This document shows positions 1 to 64,000 of a stretch of 64,000 nucleotides of DNA, piece by piece. The DNA is taken from NCBI RefSeq assembly GCF_030389965.1, contig NZ_CP128399.1, positions 1,054,001 to 1,118,000 of the forward strand, written 5' to 3'. Each line of letters starts with the position of its first letter. The first letter of the stretch is position 1. Origin of the DNA: Candidatus Chlorohelix allophototropha (lineage in GTDB: Bacteria; Chloroflexota; Chloroflexia; Chloroheliales; Chloroheliaceae). Both the position numbers and the translations under genes were made by a program. The notes under the pieces are model-generated. The model was given only the letters and a program-made list of their open reading frames with translations. It was not told the origin of the DNA and searched no databases.

Positions 1-70
1 TCCCTTTGTACATCATTGACTCAAGGCTCTATATAAAATTTTAGCATTAAAATCAGCTTTTTCCAAAGCA

Positions 71-102
71 AATAAAAAACTACCGGAAAATAGTTCCGGT
101 AG
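71..102 (-). terminator. Rho-independent terminator of the hydrolase gene
   Basis: A perfect 9-bp stem (80-88 pairs with 94-102) with a 5-nt loop is followed on the minus strand by a T-rich tract (71-79 read in reverse). It lies about 20 bp past the stop codon of the minus-strand hydrolase, so it fits as that gene's intrinsic terminator. Bases 1-70 hold nothing I recognise. Confidence 0.85.
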
Positions 103-121
103 CCCAATCTTATTTATTTGA

Positions 122-901
122 CTAACGCTGTGGAAAGTGTTTTTTGAGCCAGTTCAGTCCATCTTCGGCTATTTCGCGCCAATTGGTTTCCAGCATCATA
201 TTATGCGCAGTACCATAATACACTTGGCGTTCTGCGCCATAGAGTTGGGCAAATTTATCATCCGGCATAAATTTCCGCATTGTATCGGTGGCGTTAATTT
301 GAAATAGCACCGGGACTTGCTTTACCAGCGCAGGCTTCGGGGATTTTTCCCAAAGTAGCCCCATAAAGCCGAGCATAGAACCGTCACACATCTGGCTGGC
401 ATAGTGTTGCAACTGTTCTTCCGGCAATTGCTGCGAAAAAAACATGCGCCGTACTGTCTCTGTGCTTTTAGGAGCAGGAACTTTGCGGTTCTTCATCAAG
501 AAGCGAAACGGCTTTCCCAAGATTGTTCCGGGAATACGCATGTAAAGCGGAAAGGGCAAGGTAGGAGACACCAATAATGCCCCTTTTATAGGGTATTTCT
601 CCAAATATTTTAAGGCTAGGAATGCGCCTAGCGAATGCCCAACCAGCACCGGAGATTCTGGCAATTGTTCCGCTACTTGTCGAATGTCCTGTAAGTAATC
701 GGACAGGGTAGTACCTTCGATTTGACCTTCACTTTTTCCATGCCCGCGAAAGCTCAAAGCATACGACGGATAGCCTGCCTCTGCAAAAAAAGGCACGAAA
801 TATTCCGACCAGCACCATGCGCCATGCATTGCACCATGTATAAAGAGAAGCGGCGGACTCTTGGGATTTTCAGGAATTTGCGAGATAATTTCCAGTTTCA
901 T
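122..901 (-). CDS. alpha/beta hydrolase
   Basis: 259-residue serine hydrolase of the alpha/beta-hydrolase fold, probably cytoplasmic since there is no signal peptide. An HG oxyanion segment (LFIHGAMHGAW, near residue 20) comes first. The nucleophile elbow GHSLGA lies near residue 88. A late Asp (INATDTM) and His (GTAHNMM) complete a plausible triad. The overall pattern matches the lysophospholipase/esterase-like branch, but the substrate cannot be read from sequence. The ATG at 901 has an AAGGAT ribosome site about 8 nt upstream. It is transcribed divergently from lepA and ends at its own terminator, so it appears to be a single-gene unit. Confidence 0.85.
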   Translation of the reverse strand: MKLEIISQIPENPKSPPLLFIHGAMHGAWCWSEYFVPFFAEAGYPSYALSFRGHGKSEGQIEGTTLSDYLQDIRQVAEQLPESPVLVGHSLGAFLALKYLEKYPIKGALLVSPTLPFPLYMRIPGTILGKPFRFLMKNRKVPAPKSTETVRRMFFSQQLPEEQLQHYASQMCDGSMLGFMGLLWEKSPKPALVKQVPVLFQINATDTMRKFMPDDKFAQLYGAERQVYYGTAHNMMLETNWREIAEDGLNWLKKHFPQR

Positions 902-993
902 GGCGTTTTATCCTTAGTAAAGTATTGATTGCGTAGGATTATATAACATTCTGCCATAGATTACACGGAACTATAACACCTCTTATAGTACAA

Positions 994-1005
994 ATCTGCT
1001 ATAAT
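994..1005 (+). promoter_or_regulatory. Extended -10 promoter upstream of lepA
   Basis: A TGCTATAAT extended -10 element ends at 1005, about 38 bp before the lepA start. I see no good -35 hexamer at the usual distance, which is tolerated for extended -10 promoters. It is the best candidate in the 141-bp divergent spacer. Confidence 0.45.
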
Positions 1006-1042
1006 TAGCCGTGTTTTTGAGTCACTTTAAAGGAAGATATAA

Positions 1043-2860
1043 TTGACTGACCAACGTTTAATCCGAAACTTTTGCATAATTGCCCATATCGATCACGGCA
1101 AATCCACACTGGCAGACCGCTTGCTGGAAATAACCGGCACGGTTACGCAGCGTGAGATGAAAGAACAATTGCTGGATAGCATGGATCTCGAACGTGAGAA
1201 GGGGATCACTATCAAAGCACGTGCTGTACAAATGCATTACAAGGCACATGATGGTCAGGAGTTTGAACTGAACCTGATTGATACTCCCGGTCATGTGGAT
1301 TTCAGTTATGAAGTGAGCCGCAGCCTCAGCGCCTGTGAAGGAGCTTTACTGGTAGTGGATGCCTCGCAAGGTATCGAGGCACAAACACTGGCGAACCTGT
1401 ATCTAGCAGTTGAACATGGACTTGAAATTATCCCAGTGGTCAATAAAATTGACCTTCCTGCTGCCCAACCTGAAGTAGTAATTGCCGAAATAGAAAAAGT
1501 TATCGGTATTCGGGGAGAAGAATGTATTCGTGCTTCCGCCAAAACCGGGCTTGGCGTAGATGAAATCCTTGAAGCGATTGTTTATCGCATCCCACCCCCT
1601 AAAGGTGACTTTGACAAACCCTTACGCGCGCTGATTTTTGATAGCCATTTTGACTCCTATAAAGGGGTGATTGCTTACGTCCGGTTGATGGATGGCGTAT
1701 TGAAATCGCGTGACGTTGTTAAAATGATGTCGAACGGCAAAACCGCCGAGGTGCTGGAAATCGGTGTTTTCCGCCCGGTTATGACTCCGCTACCTGAAAT
1801 TACCGCAGGCGAAACCGGTTATATTGCTACCGGCTTGAAAGTAGTGGGGGATTGCCAAGTAGGCGATACCATTACCCTTTATTCAAATCCTGCGGAAACG
1901 GCATTACCAGGGTATCGCCCTGCCAAGCCGATGGTTTTTGCTGGTATTTATCCTATAAGCTCGGATGACTACACCAACCTACGAGAAGCGCTAGACAAAT
2001 TACAACTGAATGATGCTTCCCTGATATTCCAGCCTGAAACCTCCGCCGCGCTAGGTTTCGGTTTCCGCGTAGGCTTTCTAGGTCTGCTTCATATGGAAAT
2101 TATTAAAGAACGCTTGGAGCGGGAATATAACTTAGAATTGCTTATCACTGCGCCAAGCGTGGAATACCACGTTATGAAGAATAACGGTGAAGTATTGCTG
2201 GTAGATAATCCAAGCGATTTCCCAAATGCGGGTGAGATTATGGAAATCGAAGAACCCTGGATGACTATCCACATAATTACACCAACGCGCTATATCGGGC
2301 AGATTATGGAACTGGTTACTAATCGGCGCGGTGAGTACAAAAAGATGGATTATTTGGATGAAACCAGAGTGTTGCTGGATTATGATATGCCATTGGGCGA
2401 ACTCATCGTGGATTTTTACGACCAGCTAAAATCGCGCACTAAGGGTTATGCTTCACTTGATTACATCTTTGGCACTTACAAGGTTGCAGATTTGGTTAAG
2501 CTGGATATTCTGGTGAACGGAACCCCGGTTGATGCGCTTTCGCTTATTACCCACCGCGATAAAGCTTTCTCACAGGGGCGCGTCCTTACTCAAAAGCTGC
2601 GCGGCTTAATTCCACGCCAATTATTTGAAGTGCCGATTCAAGCAGCGATTGGCTCAAAAGTTGTGGCACGCGAAACCATTAGCGCGAATCGCAAGAACGT
2701 GCTGGCTAAATGTTATGGCGGTGATATAACCCGCAAGCGCAAATTGCTGGAAAAGCAAAAAGAAGGTAAAGCCCGCATGAAGATGGTGGGCAATGTAGAA
2801 ATACCACAGGAAGCTTTTATGGCAGTGTTGAGTCTTGAAGATGAACGCGAAAAAAAATAG
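1043..2860 (+). CDS. lepA: Elongation factor 4 (LepA), ribosome-associated translational GTPase
   Basis: 605 residues, the normal length for LepA/EF4, a GTPase that acts on stalled or mis-translocated ribosomes. The GTPase signatures are intact: G1 AHIDHGKST near residue 14, the switch region with [11 protein letters not shown]3 DTPGHVDF and G4 NKID. They are followed by EF-G-like domains and the LepA-specific C-terminus ([13 protein letters not shown]). The start is a TTG at 1043, preceded by AGGAAG (1031-1036); no ATG fits upstream. It is followed after 26 bp by a dienelactone hydrolase on the same strand with no terminator between them, so the two may share a transcript. Confidence 0.97.
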
Positions 2861-2886
2861 CTAATACATAGTGCTGGAGGATAAAA

Positions 2887-3585
2887 ATGGCTGTAATTCG
2901 CACTTATACCGCGTATTACCAAATGGATGGTGGTGAAATACCTGCTTTTATAGCTCGAATAGATGATGATCAAGCTCGTCCCGGAATAGTCCTTATTCAG
3001 GAGTGGTGGGGCATCGAGCCACACATCAAAGACTTAGCTCAAAAGCTGGCAGTAGAAGGTTTTGTTGTGGCAGTACCCGATCTCTATCACGGGCAAGTTG
3101 CTACTGAGCCAGATGATGCGACTAAACTAATGATGGCTTTAGATGTAGAACGCGCCATTTATGAGATTCAGTCAACTATAAATGGCTTGAAAAACATGCA
3201 GGGAGTAGAACCGAAAAAAGTCGGAATAATGGGCTTTTGCATGGGCGGCATGCTCACCTTTAAAGTGGTAGAACGCAGCCACGACTTGGCAGTTGCAATT
3301 TCTTTCTACGGTGTTATGCACGAACCCACATACGAATCGGTGGCAAATGTACAGGCTCCGGTGATGGCTTTTTTTGGAGCGTTGGATAATTATACTCCGC
3401 CGGAATACATCCAGCGTATTTATGATACTTATACAAATGCTGGAAAAGATTATCAACAATACGTTTACCAAAATGCCGGACATGCTTTTCTGAACCCTAC
3501 GCATGGTGCAGGGGTTGAGGAGGCGGCGCGTGATGCATGGCCTAAAGCAGTAGATTTCCTAAAAACCAATTTGATGCAAAACTAA
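2887..3585 (+). CDS. Dienelactone hydrolase family protein
   Basis: 232-residue alpha/beta hydrolase of the dienelactone hydrolase family, which uses a Cys nucleophile. The elbow is GFCMGG (about residues 118-123), with a downstream Asp (GALDNYTPPE) and His (NAGHAFLNP), so the Cys-Asp-His triad is complete. The N-terminal IQEWWGIEPHIKD segment is also typical. Family members hydrolyse cyclic esters or short esters. No aromatic degradation genes are nearby, so a role in chlorocatechol breakdown is not supported. GGAGG (2877-2881) lies just upstream of the ATG. It follows lepA by 26 bp. Confidence 0.9.
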   Translation: MAVIRTYTAYYQMDGGEIPAFIARIDDDQARPGIVLIQEWWGIEPHIKDLAQKLAVEGFVVAVPDLYHGQVATEPDDATKLMMALDVERAIYEIQSTINGLKNMQGVEPKKVGIMGFCMGGMLTFKVVERSHDLAVAISFYGVMHEPTYESVANVQAPVMAFFGALDNYTPPEYIQRIYDTYTNAGKDYQQYVYQNAGHAFLNPTHGAGVEEAARDAWPKAVDFLKTNLMQN

Positions 3586-3590
3586 ATTTG

Positions 3591-3613
3591 TCGGGCAGGA
3601 ATATATTGCCCGA
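3591..3613 (+). terminator. Hairpin after the dienelactone hydrolase gene
   Basis: A 7-bp GC-rich stem (3591-3597 with 3607-3613) starts 6 bp after the stop codon. The following sequence lacks a clear T run, so termination is plausible but weak. Confidence 0.4.
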
Positions 3614-3631
3614 TTCAAGTGTTAAAGTACG

Positions 3632-3660
3632 CCCCCTCTCCAAATTGGGAGAAGGGGGCA
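3632..3660 (+). promoter_or_regulatory. Hairpin covering the typA ribosome binding site
   Basis: GCCCCCTCTCC (3632 onward) can pair with the purine-rich GGGAGAAGGGGGC that ends at about 3660. This purine tract is the only Shine-Dalgarno-like sequence ahead of the typA GTG at 3665, so the hairpin would mask it. The pairing is seen in the sequence; regulation of TypA translation by it is inferred. Confidence 0.45.
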
Positions 3661-3664
3661 ATTA

Positions 3665-5512
3665 GTGGAGAAAATAAAGTCGGTGCAACACAAACTTCGT
3701 GAAGACATTCGAAATGTAGCCATTATCGCGCACGTAGATCATGGTAAAACCACCCTAGTGGATGGCATGCTTAAGCAGAGCAACATATTCCGCAAGAATG
3801 AGACGGTGGGCAACCTGATAATGGACTCGAATGAGTTGGAGCGGGAAAAAGGCATTACCATTCTTGCCAAGAATACCGCAATTATTTATAAGAATGTAAA
3901 AATTAACATTATTGACACTCCCGGTCACGCCGATTTCGGCGGTGAGGTAGAACGGGTACTCAATATGGCGGATGGCTGTTTGCTGCTGGTGGATGCGGTG
4001 GATGGACCAATGCCCCAGACTCGTTTTGTTTTAAGCAAAGCCTTTGAGATTGGCTTGAAACCAATTGTAGTTATCAACAAACTAGACCGTCCTAACGCCC
4101 GCCCTGCCGTAATTCTCGAAATGACTCAAGACCTTTTCCTTGATCTTGCTACGGATGCAGAGCAATTGGACTTCCCGGTTGTTTACGCAATCGCCCGTGA
4201 AGGTAAGGCAGCCCTTGACCCTGAAAAAGTAATAAGCGCCCCCGACATTTCGGCGCTCTTCGATACCATTTTGAAATATGTACCTGCGCCAATGGTTGAA
4301 GAAAATGCGCATTTCCAAATGCTCGTAACCAGCCTCGATTACAACAATCACCTCGGTCGTATCGGAGTGGGACGTATTATGCGAGGTCAGGTGAAAGCGG
4401 GCGAAACAGTCAGCCGAATAGACCGAGAAGGGGTTATTTCCCGCGCAAAAATATCCAGCCTGTTCACATTTCAAGGGTTGGGTAAAATCGAAATAGAGGA
4501 AGCCAGCGCCGGAGATTTGATTGCCTTCAGCGGCATTAGCGACATCAGCATCGGTGAAACAATTGCAGATGCTGAGAACCCTGACGCGCTTCCACCTATT
4601 GCAGTGGAAGAACCGACTCTCCAACTAACCTTTGGTGTGAATACTTCGCCCTTTGGTGGGCGCGAAGGTACTTATAGCACCAGCCGTCAGTTGCGTGACC
4701 GCCTCTATCGCGAACTGCAAACCAATATCGCCTTGCGAGTACAAGATACCGATAGCGCTGATGTATTTCTCGTATCGGGTCGTGGTGAATTACACCTTTC
4801 GATTCTGATTGAAACGATGCGCCGCGAGGGGTACGAGTTTCAGGTATCCCGTCCCGAAGTAATTTCCAAAGAAATCAACGGGCATAAGATGGAACCTGTA
4901 GAGCATCTTATCCTCGATGTGGAAGAGGAATACGAAGGGCCTGTAATCGAACAATTGGGACGAAGACGCGCCCAAATGATGAAATACGACCCGGACGGTA
5001 AAGGACGTGTCAGAATTGAATTTAGTATTCCTACCCGCGGTTTGATCGGTTTCCGCAATCTCTTTCTGACTTTGACTCGTGGCGGTGGTGTTATAGCCAG
5101 TCTCTTTACCGGATACGAACCTTGGTATGGTGACATCGGACAGGTTCGTAATGGTGTATTGGTTGCCAGCGAAGATGGCATGGCTACTTCCTACGGATTG
5201 GCAAATGCGCAAGAACGCGGTCAAACTTTTGTTGAACCGGGCACGCATGTTTATGAAGGTATGATTATCGGCTTGTACAGTCGCGAGTCGGATTTGCCGG
5301 TGAATGTGGCAAAAGAGAAGAAGCTAACCAACATTCGTAGCTCAACCTCGGATATTGGGGTAAGGCTTACTCCTCCGATTATTCTCAGCTTGGAGCAATC
5401 GCTGGATTTCATCGAAAGTGATGAACTGGTAGAAGTAACGCCAAAGACTATCCGTTTACGTAAGCGTATATTGAATCACGGTGATCGCGTCAAGCTATTG
5501 AAACATAATTAG
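3665..5512 (+). CDS. typA: Translational GTPase TypA/BipA
   Basis: 615 residues, matching TypA/BipA, a ribosome-binding GTPase used in stress and low-temperature growth and in ribosome assembly. G1 AHVDHGKTT (near residue 22), [23 protein letters not shown] and [10 protein letters not shown] are all present. The C-terminal region contains the TypA-specific SRGLIGFR-like segment ([13 protein letters not shown]) and [16 protein letters not shown]. The start is GTG at 3665 behind a purine-rich tract that also forms part of a hairpin. It is the second translational GTPase in the first 5.5 kb, after lepA. Confidence 0.97.
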
Positions 5513-5542
5513 CAAGAACACCGCGAGATTACATAGGTATGA

Positions 5543-5575
5543 GTCATCAAGGGCGCGACAGTACGCCCTGATGAC
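5543..5575 (+). terminator. Hairpin downstream of typA
   Basis: A 12-bp stem with one bulged A (5543-5555 with 5564-5575) lies about 30 bp after the typA stop. The downstream bases are not T-rich, so it may act as a 3' stabiliser or weak terminator. Confidence 0.5.
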
Positions 5576-5616
5576 TTACTACCAAATTACCCCTCTAAAA
5601 CCCGTCTGAACAGGCT

Positions 5617-6624
5617 ATGTCATACTCGCATTACGAAGAGGCGGAGAATCCCCCAGATCGCCGCAAATATATTTTTGCCTTAGCTATGATAGTTGTGGGC
5701 ATTTCATTCTTTTCCACGCTAGCAACCGCTAACAGCTACTGGCAAGGCTTCTTTTATAGTCCTTTTTATACCACTAATGTTTTTACCGATTCAGCCACTC
5801 CAGCATGGCAAGTTGGTTTGCGCCCCGAAGACCGAGTCGTTATGGTGGCTGGGCAGCGCATTGATCAGTTGCAATTACTAACCGTAAAAGCTGGGTTAGC
5901 GGGTAAATCGCTCAATTTGGTATATGAATTGGGGCGCGTACTGACGGCAATTGACGTAAATATTCAGGTGTTAGATTGGTCTCGATACTTTGAAAAAAAT
6001 GCGCCCTTCCTATTGGCAAGTCTTTCTCTCATTTGGATTGGCGTTATTACTCGTAAAAGCCCGCTGTTATTAAGAATCTTCTGTACGCTTAGCGGAGTGG
6101 CGCTTGGAATCGCTCCCAATTATTATCTGGCAAACGGTTGTGGTTTAGAGAGTGGTTTGGAAACACAATGTTTGCTCTCCGGTAAATGGTCAACCTATCT
6201 CTATAATCCGCTTTGGTCTGTAACTGTAGCAATAGGGTTGTGCTGGTATCTGAGCGAATTGGTTGAGAAGAAACGCTGGCGTTTGTGGGCGCAAGGGCTG
6301 GTCTTACTGGCTTTACTTATATCCTTAGCAGGCTTCTTGCAAGCGTCTATTATCAGCGCAAATTATAATAATCCGGACTATGTAGTTTGGCAGAGTCGAG
6401 GTGAATTTTGGTTCCTGTGGGGTTCGCTGCTGGTATTGGCATTAATGAGAGTATGGCGCAGGAAGCGGCAACGAGAATGGGGCTTACTAACCGTTGCCTG
6501 CCTTCTAGTATTTACCGGAGGATTTATTTTCGTAACAGTTTTCGATATCGTAATTATCGGTCTAGGACAGCAATGGTACACTTTGGCACTTCCCTTATAC
6601 TTTCAAATAAATATGCGACGCTAG
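5617..6624 (+). CDS. PDZ-domain multi-spanning membrane protein, probably a truncated sensor
   Basis: 335 residues. One membrane segment (about 17-38) is followed by an extracytoplasmic PDZ-like domain (about 50-125, with GLRPEDRVVMVAGQRI). Six or more further hydrophobic helices run to the C-terminus. This order (TM, PDZ, TM bundle) is one I associate with the sensory half of some Chloroflexota histidine kinases and phosphatases. Here the protein ends right after the last helix (ALPLYFQI) with no signalling domain. The 400 bp that follow have no gene. It may be a remnant of a longer gene or a stand-alone membrane protein. Function unknown. Confidence 0.7.
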   Translation: MSYSHYEEAENPPDRRKYIFALAMIVVGISFFSTLATANSYWQGFFYSPFYTTNVFTDSATPAWQVGLRPEDRVVMVAGQRIDQLQLLTVKAGLAGKSLNLVYELGRVLTAIDVNIQVLDWSRYFEKNAPFLLASLSLIWIGVITRKSPLLLRIFCTLSGVALGIAPNYYLANGCGLESGLETQCLLSGKWSTYLYNPLWSVTVAIGLCWYLSELVEKKRWRLWAQGLVLLALLISLAGFLQASIISANYNNPDYVVWQSRGEFWFLWGSLLVLALMRVWRRKRQREWGLLTVACLLVFTGGFIFVTVFDIVIIGLGQQWYTLALPLYFQINMRR

Positions 6625-7030
6625 CTGATTGAAAATGCCGACAGGTTTGGGTCAGATAGGTGCCCAATCGAACAAAACCCTCTTTTAACAACGGACTTCC
6701 ATTGCCGTTTACCAAGAAACTTGCGGTTAGAAGTAACTGCCGGATGATTAAGTCCCAAAGCAACCCCGACAGTTTCGTACGACGAGCTTTGTGGGGTTAT
6801 TTTCATTTTGAAACATGCCCCTCTCAGCCTGAATGTTATTTAATTCCTCGTTCTATACTCGACCAACTGTCCTTTGCCGCCTGTTATTAACTTACTAATG
6901 TACAAAGAAGAGCTTAGCCCACTCCTCATTTAAGTAGATTATAGATTATAATTCTTTAATCATTTTAGGTACTCTCCTTAATAAGATAAAAATTCTCAGT
7001 GCATATAATTGGAAAGGTGGATTAGGATTT
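6625..7030. other. Non-coding spacer
   Basis: About 400 bp without a supported gene. Short open frames of 60-76 codons exist on both strands, but none has a ribosome site or a recognisable domain. It could be the decayed downstream half of the PDZ-protein gene; I cannot show that. The last 30 bp carry the AGGTGG ribosome site for the next gene. Confidence 0.5.
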
Positions 7031-8041
7031 ATGAAAAGGGGGTTGATTCTCAAAGCTTACGAATCTTCTCAGCAAGATGCCGTCTTAAGGCTGTGGGAGA
7101 ATAGCGGACTAAATACCCTATTTCCTGCGAACGGTCATTTGTGGAAAATAAATGTCGAAAATAACCTTGCTTTCAAATCAGAGGATTTTTGGGGAGCATG
7201 GAATCAGCAAGGTAAATTGCTCGGTTTTGTCTTAACTCGACGCTTCCGAGATATAACTACACCCTCTATTATGGAAGAACGCTATGGAAAAACAGGCTGG
7301 ATAAGTCTATTGCTGGTCGAAGAAAGTAGTCGAAGACAGGGCATCGGTACAGGGTTGCTTGAAAAAGCGCATGCGGTACTATCAGATGTTAAATCTATTA
7401 GATTGGGTGGGGATTTTAACCACTTTTTCCCGGGTGTTCCAGAAGGGGAATCATTGGGTTTTTTTTCAAATAAAGGCTATACTTTTAATCAAGAATTAAT
7501 AAATGACCTTTCTTTAGATTTGGATAATTGGGAATTATCCGAACAACCCATTTCAATTATGGGCGGAGATTATTTTTTTACGCAGGGTAAGGCTGGAGAA
7601 GAGGAATCGATTCTGGATTTTATAGGATTACCCTCTAACGGGTTTTCTCCACGTTGGCGTTATGACCTTGAGCGAATATTCAAGAAGGGCTACAGCCCGG
7701 AAAATGTAACCCTTATAAAAGGTCAAAGTGGTAAGATCGAGGGTTTTTTACAAACTTGGGAGTTAAAAGAAGTAATTGAATGTGCATTGTCACGTCCGAC
7801 AATATTCTGGGCAATGCATGAAAAACCTATGGAAAAACATGGTAGCATTGGTCCGCTAGGTATAAATAGCACCATAAGAGGTGGAGGAATAGGGCTTGCT
7901 CTAGTTGCTGCAGGGACAGCATATCTTAAAAAAAGAGGAGTTACATTTGTTACGATTGATTGGACAGCTTTAACTACTTTTTATTCAAAGCTAGGCTATC
8001 ACCCATGGCGAAGTTACAGAATTGGATATAAGAATTTATGA
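7031..8041 (+). CDS. Tandem GNAT-domain N-acetyltransferase
   Basis: 336 residues with two GNAT-like halves. The first (about 5-150) carries the acetyl-CoA loop RRQGIGTGLL. The second (about 195-330) carries a degenerate equivalent, IRGGGIGLALV, and ends in the typical beta-strand/YSKLGYHP motif. Double-GNAT proteins of this kind acetylate small molecules or are catalytically split, with one inactive half. The substrate is not evident. The stop codon overlaps the ATG of the following esterase (ATGA, 8038-8041), so the two proteins are very likely translated together. Codon use is more AT-rich than in typA or lepA. Confidence 0.85.
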   Translation: MKRGLILKAYESSQQDAVLRLWENSGLNTLFPANGHLWKINVENNLAFKSEDFWGAWNQQGKLLGFVLTRRFRDITTPSIMEERYGKTGWISLLLVEESSRRQGIGTGLLEKAHAVLSDVKSIRLGGDFNHFFPGVPEGESLGFFSNKGYTFNQELINDLSLDLDNWELSEQPISIMGGDYFFTQGKAGEEESILDFIGLPSNGFSPRWRYDLERIFKKGYSPENVTLIKGQSGKIEGFLQTWELKEVIECALSRPTIFWAMHEKPMEKHGSIGPLGINSTIRGGGIGLALVAAGTAYLKKRGVTFVTIDWTALTTFYSKLGYHPWRSYRIGYKNL

Positions 8042-8739
8042 ACGATGAGGTTAATAGCGTTCCTGATATTAGCGGCACCGAGTTAATCCAAGGGATAATG
8101 ACCTATCGCTTACGTTCGGCAACTGAGAATACTTCCAGTGGTAAACACCCTTTATTAATTATGCTTCATGGGCGAGGTGCGAATGAAGGAGATATTTATG
8201 AATTAGTACCCTTTATCCGCCGCAATATTATAATTGCTGCTCCCCGCGCTCCAGAGCTTTTCGACAATAATCCACGTGGTGCATATAGATGGTTCGCTTG
8301 GACTCCTAATCAAGAAATCGGCATTGAGCAATTTGTAAATACAGCCAAAAAGCTTGCTGAACTGGTAACCGAATTAACCTTTAAATATCCAGTAGATAGT
8401 TCAAAAATTTATTTTGGGGGCATGAGCCAGGGCGCTGCTATGGCATGTCTTATGTCATTGCTAAAACCAACTCGGGTAAAAGGAGTTATAGCCCATAGTG
8501 GATTCTTACCGTATCACCCGGAATTAACTAAATTATATAGAAATGCAAAGGGCAAGCCCTATTTCTTTGCACATGGAACCGAAGATAATGTGGTTTCTAT
8601 TGAGCGAAGTCGGCATGTAGCAAATGCTTTTTCAAAAGCAGGGGCACGAATCGTTTATAACGAATACCCGATGGCACATACAACTAGCATTGAAAGTAGA
8701 CATGATTTAGCCGACTGGCTACACAACGAAGTTAAGTAG
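8038..8739 (+). CDS. Phospholipase/carboxylesterase family hydrolase
   Basis: 233 residues, alpha/beta hydrolase of the phospholipase/carboxylesterase family. The oxyanion strand is LLIMLHGRGANEGD, the nucleophile elbow is GGMSQGAAMA (near residue 137), the acid lies in HGTEDNVV and the His in YPMAHTTS, so the Ser-Asp-His triad is complete. Homologues hydrolyse short acyl esters. The gene starts inside the stop codon of the tandem-GNAT gene, suggesting an acetyl transfer and acetyl removal pair acting on one compound, though that is inference. No signal peptide. Confidence 0.88.
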   Translation: MNDEVNSVPDISGTELIQGIMTYRLRSATENTSSGKHPLLIMLHGRGANEGDIYELVPFIRRNIIIAAPRAPELFDNNPRGAYRWFAWTPNQEIGIEQFVNTAKKLAELVTELTFKYPVDSSKIYFGGMSQGAAMACLMSLLKPTRVKGVIAHSGFLPYHPELTKLYRNAKGKPYFFAHGTEDNVVSIERSRHVANAFSKAGARIVYNEYPMAHTTSIESRHDLADWLHNEVK

Positions 8740-8793
8740 TAATTATTTGATGTGGTAACAACATTGTAACACAAGCTTGGGGGTTAAAAGGGT

Positions 8794-9171
8794 ATGGATG
8801 ATTTCGGTGTATTTATGTTGGTAGTGGCTTGGTTAGTAGCCATAATCGGTGGACCTACCATATTAATTTTTAAATTGATCAGACGTGATGAAGACCCTGA
8901 TCGACGTTATCGTATGGTTACCGGGTTTAAGGGTTGGTTTATCGGGTTAGCTGCCGCACTACTATTGTACATGGTTTTGCCAACTGTTTTTGTAAACCAA
9001 AGTGCTGACCCTGATAGCATGGGAGAGATTCAACTCTTTTTCATATTGATACTGCCGCCAATATGTGCTGGAGTTGTCTTCCTTATTTTTGCAATTCTAG
9101 CAGACAGATTTAAAACCCAAGACGAGTTCCCCAAAAGTATAGAAGAGGAAGAGGGCATTTACTACAGATAG
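8794..9171 (+). CDS. Small membrane protein of unknown function
   Basis: 125 residues with three hydrophobic helices (about 4-27, 47-66 and 81-106), a basic loop (LIRRDEDPDRRYR) after the first, and an acidic C-terminal tail (IEEEEG). I do not recognise a family. The ATG at 8794 lies 54 bp after the esterase stop, with a GGGGG tract about 10 nt upstream, so it may be the third gene of that operon. Confidence 0.65.
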   Translation: MDDFGVFMLVVAWLVAIIGGPTILIFKLIRRDEDPDRRYRMVTGFKGWFIGLAAALLLYMVLPTVFVNQSADPDSMGEIQLFFILILPPICAGVVFLIFAILADRFKTQDEFPKSIEEEEGIYYR

Positions 9172-9269
9172 TAAGTTCGTCTTTACGCAAAACTGTAAGG
9201 AACAGCCTACCACTGAAATTAACGACGCTTTTGAGGCTAGAATATCCCAGTTTATTAGCAACAATAGCG

Positions 9270-9361
9270 ACTAGTGGGTCACGCCCCAATTGAGTTGCCA
9301 TTGCTCTAAGTTCAAATTGCTTGATTTGATAGCAAATTTATTTGCAACTTGACCCACTAGT
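9270..9361. repeat. MITE-like element with 12-bp terminal inverted repeats
   Basis: ACTAGTGGGTCA at 9270-9281 is repeated as its exact reverse complement at 9350-9361. The roughly 92-bp unit has further partial pairing inside (GAGTTGC against GCAACTT). There is no coding frame in it. Size and symmetry resemble a miniature inverted-repeat element or a large transcript hairpin. I did not find a second copy in this window. Confidence 0.5.
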
Positions 9362-9510
9362 GTTAACACAGCTATACACGTTCGGCATGTATTATATGGT
9401 AGTGTAAATTACTTACTACTTTGGGATATGCTGTTAGACTTAACCCAATTACTTTAAAAAACAGATTGAGGGACTCTTTTCATGCTAATTTATTCGATAT
9501 TGGCTGAAGA

Positions 9511-9640
9511 TAAAGAGTACACAGGGAAAGATCGGTGCAATTCCGACGCAGTCCCGCTGCTGTAAAGAGGTGGATTTTGCCTCAAGCCAGAAGACCTGCC
9601 CTCAAGAGATCGTGTTGACCTTCGCGAGAAAGGGCACGTC
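9511..9640 (+). ncRNA. Cobalamin (B12) riboswitch
   Basis: Conserved cobalamin riboswitch blocks appear in order: AGGGAAA with GGTGCAATTCC (about 9523-9544), GCAGTCCCGCTGCTGTAA (9548-9565) and the B12 box AAGCCAGAAGACCTGCC (9584-9600), followed by a long downstream stem region. It sits about 200 nt ahead of cobT and on the same strand, with bioY behind. I see no classical terminator with a T run between it and cobT, so control may be translational or use a less obvious structure. Confidence 0.93.
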
Positions 9641-9833
9641 AGTAAGAAATTGGCTCAAATTAGCTCAATCCCCACCTTAGAATTTTATAGCAATACTTTC
9701 AACCACTTTAAAATACAATGGGATGATTTGTTATTGATTTTGGATTGTGCTTTAAGCATTTCCTGCTCTCGTAATCCTCTTGTAAGGTATCAATACCTAT
9801 GATAGCAAAACTGAAATGAGAGGAATTTGAACA

Positions 9834-10925
9834 ATGGAAGAGAGCTTGAAACGAGAAATTGAAGCAACTTTAGCCGCTATTAGGCCTATGAATAAAGAGG
9901 CAATGGCGGTGGTACGCTCCAGACAGGATCGCCTCACTAAACCAGCGGGTAGCCTTGGGAGACTCGAAGAAATTACTGTGAAACTCGCCGGCATCACCGG
10001 AAACCCTCGCCCTAGAGTTGATAGGAAGTGCATAGTATTAATGGCAGGCGACCATGGTGTGGTGAGTGAAGGCGTAAGCGCGTATCCTTCTGAAGTCACC
10101 CCTCAAATGGTGTTTAATTTCCTTCAGGGCGGCGCAGCAATCAATGTACTGGCGCGTCAGGTTGGGGCAAGAGTAGTAGTAGCAGATTTGGGAGTAGCCA
10201 GCGATTTACCGGAGCATTCCGGCCTATTAAACCGCAAAATCGGATATGGCACTCGTAATATGATGATTGGTCCGGCTATGACTAAGCTCGAAGCCCTAAA
10301 GGCAGTACTGACTGGAATTGAAATAGCCCGTCAAGAAGCTGAGAAGGGGATGGATGTGGTCGGAACTGGCGATATGGGCATCGGTAATACCACTCCCAGT
10401 AGCGCCATTGTAGCCACTTTTACCGGACTCCCCGTAAGTATGGTTACAGGACGCGGTACCGGTTTGGATGATTCCGGTTTATCGCGTAAAATAAGTGTTA
10501 TCGAACGTTCTATTGAAATCAATCAACCAGATAAATCCGACCCGCTAGATGTTTTAGCCAAAGTGGGAGGGTTTGAAATCGCCGGGTTGACCGGGTTGAT
10601 TTTTGGGGCAGCAGCAGCACATATACCAATTGTTGTGGATGGTTTTATTAGTACCGCTGCCGCTTTGATTGCTACCGAATGGTATCCACCAGTGTGTGAC
10701 TATTTAATCTCTGCTCATAACTCGGTTGAAATTGGACACCGGGCAATGCTGGAACATATGGAGTTAAGCCCCTTGTTAAATCTTAACCTACGGTTGGGTG
10801 AAGGTACTGGGGCAGCAATTGCCATGAGCGTGATTGAGGCTGCCACAAGGACACTGGCTGAAATGGCTACCTTCGATGAAGCAGGCGTTTCAGAGTCTGA
10901 AAGTAAGTTAGAAATCACTCAATAA
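9834..10925 (+). CDS. cobT: Nicotinate-nucleotide--dimethylbenzimidazole phosphoribosyltransferase
   Basis: 363 residues, normal for CobT. The enzyme makes alpha-ribazole 5'-phosphate from nicotinate mononucleotide and a lower-ligand base such as dimethylbenzimidazole, in the late nucleotide-loop part of cobalamin synthesis. Visible signatures are RQDRLTKPAGSLGRLE near the N-terminus, LMAGDHGV, GTGDMGIGNTTP (nucleotide binding) and LRLGEGTGAA near residue 325, which holds the catalytic Glu. The ATG at 9834 has GAGAGG about 10 nt upstream. It lies behind a cobalamin riboswitch, so expression should fall when B12 is plentiful. The next gene, 24 bp on, is a BioY-family transporter. No other cobalamin gene is in the window. 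Confidence 0.96.
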   Translation: MEESLKREIEATLAAIRPMNKEAMAVVRSRQDRLTKPAGSLGRLEEITVKLAGITGNPRPRVDRKCIVLMAGDHGVVSEGVSAYPSEVTPQMVFNFLQGGAAINVLARQVGARVVVADLGVASDLPEHSGLLNRKIGYGTRNMMIGPAMTKLEALKAVLTGIEIARQEAEKGMDVVGTGDMGIGNTTPSSAIVATFTGLPVSMVTGRGTGLDDSGLSRKISVIERSIEINQPDKSDPLDVLAKVGGFEIAGLTGLIFGAAAAHIPIVVDGFISTAAALIATEWYPPVCDYLISAHNSVEIGHRAMLEHMELSPLLNLNLRLGEGTGAAIAMSVIEAATRTLAEMATFDEAGVSESESKLEITQ

Positions 10926-10949
10926 CAACTAAGTGAAGGAAACCACAAA

Positions 10950-11564
10950 ATGCAAGTTCCTAACAGCAAAGGGAATGGGTTACTTGTAACTCGCCCAACA
11001 ACATTCTCAGATTTAATACCGACTTCAGGACGGCTCGTATGGGTCAGAGAAGTGAGCCTGATCGTAGGCTTCAGCCTGTTAATAGCCTTAGCAGCACAGG
11101 TGCGTTTCTTTATACCACCTATCAGCGAAGTGCCGTTTGTGGCTTCAAACATGATCGTAGTGCTGGCAGCGGCAATATTAGGAAGCAAACGTGGGCTTGC
11201 CGCAGTTGGATTATATCTGGCGGAAGGCGCGTTGGGTCTGCCATTTTTTGCCGGTGGTAATTCCGGATTTTCTGCCTTTAGCGGTGTTACAGCAGGTTAC
11301 CTTTTCGGCTTCGCAGTTTCCGCATTTGTAGTAGGCTTGCTGGCTGAAAAAGGCTGGGATAAACGCTTTGCCACCTCTTTTCTGGCAATGCTGATAGGCA
11401 ACCTGATAATTCTGGTGATGGGTGGATTTTGGTATTCCCTAACCTTTGGGGTTGAACTTGCCTTTACCCGTGCGATTTTACCGTTTTTACTGGCTGATAC
11501 TATAAAAATGATACTGGCAGCAGTGATATTACCCTCAGCTTGGTTCCTTGTAAAAAAACGCTAA
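10950..11564 (+). CDS. bioY: BioY-family ECF transporter substrate-binding (S) component
   Basis: 204 residues with about six membrane helices. The BioY pattern is clear: AAQVRFFIPP in the first helix region, LGSKRGLAAVGLYLAEGALGLPFFAGGNSGFSAFSGVTAGYLFGF in the middle, and a C-terminal helix with LADTIKMILAAVILP. BioY proteins bind biotin and work with an ECF energising module or alone. Here the gene lies 24 bp after cobT and behind a cobalamin riboswitch, with no biotin gene nearby. That suggests either biotin import co-regulated by B12, or a BioY relative that imports a cobalamin precursor. The family call is sure; the substrate is not. Confidence 0.88.
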   Translation: MQVPNSKGNGLLVTRPTTFSDLIPTSGRLVWVREVSLIVGFSLLIALAAQVRFFIPPISEVPFVASNMIVVLAAAILGSKRGLAAVGLYLAEGALGLPFFAGGNSGFSAFSGVTAGYLFGFAVSAFVVGLLAEKGWDKRFATSFLAMLIGNLIILVMGGFWYSLTFGVELAFTRAILPFLLADTIKMILAAVILPSAWFLVKKR

Positions 11565-11587
11565 CTTTATATCCACAAGAGCTTTTG

Positions 11588-11622
11588 AGAGCAAGCAATT
11601 TAACTGTTGCTTGCTCTTTTTT
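11588..11622 (+). terminator. Rho-independent terminator after bioY
   Basis: A perfect 11-bp stem (11588-11598 with 11607-11617), an 8-nt loop and a run of six T. It closes the cobT-bioY unit. The remaining bases up to the next gene (11623-11899) are AT-rich; I see no gene there and no convincing promoter hexamers, only a short inverted repeat with GTACTATA (about 11786) and TATAGTAC (about 11823). Confidence 0.92.
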
Positions 11623-11899
11623 ATTTTAAAAGCAAGCGATTTATTATTATGTCAACTAAAATTCATTTAATAAATTTGAGGATAGCTGAAACAATAAGGG
11701 GGATTATTTTGTCACACATAACAATGGGCATTAAATGAACATGAAATTGGTCTTTCGACTCATATTTTTTAGCCGGGGCGTTTGGTACTATAAAGTACAT
11801 TGTGGTAACTATAACTTTTTTCTATAGTACAATGATGAAATGCTTCAGCCGGAGAATTAATTGTCCTATCGTGGGATTCGGAATTAGGAAAGGTTATTA

Positions 11900-14524
11900 A
11901 TGCAAACACTTATCCTTTATTTCAAGTATGCCTGGCGTTCAATTTGGCGCGGCGGGCAGAGAACTTTTTTTGCAATCTTGTGTATAGCAGTGGGTGTAGG
12001 TTCAATCGTTGCGTTGCAATCCACCGGCTATTCCATCCAAGATGCCGTAGCCGGAGATGCTAGAGCTAATTCTCAAGCTGATGTATTGGTCATTAGCCGA
12101 GAGGGTTCTTTCAGTAGTCAGAACCTAGCAAAAATTGATGCTCTGAAACCAACCATTATTGAAGATTACACAACATCGGTTAATAGCACAGGTATCACCG
12201 TCTACAAAGCCGATGGTAACAAAAGCAATGAATTTGGCAGCAATTACCCATCCTTCGTGGTTGACCCGGCTAAATATCCTTTCTACGGTATCGTAGAACT
12301 GCAAAGCCCAAAAGGTAAACATCTCAAAGATGTTTTAACCGAACCTAATCAAATAGTGGTCAACGAAAAAATGGATAATAGCATCGGTGCCAAAGTCGGT
12401 GACACTATTAAAGCCCTTTCCAATGATAACAAGATCCAAACTTTGACCGTCGTGGGAATTCTAACCACTAAAAGCCTTACTCCTGCCACAGACACCGGGC
12501 AAGCTGGTTTTACTGGCTACGGTTATATAACAATGGATACGGCTAAAGGTCTGTTTAATCCTGAAACCTTGCTGGCACAAAGCGTCTTCATCAAAACTTC
12601 TAATGTTAAAAATGTCGATGTCAAAGCCAGAGATACAATTAACGCATTATCTCCTAGTTTCAACGCTCAAACCAGCACCGAACGTAACGACCAACTCAAA
12701 CAAGCCAGTAAAGGTATCAGCGATTTGTTGAGTTACGTTGGGCTACTTTCCTTGCTAATTGGGAGCGTAGGGGTAGTAAACACCATGCTAGTAGTCGTAG
12801 GGCGACGTAGCACCGAAATCGCCACTCTCAAAGCATTAGGAATGGAAGTTGGGCAGACTGTTCAAGTATTCATGATCGAGTCGGCTATTTTAGGATTTAT
12901 TGGGAGTGTGGTAGGCGTTATTCTTGGTGAATTACTGACCACAGTGATTAATAAAGTAGCGGCAAACTTTATTAACAGCGAGCTATCCTACCAATTCTAC
13001 TTGCAGCCTGTAATACTTGGTCTAATAGTCGGGATTGTTACGGCAGTGGTTTTTGGTTTGCTACCGGCTTACTCCGCCAGTAAAATTCCTCCGGCACAGG
13101 TATTGCGCCAAAAAACCAACGCACTGCCGCGTATTTCGATTTGGGCAACCTTGTTCATTATCGGAGTGATGACCCTTGTAATGGGCTTGTTGGCAGGAGT
13201 CATTCTCGATGGGCAACTAATTCTTGGCTTGATTATTGCCTTCGCTACACTGGTAAGTTGCACTATTCTAGTGCTGATATTTAGCGGCATCTTGTGGATA
13301 GTGGGCAAAATCCCGTTACCACTTGGCTTGAATTACAAGATGGCTCGCCGTAACCTGAGTCGGGGACGTGCCAAGAGCGCTACGACCATGTTGGTAATGC
13401 TGGTGGGTATCTTTGCAATGGCACTGGTGTTTATCTTGGCAAGCAGCCTCAAAGAAACAATTCAAGTTTCTCTAGCAAAAAGTTTTGGCTACAATGCCCA
13501 AATATCTAGCACGGATGATGCGCAATCTAATGCTATTAAACAGGCTTTGGACAATAAAAAAGTACCGGGGCTACAAAAATACCTGCTAGACGAAAGGGCT
13601 GTTTTGCAATTAGTCAGTGCGGGTGGGCTTACTACCGACCAGCTAATCGCCGAAAAAATCAAGCGTGACCAAGCCAGCGGTAACAACAACAATAATGGGA
13701 GCTTTGGCAGTTTTGAATTAGCCAACCTAGCCGGTTTGCCGCAAACTGACTTACTCTCGCTTGGCACAGTCAAAAGTGGCGGGCAAGCTTATCAAAATGA
13801 TGACCAGATGATTATCAGCGAAAGTGTAAGTGATAGCTACAAACTTAAAGTTGGGGATCAAATGGTTTATCAAGATGTCAATGGTAAGCAGTATACGCTG
13901 ACCATTACGGGCATTTTCGTCAACAAAAGTTTCATTGTCATTTTCCCGATTGCAACGACCCTAAACCGAATTCAAACTATGCCTAACCACGCTACCGATT
14001 TCAATCTAACTATCGAAAATGGTCGAGTGGATGAAGCCCTTAAATATGTACAAAGCACTTTCCCAGGGGTCAGTGCAAGTGATTTGTCGTTTATCAGCAA
14101 TATTATTAACAGCATCATTGATAATATTACGGCTTTCCCAGTGCTATTGGCATTTTTAAGCTTGATTGCGGGAGCAATTTTAATTGCGAACAACGTGGCG
14201 CTGGCAGTGTTAGAGCGGCGCACCGAGATGGGCGTAATGAAAAGCATTGGAGCCGACAGTGTACGGGTGTTGTCTATTATTAACTGGGAAACGGCAATTG
14301 TTGGCTTTTTGGGTGGTCTATTTGGCTTAGGATTAGCTATTATGGCAGGCGCAATCGGAGTTGCCCAACTCGGCACCAAGGACGACCCAGGCGTGTTATC
14401 AATCTCACCGTTAATTATACTTGGTATGTTGGTATTGGCAGTAGGATTGGCGCTGGCGGCAACAATTGCATCAGCCTGGGGTGCTGCGCAGGAAAAACCA
14501 ATGGTAGTGTTGCGCTACGAATAA
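11900..14524 (+). CDS. ABC exporter permease, FtsX/MacB type, two-module
   Basis: 874 residues. The N-terminal helix (about 15-37) is followed by a periplasmic MacB-like domain, then an FtsX core of three helices (about 275-400, containing LLIGSVGVVNTMLVVVGRRSTEIATLKALG). A second single helix region, a second extracytoplasmic domain, and a second FtsX core (about 745-870, with ERRTEMGVMKSIGA) follow. This two-module layout is typical of FtsX-like permeases that export or extract lipids, lipoproteins or peptides. The ATPase gene follows 46 bp downstream. The second outer domain has a Gly/Asn linker. The cargo is unknown. Confidence 0.92.
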   Translation: MQTLILYFKYAWRSIWRGGQRTFFAILCIAVGVGSIVALQSTGYSIQDAVAGDARANSQADVLVISREGSFSSQNLAKIDALKPTIIEDYTTSVNSTGITVYKADGNKSNEFGSNYPSFVVDPAKYPFYGIVELQSPKGKHLKDVLTEPNQIVVNEKMDNSIGAKVGDTIKALSNDNKIQTLTVVGILTTKSLTPATDTGQAGFTGYGYITMDTAKGLFNPETLLAQSVFIKTSNVKNVDVKARDTINALSPSFNAQTSTERNDQLKQASKGISDLLSYVGLLSLLIGSVGVVNTMLVVVGRRSTEIATLKALGMEVGQTVQVFMIESAILGFIGSVVGVILGELLTTVINKVAANFINSELSYQFYLQPVILGLIVGIVTAVVFGLLPAYSASKIPPAQVLRQKTNALPRISIWATLFIIGVMTLVMGLLAGVILDGQLILGLIIAFATLVSCTILVLIFSGILWIVGKIPLPLGLNYKMARRNLSRGRAKSATTMLVMLVGIFAMALVFILASSLKETIQVSLAKSFGYNAQISSTDDAQSNAIKQALDNKKVPGLQKYLLDERAVLQLVSAGGLTTDQLIAEKIKRDQASGNNNNNGSFGSFELANLAGLPQTDLLSLGTVKSGGQAYQNDDQMIISESVSDSYKLKVGDQMVYQDVNGKQYTLTITGIFVNKSFIVIFPIATTLNRIQTMPNHATDFNLTIENGRVDEALKYVQSTFPGVSASDLSFISNIINSIIDNITAFPVLLAFLSLIAGAILIANNVALAVLERRTEMGVMKSIGADSVRVLSIINWETAIVGFLGGLFGLGLAIMAGAIGVAQLGTKDDPGVLSISPLIILGMLVLAVGLALAATIASAWGAAQEKPMVVLRYE

Positions 14525-14570
14525 TTGATATTCAGCTATAAGAGGATAGAAGGGAGTAATCTTTAACACC

Positions 14571-15302
14571 ATGAGTAATTTAGAGTTAAACAAGCAGGTG
14601 GCGCAAATGCCGGTTAATGGTTTAGGTGCCACCATCGTAGATTGCCGCAACATTACTAAAACAGTGCGCATGAGCCGCGACCAGAATCTTACCATTCTGC
14701 ATGAAGCAAACTTTCAGGTAAAGCAGGGCGAAATGGTGGCAATCGTCGGCGCGAGCGGTTCTGGTAAAACCACTATGCTTGGTATTATAGGCGGGTTAGA
14801 TGTGCCAACATCCGGCGAGGTTTTTATTGCGGGACAGAATATCAGCAAGCTCAAAGAAAAACAACTGGCTAGAGTGCGAAACCGTACCATAGGTTTCGTT
14901 TTCCAGTTCTTCAACCTTGTACCGACATTAACCGCGTTGGAAAATGTTATGCTTCCGGTTCAATTTGATAAGAAGGCTCAATTTAAGCCGGAAGAACGCG
15001 CCCGTGAGTTGTTAGGTTTGGTGGGGTTAAGCAATCGCCTGAATAATAAGCCCACCCAATTATCCGGCGGTGAACAACAGCGTGTTGCTATTGCCAGAGC
15101 ATTGGCTAATCAACCGGCATTGTTGTTGGGCGATGAACCAACCGGGAACTTGGACAGTCAACGCGGTCACGAAATTCTTGATTTGTTAAGCGATTTACGC
15201 GCTCGACTCGGTTTAACCGTATGTATTGTTACACACGACCAATATATTGCAGCAAGGTGCGACCGTCAGGTACATATGAAAGACGGGATGCTAATAAATT
15301 AG
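14571..15302 (+). CDS. ABC transporter ATP-binding protein (LolD/MacB type)
   Basis: 243 residues with all ATPase motifs: Walker A GASGSGKTT (near residue 60), Q-loop FQFFNLVPTLTALENV, signature LSGGEQQR and Walker B LLLGDEPTGNLD with the usual LolD/MacB-type spacing and H-loop (VTHDQ). It forms the cytoplasmic motor for the two-module permease just upstream. The ATG at 14571 is kept because GGAG lies about 14 nt upstream; later in-frame Met codons would remove only the divergent N-terminus. The unit closes with a terminator at about 15325. Confidence 0.93.
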   Translation: MSNLELNKQVAQMPVNGLGATIVDCRNITKTVRMSRDQNLTILHEANFQVKQGEMVAIVGASGSGKTTMLGIIGGLDVPTSGEVFIAGQNISKLKEKQLARVRNRTIGFVFQFFNLVPTLTALENVMLPVQFDKKAQFKPEERARELLGLVGLSNRLNNKPTQLSGGEQQRVAIARALANQPALLLGDEPTGNLDSQRGHEILDLLSDLRARLGLTVCIVTHDQYIAARCDRQVHMKDGMLIN

Positions 15303-15324
15303 GCTTCTAGTGGTTTTATTCAGG

Positions 15325-15355
15325 CAAGGGGCATAAGCCCCTTGTTTTATTTTTG
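15325..15355 (+). terminator. Rho-independent terminator after the ABC transporter
   Basis: CAAGGGGC (15325-15332) and GCCCCTTG (15337-15344) with a 4-nt loop, followed by TTTTATTTTT. It sits between convergent genes. A nearly identical hairpin lies at 38733-38752 beside another molybdopterin hydroxylase gene. Confidence 0.9.
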
Positions 15356-15375
15356 CCACAGAGAGTTACAGATGG

Positions 15376-17670
15376 TTAACTAAGCTCAGATATTATCTTC
15401 CACAGCTTTTCATGGCGAAGTGGCATATCCAGATTTGTGACACCATAGGGGCGAAGTGCGTCCAACACTGCATTTACGACTGCCGGAGGCGACCCAGTTG
15501 CGCCAGATTCGCCAATACCCTTTGAACCCAACGGATTAAGCGGGCTTGGGGTAAAGGTGCGGTTCAGTGTGTAGGGAGGTAACTCGGTAGCGGTGGGGAA
15601 AGTATAATCCATGAGGCTACCGCTCAAAAGCTGTCCATCCTCATCATATACCACTTCTTCGTAAAGCGCCTGTGAAATGCCTTGCGCCAAGCCACCATGA
15701 ATCTGCCCGTCTACGATCATGGGGTTGATGACATTACCGCAATCATCAACCGAAACATATTTAATAAATTCGACTTCGCCTGTTTCGGTATTGATCTCTA
15801 ACGCGCAAATGTGTGTGCCAAAAGGAAAAGTCAGATCGGGCGCATTGAAATAACGGCTTGACTCCAACCCCATCTCCATATCGGCAGGAAGGCGATCAGG
15901 TTGGTAAGCAGTACGGGCTATTTCTACAAAAGTACGGGAACTGCCGGGTACACCTTTTACGCTGAATGAACCCTCTAATACCTCAATATCATTTTCGGAA
16001 GCTTCCAGCATGTGCGCTGCCAATTTGACCATCTTATCGCGCACCGATAGAGATGCCAGTCTTACGGCAGAACCGCCTACCGCGACACTGCGGCTACCAT
16101 AAGTACCCTGCCCGTAGGGGGTTTCTTTGGTATCACCATGTGAAACCTCAATCCGCTCCATGCTGATCCCTAGTGTATCGGCTACTATCTGCGCCATCGT
16201 GGTTTCACCGCCCTGCCCGTGTGGGGATGTACCGGTAAACACCATCACGCTGCCATCAGGATGAACGCGAATAACCGAGTTTTCAAAGCCCATTGAGCCG
16301 CGTTCCACATAGCTACCCATTCCGATACCCATAAGTTTATGAGGTAGTTTGCCGCCTGCTTCAGCCCGTCGCTGCGCCTGCATACTCCGCATTTCCTCGT
16401 AGCCGAACGACTGAAGGGCAACCTCCATTGTATTTAGATAATCGCCACTATCGTATGTTGCGCTAGTAGGGGATTTATAAGGGAATTGGTTTGGCTTGAT
16501 GAAATTGCGCCGCCTCACTTCGGGTGGGTCAAGTTGCAACCGGGCTGCCAGCGCATCCATCATCCGCTCAACCAAATAACTGGCTTCCGGTCTTCCTGCG
16601 CCACGATAGGCAGTCATAGGAGTAGTATTGGTATAAACATATTCGATACGGGTATAAATATTTTTGATGGCATAACAACCCGATGCCATAAGTGCGGTTA
16701 AGGATGGTATCAGCAAAGACTCGTCGTTTGCATATGCGCCGATATCCGCCACCAAGCGCAATTCCAGCCCTTTTATGATGCCTTCTTCAGTTGCGCCGAT
16801 ACGCACATAGTCAATCTGGTTGCGCCCATGATAGGTAGCTATCAGGTTTTCGGTGCGATTTTCTACCCATTTAATAGAGCGCCCCAGTTTCACAGCCGCT
16901 GCCGCCACGATTATTTCTTCAGGATACACTGTAATTTTAGCGCCAAACCCACCGCCGACTTCCGGTGCAATTACTCGCACTCGATGTTCAGGCAGATTCA
17001 AAGCAGCGGCGAATACACTGCGAGAGAGGTGGGGGGCTTGATTGGAAAGCCAGACGGTAAGTTGCCCGTTACCGCGGTTGTAATCTGCTACTATTCCTCT
17101 GGTTTCAAGCGAAATGGCAGCTAAGCGTTGGTTATAAATCCGCTCTTCGACTATTATCGGGCAAGCGTCGATAATGGCAGCAATCGCCGCGCGATCGCCC
17201 TTCTCGGATACTTTAGCCAAATTAGATTGCAAGGTGCTATATACAAGAGGCGCATCGGTTTTCAAGGCTTCTTCTGGATTCACTATTACAGGCAGTTGTT
17301 CCAAATCCACCAGTATGTCATTAGCCTGATCTTCTGCCGCAGCAGCAGTAGGAGCCACTACCAACGCCACCATTTCGCCAGCCATACGCACCACGCCATC
17401 CGAAAGATAAGGGCGATTGGGTAAGCGGCGATACACCGGGTTGAACTTGATAGTATCTTTAAAGTCGTCCCAACGGAAAATCTGGCAATCGGGAAACTGA
17501 TTGAGAAAATCCAAGCCCGTTACGCGCCCATGTGCGTAAGGACTTCTGACAAAGCTGGCATACAGCATATTAGCTAGTTTGACATCGTCAACGTAAGTAG
17601 CACGTCCGGTAATCAGACGCAAATCTTCTTTGCGCTTGACTCTCGCGCCGATCATCGAGTTAATTGTCAT
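15376..17670 (-). CDS. Molybdopterin-binding hydroxylase large subunit (xanthine dehydrogenase/CoxL-like, form II)
   Basis: 764 residues, the size of the molybdenum-cofactor subunit of the xanthine dehydrogenase family. GGGFGAK (239-245) and a C-terminal GIGESGATGSPPAVVNA segment with the expected catalytic Glu are visible. The active-site loop reads AYRGAGR (354-360), the form II CoxL-like type, not AYxCSFR of true CO dehydrogenase, so CO oxidation should not be inferred. No [2Fe-2S] or FAD subunit gene is adjacent, which is unusual for this family. The ATG at 17670 has GGGAGAG upstream. A Gfo/Idh/MocA gene precedes it on the same strand (114-bp gap) and may share its pathway. Substrate unknown. 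Confidence 0.9.
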   Translation of the reverse strand: MTINSMIGARVKRKEDLRLITGRATYVDDVKLANMLYASFVRSPYAHGRVTGLDFLNQFPDCQIFRWDDFKDTIKFNPVYRRLPNRPYLSDGVVRMAGEMVALVVAPTAAAAEDQANDILVDLEQLPVIVNPEEALKTDAPLVYSTLQSNLAKVSEKGDRAAIAAIIDACPIIVEERIYNQRLAAISLETRGIVADYNRGNGQLTVWLSNQAPHLSRSVFAAALNLPEHRVRVIAPEVGGGFGAKITVYPEEIIVAAAAVKLGRSIKWVENRTENLIATYHGRNQIDYVRIGATEEGIIKGLELRLVADIGAYANDESLLIPSLTALMASGCYAIKNIYTRIEYVYTNTTPMTAYRGAGRPEASYLVERMMDALAARLQLDPPEVRRRNFIKPNQFPYKSPTSATYDSGDYLNTMEVALQSFGYEEMRSMQAQRRAEAGGKLPHKLMGIGMGSYVERGSMGFENSVIRVHPDGSVMVFTGTSPHGQGGETTMAQIVADTLGISMERIEVSHGDTKETPYGQGTYGSRSVAVGGSAVRLASLSVRDKMVKLAAHMLEASENDIEVLEGSFSVKGVPGSSRTFVEIARTAYQPDRLPADMEMGLESSRYFNAPDLTFPFGTHICALEINTETGEVEFIKYVSVDDCGNVINPMIVDGQIHGGLAQGISQALYEEVVYDEDGQLLSGSLMDYTFPTATELPPYTLNRTFTPSPLNPLGSKGIGESGATGSPPAVVNAVLDALRPYGVTNLDMPLRHEKLWKIISELS

Positions 17671-17784
17671 TTCTTCTCTCCCGGAAAGTAAAAATGCAGA
17701 ATCCAGAAAATATTCTTGGCACTATGTTAGCAAATTTCATTATTGCTTGCTTACAACAAAGCATACCAATCCAGAAGCTAAGAT

Positions 17785-18804
17785 CTATTGGTAGCGCACT
17801 CTGACACTAGCACCCATTCGAGCCGATTCTCTGGCAGCTAACGCCACCGCCAGCGAATGTAAACCATCCTCACCCGTAGCAGAGGGGCTGCCATGCCCTT
17901 CTACTGCTTGCACAAAGTTTCGCACACCTACAACATAAACATCTTCATGTTCACCGGTATCAACTTCTTCCATTTTATCTTCGTGCTGCAAAAAGACTTT
18001 TCCCGGTGGGTTGGGTTTCATTACGCCTGCTGCAAATAATGAAGCCTCCGTGCCATGAACCTGAAAGCCCGTTCCGGCATGTTTAATGGTAAAAGCATCG
18101 TGGAATTGAGCCAGTAGCCCGCTACGGAAACGCATAACACCCATCACCGTATCTTCAACTGCACCGCTCGCCAGACCCTGTTGTGAAGAAAAAGCGGTTA
18201 CAGATTCTACATCGTCATTTAAAACGAAACGCAATGTGTCGGTGTCATGCACGGTAATATCCAGAATTACGCCTCCCCCCGCTTCAGGCTTATGTAAGCG
18301 CCAACCCTGCAAACGTGGTGGAAGATAGACCGCATGAAAAACTCGTGCTGCTAGCGGTTGCCCGATTTTGCCTTCTGCTATCATTCGACGCATAGTGCGA
18401 TGTGCCCCCGCGTTGCGCAAATGATGGTTAGTGCCCATTACGACTCCCGCATCCCGACAAGCCTTTACCATTTCGGTAGCAGCTTCAATTGACATGGTAA
18501 GAGGTTTTTCGCATAAAACATGCTTACCGGCTTTGGCGGCAGCAAGAGTTTGGGAGTGATGCAATTCGTTAGTAGTACTGATATAAACAATATCTATATC
18601 GGGGTCAGCGAGAAGCGCCGCCACCGAGTCGTAAGCAACTGGAATATCTGTTTCCGAAGCGTATTGTTTTGCGCGCTCTAGATTGCTACTCATAACAGCT
18701 TTTACAAAATTGTGGGGTTGTGCCCGAATAGCCGGAATCATAGCGTTGCGGGCAATATCGCTCGCGCCAATAAAGCCCCAACCGTGTGGTTTACCAATAT
18801 TCAT
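17785..18804 (-). CDS. Gfo/Idh/MocA family oxidoreductase
   Basis: 339 residues. The N-terminal Rossmann domain starts WGFIGASDIARN, and CEKPLTMS (about residues 97-104) gives the EKP motif. The C-terminal substrate domain contains GGGVILDITVHDTDTL, whose His is the usual catalytic one. Members oxidise or reduce sugars, inositols or biliverdin-like compounds using NAD(P). The GGAGG-like site just upstream supports the ATG at 18804. It is transcribed towards the molybdopterin hydroxylase, divergently from the PhoB-like regulator. No sugar transport genes are adjacent to point to a substrate. Confidence 0.9.
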   Translation of the reverse strand: MNIGKPHGWGFIGASDIARNAMIPAIRAQPHNFVKAVMSSNLERAKQYASETDIPVAYDSVAALLADPDIDIVYISTTNELHHSQTLAAAKAGKHVLCEKPLTMSIEAATEMVKACRDAGVVMGTNHHLRNAGAHRTMRRMIAEGKIGQPLAARVFHAVYLPPRLQGWRLHKPEAGGGVILDITVHDTDTLRFVLNDDVESVTAFSSQQGLASGAVEDTVMGVMRFRSGLLAQFHDAFTIKHAGTGFQVHGTEASLFAAGVMKPNPPGKVFLQHEDKMEEVDTGEHEDVYVVGVRNFVQAVEGHGSPSATGEDGLHSLAVALAARESARMGASVRVRYQ

Positions 18805-19058
18805 TGTTTTTCCTCCCGTGGTGAAAGGTTAATACGTTCCATTATTGTACCACTTTAGCAGTTAGGGTAGGTCAATTTTACCTTTTGGTAATTGGCTACA
18901 ATCAAATACAAGATTTCTAAAATAGAATATAATTGTGTGGTGTTTGAGAGGAGGGTAATTAAATTCCGCGAGTATCGCAAATGTATTGAGAGGAGTTACA
19001 AGAACTGCAAGTTCTTCAAAAAGGCATTGTTAGTTGAGATGCCGAGCAGTTCTACATT

Positions 19059-19865
19059 ATGACAAAAATACTTATAGTCGATGACGAGCAAAATATTGCG
19101 GAAACCTTGAAATACAACCTTTTGAGAGAAGGTTATGAAGTAACTTTGAGTGGAGATGGAAGGCAAGCGCTAGAAATTGCACGCCACGAAAATCCCGACC
19201 TGATTATTCTTGACCTTATGCTACCGGGCATGAATGGTTTGGATGTATGTCGGAATATTCGACAAACTTCAGCAGTTCCTATCCTGATGCTAACCGCCAA
19301 AGAAGAGGAATTAGACAAAATTTTAGGGCTGGAATTGGGGGCGGACGATTATATGACCAAGCCCTTTAACTTGCGTGAGCTTGTTGCGCGTGTCAGAGCG
19401 ATGTTACGACGCATGGAGATGCTCGAAAGTATCGCCACACAACGTACCGCCGAACGTGAAGCCTTAACTCCGCCCCCTTCTCCTAACAATCCAGTTCAAC
19501 CAGTCGACTCCGCTCCACAGGAGGTACTTATCATAGGCGAACTCCAAATTAACACCAAGCAACATACAATGTTCATGGGCGAAAAGTTGATAACCTTGAA
19601 ACCCAAAGAATTTGATTTGCTGGAGTTTCTGGCACGTCACCGAGGGCAGGTTTTAACTCGCGAAACTTTGTTAGAGCGAGTCTGGAATTATGATTATTCC
19701 GGCGGTACACGCACCGTGGATGTGCATATCCGTTGGATTCGAGAAAAAATTGAGATTGACCCATCAAAACCTCGTTATATCCATACCGTTTTCGGGGTGG
19801 GATATAAATTTGATCCCGAAACTAATAATAGTTTTGGTGAAAACGCAGGGGCTAAGTCTAGCTAG
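19059..19865 (+). CDS. Response regulator, OmpR/PhoB family
   Basis: 268 residues. Receiver domain 1-120 with acidic pocket DDE (8-10), phospho-acceptor Asp52 in IILDLMLPG and the conserved Lys in MTKPFN. A Pro/Ser-rich linker of about 25 residues follows, then a winged-helix DNA-binding domain (about 158-255) ending RYIHTVFGVGYKFDP. The longer linker is a noticeable insertion compared with PhoB. The stop codon overlaps the GTG start of the histidine kinase by one base, and phoU follows, so a phosphate-starvation role is likely. The leader from 18840 to 19058 contains TATAAT at 18928 without a good -35. Confidence 0.93.
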   Translation: MTKILIVDDEQNIAETLKYNLLREGYEVTLSGDGRQALEIARHENPDLIILDLMLPGMNGLDVCRNIRQTSAVPILMLTAKEEELDKILGLELGADDYMTKPFNLRELVARVRAMLRRMEMLESIATQRTAEREALTPPPSPNNPVQPVDSAPQEVLIIGELQINTKQHTMFMGEKLITLKPKEFDLLEFLARHRGQVLTRETLLERVWNYDYSGGTRTVDVHIRWIREKIEIDPSKPRYIHTVFGVGYKFDPETNNSFGENAGAKSS

Positions 19866-21181
19866 TGGATTCGTTAATTGTAAATATTATCCTAATGATA
19901 GGCGCGGGTGGACTGGGGATTCTGGCTTCCGCTCTGTATTTTCGAGGTAAAGCACGCCGCAAGCTCAAGCATATTTCCGCGCTATTAGGGCGACTTTCAA
20001 TAGACCAACTCGAATACGGAATTGAAACTACTGAAATCGAACGCGATTCGGAACTTGCTGAGATTCTGGAAGCGTTAAAACATGTATCGGGGGAAGTACG
20101 CGCGGTTATTTTACATATCAGCAATGAGCGTAACACCATATCGGCGCTTCTGGAAAATATGAGCGACGGTATTATAAGCACGGATGCGGATGGGCAGGTT
20201 ACACTAATCAATGAGGCGGCACGGCGCTTGTTGGCGATCTCAAATAGCATGAAGGTAGAAGGTCGTTCTTTTATGCAGGTAGCACGTGACCACGAATTAA
20301 ACGCCTTGCTAAAGAACACCCTTGAAGATGGTAAGGAACGAATTCAGGTGCTGGAGGTAGGCCCACGCCGCCCACAGCTTCAGGTTAAAACCGCACGTAT
20401 TGATGAGGAATTAGTAGGAGAAAAAATCAGTTCCGGTCTGGTGGTGTTGCAAGACCTCAGCGAACTGGCACGGCTTGAGCGTGTCCGACGGGATTTCGTG
20501 GCGAATATCTCGCATGAATTACGTACTCCACTTGCCTCGGTTAAGCTCATGGTTGAAACTCTGGATTCGATAATTGTAGATGACCCCGATGCGGCTCACG
20601 ATTTTCTGCGCCGGATTGAAAACGAGGTGGATGGCTTAACCCAACTGGTGAGGGAATTGCTAGAACTGAGTCGAATAGAGTCAGGTCAAATCAAATTAAA
20701 TCTAAGAGCGGTTGATTTAAGGGCGTTGGCAGAAATCACAGTTGAGAGAATGCAACAACAGGCAGTACGACGTGGGCTGAAATTAGTCAATCTCTCGCCT
20801 CCTTATGAGGATGCCTTCCCACTGGCGCTAGCAGACCCGGAACGTCTCACCCAAGTTATAATTAACCTGACGCACAATGCCATAAAGTTCACCCCGGTGA
20901 GTGGGGAAATAACCCTAAATATTGATAGATTCAACGAGAATAAATTGGTTGCCAGTGTTAGCGATACCGGGGTCGGCATCCCACCTGATGATCTAACTAG
21001 GGTATTTGAGCGTTTCTATAAAGTGGATAAAGCGCGAACGGGAAATGAAGCGGGAACGGGTTTAGGGCTGGCAATTTCCAAACATATAGTTCAGGCACAT
21101 GGCGGCGACATCTGGGCGGAAAGCAAATTTGGAAGCGGCTCTACTTTCTTCTTCACTATACCCATTTATAACCACAGTTAA
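19865..21181 (+). CDS. Sensor histidine kinase, PhoR-like
   Basis: 438 residues. One N-terminal membrane helix (about 5-27) is followed by a cytoplasmic linker and a PAS domain (about 95-195). The HisKA box FVANISHELRTPLASVK (phospho-acceptor His near residue 221) comes next. The ATPase domain has N box NLTHNAIKF, G1 DTGVGIP and G2 GTGLGLAISKHI. A single membrane anchor and no periplasmic domain match Gram-positive/Chloroflexota PhoR forms that sense through PhoU and the Pst transporter. It starts with GTG overlapping the regulator stop (TAGTG) and precedes phoU by 120 bp. Confidence 0.93.
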   Translation: MDSLIVNIILMIGAGGLGILASALYFRGKARRKLKHISALLGRLSIDQLEYGIETTEIERDSELAEILEALKHVSGEVRAVILHISNERNTISALLENMSDGIISTDADGQVTLINEAARRLLAISNSMKVEGRSFMQVARDHELNALLKNTLEDGKERIQVLEVGPRRPQLQVKTARIDEELVGEKISSGLVVLQDLSELARLERVRRDFVANISHELRTPLASVKLMVETLDSIIVDDPDAAHDFLRRIENEVDGLTQLVRELLELSRIESGQIKLNLRAVDLRALAEITVERMQQQAVRRGLKLVNLSPPYEDAFPLALADPERLTQVIINLTHNAIKFTPVSGEITLNIDRFNENKLVASVSDTGVGIPPDDLTRVFERFYKVDKARTGNEAGTGLGLAISKHIVQAHGGDIWAESKFGSGSTFFFTIPIYNHS

Positions 21182-21301
21182 TTTTAACATCGCTATAATA
21201 TAATTTTAACAGCTTCTTAAAACCAACTCTTGATTTCTACTTTTATATCTACTACACTAAGCTATTACATTTTATATGCCTTCAGTAAGGAGACGAGGAT
21301 A

Positions 21302-22012
21302 ATGGCCAGAGAAACCTTTCAACGCAACCTACGGCAATTACAAGACCAAATTCTTGAATTGGGTAGTATGGTTGAGAAAGCGTTACACCAAGCGATTACC
21401 GCCTTAAAATACGATGATGTTAACCTAGCGGCACAAGTAATCAAAAATGATGTAGCGCTCAATATGTTGCGCTATAAAGTAGAGGAAGATGCGCTAGGTT
21501 TGATCGCCAGTCAGCAACCGGTAGCCCATGACCTGCGCATTATCGCTGCCGCGCTCTTTATTGCCGTAGAATTGGAGCGGATGGGAGATCATGCTAAAGG
21601 AATTGCACGCATTAGCCAGTTAATGAATACCAATGATTTTACTAAAGTCATGGTTACTATCGGCACAATGGCTGAAAAATGCGGTCAAATGTTGCATACC
21701 GCATTAGATTGCTACGTGCAGGAAGACTATAAAACCGCAGCGCAATTGCCTAACCGTGATGATGAGGTAGATGCTCTTTTTGACGAAGTTTTTCGCGAGT
21801 TGATAGCTACAATCAATGCGGACTCCTCCAAAGGTAGTAATGTCACCTATTTGATATGGGCAGCCCACAACCTTGAACGTATCGCGGATCGCACCGTGAA
21901 CATTTGCGAACGGGTTATTTTTACGGCAACCGGCAAATTATTCGAAGAGGAAGTTCACGCTCATGAAGAACTGCCGATACTTGCCAGCGCGTTACTTGAG
22001 TTAGAAAACTAA
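21302..22012 (+). CDS. phoU: Phosphate signalling regulator PhoU
   Basis: 236 residues from the ATG at 21302, which has AAGGAGACGAGG just upstream; a longer reading from 21230 lacks such a site and adds a non-conserved stretch. Two three-helix PhoU repeats are visible, each with the metal-binding pattern: ELERMGDHAKGIAR near residue 80-95 and NLERIADRTVNICERV near residue 190-205. PhoU inhibits the PhoR kinase when phosphate is plentiful. The pst transporter genes it normally accompanies are not in this window. The next gene begins one base after its stop. Confidence 0.95.
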   Translation: MARETFQRNLRQLQDQILELGSMVEKALHQAITALKYDDVNLAAQVIKNDVALNMLRYKVEEDALGLIASQQPVAHDLRIIAAALFIAVELERMGDHAKGIARISQLMNTNDFTKVMVTIGTMAEKCGQMLHTALDCYVQEDYKTAAQLPNRDDEVDALFDEVFRELIATINADSSKGSNVTYLIWAAHNLERIADRTVNICERVIFTATGKLFEEEVHAHEELPILASALLELEN

Positions 22013-22013
22013 A

Positions 22014-22265
22014 ATGGCAGAGCGCAAGTCTTATATTCGTGCCAGTGAGATTGGAACATATGCCTTTTGTCGCAGAGCATGGTGGTTGCAAAGGGTGGCA
22101 GGGCTAGAGGCGCAAGGGGTTCGCGAAAGGCTTGAAGCAGGAATCACGGCTCACAGCATACACGGAAAACAAGTTAAGCGCGTTCGCTCTGCCCGCTTTA
22201 TTGCCTACCTCTGTTTCTTTCTAGCAATCGTCAGCTTAGTATTGGCTGTGTTATTGGTTCATTAA
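22014..22265 (+). CDS. Mini-protein with Cas4-like N-terminal motif and C-terminal membrane helix
   Basis: 83 residues. Residues 7-28 (IRASEIGTYAFCRRAWWL region) strongly resemble the N-terminal Cys/aromatic motif of Cas4-type PD-(D/E)XK proteins, with Cys19. A Gly-x3-His-like segment (AGITAHSIHG, 42-51) follows. The nuclease core (D, ExK and the three C-terminal cysteines) is absent. Instead a single membrane helix (about 62-81) ends the protein. It starts 1 bp after the phoU stop, so it is co-translated with phoU, and it overlaps the end of the convergent membrane-protein gene by 15 bp. I believe similar small proteins occur elsewhere in Chloroflexota. Function unknown. Confidence 0.75.
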   Translation: MAERKSYIRASEIGTYAFCRRAWWLQRVAGLEAQGVRERLEAGITAHSIHGKQVKRVRSARFIAYLCFFLAIVSLVLAVLLVH

Positions 22266-23669
22266 TCGTCTATTTGATTGGTTCAAATTTGCCAAACCAA
22301 GCCCAAATGTAAAAATCGCTAGGGGAATAAGATGGGTTAACAGACGGGTTAGTGTAGAGCTTATATGATAACGTATATCAAGTGGCGTAATCACGTAAAT
22401 AGCAATATAAATCGCTGCCTGTCCCCATAGTACCAGCCAAAGCAATACCAGAGCTAATGATAGCCGATTTCGTGTTGCAAATAACGATGCAAAACCGAGC
22501 AGTAGCATTACTCCTAATCCCACATATCTCACATCCGAGGCAAGCTCACTCCCAATCATTTTTACAATTGTGTCGTAACGTTCTGGCAATTGCTCAAAAA
22601 ACCTATCTGGGTTGAAACCGATCGAGATATCTGTTTCAAATTTATTTAGCTTAGTGTAAAAGTTCCAGCCTAATATTGAAAATAGCAATATACTTGCCAC
22701 TATCATAATACGAACCGATTTCAGCAAGGATAATATTTGCCTGTACCGAATCAGTAATACTATGCCTATCGAAAGTAGTCCTAACAGTGTGAAGGTAATA
22801 CCTTCATTTTTCATAGAACCAGCGAGCGCTAATGCAATCAAAGTTAGGGCTAAATGTGAAGCTTGCTCTGATTCAACCCAACTTGTAAACGCTACCGCAT
22901 AAAAGAGTACCACTACACCCAGCGGAAAATCAGCATAGGCTACGTAATAGCGGTCAAAGTTCATGGTATATACCGGAGGCATCAACAACATTGTCAGCGG
23001 TAAGGCTAAGGCTGCCCAGATTGGCAATTTGTTCCTGAAAAAGCCGTAAAAAAGACCGCAAGCAGCAAGCAAGAATAAATAATTAATTCCAAGAGCAAGT
23101 TGGTCATTAAAACCTATCCCTATAAGGTAGAAAGCATCTACAATTAGCGGGTATGCAACCGGATAATCTTTGTGGGAATAATCAAAAACCAGACTATAAT
23201 CAATACCACCGAAGAAGTAGAAATGTTTTGCTTTCTGAAACCAGATGGCGGTTACATCCCACGCATAGAGGGGTAGAGATAATTGAAGTACCAGTAACGC
23301 ACCTAATGTCCCTACTAAAATTATAGAAATCAACTTGTCCAGCAAGGAAAGATCAAGCCAATAGTGCAGCCACTTTAAAGGTTCGATGGTAATCCTTGGT
23401 AAAGCGGCTTTTCTGGAATTCCATAACAACACTAATCCAGCCAACACCCAGGGCGTATAAAGCCAAAAGCCGTTAAATTTAAGTCCAACCAACGAGTAAA
23501 GTCCCAACTGTAATACCAGCAAGGCAAACCCGGTGAGCAAAGCCGCGCCTGCTTTTGCAAAGTTGGGTAGTTCAACCTGTAATAGACGAAAGCATATTCG
23601 CCCAATAGTATAGCTTGCTACTGTGAATAAACTAAGGAGGGCTACTTGGGTGAAAAAATCAGCCGACAT
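22251..23669 (-). CDS. Multi-spanning membrane protein, GT-C glycosyltransferase-like
   Basis: 472 residues with about eleven hydrophobic helices. A loop after an early helix reads LYAWDVTAIWFQKAKHFYF, with an Asp and aromatic pattern like the first outer loop of GT-C (dolichyl-phosphate-mannose-type) transferases; other loops have FDYSHKDYPVAYP. That supports a lipid-linked sugar transferase, but the call is tentative. The ATG at 23669 lies 3 bp after the stop of the companion gene on the same strand, so they form an operon. The 3' end overlaps the mini-protein gene on the opposite strand. Confidence 0.7.
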   Translation of the reverse strand: MSADFFTQVALLSLFTVASYTIGRICFRLLQVELPNFAKAGAALLTGFALLVLQLGLYSLVGLKFNGFWLYTPWVLAGLVLLWNSRKAALPRITIEPLKWLHYWLDLSLLDKLISIILVGTLGALLVLQLSLPLYAWDVTAIWFQKAKHFYFFGGIDYSLVFDYSHKDYPVAYPLIVDAFYLIGIGFNDQLALGINYLFLLAACGLFYGFFRNKLPIWAALALPLTMLLMPPVYTMNFDRYYVAYADFPLGVVVLFYAVAFTSWVESEQASHLALTLIALALAGSMKNEGITFTLLGLLSIGIVLLIRYRQILSLLKSVRIMIVASILLFSILGWNFYTKLNKFETDISIGFNPDRFFEQLPERYDTIVKMIGSELASDVRYVGLGVMLLLGFASLFATRNRLSLALVLLWLVLWGQAAIYIAIYVITPLDIRYHISSTLTRLLTHLIPLAIFTFGLGLANLNQSNRRLMNQ

Positions 23670-23672
23670 TGA

Positions 23673-25064
23673 TCATATTCCCGACATCCTGACTTTAGAA
23701 ATAGCGACTTCATTCAAGCGGTATATGCCGAAGAACTCACGGTTACCCTCAAAACTCCTAACCAATGTGTAGCGATTCTGAGTACCAAGTAGATTTGGTA
23801 GTGGTGAAGAACAAGTTGATTGTAATAATTCGAAACTGCAAGTGTAGAGCAAATAGGTATTATTATGACTTAAGGCTGCTGCAACCTCTTGCTCATACAC
23901 TATCCGGCGCGGGTAAAGCCAGTAATTGAAGAAAAAGGATACTCCACCATTGCTATACAAATTATTAGGCAGGATTACCGTGATCGGTGCATCTACGGAT
24001 ATAAGCTTATCGGCATAGTTAACACCTTCTGCGAATGTGCCAAACACATTAGTCTGCCGTTCTTGGTAACTCATTGCGGCGAATCTGGTAGTTTTAGGAT
24101 TGGAGATAACCCCCCACAGCAGCGGCAGATTGCTTACCGCTATAATAAGTAACAGCAGAAATGCACTTGTGCTCAACAAGCGTTCTGCTATAGCTTTTGG
24201 ATGAAACTTAAGCGTCAGGCGGTTAGCCAGTGGGTTTATTAGGGCTAGTGTCGCCAGCATGGTACATACCAATACCAACGTTATTAAGCCAAAGTAAAAT
24301 TGATCGACAGGTCCCACCGACCAGATAAAACCCAGTGCAAGCCCTGCCGCAATAAAAGCCCCGGCAAATAAAATCTTGTCTCGATATTTTATAAAAACAG
24401 AACTGCTTTTGAAAGGCACAAAATGCACGATAACAGCCAATACTAGCAAAGCTGCAACGAGCCAAAGCAACCTGACTCGGTTTTTCAATTTATCCCATGC
24501 TTTGGTTTTGTCCAGAGTCACACTGGAAATCATAGTACCTAAAGTTCTGCTGTCTCCGGGCGCGGTGAAGGTTCGAGTAACCATTTGTAGGCGCATATCT
24601 GAACTGGTTCCGGGTAGGATGAATTCAAAGGGCTGGAAATCCTGCTTGGTCGGATCTGGTTGGAATTGTGTGATTTCTACGCCGTTAACCAGTACCGAAA
24701 CAGGTGCATTAATTCCGCCTGCCACCGCAGCGCTACGCGCCCACACTACTAACTTCACCGATTCTGAGGTGTGAAAATCAAAAAAGATGCCCGGTCGCTC
24801 AGAGGTCCAGACGTAATTATTTCCCGCCTGGTCGATTTGTTTTTCATAGAAACCGGAAGTAGTGGCATTTTCAAGGGTTTTGGAAAGGGCAGCAACAGGG
24901 TAAGAGAATTGCAATTTTGGTTGATAAAAGGGCAAGTAAAGCAATAGAAGGATAAATACTAACAAACCCGCTAACCAAAACCTAGTTGACTCATGGACAA
25001 GTTTATTAAGGAGTTTTGGAGGCGGTTTGGTAGCCAAAGAGATTTCCTGACAGTTCATGGTCAT
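23673..25064 (-). CDS. Membrane protein with extracytoplasmic beta-rich domain
   Basis: 463 residues. One helix (about 31-50) leads into an outer domain of about 140 residues rich in beta strands (SVKLVVWARSAAV... VSVLVNGVEI), which resembles a carbohydrate-binding-like fold. Six further helices and a final C-terminal outer domain with two Cys (LYTCSFELLQSTCSS) follow. No family assigned with confidence. It is expressed with the GT-C-like gene 3 bp downstream, so a role in cell-surface glycan or glycoprotein building is a reasonable inference. No clear ribosome site precedes the ATG at 25064; another ATG lies two codons on. Confidence 0.6.
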   Translation of the reverse strand: MTMNCQEISLATKPPPKLLNKLVHESTRFWLAGLLVFILLLLYLPFYQPKLQFSYPVAALSKTLENATTSGFYEKQIDQAGNNYVWTSERPGIFFDFHTSESVKLVVWARSAAVAGGINAPVSVLVNGVEITQFQPDPTKQDFQPFEFILPGTSSDMRLQMVTRTFTAPGDSRTLGTMISSVTLDKTKAWDKLKNRVRLLWLVAALLVLAVIVHFVPFKSSSVFIKYRDKILFAGAFIAAGLALGFIWSVGPVDQFYFGLITLVLVCTMLATLALINPLANRLTLKFHPKAIAERLLSTSAFLLLLIIAVSNLPLLWGVISNPKTTRFAAMSYQERQTNVFGTFAEGVNYADKLISVDAPITVILPNNLYSNGGVSFFFNYWLYPRRIVYEQEVAAALSHNNTYLLYTCSFELLQSTCSSPLPNLLGTQNRYTLVRSFEGNREFFGIYRLNEVAISKVRMSGI

Positions 25065-25160
25065 AAGCTAACGTTTGATTATATTAAAGTTAACAAGCCA
25101 TGTTTGTCAAATTGTAAGAAATATTATTTTCTGAAAAGCCCTGAATTTAGCCCCCAAAAT

Positions 25161-25189
25161 TTGCAAGGGTAGGGGGTTTATGCTATACT
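25161..25189 (+). promoter_or_regulatory. Promoter of the rpsF-ssb-rpsR operon
   Basis: TTGCAA (25161-25166) and TATACT (25184-25189) with a 17-bp spacer; the bases before the -10 read TGC, giving an extended -10 as well. This is a near-consensus housekeeping promoter, placed about 190 bp before the rpsF start. Confidence 0.8.
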
Positions 25190-25203
25190 TTTTTTTCGGA
25201 AAT

Positions 25204-25344
25204 GTGCCAAGCGGCACTTTTTATTGTCGCTTGTAGATTAAACAAATGAATATGGTACTGAAATGCTAGGGCATTTCTTATACCTTTCTGCGTTGAGCCC
25301 TCAGCAATTGTCATCACACCGATTGCTCTATACAAGTGGCTCAA
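25204..25344 (+). promoter_or_regulatory. Structured leader of rpsF, candidate S6:S18 autoregulatory element
   Basis: Two structures are visible. A small hairpin with a T run (GTGCC 25204-25208, GGCAC 25213-25217, then TTTTT) begins about 8 nt into the transcript and looks like a mini-attenuator. Further on, an outer stem TTGAGCC/GGCTCAA (25293-25299, 25338-25344) and an inner stem AGCAAT/ATTGCT (25303-25308, 25322-25327) enclose a loop that ends CACACCG next to the stem. A stem with CCG at this position recalls the known S6:S18 binding motif of rpsF leaders. The pairing is observed; the function is inferred. Confidence 0.55.
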
Positions 25345-25376
25345 GGCAAACCCATAGGAAGGAGGTTGTGATAGCT

Positions 25377-25682
25377 TTGCACGACTACGAATTAATGTAT
25401 ATCCTCAATTTTGAAAACGGCGAAGAAAGTATCCCTGCCCTTATCGAAAAAGTTAATAACATGATTACGCGCTACGGTGGTGAGATTACTGAAACAAATC
25501 AAAGCGCGCCATGGGGCAGACGAAGACTGGCTTATCTAATCGGTAAGCATCAGGAAGGCTACTACGTTTTATCCAATCTGAAGATGGATCCGGCTCAAGT
25601 TCTAGAGTTGGAGCATGATATGCGTATATCCGAAGATATACTCCGTCACTTGATTATTAAACTGGAAGTGGCCAAAAAGTAA
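25377..25682 (+). CDS. rpsF: 30S ribosomal protein S6
   Basis: 101 residues from TTG at 25377, giving M-HDYELMYIL, the usual S6 beginning; AAGGAGG (25359-25365) lies 11 nt upstream. An in-frame GTG at 25368 is only 2 nt from that site, and the long frame starting at 25263 would run through the structured leader, so both are rejected. S6 binds 16S rRNA in the platform with S18. Motifs GRRRLAY and EGYYVL are present. It heads the rpsF-ssb-rpsR operon, whose end (rpsR) encodes its binding partner. Confidence 0.95.
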   Translation: MHDYELMYILNFENGEESIPALIEKVNNMITRYGGEITETNQSAPWGRRRLAYLIGKHQEGYYVLSNLKMDPAQVLELEHDMRISEDILRHLIIKLEVAKK

Positions 25683-25788
25683 GGTCGTACCAGTTAAGCT
25701 GATTTGCTCAAGTAGCCGTAACGTTTATTATTGAGCCGAAATCTGAAGAAGTTGTATGATAATTTCTTCTTTTGAAAGGAGCAAAAAA

Positions 25789-26244
25789 ATGGCTAGAGAC
25801 CTGAACAAAGTGATGCTGACCGGACGGTTGGGAAAAGCGGTGGAATTGCGTTATACACCGGGTGGTAATGCCGTTGCAACTTTCTCGGTAGCCACTAATC
25901 GTCCTGTAAAGCAAGCAGATGGTAATTGGGGCGACCAAACGGAATGGTTCCGAGTTGTAGCCTGGGATAAGCTGGCAGAGCGTTGCGCTAACCTGCTAAC
26001 CAAAGGCAGACACGTCTATATCGAGGGTAGGTTGCAGACCCGTAAATGGACTGACCAAAACGGTCAGGATAAATATACCACTGAGGTAATTGCAACCGAC
26101 ATGATGACTCTTGATAAAAAACCTACGGAAAATCAAGGCGATGAGGAATGGAGTAGCAGCGCACCTTCAGCAAATGCTACCCGCCGCAGTGGCACTGATT
26201 ATAACGAGGCAGACGAATTAGAACCCGAAGACATTCCATTTTAA
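25789..26244 (+). CDS. ssb: Single-stranded DNA-binding protein
   Basis: 151 residues from ATG 25789 (AAAGGAG upstream at 25775-25781). The OB fold spans about 1-105: MARDLNKVMLTGRLGK, AVATFSVATNR, TEWFRVVAWDKLAE and KGRHVYIEGRLQTRKW are typical. A flexible acidic/polar tail follows, ending in the conserved DIPF tip that binds replication and repair partners. Coats ssDNA during replication, repair and recombination. It sits between rpsF and rpsR, as in many Firmicutes and Chloroflexota. Confidence 0.97.
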   Translation: MARDLNKVMLTGRLGKAVELRYTPGGNAVATFSVATNRPVKQADGNWGDQTEWFRVVAWDKLAERCANLLTKGRHVYIEGRLQTRKWTDQNGQDKYTTEVIATDMMTLDKKPTENQGDEEWSSSAPSANATRRSGTDYNEADELEPEDIPF

Positions 26245-26299
26245 GGAATATAAGTCAAATGTCGGCAATGCGCCGCTAAGATAAAGGAGTTTTACTTAG

Positions 26300-26701
26300 G
26301 TGACGACCGAAAACGAGGATAAAGTACCACAACAGCAGGGAGAGCCTTCAACTGATGCGCCCGCACCCGCACCCAGAAGCGGCGGGTACTCTTCAGAGAG
26401 AAGTGGCGGATATTCTTCAGATAGAGGTGGACATTCAGGTCCTCCCCGCAGACCCCGCCGTCCCAATTCCAAAGATCGTTTTGCACAACGCCGTAAGGTG
26501 GATCAATTTGCAATTGACGGTATTCGCGATGTGGACTACAAAGATTTCAACCGGTTGAAACGCTATCTGTCGGATCGTGGTAAAATTGAGCCACGCCGTA
26601 AGACCGGTCTGAGCGCTTTCCACCAGCGTTCGTTGACAACTGCTATCAAGCGTGCCCGTTTTATGGCGCTTTTGCCTTACGTGACCGGGCAGAGCAGATA
26701 A
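26300..26701 (+). CDS. rpsR: 30S ribosomal protein S18 with long N-terminal extension
   Basis: 133 residues; S18 is usually 75-90. The C-terminal 75 residues are standard S18 ([56 protein letters not shown]). The first 55 are low-complexity, rich in Pro, Gly and Ser, with two SGGYSS units and an Arg/Pro run. The start is GTG 26300 with AAAGGAG 10 nt upstream, so the extension is really translated. The Cys residues of zinc-type S18 are missing (C- form). The role of the tail is unknown. Confidence 0.96.
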
Positions 26702-26772
26702 TTTTTAAACCCGGCGCGTTATTAATGTGAGAATTTTTAATAATCAAAACGCCGCCAGTAACGGTTGTATTA

Positions 26773-26836
26773 AAGGGCATGGAGCAGTGTGGTGTGCTTA
26801 GTTTAAAGCGCCTGATTGTTCTATGCCCTTCTTTTT
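26773..26836 (+). terminator. Terminator after rpsR
   Basis: A long stem formed by AAGGGCATGGAGCA and TGTTCTATGCCCTT (13 bp including two G-U pairs; arms about 26773-26785 and 26818-26830) followed by CTTTTTG. It closes the ribosomal operon. Confidence 0.7.
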
Positions 26837-26881
26837 GATTAATTGAATTGAGCGGAAGCAGGGGAGAAATAGAGTAACCTA

Positions 26882-28642
26882 ATGGCGAATACTCCTAAAG
26901 GCGGATCAGAAAAACCGCCGACTAACCAACCAAAAAAAACCGAAACATCTGCCACTACTAAACATACTCCCGGCAAGGGGAGTCATAGTCATAGTACCCA
27001 ACACATGACTTCGCGGCAACTCACCCGCTACGAACGGGATCGCCGCAACCAGCGTTACCTGATACTAACCGGGGTTATAACTGTAGTGTTGATGGTTTTG
27101 ATACTGGTCTTCGGCGTTTTTCAAAGTACCATTGCCCCCAATATTAAAGAATTGGCATCGGTAAACGGGCAAAGCGTTACTACCGGAGATTATTACAAGT
27201 TCCGCAAGTTAACCCTCTTCAAGCGAATTGCCCAATACCAGCAATTTATGGCAAGCCTTGCAGGTGACCAGCAACAACAATTCCAACAGCAAATTCAGAG
27301 TTTCTCCGCTGAAATTGATGATACTCCGTCATATCCGGTTGACCAGCAAACCCTGAGCGATTATATTTCCATTCTAGTTCTGGATAAAGCGGCACGTGAC
27401 CAGTATGGCATCAATCCTAGCGATGACGATGTAAAGAAAGCAATGGATAGCCAGTTTGGAACCGAGTTGCGCCTCTCCACACCAACGCCTAGCAGTTTTG
27501 GAGCAGTAGCAACCCCTACTCTGGCGGCTCTGGGAACAGCAATAGCTGCCCAAAATACGGCTACTGCAAATGTGATTACACCCTTGCCGACTGCAACTCC
27601 TTCGGTCAGCGCCAGCCCATCGCCCACCCCAACCACTATTGCGCCTACTAATACCGCAGTAGCGAGCGGAACTCCTAGTGCAAGTGGTACTGCCGTTCCT
27701 TCCGGAACACCCGCGACAGCAACTCCAGCGCCCACCAATACCGCGCTTCCGGCTGACAAGGCTCAACAAACCTTGGGCGCGAGCCAGAACTCCTTTTTCG
27801 ATAGTGTCAAAAAGGTAACAGGCTTGAGCATGGATGAGTACAAAAAGCTGGAAATTCGCCCTCGTCTGCTTAAAGACTTGGTATCCGATAAATTACTTGC
27901 TGCGCAACCTAAGCTCGGTGATCCGGTGCTTCAGTTGCATGCACGTGCAATTTCCGTCAAGGAAAAGGTCGAAGCTGAAGATTTGCTCAAGCAGTTAAAA
28001 GCGGTTAGCGGTGCAGATCGTGCAGCCTTGTTTACCAAATTGGCGCGGGAAAAGTCGATAGACACGGTGGCAGCGCCCAAAAATGGCGATCTTGGCTGGT
28101 TTATGAAATATCAGTTAAGCAGCAGCGCCACCGAGGATACCGCGTGGGATGCTTTGCTCAAACTTCAGCCCGGAGACCTTACTGATCCATTACAGGTATC
28201 AGAGGGTTGGCAAATTCTGATTCTGGTTGAGCGCAATGACACCCGCGCTATCGATGAGCGTGAATATCAATCACTGTTTGATACAGACCAGAATGGTGAT
28301 TACCGGGTTTATGCGCGTTGGCTCCAACAAAAGATTGACGACGCAAAGCCGAAGTATTTCACAGCGCCTACGCCAACTTCGGAACCGACCCAAGTATTAC
28401 CACCGGTCTTTACGCCTGTTGTTCAGCCTTCGGCTACGCCCAATACAGCAGCACAGACTCCCGTTACAACCAATGTAGTGGGACCTTTACCAATTAGTGG
28501 TACAGCTACCGCCAACCCAGTTACAACAACCGCAGCAACTACAACAACTAGCGGTACAACCACGGTGGGCAGCAGTATAACACCTACTGTCACTCCGGTT
28601 ACGACAGCTTCAGGGGCGGCTTTGCCAACCCCTACAAAATAG
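26882..28642 (+). CDS. Membrane-anchored parvulin-type peptidylprolyl isomerase (PrsA/SurA-like)
   Basis: 586 residues. A polar cytoplasmic N-terminus of about 58 residues is followed by a single membrane helix (about 60-83). Outside lies a SurA_N/PrsA-like helical domain with an inserted Thr/Pro/Ala-rich linker of about 100 residues (around 195-300). The parvulin domain (about 345-460) has LHARAIS, NGDLGWF and DPLQVSEGWQILILVERN. A second Thr/Pro-rich tail ends the protein. Such proteins help exported proteins fold. It follows the rpsR terminator and probably has its own promoter. Confidence 0.88.
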   Translation: MANTPKGGSEKPPTNQPKKTETSATTKHTPGKGSHSHSTQHMTSRQLTRYERDRRNQRYLILTGVITVVLMVLILVFGVFQSTIAPNIKELASVNGQSVTTGDYYKFRKLTLFKRIAQYQQFMASLAGDQQQQFQQQIQSFSAEIDDTPSYPVDQQTLSDYISILVLDKAARDQYGINPSDDDVKKAMDSQFGTELRLSTPTPSSFGAVATPTLAALGTAIAAQNTATANVITPLPTATPSVSASPSPTPTTIAPTNTAVASGTPSASGTAVPSGTPATATPAPTNTALPADKAQQTLGASQNSFFDSVKKVTGLSMDEYKKLEIRPRLLKDLVSDKLLAAQPKLGDPVLQLHARAISVKEKVEAEDLLKQLKAVSGADRAALFTKLAREKSIDTVAAPKNGDLGWFMKYQLSSSATEDTAWDALLKLQPGDLTDPLQVSEGWQILILVERNDTRAIDEREYQSLFDTDQNGDYRVYARWLQQKIDDAKPKYFTAPTPTSEPTQVLPPVFTPVVQPSATPNTAAQTPVTTNVVGPLPISGTATANPVTTTAATTTTSGTTTVGSSITPTVTPVTTASGAALPTPTK

Positions 28643-28662
28643 ATAGAGGAGTAGTATTCTCA

Positions 28663-29067
28663 ATGAGTTCTGCAATGTGGATGCGAGTTTCAGCGTTGTT
28701 AGTGGTAATAGTTGGTATTACCATGTTTGCTAATTCAGTGCTGAAACTAGAAATTTCTGGTGGCGTTAAAACTGCCCTATCAGTAGTGCATTTGCTGGCA
28801 GCGGTAGGGCTTATCGCTCTCTTTGAAATCAGTATAGGGCGCAAACGCAGAGCTACCGGTGCATCTTCGTCCACATTAGGGCTGGTTGGGCGCATTCTAA
28901 TAACCGTAGCATTGGCGCTTGGTCTATATATCCTAATCGGTAAAGCTCTGAATTTTGTCGATAGTGGCAATTACAAGCCACTAATCTGGATACATGCGCC
29001 AATTGGGCTTATCGCAATTGGTTTAGCGGAAGCTGCGTTAGGCGCAATCGGTAAAAAGACTCGGTAG
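28663..29067 (+). CDS. Small four-helix membrane protein
   Basis: 134 residues with four hydrophobic helices (about 5-24, 36-54, 68-90 and 103-124). A short basic loop (GRKRRA) follows helix two. No family recognised. The ATG at 28663 has AGAGGAG upstream and lies 20 bp after the foldase gene, so the two genes are one operon, closed by the terminator at 29084. Confidence 0.7.
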   Translation: MSSAMWMRVSALLVVIVGITMFANSVLKLEISGGVKTALSVVHLLAAVGLIALFEISIGRKRRATGASSSTLGLVGRILITVALALGLYILIGKALNFVDSGNYKPLIWIHAPIGLIAIGLAEAALGAIGKKTR

Positions 29068-29083
29068 AGAATCTTTTCTCTCC

Positions 29084-29116
29084 CCCCCTGTTCAATATGA
29101 GCAGGGGGATTTTTTA
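29084..29116 (+). terminator. Rho-independent terminator between convergent genes
   Basis: A 10-bp stem (29084-29093 with 29099-29108, one G-U pair), 5-nt loop, then ATTTTTTAT. Serves the foldase/membrane-protein operon on the plus strand. Confidence 0.88.
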
Positions 29117-29138
29117 TAGTCTGCCTGCAATGGAGATT

Positions 29139-30974
29139 TTATTCGTTAATGTAGTCTTTGCGTAAGCCCAACGCTTCGGGTGCATGCAAGCGCAGCATCA
29201 TCTGGTTTACATCGGCTGGAATCTGTTTGCGGGTAAAGTGCGAAACAACGAGCATTGTTATAAAGGAAAGCGGCACAGACCAGATCGCAGGTTGTGCCAT
29301 TAATGTAGCCACCAGCGGGTTAACTTTGCTTAAAGTAAGACCCATACCTACAGATGCATCCGCCTCACCGAGCAACATCGTAATAACAATCGAAAGCGAT
29401 GAGGAAAGCCCGCCAAGCAATACGCCTGAAGTTGCGCCCGCTTTGGTCAATTTTCGCCACCATGTGCCAAGCGCCAGCATGGGGAATAAGGAACTGGCAG
29501 CAATCGCAAAAGCCCAGCCAACCAGCAAATTTATATCAAACTTCTCAACAAATAAACCGGCTATAACAGCCGCGCTTCCCGCCAATAAAGCGGAAAGACG
29601 GAAGGCATAGCGGCGCGCACGGGTTGAGGCTTTTGGACGCATTGTACGCCCGTACACATCGTGTGAAAGCGCACCGGAGACAGAAACCAACAAGCCGCTA
29701 AAGGTGGACATAAAGGCAGCAAACGCCCCTGCTGCGGTAATAGCCAGCAAGATTTGTGACAGCCAATCGGGTTCGATTTTACCCGGCAATTCCAACACCA
29801 AACGGTCGGTAGTACCAAGCGCATAAAGTTCAGACGCATGATTTCTGCCCAAGACTCCTAAAATCGGTGGGAACATATAGAACAAACCGATCATACCAAG
29901 TACAATCAAGGTGGTATGACGAGCATTCTTCCCATCGGTATTGGTATAGAAACGCACTAATATGTGAGGTAAACCCGCAGTACCAAATACAATTGCTACA
30001 ATTAGTGAATAGGTATATAGCATCGAAAGACCGGGATTTTCGTTGCTATCACCGGTTAATAAGCCAAACGGTTGTCCCCAGACGCTGCCGTTAGGCGCAT
30101 TGGGTACTACTTGACCGCTTTCAAAGGTAAGTTGGTTGGCATCTAGAAGCTTGAACTCTCCGTTGCTAATTCCATATTTTTCACCGGAGTTAAGGCTACG
30201 GGTAGGTTGCCCATCCAGTTCTACCCGTCCGGAATTAGTCGGTACAAAGGCGCTGGCGGCTGAAAACCTTAAAACGCTGCCCGCTTTGTAGGTAATAGTG
30301 GTAGTCTGGGTAAAGCGTGGCACTTTATTATTAACCAAATCCTCGTTTAAATGGTTACCATAGCTACCGAAATACATCAGCAACAGGAAAACGGGAATAC
30401 TGATAGCAAATAGTTTGAGCCAGAATTGAAAAGCCTGTACAAAGGTTATGCCCTTCATACCGCCAAGCACCACATTTAAGGTGATAACCGCCCCTACTAC
30501 TACCACACCTACCCAGTAAGGTAGGTTTAATACGGACTCAAGGGTTACCCCTGCGCCCTTCATCTGAGGCAACATGTAGAAGAAGCCTATAATCATTACG
30601 AAAGCGACGGCAATTTTGCGGAAACCTGCGCTATTAAACCTGCCTTCAGCGTAATCCGGTACGGTATAAGCCCCGAAACGGCGTAATGGTGCGGCTACAA
30701 ATAGCAATAAAAAAAGGTATCCGGCAGCGTAACAAACCGGATACCACAAGACATCATAACCGAATTTCATTACCATCCCGGCGATGCCCATAAAACTGGC
30801 AGCGCTGAGGTATTCTCCGCTGATAGCAGCAGCATTCATGAGGGGACCAACGGTTCGGCTTGCCACGAAGAAATCTGAAGTGGTGCGAACTACCCGTGTA
30901 GCCCAAAGCCCCAAACTTATAGTAGCAAGCACTACTCCAACTATTGCCACAACGCTAAGCCAATTAATTTCCAT
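29139..30974 (-). CDS. Sodium:solute symporter, ActP-like (acetate/monocarboxylate)
   Basis: 611 residues of the SSS family, with about 13 helices. Early sequences DFFVASRTVGPLMNAAAISGEYLSAASFMG and GGMKGITFVQAFQFWLK are characteristic of the cation/acetate symporter ActP group. A long loop of about 90 residues (around 215-310) is inserted between helices and is also found in several ActP relatives. It should import acetate or a similar short carboxylate with Na+. The partner DUF485 gene lies 10 bp upstream on the same strand, as in yjcH-actP. No acetyl-CoA synthetase gene is adjacent. Confidence 0.88.
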   Translation of the reverse strand: MEINWLSVVAIVGVVLATISLGLWATRVVRTTSDFFVASRTVGPLMNAAAISGEYLSAASFMGIAGMVMKFGYDVLWYPVCYAAGYLFLLLFVAAPLRRFGAYTVPDYAEGRFNSAGFRKIAVAFVMIIGFFYMLPQMKGAGVTLESVLNLPYWVGVVVVGAVITLNVVLGGMKGITFVQAFQFWLKLFAISIPVFLLLMYFGSYGNHLNEDLVNNKVPRFTQTTTITYKAGSVLRFSAASAFVPTNSGRVELDGQPTRSLNSGEKYGISNGEFKLLDANQLTFESGQVVPNAPNGSVWGQPFGLLTGDSNENPGLSMLYTYSLIVAIVFGTAGLPHILVRFYTNTDGKNARHTTLIVLGMIGLFYMFPPILGVLGRNHASELYALGTTDRLVLELPGKIEPDWLSQILLAITAAGAFAAFMSTFSGLLVSVSGALSHDVYGRTMRPKASTRARRYAFRLSALLAGSAAVIAGLFVEKFDINLLVGWAFAIAASSLFPMLALGTWWRKLTKAGATSGVLLGGLSSSLSIVITMLLGEADASVGMGLTLSKVNPLVATLMAQPAIWSVPLSFITMLVVSHFTRKQIPADVNQMMLRLHAPEALGLRKDYINE

Positions 30975-30984
30975 GTTGTGCTAT

Positions 30985-31509
30985 TTACTCTACCAATTTG
31001 GTAAATTCTTCTTCATATTTATCGGCGGTACTCACGAAATAGTAAGCCAGTACCCAGATAAGCGGGTAAATCAGAATTGATAAAAAGAGCCAGTTAATAG
31101 GAAACTCGAAGATAATAAGAGTTCCAAATTCGCGAGTAAAAATATTAAGCAGTGGTAGACCGAGGATAATAGCCAGAAAAGTAAAGGCTACACTGAGGCT
31201 AAGGGCGCGCTGGCGGCGGATTAGATGATTAAGAAACACTTTTCCGTAGGCAGTTTGCTCGGCAACCTCTTGCAAAGTTTGCTTGCTATCCGAATCCGGG
31301 TTCGTTAGTTCTGGCAAACTTTCGTTAAAATAAAGCGACTCATCATAGCCTAAGATTACGTCATCCAATTCGTAATCCAAATCAGGTAGGTAAGCTTTTC
31401 CACCCGACAACCCAAAACCACCCGAACTGCTACCGCTATCGGCTGCACCATACGATTGTGGTTCAGGGTGGGATTTATTGCGTTGCCCGCGCCCTGGAAA
31501 TAATTCCAT
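30985..31509 (-). CDS. DUF485 (YjcH-like) membrane protein with long acidic N-terminus
   Basis: 174 residues. The C-terminal 90 residues carry two membrane helices (about 103-124 and 133-158) and the DUF485 pattern of YjcH, the small partner of acetate symporters. The first 80 residues are an extra polar domain (Ser/Gly then acidic, DLDYELDDVILGYDESLYF) that ordinary YjcH lacks. GAGGAAG upstream supports the ATG at 31509. It is the first gene of the symporter operon. Confidence 0.82.
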   Translation of the reverse strand: MELFPGRGQRNKSHPEPQSYGAADSGSSSGGFGLSGGKAYLPDLDYELDDVILGYDESLYFNESLPELTNPDSDSKQTLQEVAEQTAYGKVFLNHLIRRQRALSLSVAFTFLAIILGLPLLNIFTREFGTLIIFEFPINWLFLSILIYPLIWVLAYYFVSTADKYEEEFTKLVE

Positions 31510-31951
31510 ACCAGTTCTTCCTCGAACCTATAACAGCAAGTCATACTGTAAACTTTAAGTAGGATTGGACTAATTATATCATATGGCTGCAATATCTCGA
31601 ATCAAAATGTGGTTTTAGTGGGTTTTACAGCTATATACATTAAATCTATACTTACAGCTTAAGCTCGTAAAAATAGCTATTTGCGCTACATTTAAACAAG
31701 ATAACGCCCGGAGCAGGATTCTGGCTGAAGTAAAACGGTACAACCAGCGTGGAGATTAAGCGTAAAGGCTAGCTTACCTATCACGTATTGAGACTATTGC
31801 AATAGCTTAATGGCAATGTTATTATGCGAGTATGAATAGTGCGCGTGTTAAAAATGATTAATTATTCGGACAGTAACTAGCTGCACAATGGGCATCTGTC
31901 GTATCAAAGTTTGATTATAATCGACAGTTTCTGCAAAAGGAGATGATAAGA
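31510..31951. other. Divergent spacer, 442 bp
   Basis: No gene. It separates the symporter operon (minus) from the zinc-ribbon gene (plus). The right end holds a nested palindrome with a -10 element, listed separately. The middle is AT-rich and without structure I can interpret. Confidence 0.5.
31896..31927 (+). promoter_or_regulatory. Nested palindromes around a TATAAT, likely operator-promoter
   Basis: CTGTCG (31896-31901) and CGACAG (31922-31927) are exact inverted repeats. Between them lies the palindrome ATCAAAGTTTGAT (31903-31915), directly followed by TATAAT (31916-31921). This arrangement about 30 bp before the zinc-ribbon gene suggests a repressor or activator site overlapping the promoter. 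No good -35 hexamer is visible. Confidence 0.5.
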
Positions 31952-32587
31952 ATGCCTCCAATTCCATTCACCCGTAATTATTCTGATCATAGTACAGATA
32001 TCGGTTTCCAGTTTGAATTTTTCTGTGATCGCTGCGGCAACGGTTTTATGAGCCAGTTTCGAGCTAATAAATTGGGAGCAGCCGGTGAAATTGTACGTGG
32101 CTTGGGTAATGTTTTTGGTGGTGTATTTGGCAGGGTTGCGAGCGGTTCGGATGAAATGGATCGTCTAACACGTGGGAAAGCACGGGACGATGCTTTTAAT
32201 GCTGCTATAACCGATTTGAAACCGTTGTTTAACCAATGCCAGCGTTGCGGAACTTGGGTATGCAAGGAAGTTTGCTGGAATCAGGAAGTGGGCATGTGCG
32301 TCAATTGCGCTCCTAAAAAAGAGGGCGAAATCGAGGTGGCTAAGTCTGCGGCTTTTGTGCAGCAAGTTCGTGAAAAGGCAATGGCTACCGATTTTGTTAG
32401 CGATGTAAATATACAACAAAAGCGTGTAGTAACCTGTCCTAGCTGTGGCACAAATACCGGCGGCGCTAAATTCTGCCCAAATTGTGGCTATAACCTTGTA
32501 CCGCAAGAACAGTTCTGTACCGAATGTGGCTCAAAAGTGCCTGCTGGTGCTAAATTCTGCCCTAGCTGTGGCAAGAAAATGGGTTGA
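31952..32587 (+). CDS. Multi-zinc-ribbon protein
   Basis: 211 residues from ATG 31952 (AAGGAG nine nt upstream; an ATG at 31943 would be too close to it). Four or more CxxC pairs are present: CDRCG near the N-terminus, CQRCG and CVNC in the middle, then two C-terminal zinc ribbons CPSCG...CPNCG and CTECG...CPSCG. The central segment is Gly-rich. Such proteins are usually adaptors of unknown partners. It is followed 12 bp later by the YggS gene, so they are probably co-transcribed. Confidence 0.8.
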   Translation: MPPIPFTRNYSDHSTDIGFQFEFFCDRCGNGFMSQFRANKLGAAGEIVRGLGNVFGGVFGRVASGSDEMDRLTRGKARDDAFNAAITDLKPLFNQCQRCGTWVCKEVCWNQEVGMCVNCAPKKEGEIEVAKSAAFVQQVREKAMATDFVSDVNIQQKRVVTCPSCGTNTGGAKFCPNCGYNLVPQEQFCTECGSKVPAGAKFCPSCGKKMG

Positions 32588-32599
32588 GCCTGAAGAAAA

Positions 32600-33286
32600 A
32601 TGTCCGATTCCCTAGCAGATAAACTAGCGCGAGTTAGAGAGCGTATCAATAAGGCAGCACTTCGAGCAGGGCGCAAACCTGAAGAAATTACACTGGTTGG
32701 CGTTACAAAAACAGTGGGGCGTGAAGTGATTGAAGAAGCCTGTCGTCTCGGCTTGACCGATTTCGGCGAAAATCGGATTGGTGATGCCGAAGACAAGTTT
32801 ACACCACTCCCCTATATTCCCAATACGGCACGGTTACACCTTATTGGTCATTTACAAACCAATAAAGCCAAACGTGCCGTTGCTTTTTTCGACATGGTTC
32901 ATTCGGTTGATAGCCTCCGACTGGCGGAGATGTTAGATTACCAATGTGGTGAACAGGGTAAAATCATGCCAGCTCTACTGGAAGTCAATGTTTCAGGAGA
33001 GTCCAGCAAACATGGTTTCAGTGTAGCAGAACTTGAGTCTCAAATTGCTGCGTTACTAGAATTGCGCCATTTACAGTGGCGTGGTTTGATGACTATGGCT
33101 CCGTTTGTGTTTGCACCTGAAGAAACCCGCCATGTTTTTAGAGAGTTACGCACTCTATTTGATAAAATTAGGAATAATGTTACAATTCCACATTGGAAGG
33201 ATCTTTCGATGGGTATGACTAATGATTTTGAAATAGCAATCGAAGAAGGGGCAACACTAGTGCGAATAGGACGAGCTATTTTTTAG
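32600..33286 (+). CDS. YggS/PLPBP family pyridoxal-phosphate protein
   Basis: 228 residues, fold-type III PLP protein of the PLPBP family, which balances PLP and amino-acid pools and has no known enzymatic activity. The PLP Lys is Lys37 in LVGVTKTVG. FGENRIGDAEDK, HLIGHLQTNKAK, VNVSGESSKHGF, MTMAPF and LSMGMTNDFEIAIEEGATLVRIGRAIF are all family signatures. In many bacteria it lies in the cell-division region near sepF; here it stands after a zinc-ribbon gene and before a histidine kinase. Confidence 0.95.
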   Translation: MSDSLADKLARVRERINKAALRAGRKPEEITLVGVTKTVGREVIEEACRLGLTDFGENRIGDAEDKFTPLPYIPNTARLHLIGHLQTNKAKRAVAFFDMVHSVDSLRLAEMLDYQCGEQGKIMPALLEVNVSGESSKHGFSVAELESQIAALLELRHLQWRGLMTMAPFVFAPEETRHVFRELRTLFDKIRNNVTIPHWKDLSMGMTNDFEIAIEEGATLVRIGRAIF

Positions 33287-33318
33287 TCACGCTTGCTCAT
33301 TTTGCGCTGGATTTTCAG

Positions 33319-35079
33319 ATGTTCAACACCTCGCATTTAATTGAATATCTTACAAACCTGCCATTGTTACAGGTTCCCAGTTCTTTACTGCAAGCCTCTC
33401 TTAACGAAGGATTAAGAATTGGTCGTACCGATACAGGTATGGTTATCTTCTTCGATTATGACGAAGGGCGAGAAGCAGGTGGTGAGGTTGGTTTGCTGCG
33501 CTATTTTTTAAGTATTAAAGCGGCGAAAGCGCAAAGCCAAATAAATCAAGAAATTCCCCTTTCCGAGCAAAACCCTCTCAGTATCTGGGTTCCGAAGTTG
33601 CCAACCCTTTACGAAATGTCATTCTCGCAAGACCAGACCCGCCGTATTTTGGCGCTTCCGCTAGGCAATCCCAACTCCATACAACCTATGGGTGTGGTGC
33701 TATTGCTTATGCCGCGCACCGACCCCGGCGGTACCGTCAGCCTTACAATAAGCACTTCCGACTTACCTAATCTGGTGGCATATTGCCGCGCTACCGCAAA
33801 CGCTTGGTCGAGCTTGCGCTCTTTGACCAATATGTCGCGCCGCCTCGAAGATTTGGTTTTGTTAAACGATGTGGCAACCGCCATTACCCAGAATCGTGAC
33901 CTTTCCGACTTGTTACGGCAAATTATGGACACTACCGCCCAGATGTTGCATTCTGATGCTTGTACCTTGATGCTACTCGACCGCGCTACCAATGAACTTG
34001 TTTTCAGTATCCCAACCGGAGAAGCGGGCGATGAACTAAAACAAATGCGCCAACCTATGAGCGAAGGTATTAGCGGCTACGTGGCAAGAATCGGAGAACC
34101 GGTTATCGTAAACGATGTAACCAAAGATCGTCGCTTTAACCAAACTGTAGATAACAAAACCGGCTTCCGAACTCGCTCAATTATGTGCGCCCCTATGATT
34201 GTACGTGAAAAAACAATCGGCGTAATTGAAGTTATTAACAAGCAAGATAGTGGTACTTTCAACCCCAACGACCTTGCTTTGTTGTTAACATTGGCAGCCC
34301 AATCCGCCATCGCTATTGAAAATGCCCAGCTTTATTCCGATCTTAAAGACGAGCGAGATAAAATCATCGCTAAAGAAGAAGAAGTACGCCGTGAGTTAGG
34401 ACGTGATTTACATGATGGTCCGGCACAGGTTATGGCAGGTTTGGCGATGCGCTCCAATTTTATCAAGAAGCTGTACCAAGCCGGTAATGAAGAAGCACGC
34501 TTACTCAAAGAATTGACCGATATGGAGAAAGTGGCGCAACAAGCCGCCAAAGATATACGTACCATGATGTTCGGGTTGCGTCCATTAATGCTAGAAACCA
34601 AAGGGCTTATTCCTACCCTTGAAGCTTACGTAGAAAAATTGCAAACCGAGACTTGGCAAACTCATCTCATTGTAGAAGGTTTTGGTGAGCCTGAAACCGA
34701 AAGCGCGCTACGGTTACCCTACAATACGGAAGCGACCGTCTTTATAATAGTACAGGAAGCAATTAATAATATTCGCAAGCACGCCCAGCCAAATAACGTC
34801 TGGATAAGCCTGAATCATAATAATGTTCAAACCATTGTAACCGTCCGTGATGATGGCAAAGGTTTTGATAGCGAAGCCACCGCTAAAAACTACATTGAAC
34901 GTGGTAGCTTTGGTTTGCTCAACATGCGGGAACGAGCACGCTTGATCAACGCGCAATATGAACTTTCTTCCAAGCAGGGGCAGGGAACTACTATTAAACT
35001 ATTAATTCCCAATAGCTCTATGCCACAGGTAGCTACCCAGCCGCTGATGGTTACAATGCCCAGTATTATCGAAAAATAA
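33319..35079 (+). CDS. GAF-domain sensor histidine kinase, NarL-partner type
   Basis: 586 residues, no membrane helix. An N-terminal region of about 170 residues (unassigned, GAF-like) is followed by a GAF domain (about 185-335, with DACTLMLLDRATNELVFSIPTGE). Then comes the HisKA_3 dimerisation helix with ELGRDLHDGPAQVMAGLAMR, whose His is the phosphorylated one. The ATPase domain has N-box QEAINNIRKHA and DDGKGFD. This class pairs with NarL/LuxR-type regulators; none is adjacent, so the partner is elsewhere. The stimulus may be a small molecule bound by GAF. It converges on the decarboxylase gene. Confidence 0.9.
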   Translation: MFNTSHLIEYLTNLPLLQVPSSLLQASLNEGLRIGRTDTGMVIFFDYDEGREAGGEVGLLRYFLSIKAAKAQSQINQEIPLSEQNPLSIWVPKLPTLYEMSFSQDQTRRILALPLGNPNSIQPMGVVLLLMPRTDPGGTVSLTISTSDLPNLVAYCRATANAWSSLRSLTNMSRRLEDLVLLNDVATAITQNRDLSDLLRQIMDTTAQMLHSDACTLMLLDRATNELVFSIPTGEAGDELKQMRQPMSEGISGYVARIGEPVIVNDVTKDRRFNQTVDNKTGFRTRSIMCAPMIVREKTIGVIEVINKQDSGTFNPNDLALLLTLAAQSAIAIENAQLYSDLKDERDKIIAKEEEVRRELGRDLHDGPAQVMAGLAMRSNFIKKLYQAGNEEARLLKELTDMEKVAQQAAKDIRTMMFGLRPLMLETKGLIPTLEAYVEKLQTETWQTHLIVEGFGEPETESALRLPYNTEATVFIIVQEAINNIRKHAQPNNVWISLNHNNVQTIVTVRDDGKGFDSEATAKNYIERGSFGLLNMRERARLINAQYELSSKQGQGTTIKLLIPNSSMPQVATQPLMVTMPSIIEK

Positions 35080-35111
35080 AAATGCTCTCTACTCTATCAA
35101 GTAGAGAGCAT
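35072..35111 (-). terminator. Rho-independent terminator of the decarboxylase gene
   Basis: A 12-bp stem (35082-35093 with 35100-35111) with a 6-nt loop. On the minus strand it is followed by TTTTATTTTT (35072-35081 read in reverse). The T run overlaps the end of the histidine kinase gene on the other strand; on the plus strand no T run follows. Confidence 0.85.
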
Positions 35112-35130
35112 CCTCGGAGTATTCTTCCTA

Positions 35131-36714
35131 CTAGTTCAGCAGACTGTTAGCAACCAAAGATAAAACCCTGCGGCGTGCTTTTTGTAGCTTTCCAAAAGAA
35201 AAAATACTATTCTCACGAGTTTTGCCCGAATTTACTGTTGTCGGTTGAGGTGCAACATGCACTTTTTCTTCCAGTAAGGGCAGGTATTTATGATAGCCTA
35301 GCAATGAAGCCATTGTTTTTAGACTTTGCGAAGGTGCGGTACAGCGATACTCGTAAGCTCCCGTAACAGGCGATTCTTCTATAACCAGTTCGGATGGTTC
35401 TGGCAGCAGGCAGTGATGCACTCCGCCGATACCTGAAAGCATATCCTGATAAGCTCCGGTCATAAAGACTCCGATGGTCAAATGTTCACCCGGATGGAGT
35501 TCCGGCAGCATTACAGCATCGTCCTCTTCCCCTGATTTATATACATCATCAGAATCACAGGTCATACCGCTCAGCCACACTTTACGCACCGGACGATCAA
35601 AATGTGTTAGAGGTAAAATAATAAATTGCTGCTTGAGCGCCCATGTATCCGGCAAACTGGACATGAGCGAGCCATTGATTACATACCAGCTTACATCCGA
35701 CTTATGGGAGGACTTGACTAGCTCCACTTTGTAAAGGTCAAACCCATACGCTGCGGCAGTATAACGCCCAAATTCGCCATAAATATCGGGATGCGGGATT
35801 TCGTACTGAGCGCACATTTCCATAATTCCGGCGGTTAGCTCATTCGCAAACGCCTGATAATCAAATTGAAAATCAAGGCTGTAAGGTACAGGCATGCCAC
35901 CGCCAAAATTGAAAGCGCGCATAGTAGGATAGGTTAGGCGTAATTCACAATAGTTGCGGAAAGAGAGCAGTAACGCCTTTACCCAATCCTGACGATCCAC
36001 ACACTGGGTATCAATCATAGCATGGAACATAACCGGGGTTAAGCCGGGAGTCTGGTTTATTGCAGCAGCCACTTTATCAAGTTCGTGGCGCGGTATTCCA
36101 AAACGGGAGGTGACTTTTGAGAAATCGCCATCAGGTAGTATGCTTTTATCTACGCGCAGACGAATACCTACTTCATAGTTCAAGCCTGTGCGCTTTAGCG
36201 TCTCAATTTCATCGAAAGATTCAATAATCGGAATAATATTCTTGAAACCTTCGCGCTTCAAATTCGCAATATTATCAACATATTGTTGGGTTTTAAAGCC
36301 ATTGCATAGTATAACGCGATCAGAGGGCAAATTACCTGCTTTCCAGTGCAAACGCGCCATCATAATGTCCATTGGGGAACTGGTTTCATAGTGCGCGCCG
36401 GAGGTTAAAGCAGTGCGAATCAAATCTTCATATTGCGCCGCTTTGCTGGCATAGCAATAAGTAAAATTACCCTGATACCTGTTATTGTGGAAAGCACGGG
36501 CAAAATAGCCCTGCATTTTGGATATCTGAGTTGAAATAATCGGGTTATAACCGACTTCCAGAGGCGAACCCCACTCGTGGGATAGGTGAGTGAGATCTAT
36601 ATCGTTGAAGAATAAACGATTTCGCTCAATATGTAAAAACTCGTTCAGCCTTGTATTAGTAATCCCGAAACGGCTACGCAAATGTTCGTAGAAGTTCTGG
36701 GTGGTATTGATCAT
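35131..36714 (-). CDS. PLP-dependent decarboxylase, probably arginine decarboxylase
   Basis: 527 residues, fold-type III basic amino-acid decarboxylase. The PLP Lys lies in CYASKAAQ near residue 91. FGGGMPVP, EFGRYTAAAYG, the CDSDD segment (MTCDSDDV) and GAYQDMLSG near the C-terminus are the expected substrate and cofactor elements. Length and motifs fit the shorter SpeA-like arginine decarboxylases of polyamine synthesis better than diaminopimelate decarboxylase, but diaminopimelate or ornithine use cannot be excluded by eye. The ATG at 36714 has GAGG about 11 nt upstream. No agmatinase or other speB-type gene is adjacent. The upstream region is long and may contain a structured leader. Confidence 0.8.
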   Translation of the reverse strand: MINTTQNFYEHLRSRFGITNTRLNEFLHIERNRLFFNDIDLTHLSHEWGSPLEVGYNPIISTQISKMQGYFARAFHNNRYQGNFTYCYASKAAQYEDLIRTALTSGAHYETSSPMDIMMARLHWKAGNLPSDRVILCNGFKTQQYVDNIANLKREGFKNIIPIIESFDEIETLKRTGLNYEVGIRLRVDKSILPDGDFSKVTSRFGIPRHELDKVAAAINQTPGLTPVMFHAMIDTQCVDRQDWVKALLLSFRNYCELRLTYPTMRAFNFGGGMPVPYSLDFQFDYQAFANELTAGIMEMCAQYEIPHPDIYGEFGRYTAAAYGFDLYKVELVKSSHKSDVSWYVINGSLMSSLPDTWALKQQFIILPLTHFDRPVRKVWLSGMTCDSDDVYKSGEEDDAVMLPELHPGEHLTIGVFMTGAYQDMLSGIGGVHHCLLPEPSELVIEESPVTGAYEYRCTAPSQSLKTMASLLGYHKYLPLLEEKVHVAPQPTTVNSGKTRENSIFSFGKLQKARRRVLSLVANSLLN

Positions 36715-37472
36715 TCTTTATCGTACCTCATTTCGCAGCACACTCCCGCTAACCGGCAGTGGTAGATGGATGACGGACAACAGGGTCGTAAAAATGAGCA
36801 TCTTTGCGCTCAGTTCTTCCAAAATGTGAATGCGATAACATACAATTACCTTTCAGATTGTATTCGCCCAAATCCGGCAGCGCCTGAGTATCTAAGACCA
36901 GCGCTTAGGGTAGCCCATAGGACGAAGAAGTGGTTTGTTAAGCACAGCTATGACAAGAAGCCCCCATTAACCAGAATATTCTTGTGCAAAGCTTGTTGAG
37001 GTAATACCCAATTTCTTGTTACTTGCCTAACAGTGTATTCTATCATGTTTAATTTGGGCATTACAATACTTTTTTATAAACTTTTATTAAGAACATGGGT
37101 TGATTATTGGTTATTTTAGGTGATTGCTATAGCCAAAATAGCCGCAATCTTTTGATGGCTACACGCAAAGCTCGATGCGGTTTTCTACAGTTGCCGGATA
37201 TGATTTGACAACCCATTTTCTATAGTTAAACAAGCACTTCTAGAAAGGGTTTAACGTCGGAGTGCTAAATTCATGACAGTGCAAAATCGGAAGGGGGTAC
37301 AGTTACAAAGCCAGTCTGAGATGAATCATTTTCCCTTTTATATGGTGAGAGCAGGGAGTTACACCCTAAAAACGTTTCTTGCAATGCCCTGATTAATAGT
37401 TGTACAAAGCGGATAGGCTCTGGTAAGATGTAAACTCCACAGATATGGTAGTAGTACTGGAAACAGAAAAGG
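36715..37472. other. Divergent spacer, about 760 bp, with a structured leader candidate
   Basis: No supported gene; one 77-codon frame on the plus strand lacks a ribosome site and family. The left half (36829-36908), read on the minus strand ahead of the decarboxylase, has a hairpin (ATACAAT/ATTGTAT with an outer GCGA/TCGC, 36832-36867) and competing stems AGCGC/GCGCT (36879-36905) and CTAAG/CTTAG (36892-36908). Mutually exclusive stems suggest a cis-regulatory RNA. I do not match it to a known riboswitch class. The right half holds nothing I recognise. Confidence 0.4.
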
Positions 37473-37484
37473 GTGGCGAAAAAG

Positions 37485-38711
37485 ATGAAGCGGTTGCTTA
37501 AAGGCGTATTGCGACACACAATGCTCAATACAATGAAAATTGCAGCACGCCCAACACTCCTTTATCGCTCTACTCACCCCAATCTGACTAAACCGCCCCG
37601 TAAGTTACTGGTGATACGCCCCGACCATCTAGGCGATGTATTGCTTACCACTCCTGCCCTGCACTTATTGCGGCAAGCGTTACCGGATACTGAAATTACA
37701 GCATTGGTGGGACCTTGGGGTGCGCCTTCGTTGGTGGGCAACCCTGATATTGACAAACTGGTTCGACTCCCTTTTCCGGGGTTCAGTCGTCAACCCGCCA
37801 CAAACCCGTTAGCCCCTTATTTACTGGCGCTCCAACAATCACGGGTTTTGCGGCGTGAGGGTTATGATGCTGTTCTAAATATGCGCTATGATTTCTGGTG
37901 GGGCGCATTACTGGCGTATCTCTCAGATATTCCCGCCCGCTTTGGTTTCGAGTGGGATGAATCGCGGGCTTTTCTGAATTACCGCCTCTCAATGCGTCAC
38001 TCAGAATTGCCAGAATTATTTACCCCTTTTGGTCAACCACCGCAACATTTCTCTGCCCTAAGTCTTTCGCTGGCTCAATTTCTGCTCGACTCTTATAGAG
38101 TAAAATTATCCTCAGAGGGTTTCGATGCCCGCCTTAAATTTTACCCTTCTCCCGAAGAAAAGCGTTATGTAAACTTGATACTCTCTGAAATGGGATTAGA
38201 ACGTAATGACAAGCTGGTGGTAATCCATCCCGGCAGTGGAGCAACTCTCAAGTTGTGGACGGTGGAAGGCTTTGCAGGAGTAGCAGATGCGATTAGCCAC
38301 AAATACGATGTAAAAGTTGTGCTGGTAGGTGGAGAGAAAGAGTCTATACTGGTAAAAAATATCCTGCGCCACTGCCAGAGCCAACCCATTCGCTGGGATT
38401 CTGGCGATAGTTGGGGCAAACTAGCCGCCCTATTTGAGCGCAGCCAACTTGTAATCGGGCTGGATAGCGGTCCTATGCATTTGGCGGTAGCAATGGGCGC
38501 ATCCACCCTCCACCTCTTCGGTCCCACTGATCCTCAGATATTCGGTCCGTGGGGCGACCCTCAAAAGCACCGGATGGTGCGAACCGAAATAGACCTGCCA
38601 TGCTGTCCATGCGGTGTGCTTGACCCAAATCGTATTTGCTGGAAAGGCGGCTACTGTATGCGCACTATCAAAGTTACACAGGTGCTGGACGAAGTAGCCC
38701 ATTTTCTATAA
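37485..38711 (+). CDS. Glycosyltransferase family 9 protein
   Basis: 408 residues from ATG 37485; a GTG four codons earlier (37473) is equally possible. GT9, the ADP-heptose:LPS heptosyltransferase fold: LLVIRPDHLGDVLLTTPALHLLR opens the first Rossmann half, HPGSGATLKLW and GLDSGPMHLAVAMGASTLHLFGPTDP are in the second. Cys-rich C-terminus (CCPCG, C-x-C) is common in this family. Transfers a sugar in cell-envelope or S-layer glycans. Chloroflexota lack typical LPS, so the heptose role should not be assumed. No other glycan genes adjoin. Confidence 0.88.
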   Translation: MKRLLKGVLRHTMLNTMKIAARPTLLYRSTHPNLTKPPRKLLVIRPDHLGDVLLTTPALHLLRQALPDTEITALVGPWGAPSLVGNPDIDKLVRLPFPGFSRQPATNPLAPYLLALQQSRVLRREGYDAVLNMRYDFWWGALLAYLSDIPARFGFEWDESRAFLNYRLSMRHSELPELFTPFGQPPQHFSALSLSLAQFLLDSYRVKLSSEGFDARLKFYPSPEEKRYVNLILSEMGLERNDKLVVIHPGSGATLKLWTVEGFAGVADAISHKYDVKVVLVGGEKESILVKNILRHCQSQPIRWDSGDSWGKLAALFERSQLVIGLDSGPMHLAVAMGASTLHLFGPTDPQIFGPWGDPQKHRMVRTEIDLPCCPCGVLDPNRICWKGGYCMRTIKVTQVLDEVAHFL

Positions 38712-38730
38712 TCTCCCCTGATACAAGAAA

Positions 38731-38754
38731 GACAAGGGGCTTAAACCCCTTGCC
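38731..38754 (-). terminator. Hairpin between GT9 and the second hydroxylase gene
   Basis: CAAGGGG (38733-38739) pairs with CCCCTTG (38746-38752), with a short loop. On the minus strand the following bases are TCTTTCTTG, moderately T-rich. The sequence is nearly the same as the hairpin at 15325-15344. Confidence 0.6.
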
Positions 38755-38770
38755 TGAAAGAAGCTGTAAA

Positions 38771-41077
38771 TTAGTGGGTAATTTTGTCCTGTGCGCCAGA
38801 AATAATGGCGGCACGCACACGCTCTGGAACGGCAGGGATTTCGTTTATCCGCACTCCGGTTGCGGCATAAATGGCATTACAAATGGTCGCTCCACCCGGT
38901 ACGATGGGCGGCTCACCTACGCCTTTTGCCCCAAAAGGTCCGTCAGGAGAAGGAATTTCTATCAATTGTACCTCGATATTTGGTACTTGCGGCGCACTTT
39001 GAAGCGCATAATCCATCAAGCTGCCGTTTATCAAAGTTCCTTCTTCATCATAGACCATTTGCTCATAGAGCGCCCAACCTAAACCCTGAGTCACGCCTCC
39101 GTGAATCTGTCCGTGTACTTCCGCCGGGTTAATTGCTTTACCCACATCCTGCACTGCGACATAATCCAGCACTTCAACCTCGCCCGTTTCACTATCAACC
39201 CGAACTCTAGCCAAGTGTGCGGTGAAACCGGGCGCATTTCGCACAATCGCGCTGTTGCCTCGCCCGAAAACAGGCTCAAAGCGCCCGCCAAAACTCATGC
39301 TTTTAGCAGCTATTTCCTTTAAAGTTACCGATTTGCTGGTGACACCCTTTACCGAAACCTTACCATCTTGCAGTTCAAGGTCTTGCGGATTTGCCTCCAG
39401 TAGTGAAGAAGCGATGTTGAGAATCTGCTCTTTGGCATCTTGCGCTGCTTTCAGCACTGCCGCGCCTACGGTGTAGAGAGTTTTGCTGCCACCGCTGGCT
39501 CCGGCGTAGGGTGCGCTGCTGGTATCGACGTTTTCCACCGTCACATGCTCTGTCTGTAAGCCCAACACCTCAGCCGCAATCAAACCCAAACTGGTTGTAA
39601 CCCCGCTGATATCCGCTACTCCGGTGGTAACAGTAATATTTCCATCATGGTCAAGGCGGCAGGTGCTACTTGCAGGCTCAAGCCCACCGGGCCACCCGCC
39701 AATCGCAACTCCGATACCCTCACCGGGCGCAACTTTATCACGGTTTAACCAAAGAGGATGCTTAGATAGTTGCTCCATACATTCTTTTAGACCGATTCGC
39801 GGCATTGGTTTGCCGTTCACCATGATGTCGCCTTCTATGATGCAGTTCTGAAGCCGAAATTCTAATAAGTCACGATTCATAGCACGTGCCAACGCATCTA
39901 TAGCAGACTCCAGTGCGAAGGTGGTTTGGGGCGAGCCGGGAGCGCGGTATGCCCCCACTCCGGTTTTATGGGTAAGCACTTCAAAACATTCAATGTCAAA
40001 ATTATCTACCCGATAATAGCCCGCCAACACAATCCCTGCTATACCGAGAGCAGTGCCGGGATAAGCCCCCGTTTCAAAATACACTTTTGCTTTGAGAGCG
40101 GATAGTGTACCATTGGCACGTGCGCCTATTTTAAGCTCGATTTTGCCGTTAAAAGATGGGTTTCCGGCGGTGAGGTCTTCCATTCGGTAAAATACCAGAC
40201 GCACCGGGCGGCGAGCGACTTTTGCCAGTGCTGCCGTAAACGGTTCAATCAATACAAACTTGCCTCCAAACGCACCTCCAATAGTAGTTACCACAATTTT
40301 TACTTTGTTTAGTGGCATATTGAGTGCGGCAGCGACTTCTTGACGGGCGATGAAAGCCGCTTGGGTGCTGGTATAGAGCGTGATTCCGCCTCCGGTAGTA
40401 GGTTCAGCAAGGCACGATTGTGGCTCAATATAGCTTTGATGTATCATCGGTACGGTGTAAGTATTTTCTACAATCGCAGCGGCTTCCGAAAACCCACTTT
40501 CAACATCGCCTCGTTTGAAATGGATATGGTTACTGACATTGTGCGGTAGCTTGAAGCCCACGTCTTGATCTTTGGTTTCGACAGTGGCATGCATCTGGGC
40601 ATCCGCATCTGCTCCATGCGCCTCACGGGAACGCACGTTCATCGCGTTTGGTTTCAGCGCCTCTTCCATTGAGCTAACCACCGGGAGGGGGTCATAATCC
40701 ACAAAAACTTGATCTACCCCATCAAGCGCTGCCGCTTCTGTTTCACCCAGCACTACCGCAATAGGCTGCCCGTAAAATATCACTTCGTCTTTTGCCAGCG
40801 GGTTACGTCTTCGTGACTCGCTGCTCTCCTGCACAATCGGTAAATCTGCGGCGATTATAACCTTGAACACGCCTGGAACTTTCAAGGCTTCAGAAATATC
40901 TATGCTATTAATACGAGCGTGGGCATAACGGCTGGTTACAAGGCGAGCATGCAACATACCGGGCAAAACCAAATCCCCGGCAAAACGAGTCTCCCCGGTA
41001 AGTTTCCCCTCGCCATCTTTGCGCAAGGCATCATGCCCAACCACTTTAAAAAGATCAGAATTTATAGTATCGGTCAC
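38771..41077 (-). CDS. Molybdopterin-binding hydroxylase large subunit (xanthine dehydrogenase/aldehyde oxidase family)
   Basis: 768 residues, second member of this family in the window. GGAFGGK (267-273), AYRAPG (376-381) and the C-terminal GAKGVGEPPIVPGGATICNA, with the catalytic Glu in GEPP, are intact. AYRAPG places it with xanthine/aldehyde/hypoxanthine-type hydroxylases. As with the gene at 15376, no FeS or FAD subunit gene is next to it. The start is GTG 41077, with AAGGA six nt upstream. Similarity to the first copy is limited to family motifs, so they are not recent duplicates. Substrate unknown. Confidence 0.88.
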   Translation of the reverse strand: MTDTINSDLFKVVGHDALRKDGEGKLTGETRFAGDLVLPGMLHARLVTSRYAHARINSIDISEALKVPGVFKVIIAADLPIVQESSESRRRNPLAKDEVIFYGQPIAVVLGETEAAALDGVDQVFVDYDPLPVVSSMEEALKPNAMNVRSREAHGADADAQMHATVETKDQDVGFKLPHNVSNHIHFKRGDVESGFSEAAAIVENTYTVPMIHQSYIEPQSCLAEPTTGGGITLYTSTQAAFIARQEVAAALNMPLNKVKIVVTTIGGAFGGKFVLIEPFTAALAKVARRPVRLVFYRMEDLTAGNPSFNGKIELKIGARANGTLSALKAKVYFETGAYPGTALGIAGIVLAGYYRVDNFDIECFEVLTHKTGVGAYRAPGSPQTTFALESAIDALARAMNRDLLEFRLQNCIIEGDIMVNGKPMPRIGLKECMEQLSKHPLWLNRDKVAPGEGIGVAIGGWPGGLEPASSTCRLDHDGNITVTTGVADISGVTTSLGLIAAEVLGLQTEHVTVENVDTSSAPYAGASGGSKTLYTVGAAVLKAAQDAKEQILNIASSLLEANPQDLELQDGKVSVKGVTSKSVTLKEIAAKSMSFGGRFEPVFGRGNSAIVRNAPGFTAHLARVRVDSETGEVEVLDYVAVQDVGKAINPAEVHGQIHGGVTQGLGWALYEQMVYDEEGTLINGSLMDYALQSAPQVPNIEVQLIEIPSPDGPFGAKGVGEPPIVPGGATICNAIYAATGVRINEIPAVPERVRAAIISGAQDKITH

Positions 41078-41161
41078 TTTTTATTCCTTTCTTAATGGGA
41101 TTTTTAAATATTGTTACGGTTTAACTCCAAGCAATTTGTAACCTGATTATACCAGAGATGC

Positions 41162-41189
41162 AAAAAAGCGATGGGTTAAATCCCATCGC
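41162..41189 (-). terminator. Rho-independent terminator after uppS
   Basis: An 8-bp GC-rich stem (41168-41175 with 41182-41189), 6-nt loop, then TTTTTT on the minus strand (41162-41167). About 30 bp past the uppS stop. Confidence 0.92.
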
Positions 41190-41219
41190 CGCATAATCTA
41201 CAATATCAGTTAGCGATTA

Positions 41220-42005
41220 CTAATGATTCTGTTCTAGCTGGTCGGCGGTTTTACCGAATTTGCGGACGCGCTGACTGTAGTCGATCAAAGCCTGCTTGAA
41301 CTCATCTTTACCCAATTCGGGCCAGAAAAGGTTGGTAAACCAGTATTCGCTATAAGCGGCTTGCCAAATCAGAAAGTTGCTGAGGCGCTGTTCCCCGGCA
41401 GTGCGGATAATTAAGTCAGGGTCGGGGCTACCAGTAGAATAAAGGAAACGCCCGATTAACGCCTCGTCAATTTGCTCAGCCGGAACGCCGGATTGCACTA
41501 TCTTGCGCACCGCATCAACAATCTCACCACGCCCCCCATAATTAAAGCAAACATTCAGAGTAAGGCGAGAATTATGGCGGGTTTTCTCGGTGGCGCGTTC
41601 AATCGCCCGCAAAAGGTGGCGGGGCATACGATCTAAGCGTCCCAAGTGGCACACCTTAACCCCTTCGGCGTGCAATTTAGGAGTTTCTCTTTCTATCACT
41701 TCACCGAGAATAGTCATCAAACCGCGCACTTCATCTTCCGGTCTGTTCCAATTCTCAGTACTGAAGGCATAAAGAGTCAGGTGTTTTACGCCAAAGCGAA
41801 CACATGCTTCAACGATGCGCCTTATATTTTCTGCGCCTGCCCGATGCCCGGCGATTCGTGGTAAGCTGCGTTGCTTCGCCCAACGACCATTCCCATCCAT
41901 CACTATAGCGACATGAACCGGGATAAAACGAGGGTCTATATCTGGGTCCAATGCTACAACCGGAGTGGTGGCAGACACGGCTTCCACAATTTTTACTCTA
42001 CTCAT
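41220..42005 (-). CDS. uppS: Isoprenyl (undecaprenyl) diphosphate synthase
   Basis: 261 residues. cis-prenyltransferase that makes the lipid carrier for peptidoglycan. VAIVMDGNGRWAKQR holds the catalytic Asp37; LTLYAFSTENWNRP and IIRTAGEQRLSNFLIWQAAYSEYWF are the conserved diphosphate and substrate loops (RTAGE here for RTSGE). It is the last gene of the frr-uppS run and ends at an intrinsic terminator. ATG 42005 has AAGG immediately adjacent, so the ribosome site is poor and translation may depend on frr upstream. Confidence 0.96.
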   Translation of the reverse strand: MSRVKIVEAVSATTPVVALDPDIDPRFIPVHVAIVMDGNGRWAKQRSLPRIAGHRAGAENIRRIVEACVRFGVKHLTLYAFSTENWNRPEDEVRGLMTILGEVIERETPKLHAEGVKVCHLGRLDRMPRHLLRAIERATEKTRHNSRLTLNVCFNYGGRGEIVDAVRKIVQSGVPAEQIDEALIGRFLYSTGSPDPDLIIRTAGEQRLSNFLIWQAAYSEYWFTNLFWPELGKDEFKQALIDYSQRVRKFGKTADQLEQNH

Positions 42006-42040
42006 CCTTGTGAAATTTACCTCTGTAGTACTGCTAAAAT

Positions 42041-42598
42041 TTAAACTTCGAGTATTTCTTTTTCTTTGTGATGTCCTACTTCATCCGCTTCGTGGATGTA
42101 GCGGGTGGTAAGTTGTTCAATCTTTTCCTGACCGCGCTTTTCATCGTCTTCACCAATCATTTTCTCTTTCAGCATTTCCTTGAGATCATCATTGTGAGCG
42201 CGTCTGATATTACGGATAGAAACTTTACCATCTTCAATTTTATTCTTCGCCACTTTGACCAAATCCTTACGGCGTTCTTCGGTGAGAGGCGGGAACGGTA
42301 CGCGAATAACCTTGCCATCGTTAGCAGGATTTAAGCCCAGATCTGATTTCTGGATAGCTTTCTCGATTGCGCTAAACGACCCTTTATCGAAAGGCTGTAC
42401 CACCAGCAACCGCGCTTCTTGAGCAGTGATTGTGGCAAGTTGCTGCAAGGGTGTATTAACCCCATAATATTCGACCTGAAGCTTTTCAATAAGTCCGGGA
42501 GCGGCACGCCCTGTGCGGATATTTTGCATTTGCAGCTTGAGAGCCTCAATCGCCTTTTTCATCTGATTCTCAGCTTCGGCAATTATTTCATCTACCAT
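42041..42598 (-). CDS. frr: Ribosome recycling factor
   Basis: 185 residues, the standard length for RRF, which splits post-termination ribosomes with EF-G. It contains LQNIRTGRAAPGLIEKLQVEYYGVNTPLQQLA, the RVPFPPLTEERRKDLVKVAK stretch and EDGKVSIRNIRRAHNDDLK. AGGAAGGG upstream of the ATG. It lies between pyrH and uppS, the usual order. Confidence 0.97.
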   Translation of the reverse strand: MVDEIIAEAENQMKKAIEALKLQMQNIRTGRAAPGLIEKLQVEYYGVNTPLQQLATITAQEARLLVVQPFDKGSFSAIEKAIQKSDLGLNPANDGKVIRVPFPPLTEERRKDLVKVAKNKIEDGKVSIRNIRRAHNDDLKEMLKEKMIGEDDEKRGQEKIEQLTTRYIHEADEVGHHKEKEILEV

Positions 42599-42657
42599 AA
42601 CAAAACCCTTCCTATAAGTTTTTCTGTTTGCTACCCTGAAAACAGAACCGGATCGGC

Positions 42658-43371
42658 TTACCTTACCAGCGTTCCGATCTTGTGACCCAACATTGCTTTT
42701 TCAAAGTTGCCATCATCTAGGTTCAACACAATGATTGGCATTTTATTTTCCATACAAAGCGATAACGCCGTAACATCCATTACCCGCAAGCCCATATTGA
42801 TAGCATCCATATAGGATAGCTCTTCAAACTTGCGAGCGTTGGGATTATTGCGAGGGTCATCGTCATAAACACCGTCAACTTCATTCTTCTGCATTATGAT
42901 GACATCAGCGTTTATTTCCATAGAACGCAGAGCGGCGGTAGTATCGGTAGTAAAATACGGGTTACCACTACCCCCTGCTAATATAACGACACGACCCTTC
43001 TCAAGGTGACGTATTGCACGCCTTCTGATATAAGGTTCGGCTACTTGGTGCATCTGAAGAGCAGTCATTACCCGTGTCACCACACCAATACGTTCAAGCG
43101 AGTCTTGTAAAGCCAATGCATTAAATACAGTGGCAAGCATTCCCATGTAATCGGCAGTGCTGCGATCCATTCCGCTGGTAGAAGCTTGGAAGCCGCGCCA
43201 AATATTGCCGCCGCCAACTACAATTGCCACTTCTACTTTCATTTCATAAATTGTTTTGATTTTGTAAGCCAGAGCTTGGGCTACTTTGGGGTCAATGCCG
43301 TAACGCTGCTCACCCATCAGGGCTTCCCCGCTCAATTTGAGCAGAACCCTTTTGTAAACTGGAGTGGACAT
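42658..43371 (-). CDS. pyrH: UMP kinase
   Basis: 237 residues, amino-acid-kinase fold, UMP to [15 protein letters not shown] opens the protein, [10 protein letters not shown] and [15 protein letters not shown] follow, and [20 protein letters not shown] marks the UMP/ATP region. [18 protein letters not shown] is typical. GAAAGG supports the ATG at 43371. A strong terminator upstream (43518-43552) separates it from tsf, so pyrH-frr-uppS should have their own promoter. Confidence 0.97.
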
Positions 43372-43517
43372 TAGCGCCTTTCTCTATACAATATTATTCA
43401 GTAAAATATTATTGCTGCTGCGCCTTCAGGGCTACCGCCTATTATACCCTATATATGCACCATAAGGGTAGTAATTTTAGCTTAGAATGACTCTTATAAC
43501 ATCTTAAGATTTATAGC

Positions 43518-43552
43518 AAAAAACGCTAGGAGTGTATAAGCCTAGCGTTTTT
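43518..43552 (-). terminator. Rho-independent terminator between tsf and pyrH
   Basis: AAAAACGCTAGG (to 43530) pairs perfectly with CCTAGCGTTTTT (from 43541), with a 10-nt loop. T runs exist in both directions. It ends the rpsB-tsf transcript. Confidence 0.92.
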
Positions 43553-43605
43553 AGATTCTAAACCGAGAGGTTATGTAGCCTGAGTGCTAGCCTCACGAAA
43601 TTTTA

Positions 43606-44142
43606 TTACTTGCCTAGCTCGAAGCGAGTAAAGCGGCGCACCACGATGTTCTCACCCAACTTGCCTTTGGCTTGCTGGATCATATCTGAAATTGAGATTT
43701 TACCATCGCGGATAAAAGGCTGCTTTAGTAACACTACCCCCTCATACCACTTATCGAGGTTTTCGCCGAGCTGACTTTGCATATCCGCAACGACTTCAGC
43801 CGGAACATCCTCAACACTGATATAGCGAGGGTCAACACCTACGATATGCTGGGCAATATCTTTTGCGAGCTTCTGGAAGTCCTCGGTACGCGCTACAAAG
43901 TCGGTTTCGCAATTCAGCTCAACCATAGCGCCTATGCGACCGGTATGAATATAGGTTTCAATAAGACCTTGTTTAGCTTCCCGCCCGGTTACTTTCTCCG
44001 CTTTGCGCAAACCACGCTCGTCCAGCCATTTCTTCGCAGCAGCAAAGTCGCCATTTGTTTCTTGCAGAGCTTTTTTACAATCTAGGATACCGGCATTTGT
44101 TTCTTCGCGAAGTTGTTTTACCTGCTGAGCCGAAATTTCCAC
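43606..44142 (-). CDS. tsf: Elongation factor Ts
   Basis: 178 residues: a short EF-Ts with one core subdomain, as in Thermus and many Chloroflexota, instead of about 280. The N-terminal UBA-like part reads QQVKQLREETNAGILDCKKALQ; the EF-Tu-contacting TDFVAR segment is in ELNCETDFVART. It exchanges GDP for GTP on EF-Tu. The start is GTG 44142 with AAGGAG upstream. Follows rpsB by 79 bp. Confidence 0.97.
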   Translation of the reverse strand: MEISAQQVKQLREETNAGILDCKKALQETNGDFAAAKKWLDERGLRKAEKVTGREAKQGLIETYIHTGRIGAMVELNCETDFVARTEDFQKLAKDIAQHIVGVDPRYISVEDVPAEVVADMQSQLGENLDKWYEGVVLLKQPFIRDGKISISDMIQQAKGKLGENIVVRRFTRFELGK

Positions 44143-44221
44143 TTTTATATCTCCTTAATTTTATCTTAAAGAACGCTGAGCGGGAGTTTGCCGTTCAGCG
44201 TTAGCCTTGCACAATCAGATA

Positions 44222-45127
44222 CTAGCGTCGGCGACGCTGTGGGCGCTGACGTTCGCCATCGCCACCGCTACCCTCATCTTCTTCTTTGCGATCAGAATGT
44301 CGGCTGGCGCGTTCAGCCGCTTCATCCATCAACTGGTCTTGCAGCACCTGTGCGCGGCGCTGTGCCCCTTCAATGTAGGCATCTGCTAAGTATGCAGTAA
44401 TAATTTTGACTGAGCGAATAGCGTCGTCGTTACCCGGAATGACATAATCGATTTCGTCCGGGTTGCAGTTGGTATCGGTAATAGCAATTACCGGAATTTC
44501 CAACCGTAGCGCCTCAAGCATAGCAATGCGCTCTTTGTGAGGATCAACCACAAAAATCGCATTAGGCAGATCGTATAGGCTCTTGATACCGCCCAATACA
44601 TCGTTTAGCTTGGTCTTCTCTTCAGTGAGCTTCTTAGCTTCTCGCTTTGGTAATTGCTCAAATTCACCACGAGTTTCGCGAGCTTCCAGTTCGGCAAGGT
44701 AGCGCAAGCGTTGGCGAATGGTGACAAAGTTGGTGAGCAAACCACCGGGCCACCGCTTATTGGCAAAATACTGTCCACAACGTTTTGCCTCTTCAGCCAC
44801 GGTATCCTGAGCTTGCTTCTTGGTTCCTACGAACAACAGTCGTCCACCTTGAGCCGCCAATTCCTGCACGAAAGCAGCCGCATCTTCCAAACCTGAAACA
44901 GATTGACCTAAGTCGATGATATGAATTCCGTTGCGTTCGGTGAAGATGTATTGGCGCATCTTTGGGTTCCAGCGTTTGGTCTGATGTCCAAAGTGTACAC
45001 CTGATTCCAGCAATGCACGCATTATCTGAGGAACGGTCATGCCCTTCTGGATAGTAGCAAGCGGGCGTGGCGCAGATGGGACAATTTCAGGCGCAGGAGT
45101 AGCGCCCGGATTAGCGGTAGTTACCAT
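44222..45127 (-). CDS. rpsB: 30S ribosomal protein S2 with N- and C-terminal extensions
   Basis: 301 residues; the S2 core is about 230. The core starts at [27 protein letters not shown] and includes [17 protein letters not shown] and [23 protein letters not shown]. It has an extra N-terminus of about 33 residues (Ala/Pro-rich) and a charged tail ending in an Arg run. The ATG at 45127 is preceded by AAAGGAA. It is transcribed from a near-consensus promoter at 45258-45287 through a folded leader. Confidence 0.97.
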
Positions 45128-45162
45128 TGAATGGGATATTCCTTTCTAAATTCGTTTTCTTC

Positions 45163-45219
45163 CGCTCTCGTCAACCCGGCGATAATCCCGAAGGACACGA
45201 ATCACACGGTCAGAGAGCG
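45163..45219 (-). promoter_or_regulatory. Folded leader of rpsB, candidate S2 autoregulatory site
   Basis: CGCTCTC and GAGAGCG (45213-45219 and 45163-45169) form a 7-bp outer stem around a 43-nt loop that contains a UUCG-capped mini-hairpin (TCC-TTCG-GGA) and GC-rich segments. It lies in the transcript between the promoter and the rpsB start. Feedback by S2 on rpsB-tsf is known in Proteobacteria; for this lineage it is inference. Confidence 0.5.
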
Positions 45220-45257
45220 TGCTTATTATTATTTTGGCAATAAATTTGCCGCAAGAG

Positions 45258-45287
45258 ATTATAGCATAGAGAGTTGGCATAATGCAA
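45258..45287 (-). promoter_or_regulatory. Promoter of rpsB-tsf
   Basis: On the minus strand TTGCAT (45287-45282) and TATAAT (45263-45258) are separated by 18 bp, with TGC before the -10. Near-consensus, giving a leader of about 125 nt. Confidence 0.8.
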
Positions 45288-45584
45288 TTCAGCTTGCTTT
45301 GCGGTGTATATAATATCATGTGCGAGTAGGGTGAGTTCAAACATCTCTTGCGACCCCGGCAAGCGTTCCACTGCCTGCCTGTGCCCTGAAAGGGATGAAC
45401 CCACCCCCTTTCCGAACTTGCAACCGCCCTGCTGAACTATCACTAACTATACCTTTATCGGATTCTCTTTTCTGGATGTTCGTGTATAGCGCAAAAATTA
45501 AAACCAAGTTTGTGGGAGTAATAAGAAACGGCTGCCTCAATTTCGGCAGCCGCGCTTACAACATGATACTGGAAATCCTGTATT
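45288..45584. other. Spacer between bchI and rpsB
   Basis: About 300 bp without a gene. The right end has a hairpin CGGCTGCC/GGCAGCCG (45529-45536 with 45545-45552) just past the bchI stop; on the minus strand it is followed by GTTTCTTATT and may terminate bchI. A GC-richer patch at 45345-45410 differs from the surroundings; I cannot assign it. Confidence 0.5.
45521..45552 (-). terminator. Probable terminator of bchI
   Basis: An 8-bp perfect GC-rich stem with an 8-nt loop, 33 bp past the bchI stop, followed on the minus strand by a weak T-rich run. Confidence 0.6.
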
Positions 45585-46763
45585 CTACTTCTTAGCAGAT
45601 TTTTTGACCGGTACTGGACCTAAAACTTTCTCAACCGCCTGCTCAATCTTAACACCGCTATCGGTATTGTCGAGAGGGTCTTTGCGGAGACGATGGCGCA
45701 AGGACAGCGTCGCAATCTGCCTAACATCTTCCACAGTAACCGCTTTCTTGTGATTGAAAGCTGCTAATGCGGTAGCAGTGCGAGCAATAGTCAATTCACC
45801 ACGATGCCCGTCAATATTCAGAGCAAGGCATAATTCGGCGATTTTTATCAAGATTTCGTGCGGCAATTCAACTTTCGGTAGCAAGCGTTGCGCTTCTTTT
45901 ATCTTGCGCCGTAAAGCTTCCTGCTGTGGGTCATATTCAGCCATAAACTCAGCAGGATTCATCTCGAAGGTGTGGCGGCGCTTTACGATTTCGACACGTT
46001 GCTCAAGGTCAAGAATCGTGACGATGCGGGCGTGCAAACCAAAACGGTCGAGCAATTGCGGGCGCAAATCGCCTTCTTCAGGGTTACCGCTACCTACCAG
46101 CACGAAACGAGCAGGATGGCGTACACTGATACCTTCGCGCTCTACTACGTTCACACCGCCTGCCGCTACGTCCAGCAGCACGTCAACCAAATGATCTTCC
46201 AAAAGGTTAACTTCGTCAATATACAAGAAGCCACGGTTTGCCCGCGCCAGCAATCCAGGCTCAAAGGCTTTAACGCCTTGGCTAAGCGCCTTTTCAATAT
46301 CAATTGTGCCGCAAACACGATCTTCGGTAGCGCCTAAGGGCAAGTCAACTACAGGAACAGGGGCTATATGCCCGGTCAATTTTTGACCACGAGCGAGTTT
46401 GTCGCGGCAATCGCGACAAAGACCACCACGTTTAGTGGTATCTGGATCACAACTATACATACAGTTGTTTATTATTTTGATACGAGGGAGCAAATCGGCA
46501 AGCGCACGCACGATCGTGCTTTTACCGGTACCGCGATGCCCCATAATCATAACACCACTGATTCGGGGGTCAATAACGTTGAGCAGTAAGGATAACTTCA
46601 TTTCTTCCTGCCCTACGATTGCGGTAAATGGGTAAACATAAGAGGCTTCTACTTGAGTATCAGCTTTGCCTTTTGTACCCTTGCCAGCAGGGCTATTCCC
46701 ATTGATTACAGGTGCAAGCTCTAATTCTTCGGGTTCAATCGTGAGTTCGGTGAGTTCAGACAT
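45585..46763 (-). CDS. bchI: Magnesium chelatase ATPase subunit I
   Basis: 392 residues. AAA+ subunit that drives Mg2+ insertion into protoporphyrin IX, the first committed step to (bacterio)chlorophyll. [22 protein letters not shown], Walker [10 protein letters not shown] (75-83), [20 protein letters not shown], Walker [30 protein letters not shown] and the Arg finger region are near-identical to BchI/ChlI. A Cys set C101-x3-C105-x10-C116-x2-C119 sits after Walker A and could bind metal; I recall similar inserts in green-bacterial BchI but could not check. AGGAAG supports the ATG. No bchD, bchH or other pigment genes are nearby. A ChlI-type partner of a cobaltochelatase is the main alternative. 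Confidence 0.92.
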
Positions 46764-46811
46764 TGAATTCTTCCTGTTTCGATTAAATATTCCACAATCG
46801 GTTTCTGATTA

Positions 46812-46845
46812 ATTATATGCTACATCTTGTAGTTAGGGTGTAGCA
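46812..46845 (-). promoter_or_regulatory. Possible operator-promoter of bchI
   Basis: On the minus strand a TATAAT (46817-46812) lies about 50 bp before the bchI ATG. Directly upstream are TGCTACA (46818-46824) and TGTAGCA (46839-46845), exact inverted repeats 21 bp centre to centre, with an additional TGTAG at 46828-46832. The spacing puts the arms on one DNA face. It does not match the TGT-N12-ACA PpsR consensus. Confidence 0.4.
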
Positions 46846-46982
46846 CTTGTTACTAACTCAACCAATTTTTGCCAGATTACGTACTACAATTTGAGGCTAA
46901 AGGCGTAATTGTTACAGAATTTCGGTAAATTACTATTAAAAATCCATGAAATTATGGCGCCACGCTACCAGTTTTTTCATCT

Positions 46983-48746
46983 TTAGGCAGAGAATCGCAT
47001 ATCTTTTATATATACTTCAAGCCGTTTCTGCCCATGCCACATATTTTGATCTAAATTGAACGCAACATCGATGAGTTTTCCCGGTTTCATGTCCACCGCA
47101 CGCCAACCCGCCCGAAAAGCAATGCCCTCAAGCGTTTTCATGTTATGCGGATTGAACAATTTCAAACGCAAGTGTGAACCATCAATACCCACTGGGCGTG
47201 CCTCCCGCACCTTCAGTCCGGTACAGGCATAGAGCGGTTGCAAGTTTTCGCTTCCAAACGGCGCTAATAAGCGACTCTCAGTATAGGCAGACATAATTTG
47301 GTCAGGTTCAATGATTGCATCCACCAGCAAGCGCGGTTGCAAGTCAGAGTCGGTCATTCTGTCGGCAATTTTATATAAGCGACTTTCCAACTCGGCTAAG
47401 TTTGAAGCTGCTACCGTGAACCCGGCAGCCTGACGATGCCCGCCGAAGCGTTCGAGCAAATCGCTACACTCGCTTAGAGCCTCAATTATATTAAAAGCGT
47501 AGATGCTTCGCGCCGACCCCTTACAATGCTCACCGCTACGCTCGACCACCACTACCGGGCGAGAATATTCCTCACAAAGACGACCGGCTACCAACCCCAC
47601 GATTCCGGCTTGCCAGTTAGTACCACTGAGCAGCATCAGTTTATTTTTCTCAGCCAGCCTTTTCTCCGCTACCTGATAACGTGCTTCCTCCAGTACGGTA
47701 CTTAGCATATCCTGACGCTCACGGTTTTTGGAATTTAGCTGGTTAGCCAGTTCGCGGGCTTCCGATAACGAGTCGGTTAGAAGTAACTGATACGCCAGAA
47801 TCGCATCATCCACCCGTCCGGCAGCGTTTATACGAGGAGCTAGCCCAAATCCAATGGAACTCGCTTCAAGTTCTCCTTGCTTTAAGCCTGCGGCATCAAT
47901 CAACGCAATAATACCTGGGCGAGAGGTGCGGTTTAAAGCCCTCAAACCGCTAGCAACCAACACTCTGTTTTCACCGTTTAGTGGAGATATATCCGCCACA
48001 GTGCCAAGCGCGACCAAATCAAGCAGGTCGCTCGGCTTTAGCCCATTACCTTTGATACCAGCTTTACTTAATGCCCTAACCAAATGGAAAGCCATTCCTA
48101 CACCCGCTACCCCCTTATAAGGGTACTGGCAACCTTCCTGCCTGACATTGAGAATGGCATAGGCTTGCGGTAATGGGTCGGGGGGGCGGTGGTGGTCTGT
48201 TACAATAATATCCATGCCGAGTCCACTGGCAAACGCAACCTCTGCCACATTGCTAACGCCGCAATCTACCGTAATAACAAGGGTAACACCCTGTTCGTGC
48301 AAACGGGTAAGGGCAGGCGGATTCAAACCGTAACCCTCATCAACCCGGTGCGGAATACGCGGTATAACTTCAACTCCCAACGACCTGAAATATTGCACCA
48401 AAAGGCTACAGGCAGTTACACCGTCTGCGTCGAAATCTCCGTAAATAGCGAGAGTTTCATGGGCAGATAGCGCCTGTTGGATGCGCTTTACTGCCCTATC
48501 CATATCTTTTATCAGGTAAGGGTCAGCTAAACGGGAATAGTCGGCATTGAAAAAATATTCAATCGCTTCGGGGGTGCGAAGATTGCGGTTATATAAGAGT
48601 TGGGCGATGAGCGCGCCATATCCTGATTCGGAGACTCTATCAAGAAATTCGCTCGGAATCGGATTGGGCATAACCCAGATGCGCTCACGTCTGCCCTTTA
48701 GGGTAGATGAAGGATCGCCAGATTCAGGAATATCCGCTTGCGACAT
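46983..48746 (-). CDS. recJ: Single-stranded-DNA-specific exonuclease RecJ
   Basis: 587 residues, normal for RecJ, a 5'-3' ssDNA exonuclease in recombination and mismatch repair. The DHH phosphoesterase motifs are present: AIYGDFDADGVTACSLL (about residue 98), TVDCGVSN, VTDHHRPP, VALGTVADISPL. The DHHA1 region has RFGGHRQAAGFTV. AGGGAG upstream of the ATG; 15 bp after the Yip1-like gene, so they are co-transcribed. Confidence 0.96.
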   Translation of the reverse strand: MSQADIPESGDPSSTLKGRRERIWVMPNPIPSEFLDRVSESGYGALIAQLLYNRNLRTPEAIEYFFNADYSRLADPYLIKDMDRAVKRIQQALSAHETLAIYGDFDADGVTACSLLVQYFRSLGVEVIPRIPHRVDEGYGLNPPALTRLHEQGVTLVITVDCGVSNVAEVAFASGLGMDIIVTDHHRPPDPLPQAYAILNVRQEGCQYPYKGVAGVGMAFHLVRALSKAGIKGNGLKPSDLLDLVALGTVADISPLNGENRVLVASGLRALNRTSRPGIIALIDAAGLKQGELEASSIGFGLAPRINAAGRVDDAILAYQLLLTDSLSEARELANQLNSKNRERQDMLSTVLEEARYQVAEKRLAEKNKLMLLSGTNWQAGIVGLVAGRLCEEYSRPVVVVERSGEHCKGSARSIYAFNIIEALSECSDLLERFGGHRQAAGFTVAASNLAELESRLYKIADRMTDSDLQPRLLVDAIIEPDQIMSAYTESRLLAPFGSENLQPLYACTGLKVREARPVGIDGSHLRLKLFNPHNMKTLEGIAFRAGWRAVDMKPGKLIDVAFNLDQNMWHGQKRLEVYIKDMRFSA

Positions 48747-48761
48747 CCTTCAAACTCCCTA

Positions 48762-49763
48762 CTAAAACGGAACTTGTAAGAATACCTTCAATAATAAAGC
48801 AGGAATCAAGACCACCAGCGCGCTTCGGTTCCAATTCAGCTTCATGCTGAAATGAACTCCGGTAATTAGTAGGAATAGTTGGTAAAACAAAGGCGCAAAC
48901 TGGATGAGTATAACGTAGATATTGACATCGCCCCGACTAAAACCGGGATCATGCAAAATTGAAAGCAGGTTAGGTATCCCAATAGGAATTAAATATAGAA
49001 GCCCCAATATTAACAGGTTGACCTGTGCGAAGGTTGCAATAGCGAATAGGCTCTTGAAGTTAGTGCGGGACTCTTCTTTGTAAAAGAGACGTGCTACTAC
49101 CGAAAGCGCCATTGCAAAAACCGCCGTGAAAGCAACCCGAATTATCGCATTAATCAGGAAGGAACCGATAAAACTGGAATCAATATTTGGAATTTGATCA
49201 GGTTGAGGGGTGTTTAACTCGATCTGCTTGTCATTGAGTTTTAAGTTGGAATCGGTGTTATCTCGCAGATAGAGAAATTGCTTGTCGGTTAAGCGTATGC
49301 GCTGGTCATCAACATCATTCAGTTCTGCATTCTGGGCATCGGTTAGTTTTAAGGTTGCATCTGAAGGATTAGTCAGCGCATTTCGCTGATCTGTGCTAAG
49401 TGGCACTTCACCATTTCGGTCATCCAGTACCTGAACCACTTGATAGCGGCTCAACTGGATTTTATTGTCCAGCACATTTTGTCCATAACTCAAAAGGCTA
49501 ACAACCTGCGACAAAGCTACAAGCGCTATTAACAGGAAATATAAAAACGCGCCTTGCCAGTAAGGGATTGTAGCAGCAATACGCCGCATTGCCACCAGCG
49601 GTCGAATAATTACATCTACAAAGTTGTGCCAGAGAGACACAGGTTTTAGCAGTTCAGTCTCACAATTAAAGCACTTTTCATCATCTATCGGGTTAAGCTC
49701 ACGACATTCAGGGCATAGTACCTCAGGTGTACCATTTCTGAATTCATCTAATACCTTATTCAT
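48762..49763 (-). CDS. Yip1-like membrane protein with zinc ribbon and five 18-residue repeats
   Basis: 333 residues. An N-terminal zinc ribbon (C17, C20, C31, C34) precedes a Yip1-type helix bundle (helices about 70-92, 200-222, 238-262, 276-298 and 305-330). Between helix one and two lies an insert of 90 residues (100-189) made of five repeats, each exactly 18 long, with consensus xxLxLTDxQxxxLxDxxD. Such an insert is unusual for Yip1 proteins. Function unknown. It precedes recJ by 15 bp. Confidence 0.75.
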   Translation of the reverse strand: MNKVLDEFRNGTPEVLCPECRELNPIDDEKCFNCETELLKPVSLWHNFVDVIIRPLVAMRRIAATIPYWQGAFLYFLLIALVALSQVVSLLSYGQNVLDNKIQLSRYQVVQVLDDRNGEVPLSTDQRNALTNPSDATLKLTDAQNAELNDVDDQRIRLTDKQFLYLRDNTDSNLKLNDKQIELNTPQPDQIPNIDSSFIGSFLINAIIRVAFTAVFAMALSVVARLFYKEESRTNFKSLFAIATFAQVNLLILGLLYLIPIGIPNLLSILHDPGFSRGDVNIYVILIQFAPLFYQLFLLITGVHFSMKLNWNRSALVVLIPALLLKVFLQVPF

Positions 49764-49871
49764 TTAAACAAAAACCTGTACCTTTAGTTATGATTGCTAA
49801 GTTAATCGGCGCTATTATAGCATAGCTTTTGTACTGACGCAGACAAAAGCACTTTTGTTCTTATTACAACG

Positions 49872-49907
49872 TAAATAAAACCCCGCCTATCGTAAAAAGC
49901 GGGGTTT
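49872..49907 (-). terminator. Rho-independent terminator of the pyruvate dehydrogenase operon
   Basis: AAACCCCGC (49878-49886) pairs with GCGGGGTTT (49899-49907); on the minus strand it is followed by TTATTTAC. It lies 25 bp after the pdhC stop. Confidence 0.88.
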
Positions 49908-49931
49908 GACCTATGAGTAGCCAAGTGACGT

Positions 49932-51236
49932 TTATCCTAATAACTCAAAAGGGTTCTCCAGCAAGGTTTGGAGTTGTCCCAAAAAGCGCGCCACCGTTGC
50001 GCCGTACAGCACGCGATGGTCGGCGGAGAGCGTCAGGCTCATGCGATGACGCACCGCTATTTCATGATTTACCACTACCGGTTTCTCGATAATCGCGCCG
50101 ACTGCCAGAATTGCGCTTTCGGGCGGATTGATGACCGCTTGGAATTGCGTCACATTGAACATGCCGAGGTTCGAGATTGAGAAAGTACCGCCTTGATAAT
50201 CTTCGGGGCGTAGTTTCCCACTACGGGCTTTTTCAATCAAAGCTTTGGCTTCTTTTGCCAAGCTTCGCACCCCTTTGATATTAGCGTCACGAATCACGGG
50301 TACCACCAAACCATTAGGAACATCCACCGCGAAACCAACGTTTACCCGCTTATTGCGATAAAATTTGCCGTCCTTGTACCATGTATTTGCTTCGGGTATC
50401 CGTTCCAAGGCTATAGCAGATGCTTTCACAACTAGGTCGTTAAAGCTGATTTTGACTCCACCCTCGCCTAACTTCGAGTTCAATTGCTCGCGTAGCTTTA
50501 CCGCTTCGGTCATATCTACTTCGGTAGAGACGTAGAAGTGCGGTACTTGTTGCTTAGACTCGGTAAGTCGGCGCGCTACAGTGGTTTGCATCATAGTAGG
50601 AGTAATAATCTCTACCTCATCGCCACTTGGAGTAGAAGCAATTGCCTGAACCTGTGTAACGACTGATTGCACCGCTGCATTAACTGCCACAACCGACGTT
50701 TCGGGGGCAGCTATAGCATAACCATTACCTTTGTGGTGCGCCCCTTCTACATCATCGCGCAGGATTCGACCACCGGGACCACTCCCGGCAATCGCATGCA
50801 AATCAAGCTGATAGGTGGAGGCGAGGTTTCGCGCCAGCGGAGAAGCCTTGACTCTGCCCGAACTAGCAGCACCAACGGGGGTTGAGGCTACCTGAACCTG
50901 AGTTGCTGCCGCTTGCACCGCTGCACTTACTGCCGCCACCGCTGGTTCTGGAATAGTTGTGGGGGCAACAGCCACACGCGGAGTAGCCGAAGCAGTTTCG
51001 CCAGCTTTGCGAATCGTGGCTACAACTGTACCAATTAGTACAGTTTCGCCGGGTTGCACCAAGATTTGTTCCAGCACGCCATTATCAAAGGCTTCCAAGT
51101 CCATAGTAGCTTTATCGGTTTCGATATCTGCCAGCACATCACCCTTTTTTATTTCATCGCCCGGTTTTTTATGCCAAGTGGCGATAGCCCCTTCTTTCAT
51201 GGTATCGCTCAAGCGCGGCATTATTACATCAACCAT
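49932..51236 (-). CDS. pdhC: Dihydrolipoamide acetyltransferase (E2) of the pyruvate dehydrogenase complex
   Basis: 434 residues. A lipoyl domain (about 1-80, lipoyl Lys42 in DIETDKATMD), an Ala/Pro/Val-rich linker, the E3/E1-binding domain (about 132-168, ASPLARNLA...GSGPGGRILRDDV), a second linker, and the catalytic domain from about 205. The active-site His lies in LSADHRVLYGA; the usual Asp of HRVxDG is Tyr, as in plastid and cyanobacterial E2. Transfers acetyl to CoA. Last gene of lpd-pdhA-pdhB-pdhC. GGGGAG supports the ATG. Confidence 0.94.
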   Translation of the reverse strand: MVDVIMPRLSDTMKEGAIATWHKKPGDEIKKGDVLADIETDKATMDLEAFDNGVLEQILVQPGETVLIGTVVATIRKAGETASATPRVAVAPTTIPEPAVAAVSAAVQAAATQVQVASTPVGAASSGRVKASPLARNLASTYQLDLHAIAGSGPGGRILRDDVEGAHHKGNGYAIAAPETSVVAVNAAVQSVVTQVQAIASTPSGDEVEIITPTMMQTTVARRLTESKQQVPHFYVSTEVDMTEAVKLREQLNSKLGEGGVKISFNDLVVKASAIALERIPEANTWYKDGKFYRNKRVNVGFAVDVPNGLVVPVIRDANIKGVRSLAKEAKALIEKARSGKLRPEDYQGGTFSISNLGMFNVTQFQAVINPPESAILAVGAIIEKPVVVNHEIAVRHRMSLTLSADHRVLYGATVARFLGQLQTLLENPFELLG

Positions 51237-51255
51237 TTTTCACTCCCCTACTTTA

Positions 51256-52251
51256 TTACCAGCGTTTGGAAACCGTCTTGCGGATTGCGCTAACCAATTG
51301 CTCACCACTGGGCATCGCTGCCAATTCCATCGGCTTGGAATAGGGCAACGGCACTTCCGCCGCCGCAACGCGCAACACCGGAGCATCTAGATAGTCAAAA
51401 GCCTCTTCCTGAATAGCCGCCGCAATTTCAGCCCCGATACCGTAGGAACGCCAATCGTGTTCAAAAATAACCGCTCGATTGGTCTTCCTAACCGATTGTA
51501 AGATAGTTGGCATATCCAGCGGACGCAACGAGCGCAAATCCACCACCTCGCAACTGATACCCTCATGCTGCAGCTGTTCTGCAACTTCCAACGCCGTATG
51601 CACCATCCGCGAGTAAGTGATTAGCGTAACGTCCGTGCCATTGCGTTTGATATCGGCAACCCCAATTGGGATGGTGTAATCATTATCAAAATCCTCGTCC
51701 GGCACTTCACCCTTGACATCGTAAACCCCCAAGTTTTCAAGGAAAAGCACCGGGTCATCATCACGGATAGCAGAACGCAACAAACCACGCGCATCATAAG
51801 GAGTGGCAGGCGCAACCACTTTTAAGCCGGGAATATGAGAAAAAAAGACCTCAAGGTTTTGCGAATGGGTCGCGGCAAGTTGCTGCCCGCCCCCACCCGG
51901 AGTGCGAATTACCATCGGTACAGGCGTTTGCCCACCGAACATGTAATATATTTTGGCGGCATGATTCAAGATCATATCGAGCGCAACAATCGAAAAATTG
52001 ATGGTCATAAGCTCAACTACCGGGCGCAAACCTAACATAGCCGCCCCTACTGCCGCGCCAACAAAGCCTTCTTCTGCAATGGGTGTATCTTTAACGCGCT
52101 TCGCCCCGAATTGTTCTAGCAGCCCTTTAGTAACTTTATAAGAGCCTTCAAAAACGCCGATTTCCTCGCCCATCAAGAAAACCCGCTCATCCCGCGTCAT
52201 TTCCTGCGCCAGTGTATCATGCAAAACCTGACGATAAGTTAAGGTTGTCAC
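51256..52251 (-). CDS. pdhB: Pyruvate dehydrogenase E1 subunit beta
   Basis: 331 residues, standard for E1-beta. MGEEIGVFEGSYKVTKGLLEQFG, DTPIAEEGFVGAAVGAAMLGLRPVVELMTINF and VLFLENLGVY are typical, with the C-terminal transketolase-like domain LRSLRPLDMPTILQSV. It pairs with the alpha subunit to decarboxylate pyruvate with thiamine diphosphate. Starts at GTG 52251, AAAGGA nearby. 57 bp after pdhA. Confidence 0.96.
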   Translation of the reverse strand: MTTLTYRQVLHDTLAQEMTRDERVFLMGEEIGVFEGSYKVTKGLLEQFGAKRVKDTPIAEEGFVGAAVGAAMLGLRPVVELMTINFSIVALDMILNHAAKIYYMFGGQTPVPMVIRTPGGGGQQLAATHSQNLEVFFSHIPGLKVVAPATPYDARGLLRSAIRDDDPVLFLENLGVYDVKGEVPDEDFDNDYTIPIGVADIKRNGTDVTLITYSRMVHTALEVAEQLQHEGISCEVVDLRSLRPLDMPTILQSVRKTNRAVIFEHDWRSYGIGAEIAAAIQEEAFDYLDAPVLRVAAAEVPLPYSKPMELAAMPSGEQLVSAIRKTVSKRW

Positions 52252-52308
52252 TTCTTTTCCTTTGTTACTCTATTCCAATTACACCTTAAAAGAGTGTATG
52301 TTTTCTGC

Positions 52309-53370
52309 CTAGTAAGTTTTTACTTCCAAAACTGCATTTGGCACTGAAGTCGCATACATAAATTGGAATAAGTCTTCAGGTTTGGGAAAGGCGCTCTTCT
52401 CGGCAAATTCCACCGCGCTTTCTACTTCCCGTTCAATCTCGGCTTCAGTTGTTTCGATCATTTCAGGTGTAAGAATTCCCTCAGCAATAAGCTGCTCTTC
52501 ATAAGCCTGAATCGGGTCATGCTCGGCATAGTAACGTTTTTCTTCGTTGGTACGGTAACGGTCGGGGTCAACCACCGAATGACCCTTCATTCTAAAACTC
52601 ATCAGTTCAATCAAGCTCGGTTCTTTATCTTCACGGGCAAGCCGAACCGCCCGTTGCATTGCATCACGGACTGCCAGCACATCGTTACCATCTACTCTTT
52701 CGGCGTACATATCATAAGCGCGTGCGCGGCGGTACAATTCGGGAACGGCAGATGATTTTTCAACGGGCGTGCCCATACCATACAAGTTGTTGATTACCAA
52801 GAAAATCACGGGTAAGTTCCAGAGCTTGGCAAGGTTCAGCGACTCGTGAAATGCGCCGATTGCGGTTGCGCCATCACCCATCTGGGCAATTACCACTCCA
52901 TCTTCGCCCTTGTAGGTAAGCGCAAAGCCTGCTCCGGTAGCCAGCGGTAATTGACCGCCCACGATGCCATAACCACCCATAAAGTGAAGGTTGTTGTCGA
53001 ACAGATGCATAGAACCGCCGCGCCCTTTGCTACAGCCATCCTCTTTACCGAAAAGTTCCGCCATTATCGCGCCCGGAGCCATCCCCCGCGCCAGTGCGTA
53101 ACCATGTTCACGATAGTTGGTGTAAATATAATCACGAGAGTCGAGGGTTGACAAAGCCCCCACAATTGAGGCTTCTTCGCCAAGGTTCAAGTGGCAATAC
53201 CCACCTATTTTGGCTTTCTTATACATTTCGGCAGTTTTTTCTTCAAACCGCCTAATCATAAGCATTTGCCGAAAATAGCTGAGCAACTCAGCGCGGGAGG
53301 CGCGTGCTTCCATATTGCCACGCACTGCCGCTTTTACCTCTTCTGTCTTACCATCAACTCCGCTACTCAT
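52309..53370 (-). CDS. pdhA: Pyruvate dehydrogenase E1 subunit alpha
   Basis: 353 residues. MLMIRRFEEKTAEMY, HLNLGEEAS and the thiamine-diphosphate motif GDGATAIGAFHESLNLAKLWNLPVIFLVINN, plus the phosphorylation-loop-like FRMKGHSVVDPDRYR. Binds ThDP/Mg2+ and performs the first decarboxylation step. AGAGG upstream of the ATG at 53370. It lies 15 bp after lpd and 57 bp before pdhB. Confidence 0.96.
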   Translation of the reverse strand: MSSGVDGKTEEVKAAVRGNMEARASRAELLSYFRQMLMIRRFEEKTAEMYKKAKIGGYCHLNLGEEASIVGALSTLDSRDYIYTNYREHGYALARGMAPGAIMAELFGKEDGCSKGRGGSMHLFDNNLHFMGGYGIVGGQLPLATGAGFALTYKGEDGVVIAQMGDGATAIGAFHESLNLAKLWNLPVIFLVINNLYGMGTPVEKSSAVPELYRRARAYDMYAERVDGNDVLAVRDAMQRAVRLAREDKEPSLIELMSFRMKGHSVVDPDRYRTNEEKRYYAEHDPIQAYEEQLIAEGILTPEMIETTEAEIEREVESAVEFAEKSAFPKPEDLFQFMYATSVPNAVLEVKTY

Positions 53371-53385
53371 ATTTTTACCTCTTTT

Positions 53386-54810
53386 TTATGCGTTGAGGGG
53401 TAAACCCTCTACCGCCAAGCCAGCCTCTGCCAGTACCTCAGACAGAGTTGGATGCGGGTGTACTGCCCTATGTAATTCTTCAACTGTGCCTTCTAGCAAG
53501 CGCAGAAGGCTAAATTCTGCAATTAACTCGGTCACTTCAGGTCCGATTAGATGCGCCCCAAGAATTTCTCCGGTTTTGGCATCCGTAATTATTTTGGCGA
53601 ACCCGACCGCTTCCCCAAGCGCTTGCGCTTTTCCATTTGGCTGGAAACCGAACTTTCCACTTTTAACCTCGTAGCCCCGCTCTTTAGCCTGTGCCTCATT
53701 CAAACCGATTGAGGCAATCTGGGGAGAAGTATAGGTGCAGCGTGGCATGCTCAGGTAATCCAATTCTACCGTTTCATGTCCCGCGATGTTTTCCGCCGCC
53801 ACTACACCCATCGCCGAAGCGACATGCGCCAACGCCAGTTTCCCGGTAACATCCCCGATAGCGTAGATGCCGGGTACATTGGTTTGCATCTTTTCATCGA
53901 CCTGAATAAAACCGCGCTCTACCTTCACTCCAAGTTCTTCTAGCCCTAGCCCATCGCTACTGGGCGAAAAGCCAAGCCCGATTACCACCAGTTCAGCCTC
54001 AAGCACCTGCTGCTTGCCACCTTCTACCGCTTCGGCTGTTACCTTAACCAGCCCGTTTTCTTTCACCACCGAAGCCACCTTCTGCCCGGTCATCACCTTG
54101 ATGCCCTTTTTCTTGAACTCACGGGCAAGAGTGCTGCTTATTTCTTCATCTTCCAGTGGTACCACCCGCGAGAGCATTTCCACCACCGTTACATCAGTGC
54201 CGTAAGCGTTAAAGACAGTAGCAAACTCAACCCCGATTGGTCCCGCGCCGAGAATGATTACCGATTTCGGTTGTTTCTTGATATTCCAAAGCTCTTTCGA
54301 GGTAATGATGCTTTCTCCGTCAATAAGGGAAGGGTTCATACCGGGTAGCAATTTGACCCGTGAACCAGTAGCAATAATGATGTGCTTTGCCTTTAGTTGC
54401 TGCTCGCTGCCATCGGGCGCAATTACCCCCACTGTGTTTTTATCAATGAGTCTGCCAGTTCCGCGCACAACCTCAACTTTGTTCTTGCGCATCAGGAAAG
54501 CAACCCCTTTAACCTGACGCTCGATGATACCACGCGCCCGCTCTAATCCTGCGGTAAAATCAGCCTCAACAGTACCGTTTATTTTTATTCCGTAATCTTT
54601 TGCGTGGTTGATAGTATTAAGGACTTCTGCATTTCGGAGAATGGTTTTAGAGGGGATACAACCCCAATTAAGGCATATTCCGCCCAAGCCTTCTTCGCGT
54701 TCTACCACCGCCGCTTTTAGCCCAAGTTGCGAGGCGCGAATGGCAGCAATATAACCGCCCGGACCACTTCCAATCAATACTACATCATAATCAGTGTTTT
54801 GCTCTGCCAT
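53386..54810 (-). CDS. lpdA: Dihydrolipoamide dehydrogenase (E3)
   Basis: 474 residues from ATG 54810 (AGGAG about 12 nt upstream); a longer frame to 54855 adds residues lacking homology. FAD motif VVLIGSGPGGYIAAIRASQLG, redox disulfide GGICLNWGCIPSK, NAD motif VIILGAGPIGVEFATVF, GIYAIGDVTG and the C-terminal catalytic HPHPTLSE. It re-oxidises the lipoyl group of E2 with NAD+. First gene of the operon. Could also serve the 2-oxoglutarate complex or glycine cleavage. Confidence 0.96.
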   Translation of the reverse strand: MAEQNTDYDVVLIGSGPGGYIAAIRASQLGLKAAVVEREEGLGGICLNWGCIPSKTILRNAEVLNTINHAKDYGIKINGTVEADFTAGLERARGIIERQVKGVAFLMRKNKVEVVRGTGRLIDKNTVGVIAPDGSEQQLKAKHIIIATGSRVKLLPGMNPSLIDGESIITSKELWNIKKQPKSVIILGAGPIGVEFATVFNAYGTDVTVVEMLSRVVPLEDEEISSTLAREFKKKGIKVMTGQKVASVVKENGLVKVTAEAVEGGKQQVLEAELVVIGLGFSPSSDGLGLEELGVKVERGFIQVDEKMQTNVPGIYAIGDVTGKLALAHVASAMGVVAAENIAGHETVELDYLSMPRCTYTSPQIASIGLNEAQAKERGYEVKSGKFGFQPNGKAQALGEAVGFAKIITDAKTGEILGAHLIGPEVTELIAEFSLLRLLEGTVEELHRAVHPHPTLSEVLAEAGLAVEGLPLNA

Positions 54811-55393
54811 TTGAAAGTAAGCTCCTGAATAAATAACCGTCTTAGAGAAACACATATTAAAGGTAGAGCCTAATAGCTCACAGCCTTACAATATATTATA
54901 CCCTGAAAGAAACTTTCTCTACCCTATCGCGGCTTTTTATTCGTCTTGTGTTACGAAACGATACTGCGTAAATAATTTTCTTCTAAGACCATACCATAGA
55001 TGGTGGTATTGTGCCATACGATAACGATGATGTCTATTATCGTTAGTAGCGATATATAGCTATGTTCAGGTTCAAAATGAGAAAATTTGGTAAACAAAAG
55101 CGGAGTTTATTCCAGAGTTGAGTTCAAATCACCCGGATATAAAAGATTTTTAATCAGCTTTGAAAAACAATTGAAGTTAACTATAGGATAGGTCTTGCTG
55201 CTCCCGGCTAAATTTTGTTGCAATTCTATTTTTGCTTCTGCTAAAACTCTAACAAAGGTCTAATACGCAACCCCTAACTCTAAGCTAGGTATTGCGTATA
55301 TGAGATTATAAAGCACATATTAAGTGGAATAAAACGTTTTATGTAAAGTAAGCTTTTCATGGTCTCTTATATAGAAATAGGATGGTATAAAAA
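54811..55393. other. Divergent spacer with two inverted repeats
   Basis: No gene. It separates lpdA (minus) and the M50 protease (plus), so both promoters should lie here. TAACGAT/ATCGTTA (about 55031-55056) is one inverted repeat. A larger hairpin has ATACGCAA (55263-55270) pairing with TTGCGTAT (55292-55299) plus inner CCTA/TAGG; no T run follows, so it looks like an operator or a leader stem, not a terminator. Confidence 0.5.
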
Positions 55394-56617
55394 ATGGGTA
55401 AAGGCATCAAGATAATGAAAATCGGTGGCATCCGAATAGAAGTGGATGTTAGCTGGTTTTTTCTTTTAGGATTTTTCGTATTAATTATTGCGGATTCTTC
55501 GGTATTACAGGAGTCGAATTTAAACGGCGGGCTAATCTTTTTGACCGCATTGGCAATTACCCTCATATTCTTTGCCGGGTTGCTGCTACACGAGCTGGCG
55601 CATACGTGGGTCGCCCGCTTACGAGGTTTAGAAGTTGATAATATCAGGCTCTTTTTCCTCGGTGGAGTTAGCAATATTAAAAGTGAACCGCGTACTCCTT
55701 TTGAAGAATTTATTATCACTATAGTTGGACCGTTGACCAGCGCGTTATTGGGCGGTTTATTCTTGCTAGTTAATCTTGCAGTGGGAGCCCAAGCCGGAGT
55801 ATTTTATTGGGCTACAGGTTATCTGGCATTTATCAACCTGATAATTGCAGCTTTTAATATGATTCCTGCCTTCCCGCTCGATGGTGGGCACGTCCTCAAA
55901 TCGGTAATCTGGGCAATTACCAAAGACAATTTCAAAGCTATGCGTAGCGCAAGCCTGGTTGGACAGGGTTTTGGTTTCATCTCTTTAGCCGGAGGCGTAT
56001 TCATAGCATTGAACGGCGACATTTTTGATGGAATCTTACTGGCATTTTTCGGTTGGTATCTGATAAGCGCGGCGAGGCGGAGCTATTTACAGGCATTAGG
56101 CGAAAAATATCTGAAAAATGTAGCAGTTGAGCAAGTAATGTCCCGACCTTTCGCGGTTATTCAGCCCGAAGCTCCCATAAATCAATTGGTATTTGAATTT
56201 TTTATGAGGGGCTTTAAAGTTGTGCCGGTTGTGGAAAACGGTTATTTGTTGGGTTTGGTAACTAACAATGAAATTAGCAAAATCCCTAAAGCAGATTGGG
56301 TAAATCGGCGGGTAATGGATGTGATGAAGCGACGCGGTTCTCTTGAAGTGGCACAATTGGAAGATAATCTTGAAGAAACCATCAAGAAATTGTTATTAAA
56401 CGGGCAACCCGCTATGCCTGTGCTAAACGCAGAACGGCTTTTTGTGGGCTTATTAAACCCCGAAGATGTAGGACGCTATTTGCGAATGCGAATACAATAT
56501 GGCGATAAGTTGCCGACAAGCCAACCGGGTGGGTGGAATTACCCGCAACCGCCCCAGAATAATCAGCCTCAAAATCCATATAGCGGCTATTTGAATGAGC
56601 ATGGTCCACAAGGCTAA
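55394..56617 (+). CDS. Site-2-type intramembrane metalloprotease with CBS domains
   Basis: 407 residues, M50 family. HELAH (66-70) and NMIPAFPLDGG (near residue 155) supply the zinc ligands. Five or six helices span about 15-225. Two CBS domains follow (about 235-365), and a Pro/Gln/Asn-rich tail ends the protein. The CBS pair probably binds an adenine nucleotide and controls the protease. Homologues cut membrane-bound regulators. No anti-sigma factor or other partner adjoins. The ATG at 55394 has AGGAT upstream. Ends at a hairpin terminator. Confidence 0.92.
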   Translation: MGKGIKIMKIGGIRIEVDVSWFFLLGFFVLIIADSSVLQESNLNGGLIFLTALAITLIFFAGLLLHELAHTWVARLRGLEVDNIRLFFLGGVSNIKSEPRTPFEEFIITIVGPLTSALLGGLFLLVNLAVGAQAGVFYWATGYLAFINLIIAAFNMIPAFPLDGGHVLKSVIWAITKDNFKAMRSASLVGQGFGFISLAGGVFIALNGDIFDGILLAFFGWYLISAARRSYLQALGEKYLKNVAVEQVMSRPFAVIQPEAPINQLVFEFFMRGFKVVPVVENGYLLGLVTNNEISKIPKADWVNRRVMDVMKRRGSLEVAQLEDNLEETIKKLLLNGQPAMPVLNAERLFVGLLNPEDVGRYLRMRIQYGDKLPTSQPGGWNYPQPPQNNQPQNPYSGYLNEHGPQG

Positions 56618-56634
56618 TTTTCTTGATTAAAGTC

Positions 56635-56676
56635 AAAGTCTCCGCTTCCTATCACAAGGGGCGGAGACTTTTGATT
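56635..56676 (+). terminator. Terminator after the M50 gene, shared between convergent genes
   Basis: An 11-bp perfect stem (56635-56645 with 56661-56671), 15-nt loop and TTTTGATTTT. It has a counterpart at 58459-58512 beyond the second cytochrome gene, but with the loop in opposite orientation. Confidence 0.85.
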
Positions 56677-56772
56677 TTACTGAGAAGCTTTACTGTTGAT
56701 AGCCTAACCCGATGCTTGGGGTTTCGAGTCAGGCTATTTTGGAGTGTTACCATCCCCCCATCGTCATTACGA

Positions 56773-57783
56773 CTAAGGGGTAGGGGTAGCAGGCTTCAGA
56801 GTAGTATTGATCGTGGTTACGTACTTAACCACATCTTCAAGCTCTTGAGGAGTCAGGTTCGGGCCAAACGGAGGCATTAATGTCCATGTAGGACTGCCGT
56901 TGTACACAAAGCTGCGTACATAGTTTGGATTCCAAGTATTTGCACCCAGCGAGTGGTTAGGTTGATTCTTGGGACCGAGAGTGCGACCACCACTAGCATG
57001 GCAACGCTGGCAAGAGTTCCTAAAAATGACATCCCCTCTGATAGCGCTACCAACGATAGGATTACCGTCAGCGCCGTTTGGCGGAGTCGGCGCAGGGCGG
57101 GTAGGTGCAGCGGTTGGAGTAGCTAAGATAGTTGGCAGCGCTGTCGGTGTTGGAGCAGTATATCCGGCAGGTGCGTACTGGAGAGATACCACATACGCTA
57201 CAAGGTCTTCAAGCTCGTTGTCGCGAATAAGATCCGGGGTCCAAGTGGGCATATCAATACCCGGAGTTATCGTGCCTTTCTTACCACTGCGAATGATTTG
57301 GCGGACAAACGAAGGATCTTTCCGATCAACATCTTGTTCAGCAAGGTTAGGTTGCCCATAAGTGCCGGTTTCGGTTCCGCCTTTAGCGTGGCAAACTTGG
57401 CAAGTTCTTCTGAAAATTTGGGAACCTCTCGTAATATCTCCCGGTGCCGCAACAGGTGTAACAGTAGGCTGCCAAATAACGTCAGTAGTCTCAGCAGCGG
57501 TATCGGTAGTTGCGCCGGCTGCGGGCGTAGTAGCGGCTCCAGCAGCGGGTGTAGTCGCAGCGTGTGTAGCAGCAGCGGTGGTAGTAGCCGCAACTTGTGC
57601 GGCAGTGGTAGAAGCAGCCTGCGCAGCAGTGGTAGCAGCAGCTGTAGTTGCTGCCTTTGGAGCTTCTCTGACTTCCGGTGTAGCAGTAGTCTTAACGGTG
57701 CCGTTATCGCCACAAGCAACCAGAACGAGTACAACAAGTGGCAACACCCAAGATAGGCGCAGTAGCTTTCCCTTCAAATGCAT
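56773..57783 (-). CDS. Diheme c-type cytochrome lipoprotein, copy 1
   Basis: 336 residues. Lipobox LVAC with lipidated Cys24 anchors it outside the membrane. A long Thr/Ala-rich linker (about 35-115) is followed by two cytochrome c domains with hemes at CQVCH (128-132) and CQRCH (258-262). Likely axial Met ligands are Met178 (GIDMP) and Met303 (LMPPFG). A Pro/Thr-rich hinge (about 208-236) separates them. It should carry electrons outside the cell membrane; partner unknown. Its neighbour at 58603 is a clear paralogue, including flanking non-coding DNA. A stem-forming segment (about 56695-56740) lies between stop and terminator. Confidence 0.93.
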   Translation of the reverse strand: MHLKGKLLRLSWVLPLVVLVLVACGDNGTVKTTATPEVREAPKAATTAAATTAAQAASTTAAQVAATTTAAATHAATTPAAGAATTPAAGATTDTAAETTDVIWQPTVTPVAAPGDITRGSQIFRRTCQVCHAKGGTETGTYGQPNLAEQDVDRKDPSFVRQIIRSGKKGTITPGIDMPTWTPDLIRDNELEDLVAYVVSLQYAPAGYTAPTPTALPTILATPTAAPTRPAPTPPNGADGNPIVGSAIRGDVIFRNSCQRCHASGGRTLGPKNQPNHSLGANTWNPNYVRSFVYNGSPTWTLMPPFGPNLTPQELEDVVKYVTTINTTLKPATPTP

Positions 57784-58454
57784 AGTAATTCTTACCCTTT
57801 CTTAAAACCCAAATCAGCAACGAAATATCTAAATAAACCATATACTAGGGAAAGTAGAAGAGAGAGTTTTTTGAGCAGCAAAAAAACTATTTGAGGTTCA
57901 AAAGTAGCACGCTTTTTCTTATCACTCAAACTGTACATACTGGCAACAAGATCAACCAGATTTAGTACACTACTCTCCTAAGGGTGTCCATGCAAAGCTG
58001 AATACTGAATTATGTTGCAACACTATACTACAGCATTAAAAAAATTCTTTCAGCATAAACAAAGACCAAACCCGTTTTTATATGGTGTATATTGCGTATT
58101 ATTTATGATTTACCAAAAGGTTTTAGAAAGAGTAAGGAAGGTCTTTAATTACAGCAGCTTAGCGCTTTCTATAACTAAAGACTTTTGTAAAGGGGATAAA
58201 ATCAACTATAACCTTTACAACGAGCTTACTTCTACCCTTCACAAATTAGAAAAATTGTGATAGACAAGAAAATAGATTTTTGTTTTCTCTGGGATTTTCC
58301 TAATTTATCTCTAACATTTTAACGTGTTTCTAATGTATTCTCTTTTTGACAAGATGTCTAATATAATTTAGGCGATATTTATATAGGTAAGCATGTATGT
58401 TTCGTGATTTCGAAATAATGACGGAATGGTGGTAAAGTAACAAATCTAATTTCT
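57784..58454. other. Upstream region of cytochrome copy 1, homologous to that of copy 2
   Basis: No gene supported; an 82-codon frame at 58012-58260 is not conserved in the duplicate. Two stretches match the region upstream of copy 2: 57865-57935 (with an outer TTTGAG/CTCAAA inverted repeat) and about 57990-58065. Their distance from the start codon is the same in both copies. The promoter is expected here, but no strong hexamers are visible. Confidence 0.5.
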
Positions 58455-58512
58455 GAAAAAAACTCAAAGCTTCTGCCCCCCCTTGTAATAGAAAGCAGAG
58501 ACTTTGAGTTTT
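58455..58512 (-). terminator. Rho-independent terminator of cytochrome copy 2
   Basis: AAAACTCAAAG (58459-58469) pairs with CTTTGAGTTTT (58502-58512), with extra pairing further in. On the minus strand it is followed by further T. It lies beyond a second hairpin (GATAGCCTTGACCCG 58534 onward with CGGGTCAGGCTATC) just after the gene. Confidence 0.85.
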
Positions 58513-58602
58513 AGCGAGAAGATTTACTGTAGATAGCCTTGACCCGTTGAGTTGGTCAGCGGGTCAGGCTATCTTGGGACGTTACCTAACTACACACCAC
58601 TG

Positions 58603-59541
58603 TTACGGTGTAGCTATAGGAGTAGTCGGCTTCTGGGTAGTATTGATGGTGGTTATGTATTTAACCAGATCTTCCAACTCTTGAGGAGTCAGGTTCGGGC
58701 CAAACTTAGGCATTAAAGTCGGAGTCGGGCTGCCGTTGTAGATGAAGCTCCGTACAAAGTCGGGATTCCAGGTGTTGCCATTGGTAGAAAGGTTGGGCTG
58801 ATTAGCATCACCGCGGGTGCGTCCGCCGTTAGCATGGCAGCGTTGGCAAGTGTTTCTGAAAATAACTTCACCTCTAGAAGCGCTGCTCGAGATGACCTTA
58901 CCGTCAGAGCCGTTTGGCGGAGTCGGCGCAGGGCGAGTCGGAGCGACAGTATTAGCTGGCACTACCACAGTTGGCATCGGGGTCGGGGTCGGGGCAGCAT
59001 AGCCTGCGGTCTTGATAGAGCCAATATAGGCAACAATATCCTCTAACTCAGCGTCACGAATATTGACGGAGTTAAACGAAGGCATATCGATACCCGGAGT
59101 AATAACACCTTTGCGACCATCGCGAACGGTCTGGCGGATAAAGGCAGGGTCATTAGTCTTGGTACTGGCAGCAAGGTTGGGCTGTCCATCCGCGCCGGTG
59201 GCAGTACCACCATTGGAATGGCAAACTTGGCAAGTTCTTCTGAAAATCTGGGAACCGTTGGTAGCATTACCAGCGGCAGCCGCAGTAGTTGCAGCCGCAG
59301 TGGTTGCAGCGGAGGTCGTAGCAGCTTGTGCCGCAGTGGTTGCAGCAGCTTGTGCCGCAGTGGTAGCGGCTGCCTGTGCCGCGGTAGTTGCAGCAGCAGC
59401 TGTAGTTACTGCAGGAGCATTTCTGGCTTCCGGTGTTGCAGTGGTCTTAGAACTGCCGTTATCGCCACAAGCAACAAGCACGAACGCAACAAGCAACAAC
59501 AGCCATGAAAAGCGGAGCAGCTTTCCTTTTTTCGAAACCAT
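58603..59541 (-). CDS. Diheme c-type cytochrome lipoprotein, copy 2
   Basis: 312 residues, paralogue of the gene at 56773. Lipidated Cys25 (VLVAC), a Thr/Ala/Gln linker including three tandem TTAAQAA-type octamers (52-75), heme motifs CQVCH (104-108) and CQRCH (232-236), and probable ligands Met153 and Met277. The two copies are closely alike in the heme domains and differ mainly in linker length and composition. GGAAAGGG lies upstream of the ATG. It is a separate transcription unit with its own terminator. Confidence 0.93.
   Translation of the reverse strand: MVSKKGKLLRFSWLLLLVAFVLVACGDNGSSKTTATPEARNAPAVTTAAAATTAAQAAATTAAQAAATTAAQAATTSAATTAAATTAAAAGNATNGSQIFRRTCQVCHSNGGTATGADGQPNLAASTKTNDPAFIRQTVRDGRKGVITPGIDMPSFNSVNIRDAELEDIVAYIGSIKTAGYAAPTPTPMPTVVVPANTVAPTRPAPTPPNGSDGKVISSSASRGEVIFRNTCQRCHANGGRTRGDANQPNLSTNGNTWNPDFVRSFIYNGSPTPTLMPKFGPNLTPQELEDLVKYITTINTTQKPTTPIATP
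59317..59388 (-). repeat. 24-bp tandem repeats inside cytochrome copy 2
   Basis: Residues 52-75 are three eight-residue units with the core TTAAQAA, i.e. three 24-bp DNA repeats with small third-base changes. They encode part of the flexible tether between lipid anchor and first heme domain. The length may vary between strains. Confidence 0.7.
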
Positions 59542-60821
59542 TAGTGATTTTCCCTTTCCTAAACGCTTAGCAGAAAAAACAATTTACTACCATATAAATA
59601 CTTCGATCGAAATGAAAGAGACCGGGCATTTTTGAGCGGTGAGAAAACTATTTGTTGTTCAAGGCAGCGTACTTTTTCATCTCACTCAAACTTGTAACTG
59701 TTTGGCACAATGCCAGTCAAATGTAATGCTCGTCTCATCTTCGAATGTCAATATAAAGCTAAATGTCGAACTATTTGGCAACGGTATGCAACAACATCAG
59801 AAAAACTTTCAGCTAATACAAAGACACACCTAGTTCTTACTAGATTTGTAAAACTCGATAATTTATATGGTACTAAAGGGGAATTCAAAAAAGGAAAATC
59901 TCCAACTACAATAGCCTGTCACTCTGTACAATAAAGCTTGTTTGCAAAAGGGTTAATCCTATAAGGATTCCTTCTACAATAAGCTTGGACTATTCATAAT
60001 ATAAGTTGCAGGGTTGAGTATACAGCATTTTGCATGCCTGTAATGTAGCTAATTTTTCCTATAATGTCCAATATATTTTTATTATGGTTTGCATAGGTAT
60101 TTCTATATGATTGATATAAGAAAAGGTGTAAATAAGGTTGATAAATGTGAACAAATATTTAGTTATATTTATCACATTTATGTTTAATGCAATATTGTAC
60201 AATGCTTGTAGAAATAGTTAGCTATAGCTAAGCTGTAAAGGAACAGCCACCAGTAGAACATTAATAACAGATTAATTACAACATATTGATATATTGTTCT
60301 TGGGAACACAATATATTGTGCGTAGCATTAAATTTTAGGGTTGTGCAAAATCTGAAAAAGCGCTCATATAGATGAAATCATAAGAATGTGGCACTATATA
60401 TAGGATTTTATAATTACATTTTACAATATGCGGGGTATTGTATTTGTAATTCCTCGCTCGATTCCGCAAGCAATATGTAGTTATGACTTACGAGCTTATA
60501 ACTAATTCAGCTCTGCCAACACAACCCGGCTCATAATCAAAAGGATAAGGCTTATTCCGGTGGCGAGAGATAGAGGAGTATAAGCTAAGCCAATGAGGGC
60601 GAAGCAGCTTTTAGTCGATTTTCAGGGTTGTGCAGTTGTAGGTTTTTCGATGAATGTTGATGATAACCTTGTAATACTGGAGTGTGAGGTCCTGACTAAT
60701 TTTAGCGGTAGGTAGAAAGTTTTACCTTCTAATTAAGAAGGTTATAAAAGGTTTGGGTCGTTCTAAAATGTATCGGTTTTGGGAGATTTTAAAGGGTGGG
60801 GTTTTCAGGTGGTTTCCTATG
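59542..60821. other. Long AT-rich spacer, about 1.3 kb
   Basis: No gene. The first 300-550 bp resemble the region upstream of copy 1. Around 60141-60181 ATAAATGTGA and TCACATTTAT form a 10-bp inverted repeat with a 21-bp gap. Another imperfect palindrome with ATATATTG and CAATATAT lies at about 60283-60318. Codon-like structure is absent. I cannot assign a role to the rest. Confidence 0.5.
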
Positions 60822-60858
60822 AAAAAAAGTTACAGCCCGTCGGTTAAAAACGGGCTGT
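60822..60858 (-). terminator. Rho-independent terminator of the RRM gene
   Basis: ACAGCCCGT (60832-60840) pairs with ACGGGCTGT (60850-60858). On the minus strand it is followed by AACTTTTTTTC. 45 bp past the RRM stop. Confidence 0.92.
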
Positions 60859-60902
60859 ATTTTCTATAGCTATAATTTAGCTATTGATGGGAATACGATC
60901 GC

Positions 60903-61211
60903 TTAGTAGCGACCGCCTCCACCACGGTTGCCGTAACCACCGCTGCTACGCTGAGGACGTTCAGTTTGTGGTCTGGCTTCATTAACGGTGATGTTGCGAC
61001 CTTCAAAATCAGTCCCATTGAACATCGAAATAGCGCGGGCGGCTCCTTCCGCGTCGCTCATTTCCACAAAGCCAAAACCCTTGGCGCGTCCGGTCTCGCG
61101 ATCGATGATAATCCGCACCGAGTCAATAGCGCCAGCTTGGGCAAATAAATTTTCCAGACTACCTTCGGTGGTATTATACGAAAGACCGCCAACGTAAAGT
61201 TTGTTACTCAA
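60903..61211 (-). CDS. RRM-domain RNA-binding protein
   Basis: 102 residues from a TTG at 61211, which gives M-SNKLYVGGL and has AGAGGA eight nt upstream; an ATG at 61229 would add six residues but has a poor site. One RRM: RNP2 KLYVGGLSY and RNP1 KGFGFVEM, the standard bacterial/cyanobacterial Rbp form. A Gly/Arg-rich tail follows (GGYGNRGGGGRY). Such proteins are often cold-induced and bind single-stranded RNA. Transcribed alone, with a leader of about 250 nt. Confidence 0.92.
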   Translation of the reverse strand: MSNKLYVGGLSYNTTEGSLENLFAQAGAIDSVRIIIDRETGRAKGFGFVEMSDAEGAARAISMFNGTDFEGRNITVNEARPQTERPQRSSGGYGNRGGGGRY

Positions 61212-61467
61212 TTTCAAGTTCCTCTTCATCTTAAAAGCTTAAATACAGAAAGTTAGCGCAAAGTTTCATAATTAGCATATTCTTGCCCGGAAATAACCTA
61301 TTTTTGGTTAGGTTATTTAACGAAGTAAGTAGAGCTACCTGAACGAGAAAGCATAAAGCACAAAAGAGGAAATCAAAACAAGCAAATCTTACGAGAAGCT
61401 CTTATCGAAAAAACTCTAAGGGGCACATTGCCGATATCAAACAGGTTTTATTCACCTTGCATAAATA

Positions 61468-61476
61468 GTATAGCAC
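61468..61476 (-). promoter_or_regulatory. Extended -10 promoter of the RRM gene
   Basis: On the minus strand TGCTATACT (ending at 61468) forms an extended -10. The -35 is poor. The implied leader of about 250 nt is typical for cold-regulated RRM genes. The remaining bases (61230-61777) contain nothing else I can support. Confidence 0.5.
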
Positions 61477-61777
61477 ACTTTTTAACTTTTGGTTCACTTA
61501 TTTTGTTAAAGTGTTAATTAAAATTATTGGTGTGATTTTTTAGATGGAAAAAGAGAGAAATAAACTAGGAAATAGGCAGGCTTGATATACCTTCAAAGAT
61601 TTGGGTAAAAATAAAGCGTCAAAATCAAACCAAGAAGGTCTCTAGTAGTTTGAGAGTAGGGTTGTTGTACTCTTTTTAACATGGCTTATGAGCCTTATAC
61701 AGCCATAGGCTATGTTATAATCTCTTCTGATTATTAGCTACCGGAAACCCGCTTATTAAGGAATAGGAAATTTACCT

Positions 61778-62518
61778 ATGCGATGTATCAAAGCAAGCTT
61801 TTCCGAGTCGCGTGTTCCTTTTGTATTGCTGTTTACGCTGGTATTCAGCTTTATTCTTGCGGCATGCGGCGAAACCACCCCCACTGCTCTTCCGCTGCCT
61901 GATCCAAAAGTGCTAGCAAAACAAGCTGCCGATAAACTTTATGGCGTTAATTTTGTGCATTTCTTGGTGGACATTAAGCAAGGAGAAGTGCCGATAGTAA
62001 CCGGAATTTCATTTCGAAGAGCTGAGGGTGATTATGTCAAGCCTGATAGCTATAAAGCGACTTTGCGCGTGAGTGTAGTGCTTGGACAAGTAGAAGCCAC
62101 CACCATTGCGTTGGGTAACGAACAATGGATTCTGGTTAAGGGGTTAAACGATAAGTGGCAACCCTTACCCGCCGGAGTGGGCTTCAAAGCAGCCGAGCTT
62201 TTCGATTCACAGCGTGGTCTAGGCGCAATTGTGCAAAAAGCTCAAAACCTTGCAATAACCGGAACTGAAACTATCGACGGTGCGGAAAGCTGGAAACTCA
62301 GCGGCACTATTCAGGGTAAAGAATTAGAAACCTTTACTGCCGGTACTCTCAATAACAGCGATGTGAATTTCGACATCTGGGTGTCCAAGAGCGATACGCT
62401 GCTAAGACAGGCTATTTTAAAAGAAGTTACGCAAGACCCTGCCAAAGGCGTGACGTGGCAAATGAACTTCAGCAAGTTTAATGAAACTGTGACCGTCCAA
62501 AGACCACCGGGAGTATAA
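61778..62518 (+). CDS. LprG/LppX-like lipoprotein
   Basis: 246 residues. Signal peptide with lipobox LAAC and lipidated Cys30, then an LppX_LprAFG-type beta/alpha half-barrel: AADKLYGVNFVHFLVDIKQGEVPI, the middle LGNEQWILVKGLNDKWQPLP and C-terminal FDIWVSKSDTLLRQAI. Mycobacterial homologues carry triacylated lipids across the envelope. The next gene (6 bp later) is a 14-helix MFS transporter, exactly the layout of lprG with the P55 transporter. A lipid transport role is therefore likely. Confidence 0.82.
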   Translation: MRCIKASFSESRVPFVLLFTLVFSFILAACGETTPTALPLPDPKVLAKQAADKLYGVNFVHFLVDIKQGEVPIVTGISFRRAEGDYVKPDSYKATLRVSVVLGQVEATTIALGNEQWILVKGLNDKWQPLPAGVGFKAAELFDSQRGLGAIVQKAQNLAITGTETIDGAESWKLSGTIQGKELETFTAGTLNNSDVNFDIWVSKSDTLLRQAILKEVTQDPAKGVTWQMNFSKFNETVTVQRPPGV

Positions 62519-62524
62519 AGCCTG

Positions 62525-64000
62525 ATGATCAAAGATACGGCGCAACCTGAGCAATCAAAGCCAGCCGAACAGAATAAAAGCGGGTCACCTTGGTTTGTAT
62601 TAGGAATACTTTCGATTGGGGTAATTCTTGCTGCCCTCGACCTGACGGTGGTAGTGGCAATCCTGACTAGTATTATGGATAGTCTGGATGTCACAATTGA
62701 TAATATTGATCAGGGAGCGTGGATAGTTAGCGCCTATTTGCTGGCTTACACCGTTACTATGCCCTTTATGGGGCGGGTCTCGGATGTTTTTGGACGACGG
62801 GAAGTATTTCTAGGTGCGCTGTTAGTATTTGTGGCTGGCTCGGTAGTGGGTGCGCTCGCTACCTCCCTTCCGATTATGATTGCCGCACGCTCCTTGCAAG
62901 CGCTCGGCGGCGGGGCAATGGTGCCGGTTTCGATGGCAGTGGTAGGAGACCTTTTTCCATCTAATAAGCGTGGCATGGCGCTGGGAATAATCGGGGCAGC
63001 AGATACGGCGGGATGGGTGCTTGGTCCGTTATACGGTTCACTGATGCTCCGCTATTTTAATTGGCATTCAATTTTCTGGATCAATGTACCGTTAGGTTTG
63101 ATTTCCGCCGCCATTATTTATTTCATGCTCAAACCCGCTCTAAAAACCAGTCGTACTAGCTCGATTAATTTTGGCAAACTCTGGAAGAATATTGATATAC
63201 CGGGTTTTCTGCTGCTAGCAGTGTCGCTTACTTGCCTTTCTCTAGCGCTTGGCGGCAAGGATACGGCAGCCTTGAGTGGCGCTTCACTTGAAGAAATCAC
63301 CAAAAACCCCCTGAAAGAATACCAGATACCTCTGCTAATCGGCGCGGCAGTAGCATTGATACTCTTTGTCCTTACCGAACTGAGAATAGATAAACCGCTA
63401 ATAAACATACGCACTTTTTTGCGCGTACCCTATTCAGCCGCGAACCTTGCCAATTTGTTTATCGGGGGGGCGTTGGTTGCGGCGCTGGTAGGGATTGCGC
63501 TATTTGTTAACTCGACCGACCGCAGCAACAGCGCAATTGACATATCATTCCATAGCGCCTTGGCGCTTGCTCCGTTGACGCTGGGAATGGCGCTGGGAGC
63601 GGTTCTTGGCGGTTGGCTTAGTGACAGATTGGGTTATCGACTTGCTACAATTTTTGGTTTAGTGCTGGTTTCGGGTGGCTTTTTGCTGATGAATCGTTGG
63701 GATACTCACTGGCAACCACCGAACGACTTGTGGAATATGTTGCCCGGCGCAAGTGTGGCGGGTTTGGGTTTTGGTTTCGTGATTGCCCCGGTGGGCAGTG
63801 CGGTCATAGACTGGGCAGAACGCGAAGAAATAGGGGTTGCCGCCGCACTGGTACTCATTTTGCGGTTGGTGGGCATGACTCTTGGCACTTCTTTCCTAAC
63901 CACATGGACTCTCAATCGCTATAACGACTTGAAGCCAAAGAACATAGATATTACAAAAATTGACGCGCAAGCTTTGAGCCTTCCGTTGGCACAAGCTGTT
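62525..64000 (+). CDS. MFS transporter, DHA2 (EmrB/QacA/P55-like) family, 3' end beyond window
   Basis: At least 492 residues, still open at the window end. Start ATG 62525, six bp after the lipoprotein gene. Helix one has ALDLTVVVAIL; motif A is GRVSDVFGRRE; motif C-like PLYGSLM/GPLYG in helix five; a large loop lies after about residue 230. About 13 helices are visible up to the end; the DHA2 family has 14. The P55-like transporter of mycobacteria exports lipids and drugs together with LprG. The full C-terminus is not in view, so no further call is made. Confidence 0.88.
   Translation, partial: MIKDTAQPEQSKPAEQNKSGSPWFVLGILSIGVILAALDLTVVVAILTSIMDSLDVTIDNIDQGAWIVSAYLLAYTVTMPFMGRVSDVFGRREVFLGALLVFVAGSVVGALATSLPIMIAARSLQALGGGAMVPVSMAVVGDLFPSNKRGMALGIIGAADTAGWVLGPLYGSLMLRYFNWHSIFWINVPLGLISAAIIYFMLKPALKTSRTSSINFGKLWKNIDIPGFLLLAVSLTCLSLALGGKDTAALSGASLEEITKNPLKEYQIPLLIGAAVALILFVLTELRIDKPLINIRTFLRVPYSAANLANLFIGGALVAALVGIALFVNSTDRSNSAIDISFHSALALAPLTLGMALGAVLGGWLSDRLGYRLATIFGLVLVSGGFLLMNRWDTHWQPPNDLWNMLPGASVAGLGFGFVIAPVGSAVIDWAEREEIGVAAALVLILRLVGMTLGTSFLTTWTLNRYNDLKPKNIDITKIDAQALSLPLAQAV

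Follow-up and report, generated by a model that had tools for sequence, protein, structure and literature searches.

The 83-residue protein encoded beside phoU in Candidatus Chlorohelix allophototropha very probably forms the N-terminal half of a membrane-anchored PD-(D/E)XK nuclease of the Cas4 family that is encoded by two genes and whose active site and Fe-S cluster would form only when its two parts assemble. In Cas4, the PD-(D/E)XK site has an Fe-S cluster next to it, of whose four cysteine ligands the first lies close to the N-terminus and the other three close to the C-terminus. The small protein (hereafter the N-half) carries the first of these regions and then a membrane helix. A second single-pass protein (the C-half) carries what the N-half lacks, namely the GxPD, ExK and QxxxY motifs and the other three cysteines. 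Judged from their sequences, the N-half and the C-half cover complementary parts of one Cas4 family.

The N-half gene lies at positions 22014 to 22265 on the plus strand of the analysed window (64,000 nucleotides of contig NZ_CP128399.1) and opens with an ATG. A single base separates this start codon from the stop codon of phoU (21302 to 22012, plus strand; PF01895, E = 1.5e-42), a 5' neighbour that is not a part of the system, and the 3' end of the N-half gene shares 15 bp with a convergent minus-strand gene (22251 to 23669). This placement, one base after phoU, agrees with the original prediction and is confirmed by the sequence and the Pfam match. The Cas4 N-terminal segment spans about residues 9-51 (22038 to 22166, plus strand). 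It includes the codon of Cys19 (22068 to 22070, plus strand), the predicted first ligand of the Fe-S cluster, and Gly43-x3-His47-x2-His50 (22140 to 22163, plus strand), which corresponds to motif I of Cas4/RecB proteins. A single transmembrane helix follows at about residues 61-81 (22194 to 22256, plus strand) by hydropathy, the basis on which the membrane helices of both halves were predicted; an AF2 model of the N-half alone has a helix at residues 36-82. A hydrophobic helix is predicted after the Cas4 segment in 77/77 N-half homologues, and the terminal membrane helix proposed from the single sequence is thus a family trait.

The similarity of the N-half to Cas4 is weak in any one protein. 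The window sequence matches TIGR00372 over positions 2-49 of 180 (residues 9-57; E = 0.0043), PDDEXK_1 of Pfam at E = 0.0076 and the PADLOC Cas4 model at E = 9e-5. Across the family the signal strengthens: TIGR00372 is matched by 51 of 56 N-half homologues, with a best E-value of 2.9e-5. These profile matches indicate that the Cas4 signal of the N-half family is systematic although the single-protein matches are weak. A profile built from the N-half gave mostly chance matches against PDB sequences, with Cas4 at E = 0.15-0.19. Against the curated TIGR00372 cut-off of 65 bits, the window N-half scores 16.9 bits and the C-half of the same genome, taken alone, 59 bits, while archaeal single-chain forms exceed it with 77-93 bits. 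The Cas4-like N-terminus of the original prediction therefore holds, and its profile similarity is detectable in three separate models; the spelling of the N-terminal motif had to be corrected, as it reads IRASEIGTYAFCRRAWWL. The same prediction had staked its case on the conservation of Cys19 and His47/His50. In alignment A1, which comprises 56 N-half homologues, S11, C19, R21, W23, W24, G43 and H47 do not vary, and H50 hardly does; the prediction withstands this check.

The partner gene was recognised in relatives. In the first three of these, the strand that carries the N-half gene also has a second ORF, whose product starts with a membrane helix and continues as a Cas4 core; this ORF lies directly 3' of the N-half gene or, in locus L003, after one intervening gene. 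The C-half covers positions 53-159 of the 160 in PF01930, which is matched by 57/57 C-half members, and in alignment A2 of the C-half the GxPD motif, the E and K of ExK, the Q and Y of QxxxY and three cysteines are invariant. The window genome, which consists of five contigs (including C1 of 2,961,161 bp and C4 of 241,389 bp), has its own C-half gene on the minus strand of C1 at about 188716-189414 (match to the L003 core at 188710-189225, E = 2.4e-36), preceded by an M48 protease gene. This is about 0.89 Mb from the N-half gene on the same contig, and its motifs read GKPDY, PIEVK and QLAAY. All four putative Fe-S cysteines are accounted for, Cys19 in the N-half and three in the C-half, each invariant in its alignment. 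The catalytic set (motif-I His, GxPD Asp, ExK Glu and Lys, QxxxY) is likewise complete across the two proteins and invariant in A1 and A2. The idea of a split, membrane-tethered nuclease cap, one of the two readings first offered for the mini-protein, is supported to this extent: the core that the mini-protein lacks is encoded by a second gene with a membrane anchor of its own, which as a rule is the neighbouring gene and in this genome lies elsewhere.

Phylogenetic co-occurrence provides further evidence. Of the 158 genomes surveyed in the class, 75 contain an N-half homologue, and the family extends to other Chloroflexota and to archaea of the Thermoplasmata. Within the class survey, 75 genomes have both halves, none has the N-half only, one has the C-half only and 82 have neither; in the lone C-only genome, the contig terminates just where the N-half gene is expected. 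Genus g37 includes four genomes with both halves and seven with neither, and losses of the N-half and C-half are joint. The Fisher p-value of 4e-45 for this co-occurrence is descriptive only, since the genomes are phylogenetically clustered and it overstates the association. The pair also recurs in many families of a 301-genome phylum sample, where several seeming core-only genomes proved on inspection to have a diverged N-half adjoining the core. One genome that is 82% complete (G213, locus L234) has an N-half for which no core was found, through assembly loss or as a true orphan. In the archaeal class of the Thermoplasmata record L004, the N-half profile matches in 104 of 150 sampled genomes.

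Where both genes share a locus they are on the same strand (71/71), typically with stop/start overlaps such as ATGA or TGATG. The halves are unlinked, and both kept, in families f1 (five genomes, including the window genome), f35 (four) and f77 (two) and in the genomes G021, G089 and G243. The halves thus usually form an overlapping operon and have been separated independently several times with both retained. Natural read-through of a stop codon joining the halves was considered and rejected: only 12 of the 71 loci have both genes in the same frame. Because most loci overlap or abut out of frame and the C-half has its own start, two proteins are the rule.

The neighbours of the pair differ by lineage. 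In most Chloroflexia it lies directly 3' of rseP (M50 protease) within a pyrH-frr-uppS-cdsA cluster (for example L080, L082, L087, L122 and L125), and 33 Chloroflexia loci encode, soon after the C-half gene, a small protein rich in cysteine that matches no Pfam family (cluster c9, for example L113:8563-8931). Anaerolineae loci (L193, L195, L197-L199) show an operon of N-half, C-half, NAD kinase (nadK), a small zinc-finger-like membrane protein and recN; the names pyrH, frr, uppS, cdsA and recN were assigned by eye from the sequences. A third arrangement, seen in three lineages (L003, L194, L204), places a YkuD (L,D-transpeptidase) gene between N-half and C-half, with a translin-like gene upstream. 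In f1, the unlinked C-half gene (L145-L149) follows an M48 membrane protease gene, directly in four of the five genomes and one gene further on in the fifth. The phoU gene lies 5' of the N-half in the window only; the other f1 genomes have unrelated genes or a two-component pair there. The phoU linkage for which the original prediction had suggested looking is thus unique to the window within its family, and the adjacency is incidental. A functional link to phoU and the Pho regulon was rejected on these grounds and on the rseP, nadK/recN and translin-like neighbours of other families. A conserved third partner was rejected as well, and because neighbours vary in this way, no shared pathway was assigned. 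A link to a CRISPR locus was also dismissed. The sole Cas1 of the genome is encoded on C4, the 241-kb replicon, where an ordinary soluble Cas4 adjoins it (L153; C4, 53734-55273); the split halves are on C1, and neither has the position beside cas1/cas2 that marks a CRISPR-associated Cas4.

The distribution of charged residues is consistent with a membrane hairpin. In the N-half, lysine plus arginine amounts to 2.79 per 15 residues before the helix and 0.17 after it, a pattern present in 76/77 rows; in the C-half the bias is reversed, with 0.19 before and 2.94 after (77/79 rows). From this bias around both helices, both soluble pieces are predicted to be cytosolic, as a hairpin requires.

To model the two parts as one fold, the L138 pair (8058-8816) was read through its single TAG, with an MSA consisting mostly of unpaired halves. 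The AF2 model reached a pLDDT of 96.3 and a pTM of 0.91, values to be read with the fact that joining the chains forces their proximity; in the MSA, the helix of lone N-half rows was misplaced onto the C-half helix, which affects the membrane part only. In structure comparison the model was matched best by Cas4 proteins, by 7mi4_A at Z = 19.0 (182 residues, rmsd 3.0) over model residues 3-253, which include both halves, and by 8d3l at Z = 18.3; Foldseek agreed (8d3l, E = 9e-7). The window N-half modelled alone had a pTM of 0.49, and its residues 1-30 had a pLDDT of 56-69 versus 93-98 in the L138 pair. By model and structure comparison, the pair taken together is predicted to have the PD-(D/E)XK Cas4 fold. 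The model supports the compatibility of the halves with one Cas4 fold and is not proof of a complex.

Single-chain relatives show the same elements in one polypeptide. Two Chloroflexota proteins (L236, 353 aa; L240, 330 aa) contain the N-half, two membrane helices and the C-half in one ORF, and in the core tree they nest among split rows of family f30. Each of the 21 long archaeal ORFs examined (20 plus L253) encodes one chain that combines the N-half motif with 3-8 predicted transmembrane helices and a Cas4 core, and nine archaeal loci are split as in bacteria. Among 21 ordinary Cas4 proteins of the same phylum taken as a control, 20 had no predicted membrane helix, and 20/21 ordinary Cas4 form a separate, well-supported group in the core tree. 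The tree places L236 and L240 within f30 and does not settle the deep order of the membrane forms, and on that account a single split event was not adopted. One family shows gene splitting and, in one lineage, apparent rejoining. In three single-chain Thermoplasmata Cas4 proteins (L260, L269, L273; 542-559 aa), about eight membrane helices are predicted to separate motif I from the core.

Three other explanations were weighed. The least improbable, though still unlikely, is that the halves do assemble, into a membrane protein whose main role is DNA binding or Fe-S/redox sensing rather than nucleolysis. Some lineages would fit it, as they keep the cysteines and both helices without the GxPD aspartate (L209, L210, L236, L240) or the QxxxY tyrosine (L211, L212, L227, L231). 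Nevertheless, G, P, D, E, K, Q and Y are invariant in the window genome's own core and in all A2 members, and the loss is limited to derived branches. That the mini-protein acts alone as a repurposed metal- or Fe-S-binding membrane module, the other reading first offered, is very improbable: the N-half does stand by itself beside phoU in the window genome, but it has one of the four conserved cysteines, never occurs without a core in the class, and forms one chain with the core elsewhere in the tree of lineages examined. The mini-protein is short and, when taken alone, weakly similar to Cas4 models, as a decaying, functionless Cas4 remnant would be; the fact that 77 homologues, from Chloroflexota and from archaea, conserve its motif and membrane helix, together with its retention through several independent separations from its partner, leaves this explanation next to no credibility.

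Among the degraded lineages, the f30 cores (L209, L210, L236, L240) have ARPTY, GKPTY, ARPAY and GKPTY in place of GxPD and keep the three cysteines; from their sequences, the f30 members without this aspartate are probably non-nucleolytic descendants. L211, L212, L227 and L231 have GRC[DE]H/Q for GxPD and QVGAL for QxxxY with VEQK kept, and are still split with both helices. More degraded cores occur in f23 (L235, L242, L243), with GKPSY, GRPAR and AQPDF and an unrecognisable ExK; the three C-terminal cysteines are kept, and the N-half still adjoins the core in L235 and L243. Because some lineages are without the catalytic Asp or Tyr, nuclease activity is not expected to be universal.

In the preferred explanation, that of a two-gene membrane nuclease, the N-half would provide the motif-I histidine and the first Fe-S cysteine and then cross the membrane from inside to outside. 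The C-half would start with an outside-to-inside helix and contribute the catalytic core and three cysteines. When the two helices pair as a hairpin, the cytosolic parts of both proteins would meet, and the active site and an Fe-S cluster with four cysteine ligands could form across their interface; the hairpin would also hold the nuclease at the cytosolic face of the inner membrane. With the Cas4 elements distributed over two membrane proteins, neither the cluster nor activity is expected unless the two assemble in the membrane. A role in processing incoming or replicating DNA at the membrane may be suggested.

On balance, we favour a broader reading, held with less assurance: membrane-integral Cas4 nucleases would form a class of their own, so far undescribed and widespread, that spans Chloroflexota and Thermoplasmata and has roughly 2, 4 or 8 helices inserted after the first Fe-S cysteine and motif I, ahead of the core. 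The Chloroflexota and some of the archaea would have this protein cut into two single-pass proteins, and completion of the active site and cluster only on their meeting in the membrane would act as a built-in safety or control step. No description of a split, truncated or membrane Cas4 was found in the open-licence literature; as far as found there, the split membrane form is widespread but undescribed. We know of no agreed function for Cas4 outside CRISPR, and a membrane-tied Cas4 whose two proteins are kept despite gene separation points to membrane-located DNA processing. The split also explains why both genes look like orphan or truncated Cas4 in annotation, and it makes a naturally split Fe-S nuclease available in accessible organisms, Chloroflexus and Roseiflexus among them.

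To our knowledge, known Cas4 proteins are soluble single chains. The pair resembles the Cas4 family (TIGR00372/PF01930; 7mi4, 8d3l, 4ic1, 4r5q) in its fold, motif-I His, GxPD, ExK, QxxxY and four cysteines, and differs from it in comprising two polypeptides, in the predicted membrane hairpin between motif I and the core, and in having no link to the CRISPR locus in the window genome. The Fe-S nuclease domains of AdnAB, AddAB and Dna2 have a common fold with it (Z = 8-15 against the read-through model), but are helicase-fused, soluble and unsplit. ACE1 (9iab, 9iac), an Argonaute-associated Cas4 family protein, likewise stands outside CRISPR adaptation (Z about 11); it differs as a single chain associated with Argonaute, and the titles of its structures do not indicate a membrane split. 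A further related system is the monophyletic solo-Cas4 reported outside CRISPR loci in many Chloroflexi (Hudaiberdiev et al. 2017, PMC5704561); the C-half described above may correspond to it. The main text of that study gives four cysteines in all members and mentions no split or membrane form; unlike the solo-Cas4 so described, the C-half alone has three.
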